Below are positions 1-64,000 of a stretch of DNA of 64,000 nucleotides, in pieces. The stretch spans positions 1-64,000 of the forward strand of contig JACCGJ010012831.1 of assembly GCA_013407085.1 (NCBI GenBank), in the 5' to 3' direction. The position numbers and the translations under genes are program-made. The number at the start of each line of letters is the position of its first letter. Position 1 is the stretch's first letter. The notes under the pieces are model-generated. The model saw nothing but the letters and a program-made list of their open reading frames with translations. It searched no databases and was not told the DNA's origin. The DNA comes from Atriophallophorus winterbourni (lineage: Eukaryota > Platyhelminthes > Trematoda > Plagiorchiida > Microphallidae).

Positions 1-32
<32 letters not shown>
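1..32. repeat. (AT)n microsatellite
   Basis: Uninterrupted AT dinucleotide run that opens the window and may extend beyond it. Bases 33-189 after it show no gene or recognisable repeat. Confidence 0.95.
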
Positions 33-37
<5 letters not shown>

Positions 38-189
38 ATCTGATACACATATGGTGCCGTTCAACACAAACAATGAGATGTACAAAGCGAGAAGGGGGGT
101 ACAATTCGGGTAGAAACAATGAGAAAATAAACAGTGAGAGGGGAACAGTGGGTATTTTTTGTCCATTTACACACATCATTTTGAATTGA

Positions 190-2383
190 TTGAATTTGAT
201 TGAATATATCAAACGGAAACCCCCACTTGGGCGCAGTGATCATGTCTTCCTCCACTTCGACCTAGTTTACTGGGCTGATAAGGTAAATGCACGCTCTATT
301 TATTCATGTAAACGGACAAACTACGCCTTTCTCAACACTATCATTAATGAACAAGATTGGATTATTAACTCATCAACTTCAGCGGAAGATGCGTGGCTTC
401 ATTTTTCGACCCGCTTACAGCATCTGCAAAGCTTATGCACCGTTACCAAAGAAATTTCTATCAAAAGTCGAGGTTTTACTCCAATTCGTAGTGGCACTCG
501 AAAATGGATGCGGGAAAGAAATATTGAATGGGCTACCTATCTCAGTATGCCAACTCCTGCGAACTGGGAGCGCTATCGGAATCTTCGTAACAAAGTCAAT
601 TCGCTAGTTCGCGATGACAAACTCGCTTACCAGAACAGACTAACGAGCTCTTTTGCCATCAATCCCAAACGGTTATTTAGTTATGTGAACCGCTTGAGGT
701 ATGTTAAACCTGGAGTTACGATCCTTGAGACTCCACAAGGCTTGACCCAGGATGATGCAGCTGCGGCCGAAGCTCTGAAAGCTCATTTTGCCTCAATTTT
801 TCAATCTTTTTCGGGCAACATCACGATTCCTGTAAATTCATCCCCATCCCATTTCACTTTATCTGACATCGAATTTACACCCACAGTTATATATCGTAAA
901 CTAAAAAACTTACGGCCCACCAGTTCCGCTGGACCAGACGGTTTCCATCCCCGAACCCTGCGCGAATGTGCCTCCTCTCTCTGTTATCCCCTGGCTAATC
1001 TTTTCACGCACCTTTTTGCTAACGGCTGTGTCCCTCTTGACTGGAAGTGTGGATCTATCTCTCCCATCTATAAAAGCGGCTCTCGATCTCTCGTGTCTAA
1101 TTACCGACCGATAACATTACTCTCTGTTATATCGAAACTTATGGAATCTATTATCAGTGACTCTCTGATCCAGTTCATTGAAGGACTACACCTTCTGTCT
1201 GATTCGCAACACGGTTTCCGTCCCCGGAGATCGTGTGTGACAAACCTGATGCTCGCACGTGACCACTGGACATCCGAAGTCGACAAAGGGCGTGAGATTC
1301 ACCTAGTATACTTAGATTTCTCGAAAGCTTTCGATAGAGTCAACCATCGAATCTTGCTCCGCAAATTATGTTCTCTAGGGATTGCAGGTCAGTTGCTTCA
1401 GTGGCTTGAGAGTTATTTATCAGATCGCCGCGCATGCGTCCGCGTCGATGGATGTCTCTCTTCAAGTTTCAGCATTTCCAGCGGTGTCCCTCAAGGCTCT
1501 GTACTCGGGCCAACCCTATTCCTATCTTTCATCGATGATGTCGTTCAAGCCATTGATTCCCACACGCTCATGTATGCCGACGACATGAAACTCTGGAGTC
1601 ATCACATGTCAACACGACATCGATCAACTACAGGATGACCTCAATTCGCTTTACGTGTGGTCACTCGAAAATTGCTTACCGTTCAATACAGAGAAATGCC
1701 GCGTCCTTTCAACGCGTACAAACTCTAGCCCAAGCTATTACCTGGGATAACACCCAATTGAGACGACATCCTCAGAAAGGGACTTAGGCAATATCGTGCA
1801 GTCCAACATGTCAGTCTCGGCGACGTGCCTGAGAGCAGCCAATTAAGCAAACGCCATGCTTGGTCTTCTCAAACGTGTTTTTCGCAGATTTGAACCTCAA
1901 TGTTTGTCGCTTTTGCTCAAAGCATTCATTCGTCCACATCTGGAATACGCCGTTCAAGTTTGGTGCCCGTGGTTACTGAAGGACCAAAGACATCTTGAGG
2001 CTCCCCAGCGACGCGCCACAAAACTTGTCAGAGGTCTGGCCTCGTATCATTATCCTGAACGTCTTCGCTCCCTCAATCTCTTTTCAGTGAAATACAGAAG
2101 GCTCCGCGGTGACCTCATCCTCACCTACCGAATCCTCTCATCCACTGATCACCTTTGTAAACACATTCTCGTCCTTAATCGTGAAACTTCACATCTTCGT
2201 GGCCATTCACTCCAAATTTCATATCAACACTCACGCCTCAACTGTCGCAGGTATTTCTTTTCCCTCCAGATATGTACTCACTGGAATAGTCTACCCCAGG
2301 AAGTCGTATCCGCAACATCCGTAGAGGTTTTTAAACGGAGTCTGGACGCTCATTTAAATGATCTCCACAACGACATACCTTGA
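190..2383 (+). pseudogene. Element J1: CR1/Jockey-like reverse transcriptase, broken
   Basis: Decayed ORF2 of a plus-strand non-LTR retrotransposon, truncated at its 5' end in the EN domain. The only EN remnant is GRSDHV near 225-245, with the linker following. RT motifs in order: SAGPDG near 925-942, NYRPI near 1100, YLDFSKAFDR near 1301-1338, GVPQGSVLGP near 1480-1512 and the catalytic YADD near 1573-1584. A frameshift follows at about 1600-1640. Two in-frame stops interrupt 1640-1856, and an open C-terminal stretch (IRPHLEYAVQVW, then WNSLPQEVV) runs to the stop at 2383. The D-D-D triad is visible but the frame is broken, so the copy is dead. The family differs from the minus-strand CR1-like families in the window and matches J2 at 40.7-44.9 kb. 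Confidence 0.85.
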
Positions 2384-2748
2384 GGCCTTGTCTGTCCGAT
2401 TGCTGTTGTTCTCGGATAAGCACTGATCCACTACACCGCATCGCGTACTAGCTTCATTTTTCAGGTACGTTGTCCTCCTTGCCTTACTACTCCGTTCATT
2501 CCCTTCCTAACCACCTGTCCGCTTTACTTGTTTCCAGGTCTAACGCCACCACGATGCCTCCGTATTCTCCTGCTACCACCTCGCAATATAAGGAAGGCGC
2601 AATTCCAAAGCGAGTGTGGCTCGTTATAAGGCCTCCCCGTCCCCGTACAGATGACACTCACTATTTTATTTCCACCACACTGTACATACCAAATTGTGGT
2701 TATTTTTAAGCTATGCTTTTACACCACAATATACCATTGAAGCATTGA
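2384..2748 (+). other. Element J1 3' UTR (inferred)
   Basis: Non-coding stretch between the RT stop and the segment that is also found at 44.9 kb. It contains pyrimidine-rich tracts and no further ORF of note. The exact 3' end of J1 cannot be fixed by eye. Confidence 0.4.
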
Positions 2749-3126
2749 ACACTTCCGGACAATGTGCACAACAATTTGTAGGATATTAAAACGAATTTGG
2801 ATGAATACCTTGGTAACTTGTATTGCGAAGAACTTAATGAAAACAAAACATGCTGATTTACTTTATTTTTCGTTAGATATTTGCAAAAATCTCCGATGAG
2901 ACTAACTTTGCCGAACCAATCGAATAAATGTAGAATCAATTTTTCGCAATTTGGATAAATAATAGAAACGACTTGACATTCAAATACAGCAAATAATCAC
3001 GTTTCAAATGAAAATCAAAGGCATTCTGAAATCAATTACCTTTGTTCCATAGATGATTATATGTGCAAAGATGTAAATAAGTGAAAACAAAACAGAGGAT
3101 TGAATACACCGCCTAACAATCAAGTT
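2749..3126. repeat. ~380-bp segment shared with 44883-45263
   Basis: Closely similar to 44883-45263 over its whole length, from ACACTTCCGGACAATGTG to CAATCAAGTT. Both copies lie between the 3' end of a plus-strand J element and the (TTCAG)n tail of a minus-strand CR1-like element. No ORF or RT homology is visible inside it. Confidence 0.75.
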
Positions 3127-3299
3127 CAAGTTCAGTTCAGTTTGCACAGGACTGTATGTGGCTAACGAGCCAATCCAGCGTCCAGATTCCTTTAAGTGGT
3201 GGGCCACAGAAGAGCGTTTACCACTTCGAACAATATCTTTACAAATATCTTCTGGTATGAGAGTAATCTGGAATGCAACAGAAAAACTCCCCTCACCAA
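3123..3299 (-). mobile_element. Solo CR1-like 3' end, fragment 1
   Basis: Read on the minus strand this is only the last ~175 bp of an A-type element. It starts at half of the CTCACC stem-loop (3292-3298) and ends in a short (CTGAA)n tail at 3123-3142. It is homologous to 3324-3470 and 3498-3645. The 5' truncation falls at the stem-loop, which would fit RT drop-off (inference). Confidence 0.75.
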
Positions 3300-3471
3300 T
3301 AGTTCAGTTCAGTTCAGTTCAGTTTGCACAGGACAGTATGTGGCTGACAAGCCAATCGAGCGTCCAGAAATTCTTTCGGTGGAATGCTGCGGAGAAGCGC
3401 CCACCACTGCCAAAGGGTCAATCCTTTTTTTCCGTGTGGAACCTCTGATGGTCGTAGGACTAGGAGAATGT
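3300..3471 (-). mobile_element. Solo CR1-like 3' end, fragment 2
   Basis: Second 5'-truncated 3' end of the same family, with tail (AGTTC)n at 3300-3323. It lies directly between fragment 1 and the tail of element A, making three successive tails in one orientation. Confidence 0.75.
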
Positions 3472-3710
3472 AGTTCAGTTCAGTTCAGTTCAGTTTGCAC
3501 AGGACGATATGTGGCAGAGTCGCCAATCGAGCGTCCAGATTTCTTCCGGTGGTGTGCCAAAAAGAGCGCCCACCACTTCAAACAAAATAGGTTCACAGAT
3601 TTCTTCTGGTAGGATGGTTACCTGGAATGTAGAGCAAAAACTCCCCTCACCAAAGGTGAGGAGACATTAATGCATTTCAAAGACCAGGTAAATACAATAT
3701 CATTACTCAA

Positions 3711-5998
3711 TTAGGGGCAAAATGCAGGAAATAATGAGCTCCATACGGCATCAAGTCTATTCTTGAAACACATTACAGAGTTAGAGTTCACGACATCTTC
3801 AGGTAGGCAGTTCCAGTAGCTTACTACTCTTTCACTGAAGAAGTGCTTACGAGCATTAGACCTGACATGTTGTTTGGCCAGTTTCAGAGGGTGACCTCGA
3901 GTACCCACATTGGGTGCGAGAACATACATTTCACCTGGTTGAATAGTACTAAAACGGCCATGATCTTGAAGGTTTCTATCAGATCCCCACGCAGCCGCCT
4001 TCTTTTCAGTGAAAAGAGCCCTAGACTTAATAGTCTTTGCTCATAAGATCTACCTGATTGCCCTTCGATCATACGAGTAGCAAGGCGCTGAACACCCTCA
4101 AGCCTTGCAATATCTTTTTCAAGATAAGGTGACCAAGCTTGAATGCAGTACTCGAGATGAGGTCTAACGACAGCCTTGTATATCGGTATGAAAACCTCCG
4201 GGGACCTGCAGGATAAAACTGATCGAAGGCGAAACAGCGCGCTCCTAGCACGATGTGCAGCTGCTGCACATTGATCAGCCCATTTGAAGTCCGCAGAAAT
4301 CTCTATACCTAAGTCGCGTACTCTCGGCACCCCAGTTATCACAAGTGTACCATCTGGGCCAGCTACCGCCAGCTTCTTGCCGACTTTCGACAAGAGATAG
4401 CTTTTTGAGAAGTTAACTGGTAGATCCCATATAACAGACCACTTGATAACCTTTTCAATATCGTCAATAAAATCGTTCGGTGATCCAATAAACTTGACAT
4501 CATCCGCAAAAATGTAGCAGGGACACTTAATCGCGGCTGCCAAGTCATCGATGAAGATAAGGAAAAGTAGCGGCCCGAGTACAGATCCCTGCGGAACTCC
4601 ACTTGTAACCCTTACTTTCGGTGAGTACGTACTGCCCACCCTGACACGAAATTACCTGTTGCTTAAGAAGCCTACTATCCAGTTCCTTAGATTACCAACG
4701 ATACCCATATAGCCTAGTTTGGTAGCGAGCAGTCTATGGTTCACTGAGTCGAAAGCCTTGCAGAAGTCCAAGTAGAAAACCTCAACCTGTTGGCCCTTAT
4801 CCAATTTTCTGGTGACCTCGTTTAGAAAGCCCAAGAGGTTTGTTAGGCACGACTTTCCTTTAAGGAATCCATGTTGAGCAGAGTCCAGCAACTTAAACTC
4901 AACTAAGTGCCTGCAGATCCGATCTCTGATCAGCCTCTCTAAGGTCTTACACAGAATGACAGTAAGGCTTACCGGTCTATAGTTACAGACAGATGAACGA
5001 CTGCCGCTTTTGTGTATCGGGATAACATCGGCTAGCTTCCAATCACTCGGAATAACTCCATGCACCAGCGATGCGTTAAAAAGACGACCCACGCTCTCAG
5101 CTAGTACGGGCGCCAAGTTTCTAATAAACTGAGGGTGAATACCGTCTGGGCCTGCAGACTTATGTGGGTTAGTTGCTGCAAGCTGAATTCTAATCTCCTC
5201 ATTAGTGAAATATATTACCTCGAGTGCAGCAATGCCATCCGATTTTACAGAGACTGGTGTGATAGGCGGGTCTATTTGGCGGTCAGTTCTCTGGACTGAC
5301 TGAAAGTGTTTGAGAAACGCTAAAGCCTTTTCGACATCTGAAACTATATGGGGTCCGTTATCCTGTTGCAGGTTACCGATCCACTCGCGCGTTTTGCCTT
5401 TAGATTGGGCATAGCTATAGTAACGCTTTGGGCACTGTTTGATATTGCGTGCCAACCGTGTTTCAAATTCACGTTTCGCTGTGCGTTGCATAGCTACAGC
5501 CTTATTCCTCACTGTCTTATACTGTATCCAGGACCGTTGTGTCTGTGAAGTCTTATAGCTTTTCCAGGCACGATCCCTGAATTTAATCACCCGACGCATC
5601 GCAGGTGTGAACCACATTGGCTTGTTGCGCCGCTTGACAGGAACCAACGGAGCAAACTTATCTTGCAAGCTCGAGAGACAGCAATGGAGAAGCTGCCAAT
5701 TAGCAGCCACATCTTCACCTGTGTATTGCGACAGGATCGTTTTAGCTTCTTCTGTTACAAGATCCCAATCTACACATTTGAAATCACGCCTCAGTTTAGG
5801 AGGAGGTTTGTCATACCTGAGTATTAGCTGAAAGCTTATCATAATATGATCACTCTTCCCTAGCGGAGGGAGGTATTCTACCTGTCGTACCATTTCACCA
5901 CTCGAAGAGACTACAAGATCCAGTAACGAAGGTAAGCAACCCTGTCGAAACCTTGTTGGCTCAATGACATGCTGCTCATAGCATGCGTGTGAATCCAT
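3711..5998 (-). pseudogene. Element A reverse transcriptase (ORF2 C-terminal part)
   Basis: Reads RT through the LINE order: linker PMWFTPAMRRVIKFRDRAW, SAGPDGIHP, NYRPVSLTV, QHGFLKGKSCLTNLL, FYLDFCKAFDSVNHR, SGVPQGSVLGPLLFLIFIDDL, IFADDVKF, RPHLEYCIQAW. One in-frame TAA (4652-4654) interrupts it just before FRVRVG. Element C has an F at that place (SNRFFRVR). The same frame then continues to 3884. A frameshift near 3950 moves the C-terminus (FFSERVVSYWNCLPEDVV, stop at 3711) into another frame. So this is one nonsense codon and few shifts, and a fairly young copy. Confidence 0.9.
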
Positions 5999-6519
5999 TC
6001 GGTAAAGTCTTCAGACAATTTATCGGTGGAACACTGAGTCGACCATGATATGTGGGGTAAATTGAAATCACCCACTATAAGAACCTGGGACCCCTCGGAG
6101 CGCAATAAACTGAGATTATCAAGCAGATTATTCAAATCCTGCAATTTAGCTTGAGGACTCATATAAACGCACGCTATTACCATTGATTGTTTATATGAGT
6201 GGATGACGCAGGAGCATAGTTGAACGTTGTGCGTGCTAAGCCGAACGCTCGATTCTGTAGTTCGAAAACCAAGCCCAAGAAAAATGGCAACCCCGCCACC
6301 ATTTGTTTCACTAGGTCTATCGCATCTGACTACAGAATATCTGTTACTTATCATCTCGGGGATAGAATCAGTTTCTGATAGCCAGGTTTCCGTCAGTGCT
6401 ATTGCATGTGGCCGGAGCTCATGTGCCAGGATAGAAAGTTCGGACCACTTATTTCGGATACTACATGAATTTCCGTATAGCACTGTGGCGACGGGACCCA
6501 GCAAAACATTTTGACTCAA
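5911..6519 (-). pseudogene. Element A endonuclease domain
   Basis: Apurinic/apyrimidinic-type endonuclease of non-LTR retrotransposons, which nicks target DNA to prime reverse transcription. Visible landmarks: YGNSCSIRNKW start, ALTETWL, GGGVAIFL, IACVYMSPQ, and the GDFNLPHISW motif. A frameshift near 5985 joins it to the RT frame, where EPTRFRQGC and GKSDHI complete the domain. The frame overlaps the ORF1 stop upstream by a few bases. Confidence 0.88.
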
Positions 6520-6845
6520 TCCTGCTTGTTCCTCGGGCGTAGTACCCGAGGAGACAGCACGTTTTTTGGCGTGCTATTCTGGATGGATGAATAAACCTCA
6601 ACCTCTTGAAGTACCGTTGTATTCTGAAGGTTACTAACCATCAGCTGCGGAATTGCGGGGTAAGTACTATGAACGACGTTCAGGTCCAGAGAACCCTCCG
6701 TAGCTTCTGCATCTGATACTGCCATATCTTTTTCCGAAGGACATTGCAAGCTGCCACTCGGCATTTCAAGCCAAAGATCACTTTTCTTTGTAGATCCGTT
6801 GTTGTCGTCGGGCACAACAACGTGTTGGAGGAGCACCGCGCTATA
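6516..6845 (-). pseudogene. Element A ORF1 C-terminus
   Basis: Encodes a low-complexity stretch ending STPKNVLSPRVLRPRNKQD. This C-terminal signature recurs at the ORF1 end of B (PRVLRPRAKHD) and E1 (LSPRVKLD), so it belongs to ORF1 and not to ORF2. Everything upstream is lost at the junction with element B. Confidence 0.65.
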
Positions 6846-6989
6846 ATCGATGCACTGCCAAAAGGTAATTTTCTTTCTTCTCTGTTTGCAATCTCTGATG
6901 ATCGCGGTGCCAGGCGCTGTAGTAGTAGGATAGTAGTAGGACAGCAACGCGCAATAATCGATGCTGGAAAAAAGAAAAGGCAGTTTCTC

Positions 6990-7006
6990 CTCACCAGCAC
7001 GGTGAG
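6990..7006 (-). other. Conserved 3' UTR stem-loop (element B copy)
   Basis: CTCACC, five-base loop AGCAC, GGTGAG: a perfect 6-bp stem, ~95 bp after the RT stop. The same structure is at 3646-3660, 14144-14158, 19728-19742, 45511-45525, 51480-51494 and 51794-51807 (GAAA loop). Degenerate copies are at 18600-18613 and 25347-25361. Confidence 0.8.
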
Positions 7007-7098
7007 AGGTCAGCTGATGGAGAATCAAGAATAGGAAGATGCTCTAAAATTGCTACAGTGAATAGCGAGCAAAATGGAGGACAACCTAAGCATGATAA

Positions 7099-9181
7099 TC
7101 ATGGGATGTAATCAGAGAATAACTTACCCCAGTCACGGTCTAAACCCTGCTTGGAAGTTGAGACGGAACTACAGGAGATAAGTTCTTCAGGGAGCTTGTT
7201 CCAGAAGTTGACCACCCTGAAGCTGAAAAAGTTTTTCCTAGAATCTAGTCGACATCGTTCCTTAGCGAGCTTGAGTGCGTGTCCGCGAGTGCCCAGCTTA
7301 GGACTTAAGGTAAATATGTCATCTGGATTAACGCCGCTTAAGCATTTCAAGATCCTAAAGCTTTCAATCAAATCACCTCTCAAACGACGACGCTTAAGAG
7401 AGAAAAGACCCAGAGCCCAAAGGCGATCAGCATAACGTTTCCCACGCTGACCCTCAATCATGCGTGCTGCTAGTCGCTGGACGCTTTCAAGTCGAATGAT
7501 ATCCTTCTGGTAGTGAGGACACCACGCCTGGACACAATATTCCAAATGCGGCCTGACTAACGCCTTGTAAAGTGGCAGGAACACGTCGGGATTTCTGCTG
7601 GAAAGCACCGACTTCAACCGAAAAAGCACATTGCGTGCACGTTGCGCTGCAACAGCGCATTGGTCCTCGCATTTGAAGTCAGCTCTAACTAGAACATCCA
7701 AGTCCTTAACCCGCTGTGTGGCATCAACGCTAATAGGAGTACCTGACACCTGGACTGTGATCTTGTCGACCAGAGCAGACAAGAGTTGGCGCTTATTGAG
7801 GTTCAGTGGGAGGTCCCAAAGTATGGACAAGTCAATGACCCGCTCGAGGTCGTGCAACAGAGTATCTTCATTCGTTGAACCAATGAACTTCACGTCATCC
7901 GCAAAAATGAAGCACGGGCACTCCAAAATAGGCGACAAGTCATCGATAAAAATTAGAAAGAGCAGCGGACCTAGCACAGACCCCTGAGGCACCCCACTTA
8001 TCACCTCCGTTTGGATCGACAACGTAGATTCTACTCGCACTCTAAAGGTCCTACCTGTCAGGAATGATTTTATCCAAGCAAGTAAACTACCCCGTATGCC
8101 TTTTGCGGCCAGCTTAGTTTCTAAAAATCTGTGGCTGACGGAATCGAAAGCCTTGCTAAAATCTAGGTAGAGCGCTTCGACCGGCTTCCCTTCATCCAAC
8201 CTTTTCGTAGCAATATTGAGGAAACTCAAGAGGTTAGTCAAACAAGACCTCCTTTTCAGGAATCCATGTTGAGCTACACTAAGTAGAGAATGCTGGCAGA
8301 GATGCTGGCAGATTTTGTCGCGTATAAGTCTTTCCAATACTTTCGAGACGATGCTGGTCAGGCTGACTGGTCTATAGTTACCAAGAATCGACCTGCAACC
8401 ACCTTTGTGTATTGGTAATACTATGGCTTCTTTCCACTCACGAGGAACCATTGCCGAGTGCAAACATGAATTGAAGAGCTCACATAGTGGTTCTGCAAGC
8501 ACTGGGGCGAGATTTCTCAACATAAAGCACCCTCAGCCTTGCCTCATTAAAGGACAAATCATCTAGTGCAGGGACACCAGATGGAAAGTTAAGCAACTCA
8601 GGCGGTGTGAGTAAAGAATTATCCCTACGCTGAACGCTACTGAAAAACTTTGAGAAGGCTGCCACCTTAGCTAGGTCACTAGTAGCTACTTGTCCATCCT
8701 CCAGTTTTAAGTCACCGATGTTTACCCTAGATTTTCCTTTAGATTGCGCGTAACTATAAAACCTTTTCGGGTTGGATTCAGCATCTCTGGCTAAGGATAA
8801 CTCAAACTTCTGTTTAAGGACACGCTGCATTTTGACACAAGCGTTTCGGGCGGTTCTGTAACGGACTCACGAACCAGATGTGAGCGATAGCCTATATTGC
8901 CTCCATAAGCGATCACGTTTACGAATAGAACGACGAACGCTAAGAGACCACCAGGGTGGCCGCTGGTGCTTATTCACGCATTGCAGTGGAGCATGCAGGT
9001 CTTGTAGCCCGTTAAGAAATCTGCAAATTCTGTCCCAGTTTTCAGTTACACTAGAATCGCTCGAGAACAGAAAGTAAGATTTTGATGACTGTAGAAGTAG
9101 GCCCCAGTCAACACGCCTAAAATTACGTCTAGGGCGCGCAAGAGGTTTGTGAAAACGCAACAGCGCTTCGAAGCCTAACAT
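7099..9181 (-). pseudogene. Element B reverse transcriptase (ORF2)
   Basis: The 474-codon stretch 8523-7099 is a continuous open RT core: LAPVLAEPL, NYRPVSLTSIVSKVLERLI, LYLDFSKAFDSVSHRF, SGVPQGSVLGPLLFLIFIDDL, FADDVKFIGS, RPHLEYCVQAWCPHYQ, FWNKLPEELIS, ending at 7099. Upstream, frameshifts near 8530 and 8870 separate it from the linker segments (8830-8480: YAQSKGKS; 9181-8867: RPPWWSLSVRRSIRKRDRLW). The catalytic D and ADD residues are intact. Confidence 0.9.
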
Positions 9182-9827
9182 TACGTGGTCGCTTTTGCCA
9201 AGAGGGGGTAGGAACTTGACATTCTTGGACAGCTTCTAGCTGAGACGACAGCATCAAGTCAAGAGTGGATGGAGTGCATCCATCGCGGAACCTAGTGGGT
9301 TTGTTCACGTGCTGATGTAATCCATGATAGTGGATCCAATCGAGAAAAGATGCGGATTGCTCAGTGAGTACCCCTGAGGGAGCTGACCAGTCTATATCTG
9401 GGAGATTAAAATCACCGAGAATGAGTACGCTTGGGGCTGATTGAGACAACCCGTCAAGCATCTCAAGCAGTTGACTTATTTCTCGCAGGGTTGCACAGGG
9501 CGTGACGTAAACACAAGCAATCGCCAGTGCTGACTTGTAGCAAGTCAGAACACTAGTAACAACTTGGACATTTTCAATAGCTGGTGATAACCCTGGACCC
9601 GTATTGTGTAGACCATATTCAAGGAAAAGTGCCACGCCTCCGCCTCTTCTATCACCAGGTCTATCGCATCTGATGACAAGATACTGTTCGCTGATGCTAG
9701 CTGGCACAACATCAACCGCAGACAGCCAGGTTTCAGACAGCGCTATAACCCTCGGGTGTAGCTCGGCTACACGAAGAGAAAGTTCAGACCACTTATTTCT
9801 TATGCTGCACACATTAGCGTACAACAC
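9129..9827 (-). pseudogene. Element B endonuclease domain
   Basis: Continuous EN frame: LYANVCSIRNKWSEL, ALSETWLS, GGGVALFLEYGL, IACVYVTP, VLILGDFNLPDIDW, HVNKPTRFRDGC. A frameshift before the GKSDHV-like motif (~9200) joins it to the RT linker. The frame starts just downstream of the ORF1 stop at 9851 and is open across it. Confidence 0.88.
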
Positions 9828-9850
9828 AGTGGCACTGGATATGCGCGCTT

Positions 9851-10640
9851 CTAAGCTGAGTCGTGCTTTGCCCTCGGTCGAAGCACCCGGGGAAGCTGCA
9901 CGTTTTTTGGCGTACTGCTTAATGCAGGAGAAGCAATATCGCGTGCATCTTGCACGACGGTAATGGAACGTTGCCTAACTATTAAGCCCTCATTTATAAC
10001 ATGGGAGCTGCCACTAGAAAGGCTTGACGGACTTCCTACGCCATTCAAGTTAATGGAACGTTTCCTGACTATTGAGCCCTTATTAATAACATGGGAGCTG
10101 CCACTAGAAAGGCTTGACTGGCTTCCTTTTTCATTCAAACTAAGCAGATAGTCGTGCGCACCTGATAGCAAGATCATAGGTGATGCACGCACCGGTACGA
10201 TCGTTGTTGATGCAGTAGCGATCGGCTTTCCAGTCGGAGCTACAGTGAACTGCCTCCTATCAAAAGGAGGGTTGTCAGGCTTCACTTGGAGTTTTCCTAA
10301 AGTGGCGTTAGTTATGTGTTCCGCCTTAGACAAAAACACATCGCGATCCGCCTGAAATTTGAACTCGACTAGGATCGGTCGAGGACGGTTGTCCATCTTC
10401 CATCTACCCACACGATGAACTCGCACCGTGAGAGTGAAAGGCTTCATCCCAACCATGCGAAAAAGATCGTGGATACACCTGCGGTCCAAATCTCTACGAG
10501 ATTTGGATTCCTTGATGAAGGGCTCAGTACGATTGAAAACTAGAACATTACGAGTTCTATTTTTACGAGCCGGAGATGGGCCATGTAATGATTCATTTTT
10601 TTTCCAAAGACTGTTCAGCTCCAGAATAATTTGATCTATG
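9851..10640 (-). pseudogene. Element B ORF1, RRM-like middle and C-terminus
   Basis: Continues ORF1 after a frameshift near 10640. NVLVFNRTEP, then GMKPFTLTVRVHRVGRW and RPRPILVEFKF, resembles the RNA-binding (RRM-like) part of LINE ORF1 proteins, which coats element RNA. A Ser-rich 30-residue unit (SSLSSGSSHVINKG...) is then repeated in tandem, and the protein ends PRVLRPRAKHDSA. RRM assignment is by pattern only. Confidence 0.6.
9961..10140 (-). repeat. 90-bp in-frame tandem duplication in element B ORF1
   Basis: Units 9961-10050 and 10051-10140 differ at few positions and each encodes 30 residues (GSxSSLSSGSSHVINxG.IVRxRSI). The unit length divisible by three keeps ORF1 open. Confidence 0.9.
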
Positions 10641-11229
10641 GCATTGTAACCGACAACATTTGTATGTTGCTTTCCATTTTTACCGGAATAATAGTCTTAG
10701 CCTGCCTTCTTGGGGAGCCTGCTGAATTGGACACCATTCGTGAAGGTAGTCTAAGACTAGTAGGTGATTGTTTCACTAGTGTGACGTTAGCGTCGGTTAG
10801 CGGTGGTTTAGAGCCCTTGAACACCCGTCTTTTAGAAGACTTAGGTTTATTTTTTGCCTTGACAGTGGTGGATAGCACAAGAGGACGGGATAACTGGCTC
10901 GAATGTTTGGCCTTGTTACCCGCCGAAGCCCGCCCAGGGACTAAATTGGACCGCGCGACTGATGCATAAGTTCGGTCGGACAGGGATTCAGACGCACTAG
11001 CTAGCGTCAAACTAGATCGCCGTTGGTGGTACACAAATGCGGCTTCAGTGGCAGCCTTGTGACAATCACTGCAATACCACGGAAGCCTGCGGAATTTCGC
11101 ATAAATCCCATAGTTGGATTTATGTATAGCTGAGCAGCCAGGGTGAGCCCAACGCTTGCAAGCATTGCACTCAATACCTTTGGCTACTTGTTTGCCACAT
11201 TTCGCGCTAATACAAACAGTTTTATTCAT
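10636..11229 (-). pseudogene. Element B ORF1 N-terminus, PHD-like zinc finger
   Basis: ATG at 11229 is chosen because the finger follows at once and related copies start at the same place. Residues 5-55 give CISAKCGKQVAKGIECNACKRW (split here: C5, C10, then C19-x2-C22) with AHPGC and WYCSDCH, a C4-H-C3 arrangement typical of PHD fingers in CR1-type ORF1 proteins. A basic, Ser/Lys-rich tail follows. Copies of the finger occur at 24.7-24.9 kb (R) and 51.0-51.1 kb (G). Confidence 0.75.
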
Positions 11230-11307
11230 AGTTGAAAATAGCTAAATAGGTGAGGAGAAACATTAGTGCGTTCCAAAGACGACATGAGGATCATACCAAC
11301 TATTCCC

Positions 11308-13446
11308 TTACGGATAAAAATCAGGAAATAATGAAGGCCACACAGAGCCAAGTCTATTTTTCAACCCCCCTACCGAAGTAGAACAAACAACTTCTTTAGG
11401 AAGTCGATTCCAGTAATTTTTCACCCTCTCACTAGAGAAGAACTTACGAACATTTGACCTGACATATCGCTTGGTCAGTTTTAATGGGTGGCCTCGAGTA
11501 CCCACACCTGGTGCCAGAGCGTACAATTTACTGGGATGAATAGTACTGAAACCTGACATGATTTTGAAGGTTTCAATCAGGTCCCCACGAAGCCTTCTCC
11601 TTTTTAGTGAGAAGAGCTCTAGACTCAGCAATCGTTCCTGATACGACCTACCCGATTGCCCAACAATCATACGAGTAGCTAAACGCTGAACACCTCCAAG
11701 CTTGGCAATATTTTTTTCCAAATAAGGTGACCATGCTTGAACGCAATACTCGAGATGTGGTCTGACGACCGCTTTGTATAATGGTATGAAAACCTCTGGG
11801 GACCTGCAGGATAAAACTGATCGAAGGCGAAAAAGCTCTCTTCTAGCGCGTTGTGCAGCAGTTGCGCATTGATCAGCCCATTTAAAGTCCCCTGAAACTT
11901 CTATACCTAAGTCACGAACTTTCGGCACCCCATTTATCTCAAGTATACCATCTGGACCAGCAACCTCTAACTTCCTAATGACTTTAGACAAGAGATAGCA
12001 TTTCGTGAAGTTAACTGGTAGATCCCATGTAGCAGACCACTTGATGGCCTTTTTCTATATCCTCAAGAAGATCCTGTTTATCCAGTGATTCAATAATCTT
12101 GACATCATCTGCAAAAATATAGCAGGGACACTTAAGCGACGCTGCCAAATCATCGATGAAAATGAGGAAAAGTAGCGGTCCGAGTACGGAACCCTGTGGG
12201 ACTCCACCAACAACTTTTACTTTCGACGAATACATATTTCCTATCCTGACACGAAAAAATCTATTGCTTATGAATCCCATTATCCATTTCTTCAGAAGAC
12301 CATCGATACCCATATAACCAAGTTTGTCTGCAAGCAATCTGTGGTTTACCGAATCAAAGGCCTTGCAAAAGTCCAAGTAAAAATCTTTAACTTGTTGGAC
12401 TTTATCTAGCCTCATGGTGACCTCGTTCAGAAAACATAAGAGGTTTGTTAGGCACGACTTTCTATTGAAGAAGCTGTGCTGAACAGAGTTAAGCAACGAG
12501 TAATCAACTAGATGGCGACAGATCCTATCCCTAATAAGTTTCTCCGGGATTTTACATAGGATGCTAGTAAGACTTACAGGCCTGTACTTACAAACTGAGG
12601 ATTTACTGCCACCTTTATGTATCGGGATCACATTAGCCAACTTCCAAATACTCGATATATATCCATGTTGCATGGAAGCGTCAAAAATACGACCCACAGG
12701 ATCTGCTAATATTGGCGCCAGGTTCTTTATAATTTGAGGATAAATGTCGTCTGGGCCAGCAGATTTATGTGGGTTAGTTGCTGCAAGAGCAAGTTTAACC
12801 TCATACTCAGTGAAAAATAACTCCTCAAGTGAAATAACGATATCAGGCCTTTTGATGACTGGCATGTTAGGGGATCTATTTGGCGATCAAGCCTCTGAAC
12901 AGACTGGAAATGTTTGAGAAAAGCCGAAGCCTTTTCTGAATCTGAAACTATTTGAGTTCCGTTTTCCTGCTGAAGGTTGCCAATCCAATCGCGCGTTTTG
13001 CCTTTGGATTGGGCATAACTATAGTAACGCTTTAAGCACTGCTTTATGTTGCGTGCCAACCGTGATTCAAAGTCACGTTTTGCTTTGCGTTGGATTCCCA
13101 CAGCCTTATTTATGACCATTTTATACCTTGTCCAGGACCGTTGTGTCTGAGAAGCTTTTTAAGTTTTCCAGGCACTGTCCCTCATTCTAATCACTTGTCG
13201 CATCGCAAATGTCCACCACTGTGGCTTGTTGAGTTGCTTGACGTGCATTAACGGTGCAAACCTATCTTGCAAGGTAGACAGGCAGTGGTGTATAAGCTGC
13301 CAGTTTGTTGCTATATCATCACCTACATATTGAGACAAGATCTTTTTAGCTTCCCCTAAGACGACTTCCCAGTCTACGCGATTGAAATTGCGCTCCAGTT
13401 TAGGAGAAGGTTTTTCATACCTGAGTCTTAGTTGGAATCTGATCAC
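11308..13446 (-). pseudogene. Element C reverse transcriptase
   Basis: Segments 13446-13159, 13119-12727, 12865-12011 and 11991-11308 read as one RT in shifting frames: SAGPDDIYP, YRPVSLTSILCK, FYLDFCKAFDSVNHR, GGVPQGSVLGPLLFLIFIDDL, IFADDVKI, RPHLEYCVQAWSPYLEK, NYWNRLPKEVV. Shifts fall near 13155, 12865 and 12010. Confidence 0.88.
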
Positions 13447-13453
13447 AACGTGA

Positions 13454-13942
13454 TCACTTTTTTCCTAATGGAGTGAGATAATCTACCTGACGAACCATTT
13501 CTTTGCTTGAAGAGATAACGAGATCCAGTATCGAAGGTAAGCAGCCCTGGCGGAATCTTGTGGGCTCATTGACATGTTGACTCATGTCATGCATATAAGT
13601 CCATTCGATGAAGTCCTCAGACATCTTATCAAATGAACAGCACTGGTTCAGCCAAGATATATGTGGTAGGTTAAAATCCTCAACTATTAGAACCTGGGAC
13701 GCAAGCGTGTGCAGCAAACTGAGATTGTCGAACAAATTTTGCAAGTCTTGAGGTTCTGCTTGCGGGCTCATATAAGCGCATGCTATTACAATTGATTGCT
13801 TGTAAGATTGAACGATACATGAGTTAAGTTGGACGTTGTGCGTGCTAAGCCTAATGCTCGATTCTGAAGTTCTAAGACCTAGTCTGAGAAAGATAGCAAC
13901 TCCTTCCCCGTTTAGTTCACCTGGTCTATCACATCTGACCAC
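13454..13942 (-). pseudogene. Element C endonuclease, partial
   Basis: C-terminal two thirds of EN: VRCDRPGE, GVAIFLRLGL, IACAYMSPQ, VLIVEDFNLPHISW (the usual G of GDFN is E here), HVNEPTRFRQGC. The N-terminal part (ETW motif) is missing at the junction with D. Confidence 0.82.
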
Positions 13943-13978
13943 AGAATAACTACTACAAATTAAGTCAGGAATATGGTC

Positions 13979-14265
13979 AGTTCAAGTTGCACAGGGCTGA
14001 AAGTGGCTAAAAGCAAATCACGCGCCTAGATTTCGTTTGACGGTGTGCGGTTGAGCACCCGGCACTTCGATATCGAGTATACAGTTCGTACTTTTCACAC
14101 GTTCTTGTTTCCGAATATCAGGAAAGTAAGGTAGGGTTTCTCTTCACCAGCACGGTGAGAGGTCAGCTATTCAGGAAACAATGCAATAATATGCGTGAAC
14201 AATGTGTGGTGTATGAAATCACTAGCCTAGTTGAGGTAAAGTGAAACACAGTCATAGACGGCGTG
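13979..14265 (-). mobile_element. Element D: CR1-like 3' UTR remnant
   Basis: Contains a short CAGTTCAAG tail (~13978-13990) and the stem-loop at 14144-14158. It is closely similar to 51345-51592 over ~250 bp. No RT coding remains upstream. Confidence 0.65.
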
Positions 14266-14699
14266 CGTTATTTACACTTTTGCCTTCTGTAGAAACCCGA
14301 GAGGGCACATCAACCAATCCGGTGATGCGTGTGTGTGTTCGAAGTGATTTACTACAGAAACCCGAGAAGTTAATGGTAGACATTACGTGCGGCGTATGTA
14401 TTTCTGTCAGCCAATAAGAATTGACAGTCGTACGAGTAAAATTTGAGTGTTATCAGGCGTGAAGGTTTTCCTCGTTTCATGAATAAATGAAATGTTTCGT
14501 TTTTTATCAAAAACACGTTAAACATATAAGATTGACAGGCATACAGTTGATTCCCAATGTGAAACAAACAAGCTATCGCATAGATAGCAATTTTTCTAGA
14601 TGACCTGAAGAGATAGTAAACAACCAATATTAAACTGCCTATCACCAAGCTTCTTTTCCAGAGCTTAGAACATATATATATATATATATATATATATTC

Positions 14700-14731
<32 letters not shown>

Positions 14732-15739
14732 CGGTTGCATTACATGCTAACTGGATTAACTTAACCATGGAACAAGGTAACAATGGTTTATTTCAGTAAA
14801 GAAGCGCACAAGCTTAAAACAACCGCAGGATATTGCGGTGTTCAATAATGCAAGCAATAAGTGAAAAAATACGCGAATGTCATAAGAAGATCAGCCTCAT
14901 GGGATTTAATAATGATGTTCGTGGAGGTAAGAGTCAATCCTGTTTTTAGACACGGTTAAAGATTCAGGGTGTCCGATGCTTCAGAAGTAGCTTCATATGA
15001 AGTGAATGAAAGGTTGCATTTTTCACATCAATATATAAGTTTGCTGATGAAAATCCTTTCAATAGGTAAATGCACAACACCCGACGGTAATGAGTTTCAT
15101 AAGAAAATAAATGCGCACCAGATAAAGGCACCGTCAATTGTGATGGCAATCCGTATTCGTTTGTACTGTAACAATTGTACCGAATGCGCAGTCATATTTT
15201 GTTTCGTTTACACGTTGTTACAGCCAGACGAATTCAAATGGCGTGCACTCCACCTACCTAATCAGCTTAAAAATAAAACGGAACATTTTATTCCCAACTG
15301 TCACACCTTCTCACCTGAAAGCATGAAATGTTTCTAAAATTTGTCGACCGTGAGGGGTCCATTTCAGACGTTCTGTGTTATCTTGGTTGTGAAAACAATG
15401 AATACACTAACGTGTGTGTGTAGTGTAGATCGTGCGGATGGCCTAAGACATGCAATACTTGATAGCGTCGTATTCTTCTAAATCCATGTCTAGATTTCAC
15501 AACATGAGCTTCTAGCTTGTTGTAGCCTATTTTCCACTGTTACTAGCCTCACAGGACATAATCTTACTGTCTCGAAACTGCCAAAAACCAGTTGGGTGCG
15601 CAGGAATGTGAGCAAAACATTACTTTGGTTCATATAATATTGGTTTGAAAGCATTACATTGTTTACTACTTTGTAGCTAACCTTGAGTTATGTTCATGGC
15701 TAGAGCAGAACATCTGTTCTCTTCATCATATTTTGTTAC
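14266..15739. other. Intergenic, no recognised gene
   Basis: No RT or other domain is recognisable on either strand. It holds two (TA)n runs at about 14671-14728 separated by TCTT. The ~120-codon open frame at 14969-15337 has no recognisable motif and is probably chance. Confidence 0.6.
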
Positions 15740-17482
15740 CCAGAACACTCCCTCGAGCTGACTTAGTTTTATCCAGCTGCGACAGAACTGTGGTGACCAT
15801 TTCCTGATTAACCTCCATCGAGCTAAAGGGAGGTGCTCTGCACTCGTTAGTTTCTAAACAGTTACCTGAATCGCGCCGATAAACACTGCGGAAGAATGAA
15901 TGCAACGCATCAGCTTTTTCCAGTGCAGTCAAAGCCGTATTGCCATCGTCCAGCAATAACGTACCTATTTCTTCTCTTAATGATCGCTTGGACTGAACAT
16001 AGCCATGAAAAGCTTTCAAGTTAATCTTTGCTTTTTTGGCAAGTCGGGATTCGAAGTCCCTTCTAGCTTTCCTTTGCAGCGCAACAGCTGAATTTCTGGT
16101 CTGTATATACTGCAGTCTAGATCTGTGAGTTCCACAGAATTTGTAAGCCCTCCAGCTACGGTCACGCATCTAATAGCCTTGCGAATAGACGCGCTCAACC
16201 AGGGTGGTTTTCCTCGCATTCTCACTGGTTGTAGAGGAGAAAAATTATCCTGTAGTTGTAAAAGGTGCCCTTTTATAATATTCCACCTGATTTCTACACT
16301 AGGTTCTAATTCGTCTGGTTCCCAACTTAGATTCATTGCTTTAGTTTGTAGTTGGACGATGTCCATTCGACCAAAGTTGCGGGACATCTTTACTTGAGGA
16401 CTAGGATGCACTAAAGTCCAGTCAAAAAGAATTACAGCGTGGTCGCTCTTGCCTAGTGGCGAAAGGTATTTGATTCCATAAATATCTCTTTCATGAACGA
16501 TAGAACCAAATCTAAAGTTGACGGAGTATGTCCTGTCCTAAACTTTGTATGTTCCCTGACATGATGATAAAAGGCCCCGACATGAAACCAGTCTAGATAT
16601 TGCGACTCAACTGACTCTGGTGAAGAAATTTCAGTACGCCAATCAATGCCCGGGAGATTGAAGTCTCCGACAATTAGTAATGCGTTGCATTGCTCTTTTA
16701 GTACTTCCAATGTGTCCATCAGTAATTGGTCTTCTAATGATGAAGCAGTCGGGTTTTATAAGCACATGCAACTGCCAGTCTTCTCCTAGCGACAGTAATA
16801 ATTACCGATGTTAGTTGGATTGAGTGAGGAGCAATCTTTATCGATGTGCGGAAGATTTTCTTTTATCATAATTGCCACTCCCTATCCCGTAGCACCAGTA
16901 TTCCTATCCTGACGATAGATGGCATACTTAGTTGATACAAATGACGGAACATGATCATCTGGTTTCAACCATGTTTCGGAGATGGCAATTATGTCGACCT
17001 GGTTTTCCAGTGCAGCAAGCTGCAGCTCACCCCATTTAATACGTATACTGCGAGAATTTGTGTACAGTACACGGGTATTTCTATTCTGCACACACTTTAA
17101 TCTAACTTTACTCGGGGTGAGAGAACCGTCGCTGATACCCCATTTTTTGAAACCGGAGAAGTTGATAAGTGGCTAGACTGCCCTTGCAAACGAGCTTGCA
17201 CCGGCCTAATGGCAGTTGTACATCGATTTTCCTCGTTCAGAAGCCTACTGAAAAGCGAGTTTCCCATGCGCTCGTATTCTACTGGCGGGTCATTTTGGAG
17301 TACATCTTCAATGACAACTACCGCAGATGACTCAAACATTTTTTGGTGGCTGAGGTTGATCCCTTTTATGGGAGTTTTCAAGCCAGTCATGGGCGCTTTC
17401 GAACAATTTCCATGAAAATGTGGTTGAGGCCCCTTATCCTGGACAACTTTGAAACGCCCATTTGTGTAGCGTTCAAGTTAAG
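15740..17482 (-). mobile_element. Element E1: CR1-like LINE (second family), decayed
   Basis: Minus strand order: ORF1 C-terminus 17390-17097 (ends LSPRVKLD), EN 17091-16450 (LYTNSRSIRIKWGEL, AISETWLKP, LIVGDFNLPGIDW) and linker/early RT 16411-15740 (PPWLSASIRKAIR, then LDKTKSA). Coding stops at SARGSVLG, as if the SAGPDG block were joined by deletion to GSVLG. ORF1 is cut at 17482 by the tail of the left inverted element. E2 (55.4-58.5 kb) is the paralogue. Confidence 0.8.
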
Positions 17483-18830
17483 CACTTTAATAATAAAAAT
17501 AATATATATATATATCCTTGGAAATCCAAGGCTTGCAATACATGATCAGTTTATCAATATTTGAACAGCAAAAGAAAAATAGTACAGTGCAAGTGACCGA
17601 CGTGAGCGGGATTTTTAAATATTTTTTTTCGTTCAATGAGGGACATGAATATACAGTAGGTACAAAAAAATTTTCAATGTCTAATAGAAAGAAAATTTCA
17701 TTTGAATTATGTCAGGATTTACGAATGGCTAGGATGCAAGAAACAAATGGAGAACAGAAATGGAAGGTAATTATGGAAAAAGTGGTGCGAATTGTAATGA
17801 AGTTGTCATAAAAAATTGATAAATAAATTATATATGCATAAATTTATGTTTTCACGGAAAGGTTGGTTAAAAAGATTGAAAAGGGGACATAAATCCATCG
17901 GAACAATGAAATCTAAGAAATTGTGAGGGATGAGAGAGGGTGTGGCTAATAGCAGGGAGCCCATACGCCCCAATTTGAAATGGGCCTCGCATTGTGTTGC
18001 AATCGAATCTCTACAGCGAAGGCCAAGATTTGGTTTCTGGTGGTATCCTTTTCGTTGACATATATATTTGATGAATGTCAACTCGCCCGATTGGTTCCAC
18101 TTTGATGTACGGATGGCATGGTGGGTACCTTGAAACTCGAGCGAAATCCGTCAGCAATTAAATCAATTCCACGTGACTTCCAATCGCGCGGTTGCCAATG
18201 GTTCCCTGAAAAATCTGAGTGATATCGTTAGAGCTCATAATTAAAAGTGACGGCGGACCTCTTGCAGAGCTATTTATTGGAGCTAAAGCTACCAATCAGA
18301 ATTCAACCAATCAAAATATTCTCTATGAGGGCTGACAGGCCTTGGGTCTGAAGCAAATCAACCAATCAAAAGTTTTGCAGGTTGTAGTGATAATGTTTGC
18401 CAGGCAGTAGGGTGCTGTGCTCCAATACTCATGAAGAATTTTCGACGAATCAAACCAAAATTTGTTCACCAGCCGGATTCTCGTTATCTGCAGGAGAGTA
18501 AATCGCATACGGGAGAAATCTCGGGTGGATAGATTTCGAGACAATTACAGTGATGGTTCGTTATTCGAAGACACTAGAATATAATGAGAGATTTTCTCTT
18601 CACCAGCACGGAGAGGTCATCAAAGTAAAACAGTACATCATTGAAGAAATAAGAATGTACATTAAAAACATACTGCTTTTTGTTTTTTTTACGTTCTTTT
18701 CATTTTTTGGTAGATTTTTAATATTTTGCACGTTAGGATAAAAAAAGAGACATTTCTAGGCCTCATGAGAAATGGAAGACAGTTATATACACAATGGTGT
18801 ATTGAAAATGTTATCGAAGGCAATGTTGAG
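17483..18830 (-). mobile_element. RT-less element, left inverted copy
   Basis: Reverse complement of 19535-20413 over almost its full length. A/T tail 17483-17514, terminal double hairpin 17515-17549 (CTTGGATTTCCAAGG on minus), degenerate CTCACC stem-loop near 18600. It carries ~420 bp (about 17960-18400) missing from the other copy. No RT domain is visible. Inserted into E1 ORF1. Confidence 0.75.
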
Positions 18831-18839
18831 ATTAATTAG

Positions 18840-19470
18840 TGTAAAAGCATTTCTAGGGTCCGGTAAACTGACACTTTGATGGCCATTTATCCAGAGAATA
18901 CTATCTGACCTCATGATATACTAATATATGCAGATATATAAGCAGATAACGGTTAAGGATATGGTCATATTGTAAAAATGATTATAAAACGCACGGGTAC
19001 GATTAAGATGTGTAGCACCATATCTAAAGTCCGGTAAACTGACACTTGAATGGCCAGTTATCCAGAGAATACCATAAGACATCATGATATACTAATATGT
19101 GGAGAAAGATGTGGAGTTAGAAACCTGGGATCCCATGAGAGCATAGAATATCTAGAAAAGAGTTTATCTTCAGGATTTGGGATAGTGAGTGAACGGTAAG
19201 AGTTTTTACAAGTGTTTTAAATTTTCCTGTAGATGTGCACATACGGAAATGTAGAGGAAGAGAATTCCAAAGTTGTGCATATCTAATTAGGAAGAAGTTA
19301 CGTCTAACTTTAGCGCGAGACAAAGGCATATTCAATAGGCTTGTTCGATTACGCAGATCCTTATCGTTTCAATTCAGGTTTATATCGTAAACAAATGTCT
19401 CTAAAAAATAGAAACCTCTAAAAAAATTATTTTTCTGATTAGATATTTATAACGCTGCTGTAGTGTCAGG
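18840..19470 (-). pseudogene. Element O: RT C-terminus and 3' UTR
   Basis: Minus strand 19335-19117 reads VRRNFFLIRYAQLWNSLP, the C-terminal block that ends LINE RTs of these families. It is the displaced continuation of element O (20414-21960), split by the right inverted element. Confidence 0.65.
18858..19100. repeat. Two direct repeats, 171-bp period
   Basis: GTCCGGTAAACTGACAC through ATGATATACTAATAT occurs at 18858-18929 and 19029-19100. It lies in the 3' UTR region of element O. Confidence 0.8.
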
Positions 19471-19534
19471 TTACATAGGGTCTATGCATGTTTCGTCATA
19501 GGTTGGGACTTGCATCACATTTTTCTATTTGTCA

Positions 19535-20413
19535 CATTGCCTTCCATGACATTTTCTATACACCATTATGTATATATCTTATAAATGTCACATTTTTATC
19601 CAAACTTGCAAAACAATAAAATCTACCAAAAAAATAAAAAAAAGTAAAAAAAAAACCTGAAAAACATTATGTTTTTAATGTACATTCTTATTTTTTAAAT
19701 GATGAACTATTTTACTTTGATGACCTCTCACCATGATGGTGAAGAGAATATCTTTCATTATATTCCAGTGTCTTCGAATTCCGAACCATCAGTGAAACTG
19801 GCTCGAAATCTATCCGCCCGAGATTTGTTCCATTTGCGATTCACTCTCCTGCAGATAACGAAAACCCGGCTGGTGAACACATTTTGGCTCGAATCGTCGA
19901 CAATTCTTCAAGAGTATTGTAGTACACAGCGTACCCTACTCCCATTCTTTTAACCACACTCTCTTTCATCCCCTAGAATTTCTTAGATTTTCTTATTCTG
20001 ATGGATTTATGTTCACTTTTCCATCCTTTCAAACAATCTCTCCGTAAAAAAACATAAATTGATACATATATAATTTATTTATCAATTTTTTTATGACAAT
20101 TTATTACAATTCACTTCACATTTTCCATAATTACCTTCCATTTATGTTCTCCATGTTTTCCCATCCTTGCAATTCGTAACTTCTGACAAAATTTAAATGA
20201 ATTCTCATTGTTATTCGACATGAAGATTTTTTTCTTACTTTCTGTATATTCGTTTCCATTATTGAACGGAAAAAAATGTTTAAAAATCCCGCTCACTTCG
20301 GTCATTTGCACCGTTATATTTTTTTCTTTTGCTGTTCCAATTTTGATAAACTGATCATGTATTACATGCCTTGGATATCCAAGAATATATATTATAATTA
20401 TAATTATAATCGC
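19535..20413 (+). mobile_element. RT-less element, right inverted copy
   Basis: Plus-strand copy of the 17483-18830 element. It has an internal CTCACC stem-loop at 19728-19742, a terminal double hairpin at 20353-20385 (CATG..CATG, CTTGGATATCCAAG) and an (ATTATA)n tail at 20386-20412. It interrupts the RT C-terminus of element O. The ~84-codon frame at 19699-19953 has no known motif. Confidence 0.75.
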
Positions 20414-21960
20414 GAAGTGCATGCCAGACTGAAGCTTAACTCTCTGTTGAGTAATGATTCGGAAGAAAAGAAGCAGATTCAGACTAATTCTGCGTAGCCA
20501 TAGTGGTTCGACACTCAGCAAATTACACCTTCCATGATAAAGCAAGGGGTTAGAATAGACCAAAGTTATTCTGGTGAAAGTACGTTGAAGTCTCTCTAAG
20601 AGAAATCAATCACGGCTACCCATGTGGGACTAGATGATATTACAATAATCAAGAATTGACAGGACCTTTGTTTTATATAGCGCAATTTTACTTTCGCGTG
20701 AGAGGAATTTATGGTTAATTGATGCAATTTTTTTGTCGTGCTCTCGTGAGGAGATGTCTTGCTTGCTCATTAAAGTTGAGAGCAGAGAAATATCTAAATC
20801 CGAAGTACATAACTTCTGCAGAAGGAGTTATGGTTGAGCCATTTAATGTTAGTGTGTCACAGGGGATAAGGCAGCGTAATCCCATATACTGTGTATTAGG
20901 AGCCGGATATTCTGATCCGAATTGTGCGTCACAGCTTCAGAGAGATGCAACATCACTGGTAACGGATATCAGAGTGTGTGGCATTGCATTAGGTGGAAAT
21001 GATAGGACGACGTTTATGTCATCAGCAAAGATAAAGAGTTTAGAGTAATTCACAACAATTTGCAGATCATTAACATACATTAGAAAAAGAAGCGAGCCTA
21101 GAACGCTGCCATGATTTACGCGACTTGGAATCGGCTGATTAGGTAGAGTAATATCGTTAACGTTAACTAAAAAAGTACGATCAAACAGGAGAGAAAATAA
21201 CATGCCTAATAAACTCCCATGAATACCTAAATATGATAACTTCAAAAAGATTAGCTTATTGCGAACCTGATCGGAAGCCTTGCTCATGTCTAGGAATACA
21301 ATAATCACTGATAATCCTTGGTCTAGTGAATTGGTTATATGTTCTACATATTCCAACTGGCAGGTTACAAAAGCTTTTGGTTTAGGTAACCATGTCGACT
21401 GATTAGGACGCATCTGAGCCAATGTAGTCCAACAAAGATTTCTTAATTACCTTTTTAAATAACCTAGAGAGAATAGGAGTATGATTAATGGAGAGAGTTC
21501 CGAATTACCAGGTTATAAACTAGGGATAATGACCGAGTGTTTCCAATGAAATGGAAAAATTCTAGATTGGAGAGAATTATTGAAAAAATCAATTAGAGTA
21601 AGAAAAACGTTTAACTGCAGTTGTGTAAGATGGCTGAGAAAAAACCTACACCATCGGGCTTGTTAAATTTTTTACTTCGACGAGAAATATCTTTTCACTT
21701 CTTGTGAAGTCAAAGTTAAGGATTAAATAGTATTTAAGGGAACGTTATTGTTTGCCAATGAATGGTAAATGTTATTATTAAATGATCTACTGAAAAATGA
21801 AGAGAAAGCCTGACTTATTGTGGGCGGGTCAGTAGTAACTACATCCTTATCATCTTTTTCATATATAATTGAAGAAATGTCACGTTCAAATGGGATACAT
21901 CTATTCTTTGTAAGAGAATTCAAGGACACAGTCTTTGAGTCAATGCTTGAAGCCTTTCTT
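20414..21960 (-). pseudogene. Element O reverse transcriptase
   Basis: RT remnant. Linker at 21929-21723, core at 21422-20937 (VIIVFLDMSKASDQV, then GSVLGSLLFLMYVNDL and IFADDINVVLSFPP) and C-terminal part to 20414 (VEPLWLRRI). The PQG before GSVLG is replaced by VNH. Several stops are present. The C-terminus resumes at 19470-19117 beyond the insertion. Confidence 0.8.
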
Positions 21961-21964
21961 TCTT

Positions 21965-22591
21965 GACGCTCTAGAAAGCGATTTTTATTACATGGGAGAG
22001 AATTACAGCTTATGTCGTTGTATAACAGAGAGAAAAGTCAAACTTTTGATTCGCAATAGTAGGGAGTCTAGGGAGAAAAGAATCACGCCTCCCCATGTGG
22101 GAATATATGATATTACAATAATGAAGAATTAACAGGTCATTCATTTTATATAGTGCAATTTTACTTTCACGTAAGAGGAATTTATGGTTAATTAAACCAA
22201 AGTTTTGTCGTGCACACGTGAGGAGATGTCTTGCTTGCTCATTAAAGTTCAGAGAAGAGGAATACCTAAATCCGAGATCCCTAACTTCTGCAGAAGGAGT
22301 TATGGTTGAGCCATTTATTGTAAGTGTGTCACAGGGAATTAAGCAGCGTAATCCCATATAGTGTGTCTAAAGAGCCGAAAATTCTAATCCCCATTGTGCG
22401 CTCCAGCTTGATAGAGATGCAAGATCAGTGTTAAGGGATATCAAAGTTTGTGACATTTCATTAGGTGGAAATGATAGGACGACTTTTATGTCATCAGCGA
22501 AGATAAAGAGTTTAGAGTGGTTCACAACATTTTGCAGATCATTAACATAGATGAGAAAAAGAAGGGGGCCCAGAACGCTGCTCTGAATTAA
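21965..22591 (-). pseudogene. Element P: RT fragment of the O family
   Basis: Reads SSVLGPLLFLIYVNDL, FADDIKVVLSFPPN, then VRDLGFRYSSSLNFNEQ and ALYKMNDLLILHYCNII. It is close to element O (20751-20940 vs 22225-22410 nearly identical). It is truncated at both ends: at the 5' end by the R fragment at 22592, at the 3' end by element O. Confidence 0.78.
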
Positions 22592-22655
22592 AAGAAGCGT
22601 ATCCGTGTCCTGCTGGTTTATAAATTCTACCAAGATCGGACAAGCGCTACTTACA
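22592..22655 (-). mobile_element. Element R fragment 2 (ORF1 region)
   Basis: Homologous to 58152-58225 in E2, contiguous there with the homologue of 24252-24500. The split shows that element L was inserted into R. Confidence 0.7.
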
Positions 22656-24251
22656 GTTGGGTTCCACCGGTTTGTGGTTCAAATCTTTTCTTACTGGTCG
22701 CACCTTTTCGGTAGATATAAGTGGCTACATTTCTAAAACTTTGCCAATTCCAAGCGGAGTCATACAAGGAAGCGTTCTAGGTCCACTAATCTTCATGATA
22801 TTCATCAACGATATACTATCTGTCATAACACACTGTAAAATCTTTTTGTTCGCAGATGATATAAAAGTCGCCATAGCCTTCCCATCTAACCAGAAAAACG
22901 AATTTATATCAAAATTGAACTGAGACCTGGATGCTCTACTTCAATGAAGTATTCGAAACGGTCTTGAGTTCTCCACCAATAAATCAACTCTCATAAATTT
23001 CAACTGTATCATACCAAAAGATTCGATCATCCTAAATAATACACCACTACAACCAGCACAATGTGTACGTGATTTAGGTTATCGATATTCTGGATCACTT
23101 ACATTTCATGAACAAATTTGCTACTTAATTTCTAAAACAAAAAAGAATATAGGTTTACTTCATAGATTCATCTCTCTGCCCCAGTGCAAGCTAGGACTTT
23201 ACAAGTTACATACACTACCTTTATCAGATTACTGCAACATTATATCTAGTAACATTACTCGGTCTGATAGCTATGCTTCAGAAGGCATCCAACGTTCTTT
23301 CACACGATCCATTACCACCAGTTCGGATAAGCATTCATATAAGGAAAGATGTCAGATCCTAGGATTGGAACCGTTATGGTTTCGAAGAATAAAACAAAAT
23401 TTTATACTTTTTTACAGAATATTGACAAAAGATATGATCGACATTAATTTACAATTAGATTTCAAAAACTCTGGAGTATATAATCTTCGACACAAAAATA
23501 AAATATGTATACCGAAAATCCACAATCGTATACGGAGCGATTTTTTTATTCATAAATATTCTCGTTTATGAAATTTTCTTCCTAATGATATAAGATTAAG
23601 CACTTCACAAACTGAATTCAAAAAGCAACTCAACTCTTTTTTATCTCCGGGATAATTAGGTAAGCTATTTCTAATTAATACAACTATAGGTAATTCATAC
23701 TTATACGGCATAAAAGGCTTTTAATATTTTTTCAGCAATAAAAAATTTTAAAGTGACTTATAACTTTTTTCTTGAGAATTTACTTTTCAGAATTGTTGGA
23801 AATTCAACAAAATACACTCTCGCAATTCTTGAAAGGGCGATGAAATTCATATCTCCGTGACCCGATGAAGTGGAATTCCTATACAATTATCTGCGTATGA
23901 AGTTGCATTTGGAAAATCATACATGAATAAACATTGCGGTCTAGACCTACCCAAACTGTAATTAACCCATTTTAAACAATTACTGTCGTACTCGGTAAAA
24001 ACATGAATTTTCATCATTTATTTTTTCAATATCTTATCAACTTCATGTTTTAAACAAGCTACCATCTGTACAAATGTTATCCTTTTTTCTACGGTTGTTA
24101 ACAGAAAAAATGTATTTATGTTTGACCTTAACATTTGTATAATTACCGTTTTATGTGATGTACTCATTCATGAAAAAAAATAATCATGCATGGCATGACT
24201 TGGTGTATCCAGGAATATACATTACTATTATTAATATTATTATTAATACAC
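22656..24251 (+). mobile_element. Element L: AT-rich LINE, 5'-truncated, inserted in R
   Basis: Starts in the RT: WFKSFLTGRTFSVDISGY, SGVIQGSVLGPLIFMIFINDIL and IFLFADDIKVAIAFPSN in one frame to 22923. A stop follows, then decayed frames with VRDLGYRYSGSLTFHEQ and, at 23365-23571, MEPLWFRRIKQNFILFYRIL. Long AT-rich 3' UTR, terminal double hairpin at 24182-24215 (second arm CAGG, one mismatch) and an (ATT)n tail to about 24250. Same family as H and M. Confidence 0.85.
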
Positions 24252-24920
24252 GATGGACCTTTTTTACCTAAAAGTTAATTAGCCCTGCCATGCGCAAAAT
24301 GTCTTGAACCCTGGAACGCTCTATTTGGTGCCGGAATTTGCTTTCGCGAATCAGCAGCTCTTCCCTATTTAGGATGAGGAGAGCACGACATGGCCTTGTT
24401 TCCGCCATTTTATGGGGTGCAGCAAGCCTACTAACTCGCTTAGCTAAGGCATTTATTTGCCTTTCTAAAGCAACGTAGTTAGCTTGGTGTGATTTTACCG
24501 GACATTAATCGTTATCGACGGTTTTCTTTTTAGGGTTCTTCCCCCCTGTGTTGCTTTCTGATTCTTACCGATGGTACTGCGGCAGGGCCGGGTTTCGTTG
24601 ACGGGGTGTTTTTACCTCGACCTCGGCGTACGACAACGGAGAATTCTTACTATTTGCTACAACATTGTTCAAACTACTAGCAGAGGTCCTCAGGAATACT
24701 TCCCTTGTGTTTCTTTACACTCCAGCATACCCATTCCATGAAACTATTTTTACAATACATTTCGTAATGATTGGCAAGAATACCAGAGCATTTTGGATGC
24801 GCCCATCTCTGGCACACATCACAAGCTATGCCTTTTACTACTTTTTTACCACATTCGATTGAAATGCAGGGATATGAAACTTTAGGCATAGTTCGATTTC
24901 TTAAAAATTTGAATAACAAT
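24252..24920 (-). pseudogene. Element R fragment 1: ORF1 with PHD-like finger
   Basis: Minus strand 24889-24677 reads PCISIECGKKVVKGIACDVC then QRWAHPKCSGI, equivalent to the element B finger. The last pair (WVCWSVK) has lost its second Cys. Downstream sequence matches E2 at 58233-58440. The coding region is broken. Confidence 0.7.
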
Positions 24921-25103
24921 ATATATATATCTATATATATATATATATATATAAATTTTCAAAAACGTAATAGAATATGTTGATTATAGTTACGATAAAT
25001 TGATTACCAATTTACAGCAAAATCAGAGAACAGCGATTTGGAAATAGATTATGTGGAAGAGCGTGAAAGATACAACCAAGTTGAACGTACCGCGAGACAA
25101 AGT
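24921..25103 (-). other. Element R 5' leader with shared start motif
   Basis: An AT-rich leader with a (TA)n run (24918-24955) precedes ORF1. Its far end (25058-25103, minus CGCGGTACGTTCAACTTGG) is nearly identical to 51293-51338, upstream of element G's ORF1. It therefore looks like the conserved 5' terminus of these CR1-like elements. Confidence 0.6.
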
Positions 25104-27310
25104 TCCAAGTTCAGTTTATTTCAGTTCAGTTCAGTTGCACAGGACAGTAAGTGGTGAACGAAACTATCGAGCGTCCAGAATTTCTTTCGGTGGAAAGCTG
25201 CAGAGAAGCAACTTCCACTGCCAAAGCGTTTCTTATCATTGTGATTTAGATATCCTCGACGATCGCGATGCCAAGGGATTATCCGGGTTGTATTTAGGAA
25301 GCACCTCGTTATGAATGATGCTGGAAAGATGAGAATACATTTCTCTTCAGCAGTACGGTGAGAGGTTAGCTAAAGAAGAGTTGTTCATTAAACAAACAGA
25401 ACTTCAGCATTTACTTACTTACCAAACCACGCTAAAAATGTTGAACTACCTAATCTTGCATAAAAATTAGAGGGTGAATTCAGGAAAAAGCTTACCCTAG
25501 ATGCGGTCAAAACCCTGCTTAAAACTTACGACAGAACTGCAGGGTATAAGTACTTCTGGAAGCCAGTTTCAGAAATTTACCACCCTGAGGCATAAAAAGT
25601 CACCTTTCACGCGTAAGTGAGAAAAGATCTAGGGACGTAAGGTTTCCCTCGCTGACCCTCAATCATGCGAGTTGCGAGACGCTGTACTCTTTCGAGTTGA
25701 ACAATAACCTACTTGTAGTAAGGGCACCACGCCTGGACACAATATTCTAAATGCGGCCGAACTAACGCCTTGTGAAAGGGCAGGAATTCACCGGGTCTTC
25801 TGCTGGATAACACGGATCGCGGCCGAAAAAGAACTTTGCGAGCACGTTGAGCTGCAGCACAGCATTGGTCCTCTCATTTAAAGTCAGTCTTAACTAGTAC
25901 TTCCAAATCCTTAACAAGCTGTGTGGCGCTATCACTGAGATAATTGCCCGACACCTGAACTGAAATCTCATCAACCAGTGCTGACAAGAGTTGGCTCTTG
26001 TTAAGGTTCAGTGGGAGGTACCACTGGTATGACCAGTTTATAACCCGCTGAAGGTCGTGCATCATTATATATTCATCCGTTTATCCGATGAATTTCACAT
26101 CATCCGCGAAAATTAAGCATAGGCAATTCAATGCAGAGGACAAGTCATCGATGAAAATCAGGAATAGAAGAGGACCAAGTACCGAATCTTGGGGTGCAGC
26201 ACTGATCACGTCGGTTTTATTCGACAGCCTAGATCCTACCCTAATTTGGAATGTCGTACCTGTCAGAGAGGCCTTTATTCAAGCAAGTAGACTACTCCGG
26301 ATGCCTTTTGCTGCTAGCTTAATCTCTAGAAGGCGGTGGTTTATGGAATCAAAAGCCTTGCTGAAGTCTAGGTAGAGGGATTCGACAGGCTCTCCTTCAT
26401 CCATCATTTTAGTGGCAGTATTGAGAAAACAAAAAGGTTTGTCAGGCAGGATCTAACCTTGAGAAATCCATGCTGAATTACACTCAACAGAGAATGTCGA
26501 CAAAGATGCTGACAGATTTTGTCACGCAGCAGTTTTTCCATTACTATCGAGACGATGCTAGTCAGGCTGACAGGTCTATAGTTCCCAACAGTCGAGCTGC
26601 AAACACCCATGTGTATTGGCACGATTATAGCTTATTTCCACTCACTAGGAACCACTCTCATGTTAAAGCATGAATTGAAGAGCTTGCATAAGGGTTCCGT
26701 AAGCACTGGGGCAAGATTCTTTAGCATAATCGAGTAGATACCATCTGGTCTCTCAGTTTGTTGACACAAACATGGATAATTGTTTCATACACCTCGGATT
26801 CCATGAAGGACAACTCATCTAGTGCAGGAGTGCCAGATGGTAGATTGAGCGAGCTAGACGGAGCATTTAGAGAATTATCACGTCTCTGAACGCCACTGAA
26901 GAACCTAGAGAAAAACGTCGCCTTAGACAGGTCAGTATCGGCTAATTTTCCGTCCTCCATATTTAAATCTCCAATGTTTTTCCTGGTTTTTCCTCTTGAT
27001 TGAGCGTAGCTATAAAATCTTCTGGGATCAGACTTAGCATCTCAAGCTAAGGATAACTCAAACTCCTGTTCAAGCAAACGCTGTATTTTAACACAAGCGT
27101 TCCGAGCGGTTTGTATCGGACTCAAGAACCAGAAGTGAGAGAAAGCTTATATTGCCGCCATAAAGGATCTCGTTTACGGGTAGACCGACGAACTCGAGGA
27201 GTCCACCACGGCGGCCTATGATACTTGTTCACGACTTGCAGCCGAGCGTTGTTGTCTTGTAACTCCTTAAGAAACTGACAAATTCTATCCCAGTTTTTTT
27301 CATGCCATGC
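25104..27310 (-). pseudogene. Element I: G-family CR1-like LINE, 3' half
   Basis: Tail (TTCAG)n at 25104-25137, degenerate stem-loop at 25347-25361, then a heavily broken RT: DLEVLVKTDFK near 25874, the ADD region near 26100, YRPVSLTSIVSIVMEKLL near 26570, the NIGDL/ELSF linker near 26900 and RPPWWTPRVRRSTRKRDPLW near 27200. It matches 45264-47845 along its length, except that it lacks the insert at 46234-46596. Confidence 0.82.
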
Positions 27311-27993
27311 ATGATCATTTGTTTTCATGAATAAGTACATCAAATGAAACGGTTAATATACAAATGTTAAAGTCCAACATAAAAACATTCTTTGTTGTTA
27401 ACAACCGTAAAAATAGTTGGATAACATTTGTACAGATGGTAGCTTATTGGAAACATAAAGCTGATAGAATATTGGAAAAATAAATGATAAAAGTTCATGT
27501 TTTTAACGAATACAGTACTAATTGTTTAAAATGGGTTAATTACAGCTTGAATGGGTCAGAATCACAATGTTTATTTATGTATGATGTTCCAAATGCAACT
27601 TTAAACGCAGATATGCTTATAAGGAATTCACTTCATCGGGTCACGGAGATATGAAAGGTATCGCCATTTCAAGAATTGTGAGAGTGTATTTTGTTGAATT
27701 TCAACAATTCTGAAAACAAATTCTGAAGAAAAACGTTGTATGTCACTTTAAAATTTTTAATAGCTAAAAATAATAGAAGCGTTTTATGCAGTATAAGTAT
27801 AAATTAGCTATAATTGTATTATTAATAAATAGCTTACCTGATTTTTCCGAAGATAAAAATGATTTGAGTTGCTTTCCGACTTCAGTTTGTGAAGTGCTCA
27901 ATCTTTTAATATTAGGAAGTAAATTCCATAGACGAGAACATTTATAAATAAACAAATCTTTTCATACACGATTGTGGATTTTCGGTATACATA
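27311..27993 (-). mobile_element. H-family 3' end fused to element I
   Basis: 3' UTR and RT C-terminus of an AT-rich H/L/M element, joined to G-family sequence at exactly the same bases as at 47845 (CATGGCATG then AAAAAAACTGGG on minus). The second terminal hairpin is missing in both. Homology to H stops at ~27993. Confidence 0.8.
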
Positions 27994-28294
27994 ATTTGAA
28001 TAAAGAAACTGAATAAAACGTTCACTATTTTGATGACTAGGCACTTTTTTATATGCTCCGATTGACGATTGTGCAATATGCATTCGATGGGTGTGAGGTA
28101 CTTTGCCTGGTTTCAGTAGAAGACGAAAACAAATGACTGCCAAATCGTACAACATAATGACCCAGCATACTTAGTGTGGTCCTTAAATTTCAAATTCTTT
28201 TAACCAGATTGTGACAATTCAGCACGAAATATGGTACTGAGAACTCATTAAAACATGCTGCAGGGAAGAAAAACAAATCTACTGTGCGCTAAAA
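27994..28294. other. No recognised feature
   Basis: An open frame on minus at 28155-27898 straddles the H boundary and has no recognisable motif. Confidence 0.4.
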
Positions 28295-28370
28295 TTACAT
28301 ACTTATTGTTCGGATGCGTCTTTGGCTTCGTTGTCGCGCAGTTTGATTCGTTGGTATCGGAAGTTCATTG
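28295..28370 (-). CDS. Candidate terminal exon of a small-exon gene
   Basis: Strong acceptor on the minus strand: a T-rich tract then CGATTGCAG directly before base 28370. In the phase set by the four upstream candidate exons (one base completes the split codon) it reads NELPIPTNQTARQRS and a basic run to a TAA at 28297-28295. Alternatively a GTATGT donor would end it at 28303, giving 68 nt. No poly-A signal was obvious nearby. Confidence 0.35.
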
Positions 28371-29658
28371 CTGCAATCGAAAAAATAAAATAACACTTTG
28401 AAGTAATAAACAAGCATACTACAGAACATCAACTAACTAGATCGCAATGCGAAAATTTCAGAATCGTAAAAAAACTAAACATGAAAACGATCAAGCATTG
28501 GGTGGCATGGGGAACACTAAAGTTAAACGGGAAAAAACTAAATAAAAACATATATTCCTAATTTGGTTCAGCATGGTCTCGCTTAAATGCACGTGAAGGG
28601 AAGAAAAAGTGTACAGGTAACAGTGGGAATAAGACTTAAACTAAGAAAACGTTAAGGTGAACCGATGAAGCCTGAATGCGTTGTTGCAGCGCACTCGATT
28701 GCTGGATTTAAACGGGTAACACGGCGCAGAAGATGAAGTTATCGAGTCCATTGAAATACATCATGTGAGAAGAGAACATTGACAATATCATTCAATGCTT
28801 GTATGATTTATGATCCTGATCCAGGCAAAGTGTCGCACATTCAAATACTGCACGCGGGCTAAGATACTGTCAAGTTGCCTATCCCTAGACAGATAGGAAA
28901 CAAAATAGAAATGGGAGTGAGCGAAACTCCCGCGAGTTTCACGATGCAGCTCACTACGATTGCACACTCGTGTACAATAGAGCATTAGGGTTATTTAGAT
29001 AACGATTTTTTTATTCAGAACTCCTAAATTACGAACCACCAATTGTATATGACGGATGAACAATGAAGCCGAAAAGAAACAATAGATGAATCTTAGCACT
29101 TTGGACGAAAATGTGGAAGACAGGCGCGAAGGTCTATCAGAGAAGTTCTCGTGGGTGTACTTATTGTGCCGGGATTGCAACGAATAGGTTACGGTACACG
29201 CCACGTAATACGATTCGATCCAAACCTACTCGATTCTGTAAACATGATTATTCCACAGATATTGTGGTGCTCACAGCACCATCACGTATACATCACAACT
29301 GGTTTCTGGCTGTTTGTCTTCATCAGGTGGACACAGTACGAGCAGGTTCAGTGAGCCTTGAAATAACGAAAAAGTATCAAAACAAGTTAGACTTTGTAGC
29401 CACCGTTCAATAGGGCACGTACCACGATGTTCAAACACAGAAGCACAGTGATTCCAGCTTAAGCGCTGAAGAACCTCATGGACGGCCAGACATTTAAGGT
29501 TTGAAGCGTGAGCCTAGGGCCATGACCTCACGAGAGTTGAACCTTCGATGAACTTAGCTAAATAGCTTTCAACAGGAGCTGAAAAAGGAACAAAAGAAAA
29601 ACATGCTGTTCTTTGTTGAACGGAATCTCTGAACAAAGGCAAACAAGTTAAAACTTAC
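28371..29658. other. Presumed intron; no recognised domain
   Basis: No RT or protein domain seen. A ~40-bp stretch at about 28856-28893 resembles 51593-51633 (GGGCTAAGA..CTGTCAAGTTG). The open frames here have no motifs. Confidence 0.4.
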
Positions 29659-29739
29659 TCTGACGGTGACTCTGATTGACTGATGCCGGCTATCAGAGTT
29701 TGTGATTCAGTGGGTTTCGATGCTTCCGCCTGAAGCGCT
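29659..29739 (-). CDS. Candidate 81-nt phase-1 exon (copy 2)
   Basis: On minus: acceptor TTTACCCTTTCTACAG, 81 nt, donor GTAAGT. Only one of three frames is open, the phase-1 frame, reading ALQAEASKPTESQTLIAG and ending ESPS with two bases left. It is a diverged duplicate of 31270-31350, same length, same splice sites, same single open frame. Flanking intron sequence is also duplicated (29637-29845 vs 31248-31450). No domain recognised. Confidence 0.5.
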
Positions 29740-31269
29740 CTGTAGAAAGGGTAAACGTTGCATATACACGTCTTACATTATTAATTGTATGCCATTCAAA
29801 CCGACGTAAACATCATTAGTGGATATGGAGTTAGTATGATGGTGGAGACAATAATGGTAAATAGGAGTGAAACAATTGAAATCAATGAGAGTGATTTTGT
29901 CACAAACAATGTTAGACTCTGAAGCCATTGTTTAAAATGGTTCTTACAACTAACAAAGTTATTCATATACAGAATAAAAAAGTGATTCCCGACCGAGCAC
30001 TGATTTAATAAGCCGTTTTTCGGTTAATTTTGACGCTATCTGTGGCCAAATGCATCATTTTTTTGTATAAACTGAGACTAATTTTGGACGCGCAATTTTG
30101 AACAAATTACGAGGTACCGGGAATGGTTGTCCCGAAACTTTTTGTTGCGGTATTTACTAATATACTGGATCATGTGTGGACATTATCAATCAAGACGGAC
30201 AAAAATCATCGTTCGGTCGACAAATTGTAACTTGATGTCGAAACCTGTGTGTCAATTTTTGGTGAAATTATTGTAACTATTGAAAATTCGTTTCGATGAA
30301 TAAAGCAAATTTGATACGCATTATTTATTTATTATAAACGACCAATATATTGTGGTGCTCACACTATCTTAAATGTTTACATCGGCTGGCCAGATGGCAG
30401 AATGTTTGATGTGACGAGAATCAACAATTGATGAAAATGTAAAATGAAAACCGTTACCTAAGGCAAAATGTTTCAAAACAGTAATCGCCGTGGTGGCACA
30501 TAAAGCTAGGGTACGATATTTCGGTAAGGGAGCGATCAGAGAGCTCAGATTGCATACAAGGAACGGTTAATCTTTGATCTCAGTGTATTCGATCACACTG
30601 CCTTCAGAGCCGGAATAAAATAAACTGGCAATTACCTAGTAGTGACTAAACTAATAGCGACCAATGAAAGAAGCATAGTGTGTAGCGAAGCGATCAAAAT
30701 GAGAACACTTTTCATTGATGTTTATACCACATACGAATGACCATCGCCATGATCAGAATATTATAGTATCAAGCGTATTATGGAACAATATTGTTTGCTC
30801 GCGAAAGTTCGCTACACGTTAGCTTGCGGATGGATGGAACAGTCACAGAACACAGGCCAGGTACTCAAAACAAGAAGCCGTAATTGCGCAATGAAGAACG
30901 TTCGTATGATGGCATCGGATCTTAAAGAGAATGTAAGTTGTATATGCAAATGTTTATTAACAAGAAGCCTGCTGAAACCATGGAGTAAGCGCCATTTCCC
31001 ATACCACATCGAATGAAAAATTTCAGTATGATACCGAACGTATAAAACATCTGCTAAGAAAATTTGAAAGGCCTTGGCTTTGCTTCACAGTTTCCCTAAT
31101 CGTGATCAACGTAGAGTGAGACAACGGACAAGAACTTCCACAGAGCGATGGAAGGCGTAACCCCGTAATCATATAACGCATACCACCAGACCGTAAAGTT
31201 TAGAAGCGTAGGCCTTGACCATGTAGGGGAACAGAAACTCAGATCCAAGGCAAACAAGTTTAAACTTAC

Positions 31270-31350
31270 CCTGTCGGTGACTCGTATTGACTGGTGCCGG
31301 CTATCGGTGTTTGTAAATCCGTGGTGTTAGATGCTTCCGCCAGATGCGCT
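31270..31350 (-). CDS. Candidate 81-nt phase-1 exon (copy 1)
   Basis: On minus: very good acceptor (TTCTTTTACTCTTTTTACAG), 81 nt, donor GTAAGT. It reads AHLAEASNTTDLQTPIAG then TSQYESPT in the only open frame. It pairs with 29659-29739 as a tandem exon duplication ~1.6 kb apart. The peptide is Ser/Thr-rich. Confidence 0.5.
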
Positions 31351-31837
31351 CTGTAAAAAGAGTAAAAGAAGCATACACATTTCTAACATTATTTGATGTA
31401 TGCAATTCAAACAGACGTAGCCATAATTAGTATGTGGAGCTAGAATGATAGTTCGATCAATCAACATGAGTAACAACGGAAATAACAAAAATTTATTCAA
31501 TATTCAACTTATTTCAAGAGTGGAATATCTTCGAGTAATGTGAACAAATATGTTGCCGGTGCCTTGGCACTGGATTTTTCTGTTTGTTGTCCCCATGGAA
31601 ACTCGTCGAAATGGTCGGGGACCACTTTGATAACTATACGTCGAAATGCTTAATAAATGATGATCTTTCAAAACATTGCATCTTTTGCTTCAAAATAACT
31701 TTCCGTACTTAAAATCACGCTAGTATGTTTAATAATACGTTGTTATGCGTTACTAGATTGTCAATCACTCAGTGAGTTCAACGGTTCCAAGAGTGCAAAG
31801 TAGACCTCCGTGCAGTACATCGACAGATTTTGAATGA

Positions 31838-32167
31838 TTACACCTAAAAAGAAAGCAGGGTCGACATGAGCAGAAGCAAAACGATGTACAGTTCAACTCA
31901 CTCAGTGTAGACAGCTGTTTGGTGGATAACTTTATCGACATCATTGCTGAAGAAAAAACGATAATTGTGACAGATGATAAATTCACAACGGAGAAACGTG
32001 TGATTACTGACGAGGGCGAGCAAAATGGTTGCATAGAAATTCACTGGGTTCAGAAAGCTGCACTTCGCATGAGTACTAAATTACGTTTGAACAGTTTTAA
32101 TTATAATCAAGGAGTTCGAATACGGATTGCTGAAGTGACCTCATTTCATTCCGACAACATGATCTAG
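31838..32167 (+). CDS. Hypothetical 110-codon open frame, unrecognised
   Basis: Open from just after a TGA (31835) to TAG. The central part DNFIDIIAEEKTIIVTDDKF has amino-acid composition like a real protein. It contains no clear ATG near its start, so if real it would be an exon. It lies opposite the presumed intron of the small-exon gene. No family recognised. Confidence 0.2.
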   Translation, partial: LHLKRKQGRHEQKQNDVQFNSLSVDSCLVDNFIDIIAEEKTIIVTDDKFTTEKRVITDEGEQNGCIEIHWVQKAALRMSTKLRLNSFNYNQGVRIRIAEVTSFHSDNMI

Positions 32168-32615
32168 CGAGCTTCTGGATGTGTAGATTGCATTCTCCGG
32201 CATGCACCTATCTGGGATTATGACATACGCTTCTAATAATTCGCTCATCATACATGCTTCTTCTTTTAATAAGATACACGTCTCGATACAATTTGCTACG
32301 CATCTTTTTGGTCTCCAGATTAGTTTTCAATGATGATAATGCGATTAAATTTTATTCATTAACAAGGAAGAATGACAAAGCTTTGTTCGAAAAGTTACGA
32401 AGTTCAGCTTCAGAATATTGACGAAAAACACAACGAATGCTCTACAAATAACATATTGAAGAAAAAATATTCGCAGAAAATGTACACATAATATCAACGA
32501 AATTAATTGCAGCGTATTTAGCTGTTACCATATGAAACATAGTGGTTCGAGTTAAAACTCGTTAGGTAGACAAATAATTATTAAGATATCCTAATTTTTT
32601 CCAAACACAACTTAC

Positions 32616-32666
32616 TTAGCTGTGGAGCCGCGTTGTGGGTCGCATACATTCGCCTCAAGTATCCTT
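32616..32666 (-). CDS. Candidate 51-nt phase-1 exon
   Basis: On minus: acceptor after a pyrimidine-rich CGCCTCTCTGTAAG (weaker than the others), 51 nt, donor GTAAGT. The phase-1 frame reads RILEANVCDPQRGSTA and leaves two bases (AA) that join the first base of 31350. The length is a multiple of three. The upstream in-frame TAA prevents a longer exon. Confidence 0.38.
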
Positions 32667-33399
32667 CTTACAGAGAGGCGCTTGTCGAACGATTGAGGTT
32701 AGTGTTTCGTTGCTATTGTTATTTTTCGCTCGTATGAAACATGTGCAAGTGCCCAGTGTTTATGTACTGCGCAGATAAATAAACTTGCGAAAGGTACTCA
32801 GCTAAACGCGCATATCTGTTCAGGCCTGGGCAACCTGGTTGAATCTTAGCTCACGTGCAGTCTTATTGTGCGACACTATGCCTGGATTCACACTTTTGAT
32901 TTCATTCATCCATTCACTAGTCAGTGCAAACCGAAACCAAAATTTTGTAAACTATATCGTTGTCAAATAACATACAACACAAAGTCGTATGTAGTTAAAA
33001 TACAAAAGGCTGTTGTTGATGCACATTTGCTTATTTGACGATGGACTCTTTTTATCCCTCTGCTTATCTGCTTAACCACCTTCAGACCTTCGATTCACTA
33101 GGAAAATGTGTTTACCCACTAATCACAAAAATTTATGGAGCATTATTCCATAGCTGAGATTACTAATAATTTTTATTCTATATAGTCGTTCTTATTCGAT
33201 TTCAGAGAGCAATATTACTGGATCGGCGCGGTTGCTGTCAGAAAAACTAATATACGCTCATTCAAGTTAACTGCTTTTTTGTACAGACAAAAGCACATGG
33301 ATATACATACAGACAAAGATCCTATCCAGAAATAAGTGAACATAGACGTTATCACGATATATTTTAGTGATAAGCATCAAATGCCACGACTAAACTTAC

Positions 33400-33456
33400 T
33401 CGGAACACGGCTTTTGCGCATTTTTACCTTTTTTCTTCCTTTGTTTTTTGGATGTA
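33400..33456 (-). CDS. Candidate 57-nt phase-1 exon, Lys-rich
   Basis: On minus: acceptor TTCACATTTTAG, 57 nt, donor GTAAGT. The phase-1 frame reads TSKKQRKKKGKNAQKPCS and leaves GA. It is the most 5' exon found. No signal-peptide exon could be identified between here and the RT remnant at 33950. Confidence 0.38.
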
Positions 33457-33949
33457 CTAAAATGTGAATTTCGGTACATGAAGGTTGTTTTAGTGTAATT
33501 GTAAAACGTCGAGTGATATGGTGAAAGTGAAAACTATGAACTAATGAAAGTATGAATTCAAAATGGGTGGAATTGCAATAGATAAAAGCAGACATTAAAT
33601 ACGTGTATCTGATGGTTCAGTGGGCCCGAAACATCACGCTTGTTAGTTTATTATCTCACTTTCTTTTATTTTTCGCGGGAAGGATAAGTTTGATAGGCGT
33701 GGGAAATTCGGCATGGTCTACACACATGATCACTCAAACAGACATCCTGGTAACACTTTCGACATGCTAAAAACAGGGTGGTATCCATGAATACGCGAAG
33801 ACAAGCAATATCACCATTGGGTGCTGATAGACTAGAGGGAAGGATATCCCGAAATACCCTACATGATCGTAAACAACGCGACTGAGGTAAAACCGGGAGT
33901 TTTCTAATCCAGACAGTGGACGGGTTGAAAGCGTCACTGTGAATCTACT

Positions 33950-34640
33950 AACATAGTTCGCAAATTACCTGTCTGAACTCGAAACGAAAGTCATAATAGA
34001 TGGCGAAATTTCTGAACTGTTGAAGCCACAAGCGGTGTCCAATTGGGTGCAGTACTCGGTCCAATAATATTTTAAATGATTGACCGAAATTCGAACAATG
34101 TAAACTTGTTTTTTTCGCCGAGAATGTGAACATTTGAATGACGGTCAACTATGTTGAGATTTGCCTACTTTTAGAACCAAAAATAAATTAGCTGCACCGC
34201 TGGTCAGTTAAAAACATGCTTCCCTTTAACTTCAGCAAGCGCAAATTGTTGCAAGGTAAGAAAACCCGTCCTGTTCTCAATGTATTTGACAGTTACATGC
34301 TCATGTGTCACGTAAGGCCATTTTTTAGCGTGCATGCAGCTCACTCGGCTTATTTAGATGAATTGTTGGAAACTTCCTATTACAATCATTGCAAAGGTAC
34401 GCAATACACACATGCATGAAGAGGTGGTCCATACAGTAGAAACTTGGACGCCATGTATGGAGAAAGTTATATCAATCCTCGAAAGAATTTATCGTGAGGC
34501 AACTGAAAGGGTTACTGGATTGCATAATCTGACCTTTAAACGTGAGCTTTTAGGGATTTCGAATGTTTATTTCTCCGCATAGACGCCGGCACCGAAATAA
34601 GAATTGATACAGCGAAATTAGACATTCGTTTTAGGGTTTC
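33950..34640 (+). pseudogene. Element T: degenerate RT remnant
   Basis: Multiple frames give YLSELETKVIIDGEIS, then SGVQLGAVLGPIIF near 34030-34070 (a decayed SGVPQGSVLGPLLF) and, near 34440-34560, ETWTPCMEKVISILERIYREA, equivalent to the QAWSPYLEKDIARLEGVQRLA block. Heavily decayed. Confidence 0.6.
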
Positions 34641-34699
34641 TTATACATTCCTTTCAAACATTTTGGTAACCAAACGTTGGGCAACTTCTACTACTAGCA

Positions 34700-34877
34700 T
34701 GTCTTAATGAAAAAAAGATTCCAAGCTTGCATGCAGTAATCTAAAAGTGGCCGGACAATAAAAGGGGATAAATACCTACGGCCTGAAACGTTCTGCTTTA
34801 TCTCGTTGTGCAGCGCAGGCACCTTTTGCTGACCATTTAAAGTCCGCTGTTACTAATTTACCTAAATCCTTGTTACT
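34700..34877 (-). pseudogene. CR1-like RT fragment beside the RTE tail
   Basis: Minus strand reads DLGKLVTADFKWSAK, CAAQRDKAERFRP and VFIPFY, then LLHASLES: a decayed DLGIEVSADFKWADQ block from the A/C family with an internal deletion. Confidence 0.55.
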
Positions 34878-34983
34878 CTAACTTGACTTACTTAACTTAA
34901 TCCCTTGAGTTCCTGGTGGAACATAGCGCCTCGGAAACTTGTCTCCACTTTGATGTGTCCACAACAGCCAGTTCGATGTCATT

Positions 34984-36521
34984 CTAATTGAGTCCAGACT
35001 TGCGGATTTCTTCTTCACACGAGCGCTTCCAAGTTACCCTTGGGCGTCCGACCCGCCTCTTCCCGATTGTGTTCCATACCAGAGAATGACGCTTGATGTG
35101 ATCATAAGGTTTGCGCAAGGTGTGCCCAACCCATCTCCACTTTCTTTTACTGATCTGCTGTGCGATCGGGTCCTCATTAGCAATCTGCCACTGGTCTTGA
35201 TTCCTCATCTATTCTGGCCATTTTACCCCAATAATTCGACGGAGGCAATTATTGTGGAATGATTGCAAGCGGCCAGAAGACTTTGCTGTCACTCGCCAGG
35301 TTTCCGATCCATAGAGTAGCACGGATTTGACGTTGCTTTTGAATATACAGAGTTTCGTGCGTTTTGATAGAACCTTCGACTCCCGAATGGGTTTCAAAGC
35401 TATGAACGCGTATCTTGCTCTGCCGATTCTGGCGACTATGTCTTCGTCCGTGCCACCACTTATTGGAACAATGCTGCCGAGCTAGACGAATTGCGTGACG
35501 TCTTTGACTGCTTTACCATTGATGGTGATTGATGGGTGCTCATCAGTTAGCACACGGAGGACTTCTGTTTTTTTCGATAGTCACGCGTAGCCCTGCATAT
35601 GAGGCAAAGTGATTGACGGGTGCTCATCAGTTAGCACACGGAGGACTTCTGTTTTTTCGGTTTTCACGCGTAGTCCTGCATATGAAGCAAAGTGTGCTAG
35701 TCTATCGGTCTTTCTCTGAAGACTTTGGGGGTCGCGTGATATCAAGCAGACATCAACAGCGTATCCCAAATCCTCCAAATGCTTGGATTCATTCCAATCG
35801 ATACAATTACTCTCAACTTTCACTGTCTGTTTCATTATCCAGTCTATAACCAACAGAAAAATCATTGGTGACAACAGACATCCCTGGCGGACGTTAGTCT
35901 CAACTGCTAATGGATCGGTCAGTCTTTCGTTGTGAATTACTTGACAGGAGGCACCTTCATACAGCTGCTTAATGAGGTTTAAGTACAGCGGTGGGACCCC
36001 ATAGTGTGGCAAATGCTTCCATATGAATTCGCGGTCAACACTGTCGGAGGCTTTCTCAAAATCTATGAAGTTGAGGCAAAGAGGCGATTGCCATTCAATG
36101 CTTTGTTCAATTATCACGCGGAGGGTTGCAATTTGGTCGATACCAGACTTTTGTCTTCTGAATCCTGGTGTTTTGCCATTCTTTAGCAATTTTAAGGCAA
36201 AAAGGATTGCATTTCGACCGGGGGGTCGGTGTTTACGTCTAGCAAATTTGCTGCAGGTGGGATGTGAGTGACTGAAGTAGGTGCTGGTCGATTTAGGAGT
36301 TCCTTGAAGTATTCCATCCATCGCTTTCTCTGTACCGATTCCTGACTGATAAGGTTACCTTCACCGTCCTTTGTTATTTTGCCGTAAGGTATTTTTCTTC
36401 CTGATAAGGTTCTGGTAATGTTGTACATGGTGTTCAGGTCTCTCTTTTCTGCTGCATTTTTCGCCGCTGTTGCCAGCATTTCATAAAATCGCCTTTTGTC
36501 ACTTCTGGCGCTTTTTTTCAC
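34984..36521 (-). pseudogene. RTE reverse transcriptase and C-terminal region
   Basis: RT landmarks: LLKNGKTPGFRRQKSGIDQI, CLNFIDFEKASDSVDRE, NVRQGCLLSPMIFLLVIDW; the FADD equivalent is decayed to YAVDV. A tandem duplication breaks the frame at ~35600. The C-terminus reads SVLLYGSETWRV, then KRKWRWVGHTLRKP and RRVGRPRVTWKR, the usual RTE end. Frameshifts and stops are present. Confidence 0.87.
35528..35695 (-). repeat. 84-bp tandem duplication in the RTE RT
   Basis: Units 35528-35611 and 35612-35695 share GGTGCTCATCAGTTAGCACA and downstream sequence, and encode KTEVLRVLTDEHPSIT twice. The first unit also carries frame damage. Confidence 0.85.
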
Positions 36522-36938
36522 GTCTTTATTTAGGGAGCCGTATTGTTCGATCAGTTGGTTTTTCTGCTTGGTGTTCTTACACGGGAGGACCTGTTGTTTC
36601 AGCTGCCTTCTGTAGTTGATCAGTGTCGAAGTCTCACTCGAGATCCACTTTTTGTCTTTCTTTACCCGTCTGCTAATTACGTGCTAACAAGTGTCTTGCC
36701 AACAGTCATTCAGAGCGGTCCAGTGTTCATTTATTGGGAGTTCAGGGGTTTAGTTGTTGAGCGATTCGGATCTGTTTTTTCAGTGAGATTTATAAAATCT
36801 CTCTTGTACGCTCTTCCCTCAGTTTCTGCGTGTGGTACTTTACACTAGGCCGACTGCCGGTTTCGTAAAAAGCTCTCAACTTGATTTTAATTCTGGCCAT
36901 TAGAAGGTAGTGGTCTGACGCAACATCCGCACCTCGCA

Positions 36939-37733
36939 TTATGCGTGTATCAAGCAGACTATGTCTTCATTTCCGTGAAATCGATAGGTGATCGATTTGA
37001 TTGGCAGTAACACCATCAGGTGATGTCCAGGTGGCCTTGTGTATGTTTCGGTGTTGAGAGATGCTGTCTCCGATGACCAGAACGTTGAGCGCGCAAAAAT
37101 ATGCGAAAAATTCACCGTTCTCATTCATTTCACCTGGGGCATGGGTACTCATCACAGATTCTCTCCTGTTTTGTCTGGACCCAATTTCGCGTTCATGTCA
37201 CCCATCGAAATCTTGATATCTCGCTTGGGTGTCTTATCTAAGACAGACTGCAGACGCACGTAAAATTCTTTTTTCGACCTAAGGCTAGCATTGTTTGTGG
37301 GCGCATAACATTGAATTACCGTCACATTTCTTCCCTTGGAGTTGAATCTGGCTGTGATTATCCGTGAGTCAACGGGTTCCCATCCAATGAGAGCGCATGC
37401 ATCTATTGGGGATAACATAATGGCGACGCCTTCCGAATGACTATGTTTCTCATCTTCATGACCTGAGTAAATAATCCGTTGCCCGGATGTCAAAACCAGC
37501 ATACCAAATCCATCCCATCTACTTTCGTATATTCCCAGCAGTTGTATACCATACCTTTGCATTTCTTTCGCGACCTGTGCAGCTTTTCCGGTCTCATACA
37601 TCGTACGGACGTACCATGTGGCAATCTTTGTTGTTGCTTTCATCGCCAGAAGATTCATCTGCTGACTGGCTTCCGGTGGACTTTTACCAGTCTGCTTCAT
37701 TTTTACCTCAGATGAGGTTTCTTCTCGATTCAA
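36939..37733 (-). pseudogene. RTE endonuclease domain
   Basis: Reads IATWYVRTMYETGKAA, LLGIYESRWDGFG, GVAIMLSP, NVTVIQCYAPTNNA and ISMGDMNAKLGPDKTG in one frame to 37152. It then continues shifted (NENGEFFAYFCALNVLVIGD and HKATWTSPDG) to ~36939. The ESRW and GDMNAK residues of the EN active site are present. Confidence 0.88.
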
Positions 37734-38140
37734 GCATGGAGATGTTACTTCGGTACGACATGTTGCTTTGGTTTCAGTAGCGGTTTGAGGTTTTTACAGA
37801 GTGAGTTTGCTGACCACGCGTCTAACCCTCCTCCTTTTGCAGACAAGCTTGGGACCGTCATCGGCGGAGTATTGTGATTGTGTAATCAGCAGATAGTGGA
37901 GGTTTGGAGTCAGGGTTTTCACCCCTAGATGGACTTCCCTCCCAGGCTGACGAGATTTATCTACCAGAAGCGAACTGATTTTGAGGCGCCAGTCACCCGC
38001 CTTCGCCCCTTTTTCTGTCAGTAGAAGCCGTTCCGCCACGAACAGGTCAGCAGTTGTGCTCACGTTGTCAGAGGCTATTTGAGACACACGCTGTATGGGA
38101 GCCACCGCCATCCCGGCTGTGACAACCTTGAGAAACATTT

Positions 38141-38640
38141 AGTATATTATTGCCCACTTTACTTGGAAAATAATTATCATCAATTCCATAATCTAGAAGG
38201 TTGTTAACACATCTATCTTAAAATAAAAATTTCCAAACGTGAAAAAATACATTCAAAATTATCATTTCCAACTGTGCAGTATTTTCGAGTTGCCTACGGA
38301 GAGTTGTAGCATATTTACATACACTTATTGTACCTCTTTAGGTGTATTATAGCTCCCTTTTATTTTGAACATTTCTGCACTTTTACCCTGAAAAGTCAGT
38401 CGAGAACTATTTGTTGCTTCAATATCAGGTCATACACGACCGCCTTAAGGCTGCAGATTAATACCGCTCGATAGATGACTGGGTGATTTCTTTGGTCCAT
38501 AGATTGAACCGTTAAGAAAACGATAACATGTTCCGAATTCTAGATGGAAGGTTGTTCTATTTGTTAACATTTTGGTTTAATGGTGCCGGAAAATCAATTT
38601 TCATTTCTATGGGTTGGTAATCCCATGAAGACAATAAGGG
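38141..38640. other. No recognised feature
   Basis: AT-rich; no ORF or repeat recognised on either strand. Confidence 0.5.
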
Positions 38641-39700
38641 TTGCACTTCAGGAAAAAACTACACCACAGAAGTTGAGATTGAGGCATATGGCAGCCATTT
38701 AATCACATCTGCTATTCAAGCAAGCTTTCAAATCGAAGCTCGGCAAAAGAATTTAACCAAATTCAGGATGTATGCATGAAAATAGCAGCCTCATCAAGGC
38801 GAAGTGCCGCACAGCAATGGACTGCACTTGGGCTAACTATAGATGAGAAATCAATTCAGGACGGCGTGAGCTGCACGGCACAAAAGTATTGCACGCTTGC
38901 ACATTCGTGTAAATATAGCATAGGAAACCTGGGGATCACTCAAAAATGGCATACGCTGTCTCCACTTGTGATCCAACAAAAGCTGGAACGAGCGAAGGGG
39001 TTTGAAGCCGAGAATTATATAATGACTGCGGTACTGAGTGAGGAGCGGTCAGCACTTCTGAAGGTAAAACCAATGCCAACAGATGAAACTTTTCTCTGCC
39101 TTTAAAGATAGAAAATAGGTCCAGCAAACCCGTATGCGATATGCAAATGACTATGGGACGAAAAAACAGAATCTAAATGATTCTGATACTGATAATTTGA
39201 TTCGTATGTATGATTTGATCGAAAGAGCCATTGATATAAATAAAACTAAATCAGCTCCTATTTAGTCACTACGCGGTAACCAGATTGTCGACTACATGAA
39301 GCAGATGGAAAAATAGGTCGAGTACTTCTTCATCTACTCTAGATACAGCACGTTTTTACCACGTGCATTTAGCGCCAAAACAACCAATAAATAACCAGAT
39401 ACTGCATCTACTCTTGATGAACTTAATTGAACGGTCTACATGAATTAGCTAACAGAATGTATCCCGAACCAGTGTGGACCGCATGGCGAATTCTACCGTC
39501 AGCATGGCCTTCTACCCGAGACAATTTGAAGAAAACTGTTGGAAAAAGCACGGTATTATGCTTTGCTTTATATGGTTAACGAAGTTATTCTACTTCTTCG
39601 GAAGTTAGAGGCTTTTCAAAATGATCAATCTTATAGGCTACCAAGCGCTAAACGCCCAATATTTACTTGCCAATGAATAGCACGACACTTTTAAACAAAA
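38641..39700 (+). other. Decayed sequence upstream of element S
   Basis: An open frame of 109 codons at 38776-39105 (KIAASSRRSAAQQWTALGLT...) has no recognisable motif. After 39105 all frames are stop-rich. It may be the EN/linker part of element S, but this is not demonstrated. Confidence 0.3.
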
Positions 39701-40500
39701 ACCATGCGTTACCAATATACTGACGGCTCGAAGCCACTAGATGAGAGTGCTAAATGATGGCCGTCAATGAAGATGTGGTGCATGTAAATTTCAGCAAAGC
39801 TTTAGGCACAGTGGACCACTTTAGATTGATAAAAATGCTTGCTCTAACTGTCTATCTGAAAAGATCATTTCATTGATCCATTCATTCTTAATCGGTTGCA
39901 CGTGGCGCGTCAAATTGAATGAAGTTTCCACTGATTGGTATAATACACAAAGTGGTGTTGCACAAGGTACTGTTCTGAGTCAGTTATTGCTGCAATTCTA
40001 CATCAACGACAGTATTGGTGAGTTACTATCACCTTGGCTGTTATTTGCTGAGGACTTGAGACTTTTGAAAAATGTACATAATTCAAGTGATGTATCTTAT
40101 TTCGAAAACGATCTCAACCAACTCATCCTCTGGTCCAAATCGAAGAATCTGTAGTTAAATCCAGGCAAGTCTGAATACATTTGCATTGGTAAGCATTTAC
40201 CTTTACATTCGTTCATCATAGGTTAAAAGATGCTTGAACGTATTCGATGTGTTAAAGACCTGTGTTTCTACTTGCCACGCGAGATGAAGTCTAAAACAAA
40301 TACCGACAGTGTGTACGGTAACAGCCTTCAAATCTTGTAGTCGCTGAAGCGTAGCTTGCATATCTGGTCGGATGAGGTTACACGCTATATATATCCGCCT
40401 TCGATTTAAAAATAGAGCTACAGCATAATTTCGGCTAACTAGAGAAGAACAGCCGCTCCTAGAATCGTTCAATACATATCTACTCCCATGATAAGATCTT
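39701..40500 (+). pseudogene. Element S: degenerate RT remnant
   Basis: Plus strand shows VHVNFSKALGTVDHFRLIK (decayed LDFSKAFDxVDH), QSGVAQGTVLSQLLLQFYIND and LLFAEDLRLLKN, with the catalytic ADD changed to AED. Stops separate the pieces. It is possibly the same family as T. Confidence 0.7.
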
Positions 40501-40654
40501 TGCAACATCAAGCATACGATCATAGATGTCGAACAGATGAATTACATAACTTGGCATACCGTCATATGCGGACTAATCTAATCAGTGTTTCCGATAATTT
40601 GTTCTGGACATATGACAAGTTTACACTTCCTTTTGGAAATCAAAGTAGCATGCA

Positions 40655-42308
40655 CCCGAGGACATCCATACAAGCTAGTGTGTTCGAGACTCTACCATAT
40701 CTCAAACAACGTGATTTGAGATGCGCGTCATCGAACAGCGGGACACATCTGGATCTCATCATCACCAACGAAGAGTTAATGATTGAAAAACTTTCGTCTA
40801 ACCCTCAATTGGGCCACAGCGATCATGTTGTCTTGACATTCACCTTTGTCTCTTTCATGGATTACTTCAACGAACCTTATCCTAGGAGCCACTGGATTAC
40901 TGATCTAAGCTTGTTCCACCAACGCGTCTTAGCCGATTCATGGGATTACTTATTGATTGACCAGATCGATATGACATGGACCACGTTTTTAACTCAGTGG
41001 CACGAGCTGCTACGTCTCGCGAGCCACGAAAAGCCCCTCCGTCGGAAGAACCCCAGATCATTCTATCGCGGCCGAACACGCAAAGCCATATCACAGCGAA
41101 ACGCGGCGTGTCGGTGTTACCAGACAGGACGGAATAGAACTGACTGGGTCATTTATAAATCATTGCGTAATCGTTGCACATCTCTCAGCCGCCAAGACAA
41201 ATGCCAGATTGAAATGCACATCTGTAAAAATTTCTTGGATAACCCAAAACTTTTGTTTAAATTTGTAAATCAAAGACGGGTAGTCAATGTTGGAATTCAA
41301 TCCCTAGTCAGCGCAAAGGATCTCAACTCAACAGCTTCAGAAGCTGCAAACCTGTTGTCTGAACACTACGCAACAATTTTCAACCCTATTTATTCTACAA
41401 ACTCCCTTCATTTTTCTTCTCCACCACATGACGTAAGGAAATGCCGGAAATAATGTTAACCCTGATGCGGTCCACAAGTAGATTTCATGTCTACGGCAAT
41501 ACTCTTCACTAGGACTCGACTCCACCCTAAGATCCTGAAAGTGGCCGCATTGCACATATCTAATCTATTTGCCACGTATTTTCATCATTGTATGGACTTC
41601 GCCACCGTCCCTCAAGCTTGGAAAGAAGGTGTTATCACGCCTATCTTTAACGACGCTATCCGGTCAGAACCCGAAAACTATCGCCCTATTGTGCTGCTGT
41701 AAGTCATTTCTAAAGTCATGGAGAGCATAATCTCTGACCACCCTGTTTCACATCTGGAAACAAATCGACTATTAATCACACAACAACACGGCTTTCGCGC
41801 CAACTGTTCATGCACCTTCAACTTGCTTCTCGCACGGGATGCCTGGACGAAATCTGTGGACGAAGACAATGGTGTCGATGCAGTATTTCTGGTTTTCTCC
41901 AAGGCACTCGACCGCGTCGATCACGGCATTCTTTCACTTAGACTCGTTGCCCGCGGCGTTAGGTCATTCTTATTGTCCTGGATGAAGTACTTTCTTCGCG
42001 ACCGCTCCCTCTGTGTTCGTGTGCGTGACTGTTATTCTGCCCGCTCCCCAATCAAGTGCGGTCTGCCACAAGGCTCCGTTCTTGGTCCTCCACTCTTCAT
42101 CATTTTCATCAAAGATATTGGCCAGAACATTGAATCGCCGTTCCTCCTATTTGCGGACGATGTCAAAATCCTGCGCTCACTCAAATCGCCAAGGGATTCA
42201 CAAGTCCTACAAGATGACTTAGATAGTTTTCACAGCTGGTCTTTGAGGAATCATCTCTCATTTAACACCTCCAAGTGTAGCGTTCTCCCTATCTGACACT
42301 CAGATCCG
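40655..42308 (+). pseudogene. Element J2: CR1/Jockey-like ORF2, 5' portion
   Basis: Begins inside the EN domain (GTHLDLIITNEE, LGHSDHVVLTF) in one frame to 41453. After a shift it reads ATVPQAWKEGVITPIF, YRPIVLL, then 41718-42296 gives QHGFRANCSCTFNLLLARD, VFLVFSKALDRVDH, CGLPQGSVLGPPLFIIFIKDI and LFADDVKIL. Interrupted at ~42308 by element K. It is the paralogue of J1, but clearly diverged. Confidence 0.85.
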
Positions 42309-43913
42309 GTCGCATGCATTTTAGACTCGACAGTACTTCAGTGTGTTCTTTTCTTACTGATCGCACTTACTCTGTTAAAGTTAATGGCCGTAGATCACGC
42401 AGCATACCTTTTCCTAGTGGGGTGATTCAAGGTAGCGTATTAGGCCCCTTACTATTTCTTATATATATAAATGACATACATAACGTTATTTCGCATAGCA
42501 AACTGTTCTTATTCGCTGATGACATGGAAGTTGTCATCACTTTCCCAGCCAATCAAACGCAAACTTATATATCCCGACTAAACAATGATTTAGCTGCACT
42601 TGCATATTGGGCAAAAAATAATGGTTTAACGTTCTCAACAGCAAAATCTAATTTCATGCCTATAAGATGCACGATACAAAATAACTCAATCCTCCTTAAC
42701 AATAACGCAATTCGAATGATTGACAACACGCGTGATTTAGGATTTCGATATTCTTCATCACTCACTTTCAACGAACAGATACGCCACCTTATTACTAAAG
42801 CCAGACAAAGTATGAATACTATGCACAGATCTATAATTCAGCCTCATTGTGAACTAGAAATGTATAAATTATTCACCATTCTTATTTTTGATAATTGTAA
42901 CATAATATAGACTCATATAAATAGAACCGATGGCATAGTTTTAGAAAAGATACAACGTACTTTTTCAAAATCAATAATCGGCTATACCAACAAAGAATCC
43001 TATAGAGAAAGATGTATACAACTGTAACTCGATCCTCTATGGTTTCGCAGACCTAAGCATAACCTCATCGTATTCTTTAAAATACTGTCTACGGATAATA
43101 TGGAAATACGTCCGAATATTCATATACAGCATGATTTTGAATATAGCTTGAGAAACAGTGGAAAAACTATTAAGTTACCAAGGTTTCGTACTAAAGTGGG
43201 GAACAGTTTCTTCTTGACTAAATATGCTAAACTGTGGAATCTTCTCCCAAAATATACAAGACTCAGTTCCTCTTTAAATGAATTCAAATTACATCTAGCT
43301 TCATTTTTAACCATAGAAAAATTCGCAATTTTCCTAATTTGAATGTTCAACCTGATGATCTATATAATAATGACATTCCTGGTTATTGATATTAAATAAA
43401 CGTTCATAACGTTCTAAACAACATTCTCTCGATTCTGATTTTTTTCTCCACAGCAAAATTCTCAATCCGCACCAAAATGAAACTGGCCTCCAGACCTCAA
43501 ACTAGTGGAATAAACCACCTTTGCCCAGCGGACAAGAAAACGACTCATGGTCAGGAGAGATCAATCTATTTACAACAATCAAAATGAAAAAGTTTGGAAC
43601 ATCAACAATAGAGATTCTTCGCGCATCTTTGCTGGACTTTATCCATTGATCAACAGTGTTGCCGAAAACATTCTAGACCTCTCCTTGCAATAGCTGTGTT
43701 TTCGTGATATATAATTTATACCGATTACCTGGAAACAACTTCAAATACCGTTACCTTTATATTTATTGAACGTTAAATTTCGCTGAAACAAATGACCCTG
43801 AACAAATTGTTTTTGCAAATGTACATACTATGATCTGATTGTACATAGCTTTTGAAAAATATTGATCATGTTTAACATGCCTTGGATTTCCAAGAATAAA
43901 ATTCATTTAAAAG
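42309..43913 (+). mobile_element. Element K: 5'-truncated AT-rich LINE inserted in J2
   Basis: RT core in one frame (42314-42910): SFLTDRTYSVKVNGRRS, PSGVIQGSVLGPLLFLIYIND, LFLFADDMEVVITFPAN, RDLGFRYSSSLTFNEQ. A stop precedes the C-terminal block at 43100-43342 (KVGNSFFLTKYAKLWNLLP). The 3' end has the double hairpin at 43863-43897 and a short A/T tail. J2 resumes after it. Confidence 0.88.
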
Positions 43914-44882
43914 AAGGATCACGGTATCATCATCCAGCATGATCTCGGTTGCACAACGCAATGCGAACGAGCCGCAGCAGTAGCCAATCGCAACACTTGC
44001 TTACTTCGCCGCGCCTTAGGCAGGTTTCACCGGTTTCTTTTCCTGACACTGCTGAATGTCTACATCCGTCCACACTTGGAGTACGCAGTACAGGCTTGAC
44101 AGCCTTGGCTATGCAAAGACCTATCCCTTTTCAAAAATGCCCAGAGACGTGCGACAAAGCTTGTCCGTGGTATGCACAACATGTTTTACGAGGAAAGGTT
44201 ACGCAGTTTAGATATGTTCTCCGTTACCGACCGTCTTCACCGCGGTGACGTGTTACTTACTTACTGGATCTTGACTGACCCCCCCATCCATGCAACTCCC
44301 TATTCGTTCCCTCTCCAAGCACTAACCTTCGAGGACATGAGCTCAAACTGTTACACCAACAGAGCAGGCATGAATGTCGACACAGCTTTTTCTCTGTGAG
44401 AGTTTGCAGTCAGTGGAACACTCTTCCAGGCACGCTTTTTAAGGCCGCTTCTCTCGGCTCATTCAAAGGTCTCCTCGATTCTCACCTCCATGAAATCTCC
44501 CACTCCCAAGACACAAGAACCCCGTAAACACTATTTTCATTTTTTTACAAACCCTACCGCATTTTTGTTCCCAAACTCACTAGCTCGTGGCAACGTTTCA
44601 TTGCTCTTCCAGATCCCAGTATCGGTAATCCGTATACACGCAGTTTCAACTGACCCTGTTCCGGAGGATGTGGTGGGTAGCTGTGTCCCGCGTTGACGCC
44701 CTACCTATTTAAATGCTACAAAAATCCATTGACGATGCAGGCTAAACGCGAATGAGGCCCGCTATAAGGCCTTGGAAACTCAAAACTTTCTCTCTTTGCT
44801 TTTCCGATTCACCGCTCAATGAATCCTGCGGTTTGTATAAGCTCTCAGATTTTTATACCGTAATAAACTATTGTACTATTGT
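43914..44882 (+). pseudogene. Element J2: ORF2 C-terminus and 3' UTR
   Basis: Continuation of J2 beyond K. Frames give RLHPSTLGVRS (from RPHLEYAVQAW-type sequence), YEERLRSLDMFSVTDRLHRGDVLLTYWIL at 44190-44270 and WNTLPG near 44410. Decayed. The 3' UTR runs to the shared segment. Confidence 0.75.
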
Positions 44883-45263
44883 ACACTTCCGGACAATGTG
44901 CACAACAATTTGTAGAATATTGAACGAATCTGGATGAATACCTTGGTAAATTGTATTTTTTGCGAAGAATTCAGTAAAAACAAAACATGCTGATTTACGT
45001 CATTTTTCGTTAGATATTTGCAAGAATCTCCGATGAGACTAACTTTGCCGAATCAATCGAATATATGTAGAATCAATTTTTCGCAATTTGGATAAATAAT
45101 AAAAAGAACTTGACATTCAAATACACCAAATGATCAAGTTTTACATGAAAATCGAAGATATTCTGAAATCAATTAACTTTGTTCCATAGATGATTATATG
45201 TGCAAAGATCTAAATAAGTGGAAACAAAACAGAGGATTGAATACGGCGCCTAACAATCAAGTT
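44883..45263. repeat. ~380-bp segment shared with 2749-3126
   Basis: Second copy of the segment; it again sits between a J 3' end and a CR1-like tail. A few single-base and small-indel differences. Confidence 0.75.
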
Positions 45264-47845
45264 GTAGATCAAGTTTAGTTTAGTTTAGTTCAGTTCAATT
45301 GCACAGAACAGTGAGTGGCGAACGAGCCAATCGAGCGTTCAGAATTTCTTCAGATGGAAAGCTGCAGAGAAGCAACCACCACTGCCAAAGCGTTTATTCT
45401 TATTGTGATTTGGATATCCTCGACGATCGTGATGCCAAGGTATTATCCGGGTTGTATTTAGGGAGCATCTCGTTATGAATGATGCTGAAAAGATAAGAAT
45501 ACATTTCTCTTCACCTGTACGGTGAGAAGTCATCTAAAGAAAAATTGTTCATTAAACAAACAGAACTTGAGCATTTACTTACTAACAAAACAACGCTAAA
45601 AATGTTGAACTACCTAATCTTGCATTAAAATAAGGGGGTGAATTCAGGGAAAAAATTTACTCCAGATGCGGCCAAAACCCTGCTTGAAACTCACGACAGA
45701 ACTGCAGGATATAAGTTCTTCTGGAAGCCGGTTCCAGAAATTCACCACCCTGAGGCAAAAAAGTCACTTCTCACGCGTATGTGAGAAAAGATCTGGGGAC
45801 TTCAGGCGTGTAGCGTGAGGTTTCACACGCTGACCATCAATCATGCGAGTTGCGACACGCTGTACGCTTTCGAGTTGAACGATATTCTTCTTGCAGTAAA
45901 AGCACCACGCCTGGACACAATATTCTAAATGCGGCCGAAATAACGCCTTGTAAAGGGGCAGGAATTCATCGGGTCTTCTGCTGGATAACACGGATCTCGG
46001 CCGAAAAAGAACTTTGCGAGCACGTTTAGCTGCAGCAGCGCATTAGTCTTCTCATTTAAAGTCAGTCCTAACTAGTACTCCCAAATCCTCGACGCGCTGT
46101 ATGTCGCTAACACTGAGAGAATTGCCCGACACCTGAACTGAAATCTTATCAACGAGTGCTGACAAGAGTTGGCTCTTATCAAGGTTCAGTGGGAGGTGTC
46201 ACTTGTATGACCAGTTTATGACCCGTTCAAGGTTCAGTTCAGTTCAGTTCAGCCCTCTCCGTGCCGGGTGGCAAATGAGGTAAAGACAACTTCACGCCAG
46301 TGTTTCCGGTCTGTCGCTGCTTCCGTTGCCGTCTGCACCGTTAATCCTTGTGCATGTAGTTCGCGTTCCAACGTTCGCGCCATGTTTCGTTGGGCCGTCC
46401 ACTTTTCGTTTACCTTGCGGACGCCAGTGAATGGCTACCTTCGTATGCGAACTGGGATCCATCCTGTATACATGACCGAGGTACGGATCTGTTGTCTTCG
46501 TTTCCGTAGCAATGTATGTTTTACGGGATAGGGTTGCTAGCCCTAAGCCCAAACCTCCTCCTTTCTCAGACGGGCTTGGGACCGTCCTTGGCGGAGTTCA
46601 AGGTGGTGTATCATAATATCTTCATCCGTTGATCCAATGAATTTCACATCATCCGCGAAAATTAAGCATAGGCAATTCAATGCAGAGGACAAGTCATCGA
46701 TGAAAATCAGGAATAGAAGAGGACCAAGTACCGAACCTTGGGGTACAGCACTGATCACGTCGGTTTTATTCGACAGCCTAGATCCTACCCTAACTCGGAA
46801 TGTCGTACCTGTCAGAGAGGCTTTTATTCAAGCAAGTAGACTACTCCGGATGCCTTTTGCTGCTAGCTTAATCTCTAGAAGGCGGTGGTTTATGGAATCA
46901 AAAGCCTTGCTGATGTCCAGGTAGAGGGCATCGACAGGCTTCCCTTCATCCATCATTTTAGTGGCAGTATTGAGAAAACAAAAAGGTTTGTCAGGCAGGA
47001 TCTAACCTTGAGAAATCCATGCTGAATTACACTCAACAGAGAATGCCGACAAAGATGCTGACAGATTTTGCCACGCAGCAGTTTTTCCATTACTATCGAG
47101 ACGATGCTAGTCAGGCTGACAGGTCTATAGTTCCCAACAGTCGAGCTGCAAACACCCTTGTGTATTGGCACGATTATAGCTTATTTCCACTCACTAGGAA
47201 CCACTCTCATGTTCAAGCATGAATTGAAGAGCTTGCATAAGGGTTCTATTAGCACTGGGGCAAGATTCTTTAGCATAATCGAGTGGATACCATCTGGTCT
47301 CTCAGTTTGTTGACACAAACATGGATAAGTGTTCCATACACCTCGGATTCCGTGAAGGACAACTCATCTAGTGCAGGAATGCCAGATAGTAGATTGAACG
47401 AGCTAGACGGAGCATTTAGAGAATTATTACGTCTCTGAACGCCACTGAATAACCTAGAGAAAAACGTCGCCTTAGACAGGTCGGTATCGACTAATTTTCC
47501 GTCCTCCATATTTAAATCTCCAATGTTTTTCCTGGTTTTTCCTTTCGATTGAGCGTAGCTATAAAATCTTTTGGGATCAGATTTAGCATCCCTTGCTGAG
47601 GATAACTCAAACTCCTGTTCGAGCAAACGCTGTATTTTACCACAAGCGTTCCGAGCGGTTTTGTATCGGACCCAAGAACCAGAATTGAGAGAAAGCTTAT
47701 ATTGCCGCCGAAAGGGATCTCGTTTACGCGTAGGCCGACGAACTCGAACAGTCCACCAGAGTGGCCTATGATACTTGTACACAACTTGCAGCGGAGCGTT
47801 GTTGTCTTGTAACTCCTCAAGAAACTGACAAATTCTATCCCAGTT
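45264..47845 (-). pseudogene. Element G: CR1-like LINE, RT and 3' UTR
   Basis: Tail (TTTAG/TTCAG)n at 45266-45299, stem-loop at 45511-45525, then RT on minus: PDEFLPLYKALFRPHLEYCVQAW near 45860-45960, SAVPQGSVLGPLLFLIFIDDL and FADDVKFIGS near 46640-46750, YRPVSLTSIVSIVMEKLLRG near 47110 and the linker to 47782 (YAQSKGKTRKNIGDL). Broken by many shifts, by an RTE-derived insert (46234-46596) and, upstream, by element H. Belongs to the family of B. Confidence 0.82.
46234..46596 (-). mobile_element. Short non-autonomous RTE derivative with target duplication
   Basis: On minus it starts CTCCGCCAAGGACGGTCCC, like the 5' region of the RTE at 37806-37870. It then jumps to the end of an RTE ORF (LERELHAQGLTVQTATEAAT, RKHWREVVF, stop) and finishes in (CTGAA)n. 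It is flanked by TTCAAGGT at 46226-46233 and 46597-46604. The paralogous site in element I (26040-26060) lacks it. No RT or EN of its own, so it would depend on RTE proteins (inference). Confidence 0.8.
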
Positions 47846-49240
47846 TTTTCATGCCATGCGTGATCATTTGTTTTCATGAATAAATACATCAAATAAAACG
47901 GTAATTATACAAATGTTAAAGTCGAACATAAATACATTTTTGTTGTTAACAGTCGTAAATAAATTTGGATAACATTTGTACAGATGGTAGCTTGTTTAAA
48001 ACATAAAGTTGATAGAATATTGGAAAAATAAATGATAAAAGTTCATGTTTTTAACGGATACAACAGTAATTGTTCGAAATGGGTTAATTACAGCTTGGGT
48101 AGGTCAGAATCGCAATGTTTATTTACGTATAATGTTCCAAATGCAACTTCAAACGTAGATATGCGTATAGGGAGTTCACTTCATCGGGTCACGGAGATAT
48201 GAAAGGTATCGCCATTTCAAGAATTGTGAGAGTGTGTTTTGTTGAATTTCAACAATTCTGAAAAACAAATTCTCAAGAGAAAAATTGTATGTCACTTTAG
48301 AATTTTTAATAGCTAAAAATAATAAAAGCGTTTTATGCCGTATAATTATAAATTATCTATAGTTGTAATAATAATATATAGCTTACCTAATATTTCCGGA
48401 GATAAAAAGGAGTTGAGTTGCTTTTTGAATTCAGTTTGTGAAGTGCTCAATCTCATATTATTGGGAAGTAAATTTCATAGACGAGAATATTCATGAATAA
48501 AGAAATCTCTCCGTATACGATTGTGGATTTTCGGTATGCATATTTTATTTTTGTGTCGAAGATAATATACTTCAGAATTTTTGAAATCTAGTTGTAAATC
48601 AATGTCGATCATATCTTTTTCCAATATTCTGTAAAAGATTATAGGATTTTTTTTTCTTTCCATTCCTAGGATATAACATTTTTACTTATATGAATTCTCA
48701 TCCGAACCGATGATTATTGATCGTGTGAAAGAACGTTTGATGCCTTCAGAAGCATAACTATCAGACCGAGTAATATTACTAGATATAATGTTGCAGTGAT
48801 CTGATAAAGGTATTGTATGTAACTTGTAAAGTTACAGCTTGCACTGTGGCAGAGAGATGAATCTATGAAGTAAACCTCTATTCTTTTTTGTTTTGCATAT
48901 CGAATAGCAAATTTGTTCATGAAATGTAAGTGATCCGGAATATCGATAATATAAATCACATTCACATTGTGCTGGTTGTAGTGTTGTATTATTTAGGATG
49001 ATAGAATCTTTTAGTATGATAGAGTTGAAAATTATGAAAGTAGATTCATTGGTGGAGAACTCAAGACCGTTCCGAATACTCCATCGAAGTAGAGCATCCA
49101 GGTCTCGGTTCAATTTTCATATAAAGTCGTTAGTCTGCTTTGATGGAAAGGCTATGGCGACTTTTATATCATCTGCAAACAAAAAGATCTTACAGTGTGT
49201 TATGACAGATTTCATATCGCTCATTCTTACATTAATATCG
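47846..49240 (-). mobile_element. Element H: AT-rich LINE fragment nested in G
   Basis: 5'-truncated in the RT near the FADD block (RC of the ATCTGCAAACAAAAAGATC region, ~49180). It then reads DLDALLRWSIRNGLEFSTNES, SGSLTFHEQICY and, at 48663-48475, RKNPIIFYRILEKDMIDIDL. Its 3' UTR ends at CATGGCATG, losing the final CTTGG..CCAAG hairpin. About 22 bp of G present in B are missing at the junction, so it left a deletion and not a duplication. Confidence 0.82.
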
Positions 49241-50035
49241 TTGGCGAACTGAAAGAAAGATTTTGAAATCCGTAGAAAAAATCCCATTCTACAAGCCTAA
49301 AATTTCGTCTTGGGAGAGCAGTAGGTTTGTGGAATCGCGGTACCGTTTCGAATTCTATCATTACGTGATCGAATTTTGCCGAGCGGTGGTAGGTATTTTA
49401 AAAACCTAACGGCTTCGGGCTGGGACGACAATACTTGGTCGAGATCGGAAGAAGTACATCCATTACGAAACCTCGTAGGATCACTCACATGCTGATGCAG
49501 TGCATGATCATGGAGACATTCGAGAAACATTTTGGATTGCTTGGTGACTAAACCTGCAAAGACGGACTAATTTATATCTGGGAGGTTAAAATCTCCTAAG
49601 ATGAGTACGCTGGGAGCTGATTGGAACAACCTGTCGAGGTTCTCACTCAGCTGTGTAATCTCCTGTTGGGATGCACTGGGTGTGGCGTAAACATAAGAAA
49701 TTGTGAGGGCTGACTTGTAGCAAGTCAGGATACTCGTAACAACTTGGACGTTTTTACTGGTTAGGGATATAAGAGTTTCCGTATTGTGCAAGCCAAACTC
49801 TCGGAGGAGTGAAACGCCACCGCCTTTCTTGTCGCCAGGTCTATCTCATCTAATGACGAGATGCTGCTCGCTGATGTTCATTAGCACATCATCAAGCGCG
49901 GACAGCCAGGTCTCAGAGAGCGCTATAACCCTGGGGTGCAACTTAGCCACACGAAGATAAATGTCAGCCCATTTATGCCTTATGCTGCACACATTAGCGT
50001 ACAGCACTGGGGCGCTGGTCTTGCGTGCTTCTTAA
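49241..50035 (-). pseudogene. Element G endonuclease
   Basis: EN parallel to element B: LYANVCSIRHKW near 49990, ALSETWLSALD, a stop in VIR*DRPGD, GGGVSLLREFGLHNT, VYATPSA, VLILGDFNLPDIN and SDPTRFRNGC. It continues to the linker cut by element H at ~49240. Confidence 0.82.
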
Positions 50036-51132
50036 ATTAATTCTGCTTGGCCCTTGGTCGAAGCACCCGAGGAAGGTGCACGTTTTTTGGCTTGCTACGT
50101 AAAGCAAGAGTATCTGGTTCAACAAACTCTTGCATGGATTTTGAAGACCGTTGAATGAGAATTGAGGCCGCCTCTATCGAAGAGCGACAACTAGAGAAAT
50201 TTGCTTGGCTCCCATATTCTTTTACGATAAGCCGTTTAACGTCGTCTTATCCGGACAGCCAGACTCGCAGCGATGAGCTATTCGGTAAGATCGTAACGGA
50301 TTCACTAGCGCTTCGGTTTGCATCAGGCTTACGGATAGCAGATGTCCTCAAAGCGAGGTTTCCCTTATTTGGAACGAAAGGGTTAGAAGGGTCAGAATCT
50401 CTTCGACTTTTCGATTCCGTAATGAAAGGCTCCGCTCGGTTAAAAACTAGTACATTTCGATTTCTAGTTTTTGAAGAAGAATTGCCGTTCAGTGCTTCGA
50501 AATGCTAACGCAAACCGTTTAATTTCTGAATAATTTTATTCAGCTCAAGTGAGCAAGCAACATTTTCACATTGCTCCCTTTTAGTAGGGGCTTTACTATT
50601 CTTGATACCTTTTTTCGGAGTTTTGGCTACGTTTACCACCTTCGGATAGGAAGCTATCTTTGAAGGACGAGGTAACTGGATAACTCCGTCTACATTCTCG
50701 GGGGATGCAATTTTTCCGCCTTTTTGTTTGCACGATATCTTGAACTTCTGGCTCTATTCACGACTTTAAGAGAGGTAGCTTGCTTAGAAGAACGTTGCAA
50801 CCGGTTATATTTGTGCACCATTCCGTTGCCTGCTGTTGTCTCAGAACTTATATTCGCTCTCACCACAGATGCATACGTTTGGGCGGCTACAAAATGTGAC
50901 GAGCTTGGCGACATCACGCTATTTCTCGGCTTTTAGCAAGCGGCGTCAGTGATAGACTCATGACAGCCGATACAATACCACTGCAACCAGCGGTATTTTG
51001 CATAAATTCCGTAGTGAGATTTATGTATGACTGAGCAGCTAGGGTGAGCCTAACGCTTGCAAGCTGTGCACTCCATGCCCTTAGCCACCATTTGCCACAT
51101 TTTCCGTTGAGGCAGGTATTTTTCGTACTCAT
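50036..51132 (-). pseudogene. Element G ORF1, PHD-like and basic regions
   Basis: Starts at 51132 (STKNTCLNGKCGK) with the PHD-like finger split by a frameshift. Ser-rich and Lys/Arg-rich sequence follows. The C-terminal end near 50060 (CTTGGTCGAAGCACCCGAGG on plus) matches the ORF1 end of B. Too broken to make a protein. Confidence 0.65.
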
Positions 51133-51340
51133 ATCTATCGGCTAAAGTTATAAGTAATGATAGTTCACTAGAAAAATAAAGGCTGATTTTATTACTGGCG
51201 TAATTAATCAGAAAAATTCAATAATATAGTGAAATAGTTATTCTATTTTACTGCAAATTCAAAGAATAGCAAAAATTCATAATGATATTTATCGGAGCGT
51301 GGAAAATACAACCAAGTTGAACGTACCGCGCAAAGTATTC
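51133..51340 (-). other. Element G 5' leader
   Basis: AT-rich leader ending in the motif at 51293-51338 shared with 25058-25103. It lies directly against the 3' UTR remnant at 51345. Confidence 0.55.
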
Positions 51341-51344
51341 GAGG

Positions 51345-51630
51345 TTGAATGCAGCTAAAATCCAGATTTCCTTCGACGGTATGCGGTTGAGCACCATGCA
51401 CTCTGATATTAAGTACACAGTTCGTACGTTTCACACGTTCTTGTTTCCGGATATCTGGAAAGTAAGGCGGGGGTTCTCTTCACCAGCACGGTGAGAGGTC
51501 ATCCAACAATGCAATAATGTGCGTGAACAATGTATGATTTATGAAATCACTAGCCTAGTCGAGGCAAAGAGAAGCACAGTCATAAACTGCAGCTGGGCTA
51601 AGACGCTGTCAAGTTGCTCAGGCCTAGACA
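51345..51630 (-). mobile_element. D-like 3' UTR remnant
   Basis: Homologous to 13990-14265, including the stem-loop at 51480-51494 and the flanking GTGCGTGAACAATG block. Only the 3' UTR is left. The tail is degenerate. Confidence 0.65.
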
Positions 51631-52142
51631 GATATGAGTATCAGTATCAGTATCACAGGGCGATAGTCGACCAAGTCGAAACCAGTGCCGAGATTCTTTC
51701 AGAGGTGTGCTTAAAAACAACCGCCACTACCAGGATTGATTCGTAAGTAACACAGGCGTGTGTAAATGTGAATGGAAGATGGAAGAGGTCCCATCACCGA
51801 AAGGTGAGAGAGTTATGCATGTTGCATGTCCAATCGAATGAACGATGGACAGCAGTTTATTTCCACAAATACGAAAAAATTAAAATGAAACTCTTTTTTG
51901 TGTTTCAAAATGTTTTTCGAATACTTTTGTGTTTTTTGATCAAACAAATGGAGGCATTAAGTCCCAAGGGTAATGCTCCGGGAAGAGCACCTGCCACCGT
52001 TCGTCCAACCCATGTTTGAACGCGATTACTAAAGTTGCCATGATTAGTTCTGTGGAAATTGAATTCCACGCGTTCACTATACGGATGCTATGGAAGTGTG
52101 TTCGAGCCTGGTGTTCTGTTTACTTAGCTTATAACTGTGCCC

Positions 52143-54080
52143 TCATGTACCAACCAAAGGAGAGAACCGAAAGAAGTCATAGAATTCCAGACAAGTTAAT
52201 CCTTTGACAACCTTGAAGGTCTCTATAAGATCCCCCCTAAGTTGCCTCCTCCTTAGCGAGAAAAGTCCTAGTGCTAATAGACGATTTTCATAATTGGTGT
52301 ATGCTAACCACTCGATCATGCGAGTGGTCAGCTTCTGTACCTTATCTAACTGCACGATAAGCTTCTGGTAATACGGCTTCTAAGACTGCATACAGTATTT
52401 TAAATTCTGGCCTCACTATTGCCTTGTAGGGGGCAACAGCACCTTGGCTTTTCTGCAAGTGAGGGCTGAACGTAGTCGAAAGAGTTCCATACAGGCGCTT
52501 TGAGCATCAGCAGCACATTGGTCAGCCCACTTAAATTTAGCGGAGACTACGATTCCTAGGTCCTCAGTAGTCTTTACCCTACGGAACTCCGTGTGAGCTG
52601 GGGGCGTAGACACAATCATGTTTCCCGCCAGTGTAGAGAGCAAGTGACTTTTATCTAGGTTAAGGGGAAGGTCCCACTTACCCGTCTATGCTGTCACAGC
52701 TCCCACGTCACTTATCAGATCGGAGTTATCTGACCTACTGACAATTTTAACGTCGTCAGCAAATATATAACAGGTTGAGCGCAGTTGATTGGCTAGATCA
52801 TCAATGAAAATGATGAACAGCAACGGCCCCAAGACTGAGCCATGGGGAACCCCACTCGTTATATGCACACTTGCGGAGTAAATATCATCTAACCTGACAG
52901 TAAAGGAGCGGTCGCTAAAGAATGCTCGAATCCAGCCCATAAGGTTCCCTGACACTCCTATGGCCGAGAGTTTGAGAAGCAAGATCCTATGGTTGACTGA
53001 ATCAAAAGCCTTACTTGAGTCGAGATAGAAGACTACTACAGCTATACCATCATCCATCCTATTAGTAAACTCGTTTAGAAATCTCAACAAATTTGTCAGA
53101 CATGACCTACCTTAAAGGAAGCCGTGTTGTGCGCTTTTTGAACGAGAGTGTTTGGTTAGATATCCACATATTTTATCGCGGATCAATCTTTCCATAACCT
53201 TACATAGTACACTAGTGAGGCTAACCGGGTGCTAATTTTTGACCGCCGAGGAAGCTCCTCCCTTATGGATAGGCACTAGAACTGCTCTTCTCCAGTCCAA
53301 AGGAAGGGTACCCTGACTGAGGGATGGTGTGAAAAGTTCTGTGATCTGCACAGCTAATATAGGCGCTAGCAGTCTGATCATTCGTAAAAGGATGCTATCG
53401 GGCCCTGTAGACTTGTTGTAAGCTAGGCTGAACAATATATTCTCGACATTGTGTATCTCGAATGTAAGGTCAGTGCAGGGGGGGCATTCAGCGAGGACAC
53501 ATTGAAGTGATGGCGCAAAGGCGTTCGAGTTATAATCTCGGCGTTGTACGCCTTGAAAATGCAAGGAAAACAATTTAGCCTTTTCAGTGCTTGCAATGAC
53601 GGCTGAGCCATCGTCCCTTCTCAAGGTACCTACACCTTTTCGTGTTGAACCTTCAGATTGAACGTAGCTGTAGTAACGTTTCGGATGAGTATGGGCCTCT
53701 TGAGCGAGTCTCATTTCCAAAGAAATCTTTGCTGCACGTATCCTGGAAATAGCTATGTTTCGCGCTTCTCAAGTCCCACATGAGAGAGTAAGCTTATAAC
53801 TCCTCCATTCTGCGTTGCGGTGACGTACGCTACGGGAAACTGAGGCTGGCCACCATTGGGGTTCACCTTTTTTGCAAACGGGTAAGAGAGGAGCGAATCG
53901 ATCCTGAAGTTGAAAGATGTTTTTCTTGATCTGCCCCCACATCCCAGCCACATGGTCAGTGTTTTGCCATGGGAGTAGCGCTGCTGCCTGCAATGGGAAA
54001 ACAGGGTGAATCCTATGGAAGCTTCCAGACATTTTAAGTGTGCGTTTACCAGATGACAGGAGTAACTTGCAGGATGACAC
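52143..54080 (-). pseudogene. Element F reverse transcriptase
   Basis: Pieces 54080-53769 (PQWWPASVSRSVRHRNAEW), 53720-53232 (YNKSTGPDSILLRMI, RRAVLVPIHKGG), 53090-52686 (FYLDSSKAFDSVNHR, SGVPHGSVLGPLLFIIFIDDL, IFADDVKIV), 52643-52416 and 52355-52143. PQG is PHG here. At least four frameshifts. Confidence 0.86.
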
Positions 54081-54269
54081 TACGTGGTCGCTTTTTTAAG
54101 TGGTGACAGTAAGACCAAATTTTGTATACCGCTTTCAGAAGTTGAAATAACTAGGTCAAACATAGACGGAGACTGACCCTCTCGGAATCTATTCGGTTCG
54201 TTTACGTGTTGGTAAAGTGCATAGGAGTGTAGCCAGTCCAGAAAATGGTTCGCGTTTCCTGGGGCATGT

Positions 54270-54730
54270 GAGGTTTATTACTTCCAGTTTATTCCGGGTA
54301 GATTGAAATCGCCGAATATTACAAAACGTGGTGCTGCGGCTAGAAGAGACGAGAGCTTAATTTTCAAAAGAGCATCTTCTTCCAAACTAGTGCTTGGACT
54401 TTGGTAGACGCAGCTTATAACTATACGCGTGCATCCATGCATGTGCAAGGCAGATATTATCTGCACATTCTTTGTAGGAAGAGAAATACTTTTTTCGGAG
54501 GTAATAGCGTTTTCAATAAGAAGCAATGCCCCTACTGCTAGCTTACCTAGAGGTCGATCGCTTCTTACGACGCTAAACCTATCCGCGATTGAAGCTGGTA
54601 TGTGGTCATCATGAGACAACCATGATTTCGTGACACCCACAATTTTGCAGTAGGTGTCGTCAACTCTAAAGAGGAGTTGAGCCCATTTATTTTTAATGAC
54701 ACAAGCGTTTGTATAGAACAGAAGAGCACT
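54270..54730 (-). pseudogene. Element F endonuclease
   Basis: Reads VTKSWLSHDDHIPASIADRF, VVRSDRPLGK, ISCVYQSPSTS and FVIFGDFNLPGINWK. The E of the ETW motif is replaced (TKSW), so the site would be impaired. GKSDHV-type sequence is near 54090 in another frame. Confidence 0.8.
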
Positions 54731-54816
54731 ATCATATGGGGCCAGACTCCCGGTTTTACGGCTACCTGAGAGCTCTCTGTCCCCGGGTGTAATGCCCGAG
54801 GCTGCTTCGCGTTTTT

Positions 54817-55378
54817 TTAAGACTGAATTTCATCAAGAGATACAGCATACGCTTTTGAAACAGACAACTCCTGGCATCTAGTTTCATCTTCATGGTCTGA
54901 GTCACTACAACTCATCCACGATTCATCTTCTAAAGGACGTAGCACGACAGTGGCACTCTTCAATGTTGGAGTATAATTCTCCCGTGTTGGCGTCATCGCC
55001 ACACTGTTGTCATTTTCTACGTTTCGCATCGGAAGCGAATTTGTTGAGCTACGATTTGCAGCTAACTCTGACTTTCTAGCTTTAATTGGGCTTGAAGTTT
55101 TCAAATATGCCGGTGTGTCAGGTTGCGCGAAGCATTTTTCCTCGGCGCAGTTAAATTTCTCTGCTATCGAAAGAAAGTAGTTTCGATCACATTGCTTTGT
55201 GAATTCGACCACAATTGGCCGCGGCGATCTGGTAGATGCGTCATTTGGGCCACCCCTCCATTTCCCGACTCAGTGAACTCGCTTCAGCGGAGTAGTCGGT
55301 CTCATGCCTGAAGCACGGAGTAGGTCAATAACCTTTCTCCGATCACTTTCCTTACGAGACTTTGATTCTCGGATCTAA
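54817..55378 (-). pseudogene. Element F ORF1, 3' part
   Basis: Begins IRESKSRKESDRRKVIDLLR and GMRPTTPLKRVH, then (after a stop) RPIVVEFTKQCDRNYFLSIA, parallel to the RRM-like part of element B ORF1. An acidic region (SCSDSDHEDE) and the end at 54817 follow. Truncated at 55378 where E2's 3' end begins. Confidence 0.65.
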
Positions 55379-57112
55379 AAATGTTACAATACGTTTTCTG
55401 ATGTTTCATAAGCTTTTTCAGATGATGTGCGGAAATAAAGTAGGCCATTTAGCGTCTTATTCCCTTTTGAAGCTCAACACATTTAGTAGGTTTACTGTAC
55501 AATTTAGAAGCTTCTTCCAGAAATTGACCACACGGTTGCTGAGAAAGTGCTCTCGTGCCAATCACCTGGGCCTACTCTTAAGAAGTTTCATATAATTACC
55601 CCTTGTGGCTGCTTTAGGGGTAACTTCAAGGATTTCAGTAATATTATCACCCGCAAGACCCTTTAGAATCTTAAGGGCTTCTATTAGATTGCCTCACAGC
55701 TGCCGTCTCTTTAGTGAGAAAAGATCGAGATCCTCGAGTCTTGCCTCATAGGTTTTTTCTGTCTGACCCTCAACCATCCTCGTCGCAAGGCGCTGGACCC
55801 TTTCGATACATGTGATATCTTTTTTAAGTACATTTCCCAGGATTGAATGCAGTATTTCAAGTTAGACCGCACGACTACTTTGTATAGTGGAATAAAGATT
55901 GAAGGTTTTCGGCATGCCAAAGCTAAGCGCGGTCTGAACAATTCTCTGTGAGCCTAGTTTGCAGCTTCGGCACACTGAGTAGCCCACTCAAAATCTCCTG
56001 TTTTAGTAATACCAAAATCCTTAACTTTTTGAGCAGCAGCTATTCGCATATTTCCTTCGCCGACTTATAGTTGAGTTGTCGCCTAAAAAGTCGTCAAAAC
56101 ACAGCTCTTCCCAATATTAGTGGCAAGTCCCACGTGTTTGTTCACTCGATTACTTTTTCTTAATCAGAGATAAGCGTATCCCTACTGTCGGTTCCTAGGA
56201 TCTTAACATTATCAGCAAACAAGAAGCAACGTAAACCCAAGCAGGCTGCCAGTCGTTTACAAAAGTAAAAATGTAGTGAACTAAGCACCGAGCCTTGAGA
56301 CACTCCACTGCGTATCAGTTATTTCTGATCGCACTAACATAGTTAGTGCGATTAGGTAAGAAGCTTCCTAACCATCGACGTAGTTTACCTGTGACGCCAC
56401 ACATCCTTAGTTTGTGTAAAAGGTACCTATGGTTCATTGCGTCGGAGGCCTTTAGAAAATCAAGATAGCATACTTCGACTACTCTCGCTTCATCGAGCCG
56501 TAATTTCACTTCATCAAGAAAGCTTAGAAGATTGGTTAGGCAGGACCTTCCTTTCCAGAATCCATGCTGGGCTTCGGATAATGAGGAATTGGTTACCAAA
56601 TGTTTACATATCTGGTGCCAAATGATTTTTTCCAAGCACTTGCAAGTGATGCTATTAAGGCTTACTGGCCTATAGTTGCTTACATTTGAAATGGGAATTT
56701 TTTGTATATAGCTACTACCGCCGCTCTTTTCAATCATCCGGTAGTACACCCTGGAGTGAGGTAGCTGCAAAATGATTGCTGATTGCAATTCTAACTATAG
56801 TGGCGAGCAGTTGAGGAATGAATGGATGTATACCGTCGGTGCCAGGCGACACAGTTATGTCCAGCCGCGACAGAACTGTGGTGACCATTTCCTGATTAAC
56901 CTCCACAGAGCTAAAGAGAAGTGCTCTGCACTCGTGAGTTTCTGAACGGTTACCTGAATCGCGCCGATGTAAACTGCAGAAGAATGAATGCAAAGCTTCG
57001 TTTTTCCTGTGCAGTCAAAGCCGTGTTGCCATCATGCAGCAACAACGTACCTATTTCTTCTCCTAAAGATCGTTTGGACTGAACATAGCCATACAAAGCT
57101 TCCAAGTTATAT
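55379..57112 (-). pseudogene. Element E2: RT and 3' UTR
   Basis: RT on minus: GTDGIHPFIPQLLA near 56830, then 56788-56315 (NYRPVSLNSITCKCLEKII, QHGFWKGRSCLTNLLSFL, CYLDFLKASDAMNHR). A degraded SGV/GSVLG block follows near 56300. The C-terminal block is at 55941-55711 (FIPLYKVVVRSNLKYCIQSW). The linker ends at ~57112 where a composite insert begins. Confidence 0.82.
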
Positions 57113-57310
57113 TTGTGACTACTCATCCGTGCCAAGCCCATCGAACTATTCACAAAGTTGATCACAACGGTCCATAATGGATGCACTGGACTCGAGTTTT
57201 TTCTTTTATTTGAGCTATTCTGCAGCGCATATTCTCCACTTCGGGTGGGATTTGAACCCGCGACCACCATTAAAGTCCCACGCCTCAACGACCTGGGCTA
57301 CCGTTTACTG
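57113..57310 (-). mobile_element. tRNA-derived SINE-like sequence
   Basis: On minus at 57305-57240: TAGCCCAGGTCG (A-box-like), then ~40 nt later GGTTCAAATCC (perfect internal promoter B box) within GGTCGCGGGTTCAAATCCCA. A non-tRNA 3' body runs to ~57113. No acceptor stem pairs, so it is not a working tRNA gene. Pol III transcription would be expected for a SINE (inference). Confidence 0.6.
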
Positions 57311-57358
57311 TTTAATCGATCGCAATTAAGCGTTTATGAGCTGTTCTCCAGACTGGCA

Positions 57359-57565
57359 CATTTGAGTAGCTTTGTTGGCCCGATCATTTCAGAAGGAGCC
57401 AGCAACATCTGTTGTGGTCGCCCAACCGAACAGATCTTACTGTCAGGTCTTCCCATCGGATACAGTATAAGCTAACGCCGATTAGATCAGATGGGCATTG
57501 CTGTTTAGGCAATGTTTGTAGCTGACTCCTTCTGAACTGGTCGGGCAAACAAAGCTATTTAAATG
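57359..57565. mobile_element. Foldback / MITE-like unit with ~50-bp inverted repeats
   Basis: Left arm 57359-57407 (AGCTTTGTTGGCCCGATC, TTCAGAAGGAG) is inverted at 57513-57565 (CTCCTTCTGAACTGGTCGGG), with roughly 85 percent match by eye. About 105 bp lie between. No ORF. Confidence 0.65.
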
Positions 57566-57571
57566 CGCTCA

Positions 57572-58460
57572 CCATGATTCGGAGATGGCAATTATGTCGA
57601 CCTAGTTTTCCAGTGCTGCAATCTGCAGGTATTCCCACTTATAAGGCACACTAGGAGCATTTGCGTTCAATATAGGGGTATTTATTTTCTGCGCACATTT
57701 TAATCTACTTTTACTCAGAGTCAAAGCATCGTAGTTGATACCTCGTTTTTGAGACTGAAGCAGTAGATAAGTCGTTAGACTGCGCTTGCAAACGAGCTTG
57801 TACCGGCCTAATGGCAGTTGCACACATTTTCTCCTTGTTCACAAGCCGACTAACAACCGAATTTTGCTTGTTTTCTTGCGTAGTGCCGAGAAGTCCTGAA
57901 AGGCGTTCGCTTGTGAACGAGTTTTTCACGCACTCGTATTCTACTGGCGGGCCATTTTGGAGTACGTCTTCAATGACCACTTCAGCAGATGACCCAAAAT
58001 TTTTTCATTTTCGCTAAGGTTTATCCCTTTCATGGGAGTTTTCACGCCGGTCGTGAGCGTTTTTGAACGCTTTCCATTAGTGTGTTTGAATCCCTTTATC
58101 CTGGACAGCTTTGAACCGGCCACTTGTGTAGCGTTCAAGGTAAGCACTTTTCAAGAGAAGCGTGTCCCTGTCCCGTTGGTTTATAAATTCTGTTAAAACC
58201 GGGCAAGCGCTACTTCAGTTGAGTTCCACCGGCCTACGCGATGAACCCTTTTTACCTGGCAGTTAATTAGCCCTGCCATGCGCAAAAAATCTTGAACCCT
58301 GGAACGATCCATTTGCCGACGTGATTTGCTTTAGCGAATCAGCAGCAAGCTTACTAACTTCCTCAGCCAGGGCATTTAGTTGCCTTTCTAAAGCAAGGTA
58401 GTTATGTTATTGCGTTTTAACTGGACATTTATTTTCAGCCGCGACTTACCTTATGCGCTT
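57572..58460 (-). pseudogene. Element E2: ORF1 and EN start
   Basis: ORF1 C-terminal half (TTGVKTPMKGINLSENEK and VIEDVLQNGPPVEYE) parallels E1. The first EN codons (near 57660-57600) follow. About 950 bp of EN/linker present in E1 are missing at the insert. Upstream 58152-58440 matches the two R fragments and shows their original continuity. Confidence 0.75.
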
Positions 58461-58540
58461 TTTCCCAGCCCTCTGTGGTGTTCGAAATTTTGGCAAGTCT
58501 TTACTCAGCACTTCATATACTTATTTTATATTCTGTCGAT

Positions 58541-58966
58541 ATGTCTTATTCCAAGCAACCGAAATCTTCAAGAGCAACACGCCGTACTACATCTCAATTT
58601 AGAATATGTTCGGTAGTTCTTGATTCAAATATGTCCACTGTTCTGTCCACTGTATGGAACCTAGAAAACAAGATCGAATCCGTCGAGAATAAGCTGTCCA
58701 CGGTTTCTAAAATGTGCAGTATATTGGAACCACTAGCTATCCTTGTTGACCCTAGTTACGTGTTGGACTCTGATTTGCTTCAGCAAACGATTCGATTCAT
58801 ACTGTCCATAACTTCAGAAATTGAACAGCGTCGGAACCGAGCAAAAAACATTCTTCTTCTCAATGTAGCCGAAAAATACCCTTTAGTGAACCTTAAAAAG
58901 TTAGTAGTGTCGCGATATGGCCTACCCCTATATTCGGCATCTGTAATTAGACTAAGAAAACCTTAG
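58541..58966 (+). pseudogene. Element M ORF1 with coiled coil
   Basis: ATG at 58541 precedes SYSKQPKSSRATRRTTSQ, a basic start, then a heptad-like helix (VLSTVWNLENKIESVENKLS) typical of trimerising LINE ORF1 proteins. NILLLNVAE..L..LVVSRYGLP follows, RRM-like. Stop at 58966; sequence continues in another frame. Unlike B/G/R there is no zinc finger. Confidence 0.55.
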
Positions 58967-59087
58967 GAAACCTTCTTTCGACAATAGAAATACTCCGAAC
59001 CTCAATCGACGTATAATGCCTTATCCATTAGATCAGAATTTGCCATAGCAATTCCATCGACCGAGTCCACAATGCCCCAGCCCATTC

Positions 59088-59919
59088 TTGAATTATTACA
59101 ATTCATCGCCGAATTTTTTTAACAATAATAGTTGGTCACCTGACACCAATTTCCCATATTTGAAATCATTTCACACTCACCTCACTATGTTTCCTCATTC
59201 AAATAATAGAAATTTTCAAATCCCCCCACGAAGATTTTTTAACCTGAACCAACTTGCTCCACATAATGATCAATTACCTAATGAGCCATTCCCTGATCAC
59301 AGCCCCTCATCTCTTCGATTTATTCTCACCAATGCTCGATCCATAACTGAAAAGATATTACCTTTATGTTCATATCTTATCTCTAACCACGCTAATATTA
59401 TTCTTGTAACTAAATCGAGTGAAAAATAAACAATCCGATTTTGAATTTCTGATTCCAAACTATCACAATTTTAGGAAAGACCTCGCTTTAAAACGTGGGA
59501 GAAAATGCTCTGTTTATCTTCATTCTAACATTCAGGCAAACATAATCTTTTCATCCGTCTTTGATCATATCGAAGATTCTATATGGTTGGCACTAACGGC
59601 TTTTGATCTCCTAATTGGATGCATCTACTACTCACCGGCTACTACTTCTTCATCGCTTCAACACTTGACCAATTGCTTCATAGAAGCCTCTGTCCACCCT
59701 TCCCGCTATGAATTAATTGCAGGAGATTTTAACATGCCTTCACTTAATCGGGTGAAAAGCACCCATATAAATCCTAATTCCTTTTCCAATACAACCAAAC
59801 TATTAGGTTTTACACAGTTTGTTGATAAACCAACGCACAATAAAAATATCCTTGACCTTGTTTTTACTCTGAATATCACACCATTTAATCTGAACGTATT
59901 TCCGTCATTTTTTCATTGA
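59088..59919 (+). pseudogene. Element M endonuclease, partial
   Basis: LRFILTNARSITEKILPLCS and NIILVTKSSE (decayed ETW), then after a shift YHNFRKDLALKRGRKCSVYL, LIGCIYYSPATTSS, LIAGDFNMPSLNR and FVDKPTHNKNILDLVF. It ends at a stop before the DHN motif. Confidence 0.78.
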
Positions 59920-60344
59920 GATCATAATATTACATCAATCGAATTGAGTTGCAATAGCATTATGACTAGTGTTAAAAAACAAGGATAATTAGTCACATAG
60001 ATTGGAAAATATTTGAAAACCTTATTAAAGACGAAGATTGGATTGAATTTTTCATTTCTGACATTTTTAATGTAATCTCCAAAATCTTTCATAATAAAAT
60101 ATCTGAGTTACTACAGGAATCTACTACTAAACATTCTAGACGCCCCAAAATGAGTAAAGCTCATAAGTAAGAAGAGCGTATTGCTTATTTGACATCATGT
60201 GCTCGTAATAAGCATGACATCTCTTCTCTCCTGCATGCGTTCAAAGTATCTGATACACTAGTACAAATTGTGAAACCACAAACTGATTTTTGATGAGTAT
60301 ATAGCCCTAAAATCCAGTAAAAAAAGAAGGCATTATCTAAATTA

Positions 60345-61465
60345 ATGAACGATAGGGCATCGGCAAATTCAGATAGGATAAGCTACATCATTAAACAAAA
60401 TCAACATAGTAATAATTGCAGAGTAGTAACTGAGCCTTTTGCTGTTTTTGAAGAATTTTTTGTATTTTTTAATGCTTCATATAATAACAACTATTATCCA
60501 GATGTAATCATACACCCTTCATGCAATACGTTAGACACAATTATAATTAACATCTTTGACATACGAAAGTTTGTAATCAAGTTGCAATCTCCTACAAACC
60601 TGATGAAACTGGTTTCGTACCAGCAGTGTGCAAAATGGGATCTGAAAACTTTTTATTATTAATACTTAATCTCTTCAATGCGTCTATCAAATCAAGAACC
60701 TTTCTCTTAGAATGGAAACATTCCGTTGTTATTCCTCGACATAAGTCCGGATAACTACATACTGTTACCAATTATCGACTTATCAATGAAACATAACTTT
60801 TAGCTAGAATATTTGAGAAGCTTGTCACATAGGCGACACTAACATACTTGACACCAAAATATTTCATATCAAACCAGCACGGATTTCTTAACAGAAAATC
60901 TTGCATCACTTGTTAAATAGAATTTTTTGATTACGTGACACAATCACTAGATTCAGGCTTTGGAGTCATAGTTGTATTCATTGATATTACAAAAGCCTTT
61001 GACAGGGTCCCGCATAATCTACTCTTCTCAAAATTATCTGCTGTAGGTATTACTGGAAACCTAATTTCGTGGTTCAATTTTTTTGTTACTTGTCGCACCT
61101 TTTCTGTAGATATAAATGGCTACTGTTCGAGAACTTTGCTAATTCCGAGCGTAGTCATACAAGAAAGCGTTCTAGGATCACTAATGTTCTCGAAATTTAT
61201 TAACGATATACTATCTGTCATAACACACTTTAAGATTTTTTGTTTTAAGATGATATAAAAGTCGCCGTAGCCTTTCCATCTAACCAGACTAGCAACTATA
61301 TATCTGAACCGAACCAAGACCTGGATGCTCGACTTTAATGGAGTATTCGGAACGGTCTTGAGTCCTCCACCAATAAATCTACTTCCATAAATTTCAAATG
61401 TATCATACCAGAAGATTCGTTCATCTTAAATAATACACCACTACAACGAGCAGAGTGTTTACGTG
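60345..61465 (+). pseudogene. Element M reverse transcriptase, partial
   Basis: Fragments include GFLNRKS near 60880, VIVVFIDITKAFDRVPHNLL near 60965, FFVTCRTFSVDINGY, IPSVVIQESVLGSLMFSKFIND near 61140 (core PSGV.QGSVLGP decayed) and DDIKVAVAFPSNQ near 61250 in another frame. The C-terminal third is absent, replaced by the nested insert. Confidence 0.78.
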
Positions 61466-61722
61466 TCATTTTTCCCATCACATGATTTTCTTTTCATACA
61501 TAACTGCTCATATATTGATTTTCTGTAAAACTGATTGATTATCATCTACCTTTACCATTTTAACAAACACAAATTCGTAACACGTACGACCTTGAAAATT
61601 TAAAAAATAATTGTCCATTTATTATGCTTTATGTATACAAACGATTTTGATAATTATTGATCATGCTTAGCATGCCTTAAAAATCCAAGAATAAAACATT
61701 TATTTATTTATTCATTTATTTA
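61466..61722 (+). mobile_element. K-type 3' end nested in M
   Basis: ~255 bp ending in the double hairpin (61659-61693; CATGCTTAGCATG, CTT..AATCCAAG partly decayed) and an (ATTT)n tail to ~61720. M sequence resumes after it. Relative to L, ~500 bp of M's RT C-terminus are missing at this point. Confidence 0.72.
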
Positions 61723-62335
61723 GATTATTGATATTCTTGATCACTTTCATTTTATAAAAAAATATCATTTTGAATAATTAGGTAAGATATTTATTATTAA
61801 TACAACTATAGATCATTCATACTTATACAGCATTAAAGGTTTTTGACTTTTTTAGGTTCAACAAATTCTCAAAGTGGCACATAACATTTTTTCTTGCGAA
61901 TTTACTTTTCAGAGTTGTTGAAATTCAACAAAATACACTCTCCCAATTCTTGAAATGACGATACCACTCATCTTTCCGTGACTTGTTGAAGTGAACATTG
62001 TTTGAAATAGCATTTTGAACATCATTCATGAATAAACATTGCGATTTGGACCCATCTGAACTGTAATTAACCCATTTACTATATTTCGAACAATTCCTGT
62101 GGTTTTGTAAAAATATGCATTTTTATTATTTATTTCTCCAATATTATATCAATTTTATGTTTTACACAAGCTACCATCTGTTCAAATGTTACCCAACTAT
62201 TTTTCGGTTTCCAACGAGAAAAAATATGTATTTATGTTCGATCCTAGCATTTGTAAAATAGCCGTTTTATTTGATGTACTTATTCATAAAAACAAATGAT
62301 CATGCATAGCATGACTTGGTGTATCCAAGAATAAC

Positions 62336-64000
62336 CGTAGTTGTGTTCCGGTTTAATAAAATGTATTGACGAAAATTATGCGTTGCATTTATTTAATAAT
62401 CAACAAGTTTCAACATCTTTGTCTCAATTTTCAAATGTGTTGACCAAGCCTGACAACACACCCTTACAACGCAAATGTTTTGGCAAGCGTTGCAACGTGG
62501 TGGAACCCTTGAAAAATATGCCAAAATTACAAGATCATGGATGTTGTCGTTGATAATTCCACATCGACTTCTATACCCGAGCCACAGCTTCTGAAGATGT
62601 ACCAATTTCATGTAACATTCCTTTTACAGCTGAACCGAAATTAAATATTGATAAGACAACTTCAAATCCTGGCCATGATAGCAATGTCACCACTGTTAGA
62701 ACGGTCACCACTTATGAACACCCCACAGCTCGCTCGTCAGTTAAATCTTTTAAAAACTCGTGCACTCTGTATTCAAAGCAAATTCGTCACAACTCCGAGG
62801 TGGACCGCACATCGATAAAATGCGGCCAAGCAAAGCTTTGATGAATATATACCACCCCATGGTTTATACACTTATCATTACGTCCATAGACACTTCCTGA
62901 TCACATCTGATTCATTAATTCCAATTATTCCTTCCCATAGTACTTTCTCGAGTAAGCATTCAGTCTTCACTATCCTTCTCCAAGACCCTTCGATTTTTCA
63001 CTCCAATACCCTAGATCAGCGTCCTTTCCATAATTGGGAACTCGTTTAATACCTACCTGGACCCTTTTCAAACCAGGTATATTCCGAAGCAAAATTTTTC
63101 TCTTCATTACCATAACCCTTACTTAAATTAGCACCATCAATTTCAGACCACTCATGTAAACAAATTTCCTTTGCACATGCTGAGTATCCTAAAATTCATC
63201 TCCTTTCATTCAATGCACGGTCGATTATTTCAAAGCTTCCTACCCTTCAACATCCTTGGCTCCCAAACCCGTACGAAATAGTTCTCATAACAGAGACGTG
63301 GACATCTCATGACGTTCCCAACGTTTGACTTGAACTAGCCAACTATTTTCATGTTTCGTAGGAACCGCAGTCACACCCGTGGTGGTGGTATTCTCATTTA
63401 TGTTAGTACAGATTTTCCGGCAGAAATTTACAGTTCTCATATGTTAGAAGATTTAGATGACTCAATTTGGATCACCGTACCATCTCTTGATTCTCTCATA
63501 AAGTGCATCTATTACTAACCATCTCCTTCCACACTCACTATTGATAAACTTATAAATGCCTTTACTGAGGCATCCAATGCTACCCTCAGCAATGAAATGA
63601 TTGCTGGTGATTTCAAAATGCCATGCATCTGCTGGAAATACCCTAACTTTTTAATACATTTTCGGCCTTCGCTAAAACGATTAATCTTTTGGGTTCCACA
63701 CAATCTGTGAATAAACTTACAAACTATCCAGCATTTAAAACCTGATCTTCACTTTAGGTATGATCCCAGCATCGTTGAAATTTTAGCTCCACTGCCCGGT
63801 TGTGACCACAATATGGTAACTTGCCTTCAGCGCCTTTTTCGGAAGCCGGCATATATATTTACAATGATGAGAAAGTTGATATCAACTGGACTAAGTTTCC
63901 GAATGTTCTCAGAGACAATGGCTGGACCGAATTTTTTTCTTCAAAATTTAATCGTATGTTTTCGATTTTCTATGATAACCTATAAGCATGCCTTTATAGT
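62336..64000 (+). pseudogene. Element N: LINE ORF1/EN, runs off the window
   Basis: Starts right after the end of M. An ORF1-like stretch (62341-62970) is broken and unrecognised in detail. EN from ~63190: IHLLSFNARSIISKLPTLQH, VLITETWTSHD, RGGGILIYVST, IKCIYY, MIAGDFKMPCICW, CPGCDHNMV near 63800. Several stops. RT would lie beyond 64000. Confidence 0.75.

Follow-up and report, generated by a model that had tools for sequence, protein, structure and literature searches.

The question raised by this locus is whether five short segments on the minus strand of the window (the whole 64-kb stretch of fluke DNA that was analysed) are exons of a gene and, if so, whether that gene belongs with the micro-exon genes (MEGs) known from schistosomes, as the original prediction proposed. 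The physical description of the segments, E1 to E5, was borne out in most respects (Table 1). An AG precedes all five and a GTAAGT follows E1 to E4, and the minus strand between 28 and 34 kb contains four GTAAGT motifs, all four of which serve as proposed donors. The lengths of the first four segments (57, 51, 81 and 81 nt) are divisible by three, and the joined segments are read through 114 codons to a stop in one frame, with stops in the other two. E3 and E4, claimed to be duplicates, lie in a 226-bp block that is 80.5% identical between its two copies. The label "phase-1" was correct in the sense of GFF phase, since each exon opens on the last base of a codon, but in the usual convention this is intron phase 2. 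E5 acted as a terminal exon in the window copy only; in copies A and B, reading continues to a GTATGT donor, and the counterpart of E5 is a symmetric 69-nt segment whose length is one base off relative to the window copy. With 69 nt for E5, the lengths of all five segments are divisible by three and share the same phase.

Table 1. Features of the locus. W is the copy of the repeated unit in the window; A, B and C are its counterparts.
Feature	Position	Strand	Description
E1	33456-33400	minus	57 nt; weak candidate exon; aligns without gaps and stays open in A, B, C
E2	32666-32616	minus	51 nt; weak candidate exon; no gaps or stops in A, B, C; donor altered in B
E3	31350-31270	minus	81 nt; symmetric candidate exon; retains its AG and GTAAGT, its length and its frame in A, B, C
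E4	29739-29659	minus	81 nt; symmetric candidate exon, duplicate of E3; sites, length and frame kept in A, B, C
E5	28370-28295	minus	76 nt to stop in W; acceptor 8.6 bits; region outside the extent of C
Extra candidate exon	31902-31946	minus	45 nt; symmetric; additional to the five in the original prediction; same frame as E1-E5; 15.5 bits; acceptor lost in B
Weak start-exon candidate	38500-38436	minus	ATG, 21 codons, two leftover bases; phase-compatible; present in W, A, B, C
Duplicated block around E3	31229-31452	minus	matches the E4 block
Duplicated block around E4	29618-29843	minus	matches in own assembly include both window blocks
Repeated locus unit, W	27998-34620	minus	counterparts are A, B, C
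Copy A	C732:4811-10347		counterpart of W
Copy B	C732:14138-20099		counterpart of W
Copy C	C12301:6091-1594		counterpart of W; stops before E5
1.08-kb segment	30004-31084	minus	E3-E4 intron; absent from A, B, C, where its flanks nearly adjoin

For the five-exon chain as such, no excess over chance was established. When 1569 candidate exons within the window were ranked by generic splice scoring, E1 had no adequate acceptor (0.6 bits) and E2, whose acceptor was also poor, ranked 636th. When 1350 pieces of 6.5 kb were made by dinucleotide shuffling, 66, 64, 60 and 50 of them matched the best chain score of the region under four penalties, so that a window would be expected to contain about one region of this kind over its two strands. 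Under a lenient penalty, chains of 86 and 84 exons were obtained on the two strands of the window; since long open splice chains arise this easily, only the duplication and the comparison between copies carry weight. As a chain the five segments are weak evidence, and it is the duplicated 81-nt pair that stands out, with E3 receiving the top splice score among all the candidates and E4 the 28th. Symmetric same-frame candidates of 37-90 nt with at least 15 bits numbered four on both strands, and three of them fall in this region, a count in which two of the three are the non-independent E3/E4 pair and for which the frame and length range were taken from the initial proposal. Within the repeated unit, three of the four minus-strand candidates with at least 15 bits (E3, E4 and a segment at 29578-29532) survive in A and B, and also in C. 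Weighing against the exon reading, a score as high as that of E4 under simulated neutral drift together with a retained frame was found in 12% of cases starting from E3 and in 3% starting from E4.

A search of the same assembly with the E3/E4 block gave at least eight matches at four loci, namely the window and three further loci carrying the pair. Copies A and B are arranged in tandem, and C is 99.3% identical to A. E3 and E4 have intact AG and GT sites, length and frame in all three further copies, of which A and C are nearly the same sequence, and E2 and the 45-nt segment each lose one splice site in B. E3 and E4 are homologous within one locus and equal in length and phase. The marks of a transposable element were not found: the matches, at least eight, do not amount to a high copy number, and the 114-residue peptide has no Pfam match. 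It resembles the CR1-like and RTE-like non-LTR retrotransposons of the window in being multi-copy and in sharing their neighbourhood; unlike them, it was seen in this search at four loci only, gives no reverse transcriptase reading and lies within a longer co-linear duplicated unit. The flukes named among the relatives of two transposon proteins of the window are Dicrocoelium dendriticum (56%) for one and Trichobilharzia regenti (60%) and Heterobilharzia americana (65%) for the other; entries with no species name stand above them, and the snail Physella acuta (57%) is placed between T. regenti and H. americana. These relatives hint at a digenean fluke rather than at a schistosome in particular.

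Considering these results, we favour, with a probability of about 0.55, the reading that these are genuine exons and belong to a small gene family that is duplicated and evolves fast. Related copies in the same assembly moderately support a predicted gene with symmetric same-phase exons and exon duplication, but the micro-exon type that was originally suggested for it was not supported. E3 and E4, probably E5, and possibly E1, E2 and the 45-nt exon would be exons of this small family in a retrotransposon-rich genome, probably that of a digenean fluke. A block with one 81-nt candidate exon and its flanks was duplicated, and the entire locus has been copied, both in tandem and at another place; these duplications, the retained splice signals and the open frame are visible in the sequence itself. 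If the locus is transcribed and spliced in this way, either E3 or E4 could be kept or skipped without a change of frame, because the exons consist of whole codons in one phase, and a probably disordered protein would gain from the pair a repeated unit of 27 residues rich in Ser, Glu, Thr and Pro.

The main rival to the gene family, and a realistic possibility, is a non-coding segmental duplication, in which intergenic or intronic DNA was copied with the retrotransposons and the splice-like sites and frames are coincidental and kept by recent ancestry. The chain score fits such an origin, since between 50 and 66 of the 1350 shuffled pieces matched it, and as the copies differ by no more than about 7 to 9%, frames can last by inertia. 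On the other hand, E3 and E4 stand out within the unit and have sites, length and frame kept in all copies, and divergence is lower in the candidate exons than in their surroundings (W vs A, 16/383 against 349/5077 elsewhere; W vs B, 22/383 against 403/4265), in a unit where divergence is patchy, which can mimic conservation. In a placement control, the divergence of the five listed exons gave P values of 0.114 (A) and 0.053 (B), and 0.020 jointly with indels; for E3-E5 alone the values were 0.155 (A), 0.034 (B), 0.779 for indels and 0.022 for all together. Indels in the listed exons were no rarer than elsewhere (2 in 10 exon-copy pairs, both in E5, vs 2.4 by chance, P 0.565), as a non-coding origin would have it. 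Substitutions by codon position in the shared frame were distributed 7:14:3 (multinomial P 0.021), a pattern matched in 0.9% of sets of random segments, which were drawn from W, A and B, while the observed count also took in C. The dN/dS of E3 vs E4 in the proposed frame, calculated from few changes, was 1.04 (W), 0.74 (A), 0.60 (B) and 0.60 (C), and exon changes between copies, with E5 cut to 41 nt, were 14:1 (W-A), 18:2 (W-B) and 9:3 (A-B) for replacement to silent. Replacements dominate the changes between copies, and therefore purifying selection on a protein is not seen in them. A ratio of about 1 or higher, as in the window copy and in the comparison of copies, speaks for the rival, and the lower E3-E4 ratios of A, B and C speak for the exons. 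The rival is further favoured by a search reaching close relatives, in which the 114-residue reading had no homolog up to E 10 (5 candidates shared words). Neither Pfam nor PDB gave a match to this reading up to E 1, in agreement with the original remark that no known domain was found. The locus gave no tRNA and no RNA family at the gathering threshold, and no relatives were confirmed in viral contigs (one exact pattern and one protein-derived scan) or in prokaryotic genome contigs (one scan). Another reading, hardly credible to us, takes the segments as decayed exons formerly read in frame 0. In the window, 8 of 15 E3-E4 differences are silent in that frame (P 0.005 for the frame, 0.031 over six frames), but the share drops to 5/15 in A, 5/12 in B and 5/12 in C, and all six candidate exons, E3 and E4 among them, have frame-0 stops in every copy covering them.

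In PMC5825161 and PMC8293314, MEGs are defined by a signal peptide and by a coding sequence made up mostly of symmetric exons some 6-36 bp long, with a share of about 80% given in the former; PMC10526429 gives a looser range of 3-81 bp, within which the candidate exon lengths fall, with 15 bp as the commonest size. A true schistosome-type MEG in which the small exons and the one for the signal peptide had been overlooked would agree with the same-phase symmetric exons, transposon-rich setting, copied loci, replacement-rich change and exon duplication, all of which are MEG traits according to PMC8293314 and PMC5825161, and with the weak phase-compatible start exon common to all four copies. We nevertheless consider it very unlikely, as 0 of the 343 coding bases of the proposed model lie in exons of at most 36 nt, all listed exons being longer, and short symmetric same-frame candidates are not enriched here (1 vs 2.2 expected at 11 bits). 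The start-exon candidate in Table 1 is the only phase-compatible one kept in all four copies; despite its right phase it was not accepted as a signal exon, because it is weakly hydrophobic (hydropathy about 2.0-2.2) and its donor is poor, scoring 2.8 bits in W and 4.7 bits in A. A hydrophobic candidate with a strong donor at 44540-44486, present in W and C, has the wrong leftover phase, two overlapping phase-compatible start candidates at 32251-32208 exist in W only, and a 48-nt exon at 34016-33969 was ruled out by indels in the copies. No convincing start or signal-peptide exon was found in W and its copies, consistent with the original statement, and a close-relative search up to E 10 (5 candidates) found no sequence relationship to known MEG proteins. 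Since every listed exon exceeds 36 nt and a signal peptide has no convincing exon, the locus as modelled is not placed among MEGs, although the model may lack some exons. A micro-exon-like system outside schistosomes, in which exon and locus copying beside retrotransposons would generate protein variants in a tandem fluke family with same-phase symmetric exons, some of them duplicated within the gene, and replacement-driven change, seems unlikely to us.

If expressed, the locus would illustrate how, in a fluke genome rich in retrotransposons, a symmetric-exon gene grows when exons and whole loci are duplicated, and it could help to tell whether symmetric exons of greater length gave rise to schistosome MEGs. 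Without expression it would serve as a warning, since long open chains of splice-bounded segments form easily.

Among known systems, the locus is like schistosome MEGs in its symmetric one-phase exons, exon and locus duplication, transposon-rich setting and replacement-rich divergence; unlike them, its candidate exons are 45-81 nt long, with none as short as 36 nt, it has no convincing exon for a signal peptide, no sequence relative was found for it, and its transposon relatives do not mark the lineage as schistosome. Genes with duplicated symmetric exons are a known product of general eukaryotic exon duplication. As candidate exons, E3 and E4 show no essential difference from such genes, with which they share a homologous exon pair matched in length and phase and flanked by homologous intron sequence.

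The five candidate exons E1–E5 lie where the original prediction had placed them, each preceded by AG and the first four followed by GTAAGT, and when joined they form a single open frame of 114 codons and then a stop. Codons are split after the second base at the predicted introns of this model (733, 1265, 1530 and 1288 nt), which is intron phase 2 and GFF phase 1. Among 1569 candidate internal exons of 15–150 nt scored across the whole window with generic splice matrices, E3 ranked 1, E4 28 and E2 636; with these matrices the acceptor of E1 reached 0.6 bits, under the cut-off, and that of E5 8.6 bits. All four GTAAGT motifs on the minus strand at 28–34 kb are used by the chain, and three of four symmetric same-frame candidates of 37–90 nt with at least 15 bits lie within the E1–E5 region, both counts depending on the frame and length range picked in the original prediction. 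Window-wide counts of GTAAGT are 22 for the minus strand and eight for the plus strand.

Candidate exons, duplicated blocks and copies of the longer locus unit (window positions unless prefixed by C732 or C12301, contigs of the same assembly)
Feature	Position	Detail
E1	33456-33400	minus, 57 nt
E2	32666-32616	minus, 51 nt
Extra candidate exon	31946-31902	minus, 45 nt; compatible with the chain, sharing the frame of E1–E5
E3	31350-31270	minus, 81 nt
E4	29739-29659	minus, 81 nt
E5	28370-28295	minus, 76 nt
Duplicated 226-bp blocks	31452-31229 (holds E3) and 29843-29618 (holds E4)	80.5% identical
Copy W	34620-27998	window copy, one copy of the longer repeated unit
Copy A	C732:4811-10347
Copy B	C732:14138-20099	~10.55 kb from A, same contig
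Copy C	C12301:6091-1594

Under a lenient penalty, a compatible exon chain spanned the entire window on each strand (86 and 84 exons), and the region's best chain score was reached in 66, 64, 60 and 50 of 1350 shuffled 6.5-kb pieces at four penalties. The minus strand as a whole exceeded all 150 shuffles at every one of the four penalties, whereas the plus strand as a whole was matched by 7, 23, 45 and 45 of 150, a contrast that may be explained by transposon coding sequence. Many long readings in the window resemble non-LTR retrotransposon proteins; a Pfam scan of 10 readings found reverse transcriptase in four and one PHD-finger match under the curated cut-off, and no stop-to-stop reading of at least 120 codons was present at 28.0–34.5 kb. 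Among the best 120 of 7833 matches to a CR1-like protein, the top-scoring named relatives were from birds (~40–45%), with Dicrocoelium dendriticum at 56%, and the named relatives of an RTE-like endonuclease included entries from Trichobilharzia regenti (60%), Heterobilharzia americana (65%, with 70% of the query covered) and a snail, Physella acuta (57%), unnamed entries ranking ahead of them. The window probably derives from a digenean fluke. The matches listed for the reverse transcriptase at 7099–8532 include relatives under the bacterial MAG names Paraclostridium, Cetobacterium and Aeromonas, which look like animal DNA contamination. A tandem repeat at 9961–10127 (90-bp unit, 1.9 copies) lies inside an open reading (9851–10696) amid retrotransposon readings.

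Identity between the E3 and E4 blocks was 79.4% upstream, 81.5% in the exon and 85.4% downstream, so within the pair the exon has been kept no better than its flanks; no third copy of the block was found within the window. When the assembly (537 Mb, 15,840 contigs) was searched with the E4 block, at least eight matches, the two window blocks included, were obtained at four loci, each an E3-like and E4-like pair. Copy C is 99.3% identical to A across 7,031 aligned positions and may represent an allele of A or a duplicate made in assembly, leaving W, A and B as independent copies. A 1.08-kb segment of W (31084–30004) is missing from A, B and C, as is, at the corresponding place, the stretch with RTE-like readings at ~34.9–38.1 kb. 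Another diverged repeat occurs on either side of the E4 block (29260–29391, 29804–30003, 30344–30479) and at 15511–15622, and a short interspersed repeat is found in both orientations at 28796–28985, 32798–32916, 38769–38921 and 51531–51653, with several more on C732 and C12301. Window positions 192–3414, probably a recent retrotransposon copy, are 98.9% identical to C12301:14272–17491, on the contig that also carries an E3/E4 locus copy. At 44680–44361 there are no differences to C12301 in 320 positions, adjacent 200-bp bins differing by 2.5 to 9%; this is a conserved or recently converted patch.

E1, E2, the 45-nt segment, E3 and E4 show no gaps and keep the same frame open in all four copies, and E3 and E4 retain AG and GTAAGT throughout. 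In B, the E2 donor is changed and the acceptor of the 45-nt segment is lost. A 48-nt candidate exon at 34016 was discarded, as indels break it in the copies. The E5 acceptor is retained in W, A and B, but a one-base length difference separates E5 of W from that of A and B: it runs to the predicted stop in W, and in A and B it forms a symmetric segment of 69 nt with GTATGT directly after it. Its proposed role as terminal exon therefore holds at best for the window copy and fails in A and B; the window copy may be non-functional or end differently.

In the pooled candidate exons (E1, E2, the 45-nt segment, E3, E4 and 68 nt of E5), 16 of 383 positions differed between W and A vs. 349 of 5077 elsewhere, and 22 of 383 between W and B vs. 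403 of 4265. For randomly placed segments matched in length to the five listed exons, divergence was as low at P 0.114 for A and 0.053 for B; two of ten exon-copy pairs, both E5, had indels (2.4 by chance, P 0.565), and the three measures jointly gave P 0.020. The values for E3, E4 and E5 alone were 0.155 (A), 0.034 (B), 0.779 (indels) and 0.022 (joint). The four minus-strand candidates of at least 15 bits in the unit all survive in A and three survive in B and in both, and for the three on the plus strand these numbers are two, one and one. At the sequence level, lower divergence and site survival support the candidate exons without proving them. W–A divergence is patchy (4 of 549 positions at 29450–28901 vs. 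65 of 349 at 28800–28451), suggesting gene conversion or mixed histories of mosaic copies; across 29450–28451 it shifts from <1% to ~19%.

In the proposed frame, dN/dS between E3 and E4 was 1.04 (W), 0.74 (A), 0.60 (B) and 0.60 (C), and replacement and silent changes between copies numbered 14:1 (W–A), 18:2 (W–B) and 9:3 (A–B) over six segments, with E5 cut to 41 nt. Changes by codon position were 7:14:3 (P 0.021 vs. even), a skew that 0.9% of random segment sets attained, and this three-base rhythm, common to separate exons, favours a shared frame. The second-position excess is unusual and fits replacement-driven change or chance (n = 24). Against the proposed frame, the E3/E4 differences in W look most constrained in frame 0 (P 0.031, six frames), which is shut by stops in E3 and E4.

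If the gene is real, one exon with its flanks would have been duplicated first and the whole locus copied afterwards, and symmetric same-phase exons could be included, skipped or repeated without frameshift. The predicted encoded units, exemplified by that of E4 (ALQAEASKPTESQTLIAGISQSESPS), are polar, with many Ser, Thr, Glu and Gln residues, and would likely form a disordered repeat region. From sequence, we infer that the locus may be transcribed and spliced and its product secreted. In all four copies, a start-exon candidate at 38500–38436 shows an ATG, a length of 21 codons and the correct leftover phase, its weak points being low hydrophobicity, a core interrupted by Arg and Lys, and a poor donor; the search for a signal exon gave no convincing candidate. 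Schistosome micro-exon genes (MEGs) are defined by signal peptides and by symmetric exons of 6–36 bp (≤36 bp) that make up most of the coding sequence (PMC5825161, PMC8293314), and their exons are given as 3–81 or 6–81 bp, 15 bp being commonest (PMC10526429). None of the listed exons is ≤36 nt, and the prediction of a micro-exon-type gene was not borne out; short symmetric candidates in the proposed frame were not enriched in the E1–E5 region (1 vs. 2.2 expected). Although the E3/E4 locus is not classed as a MEG, it may work like one, and the likeness may lie in symmetric exons that vary a protein.
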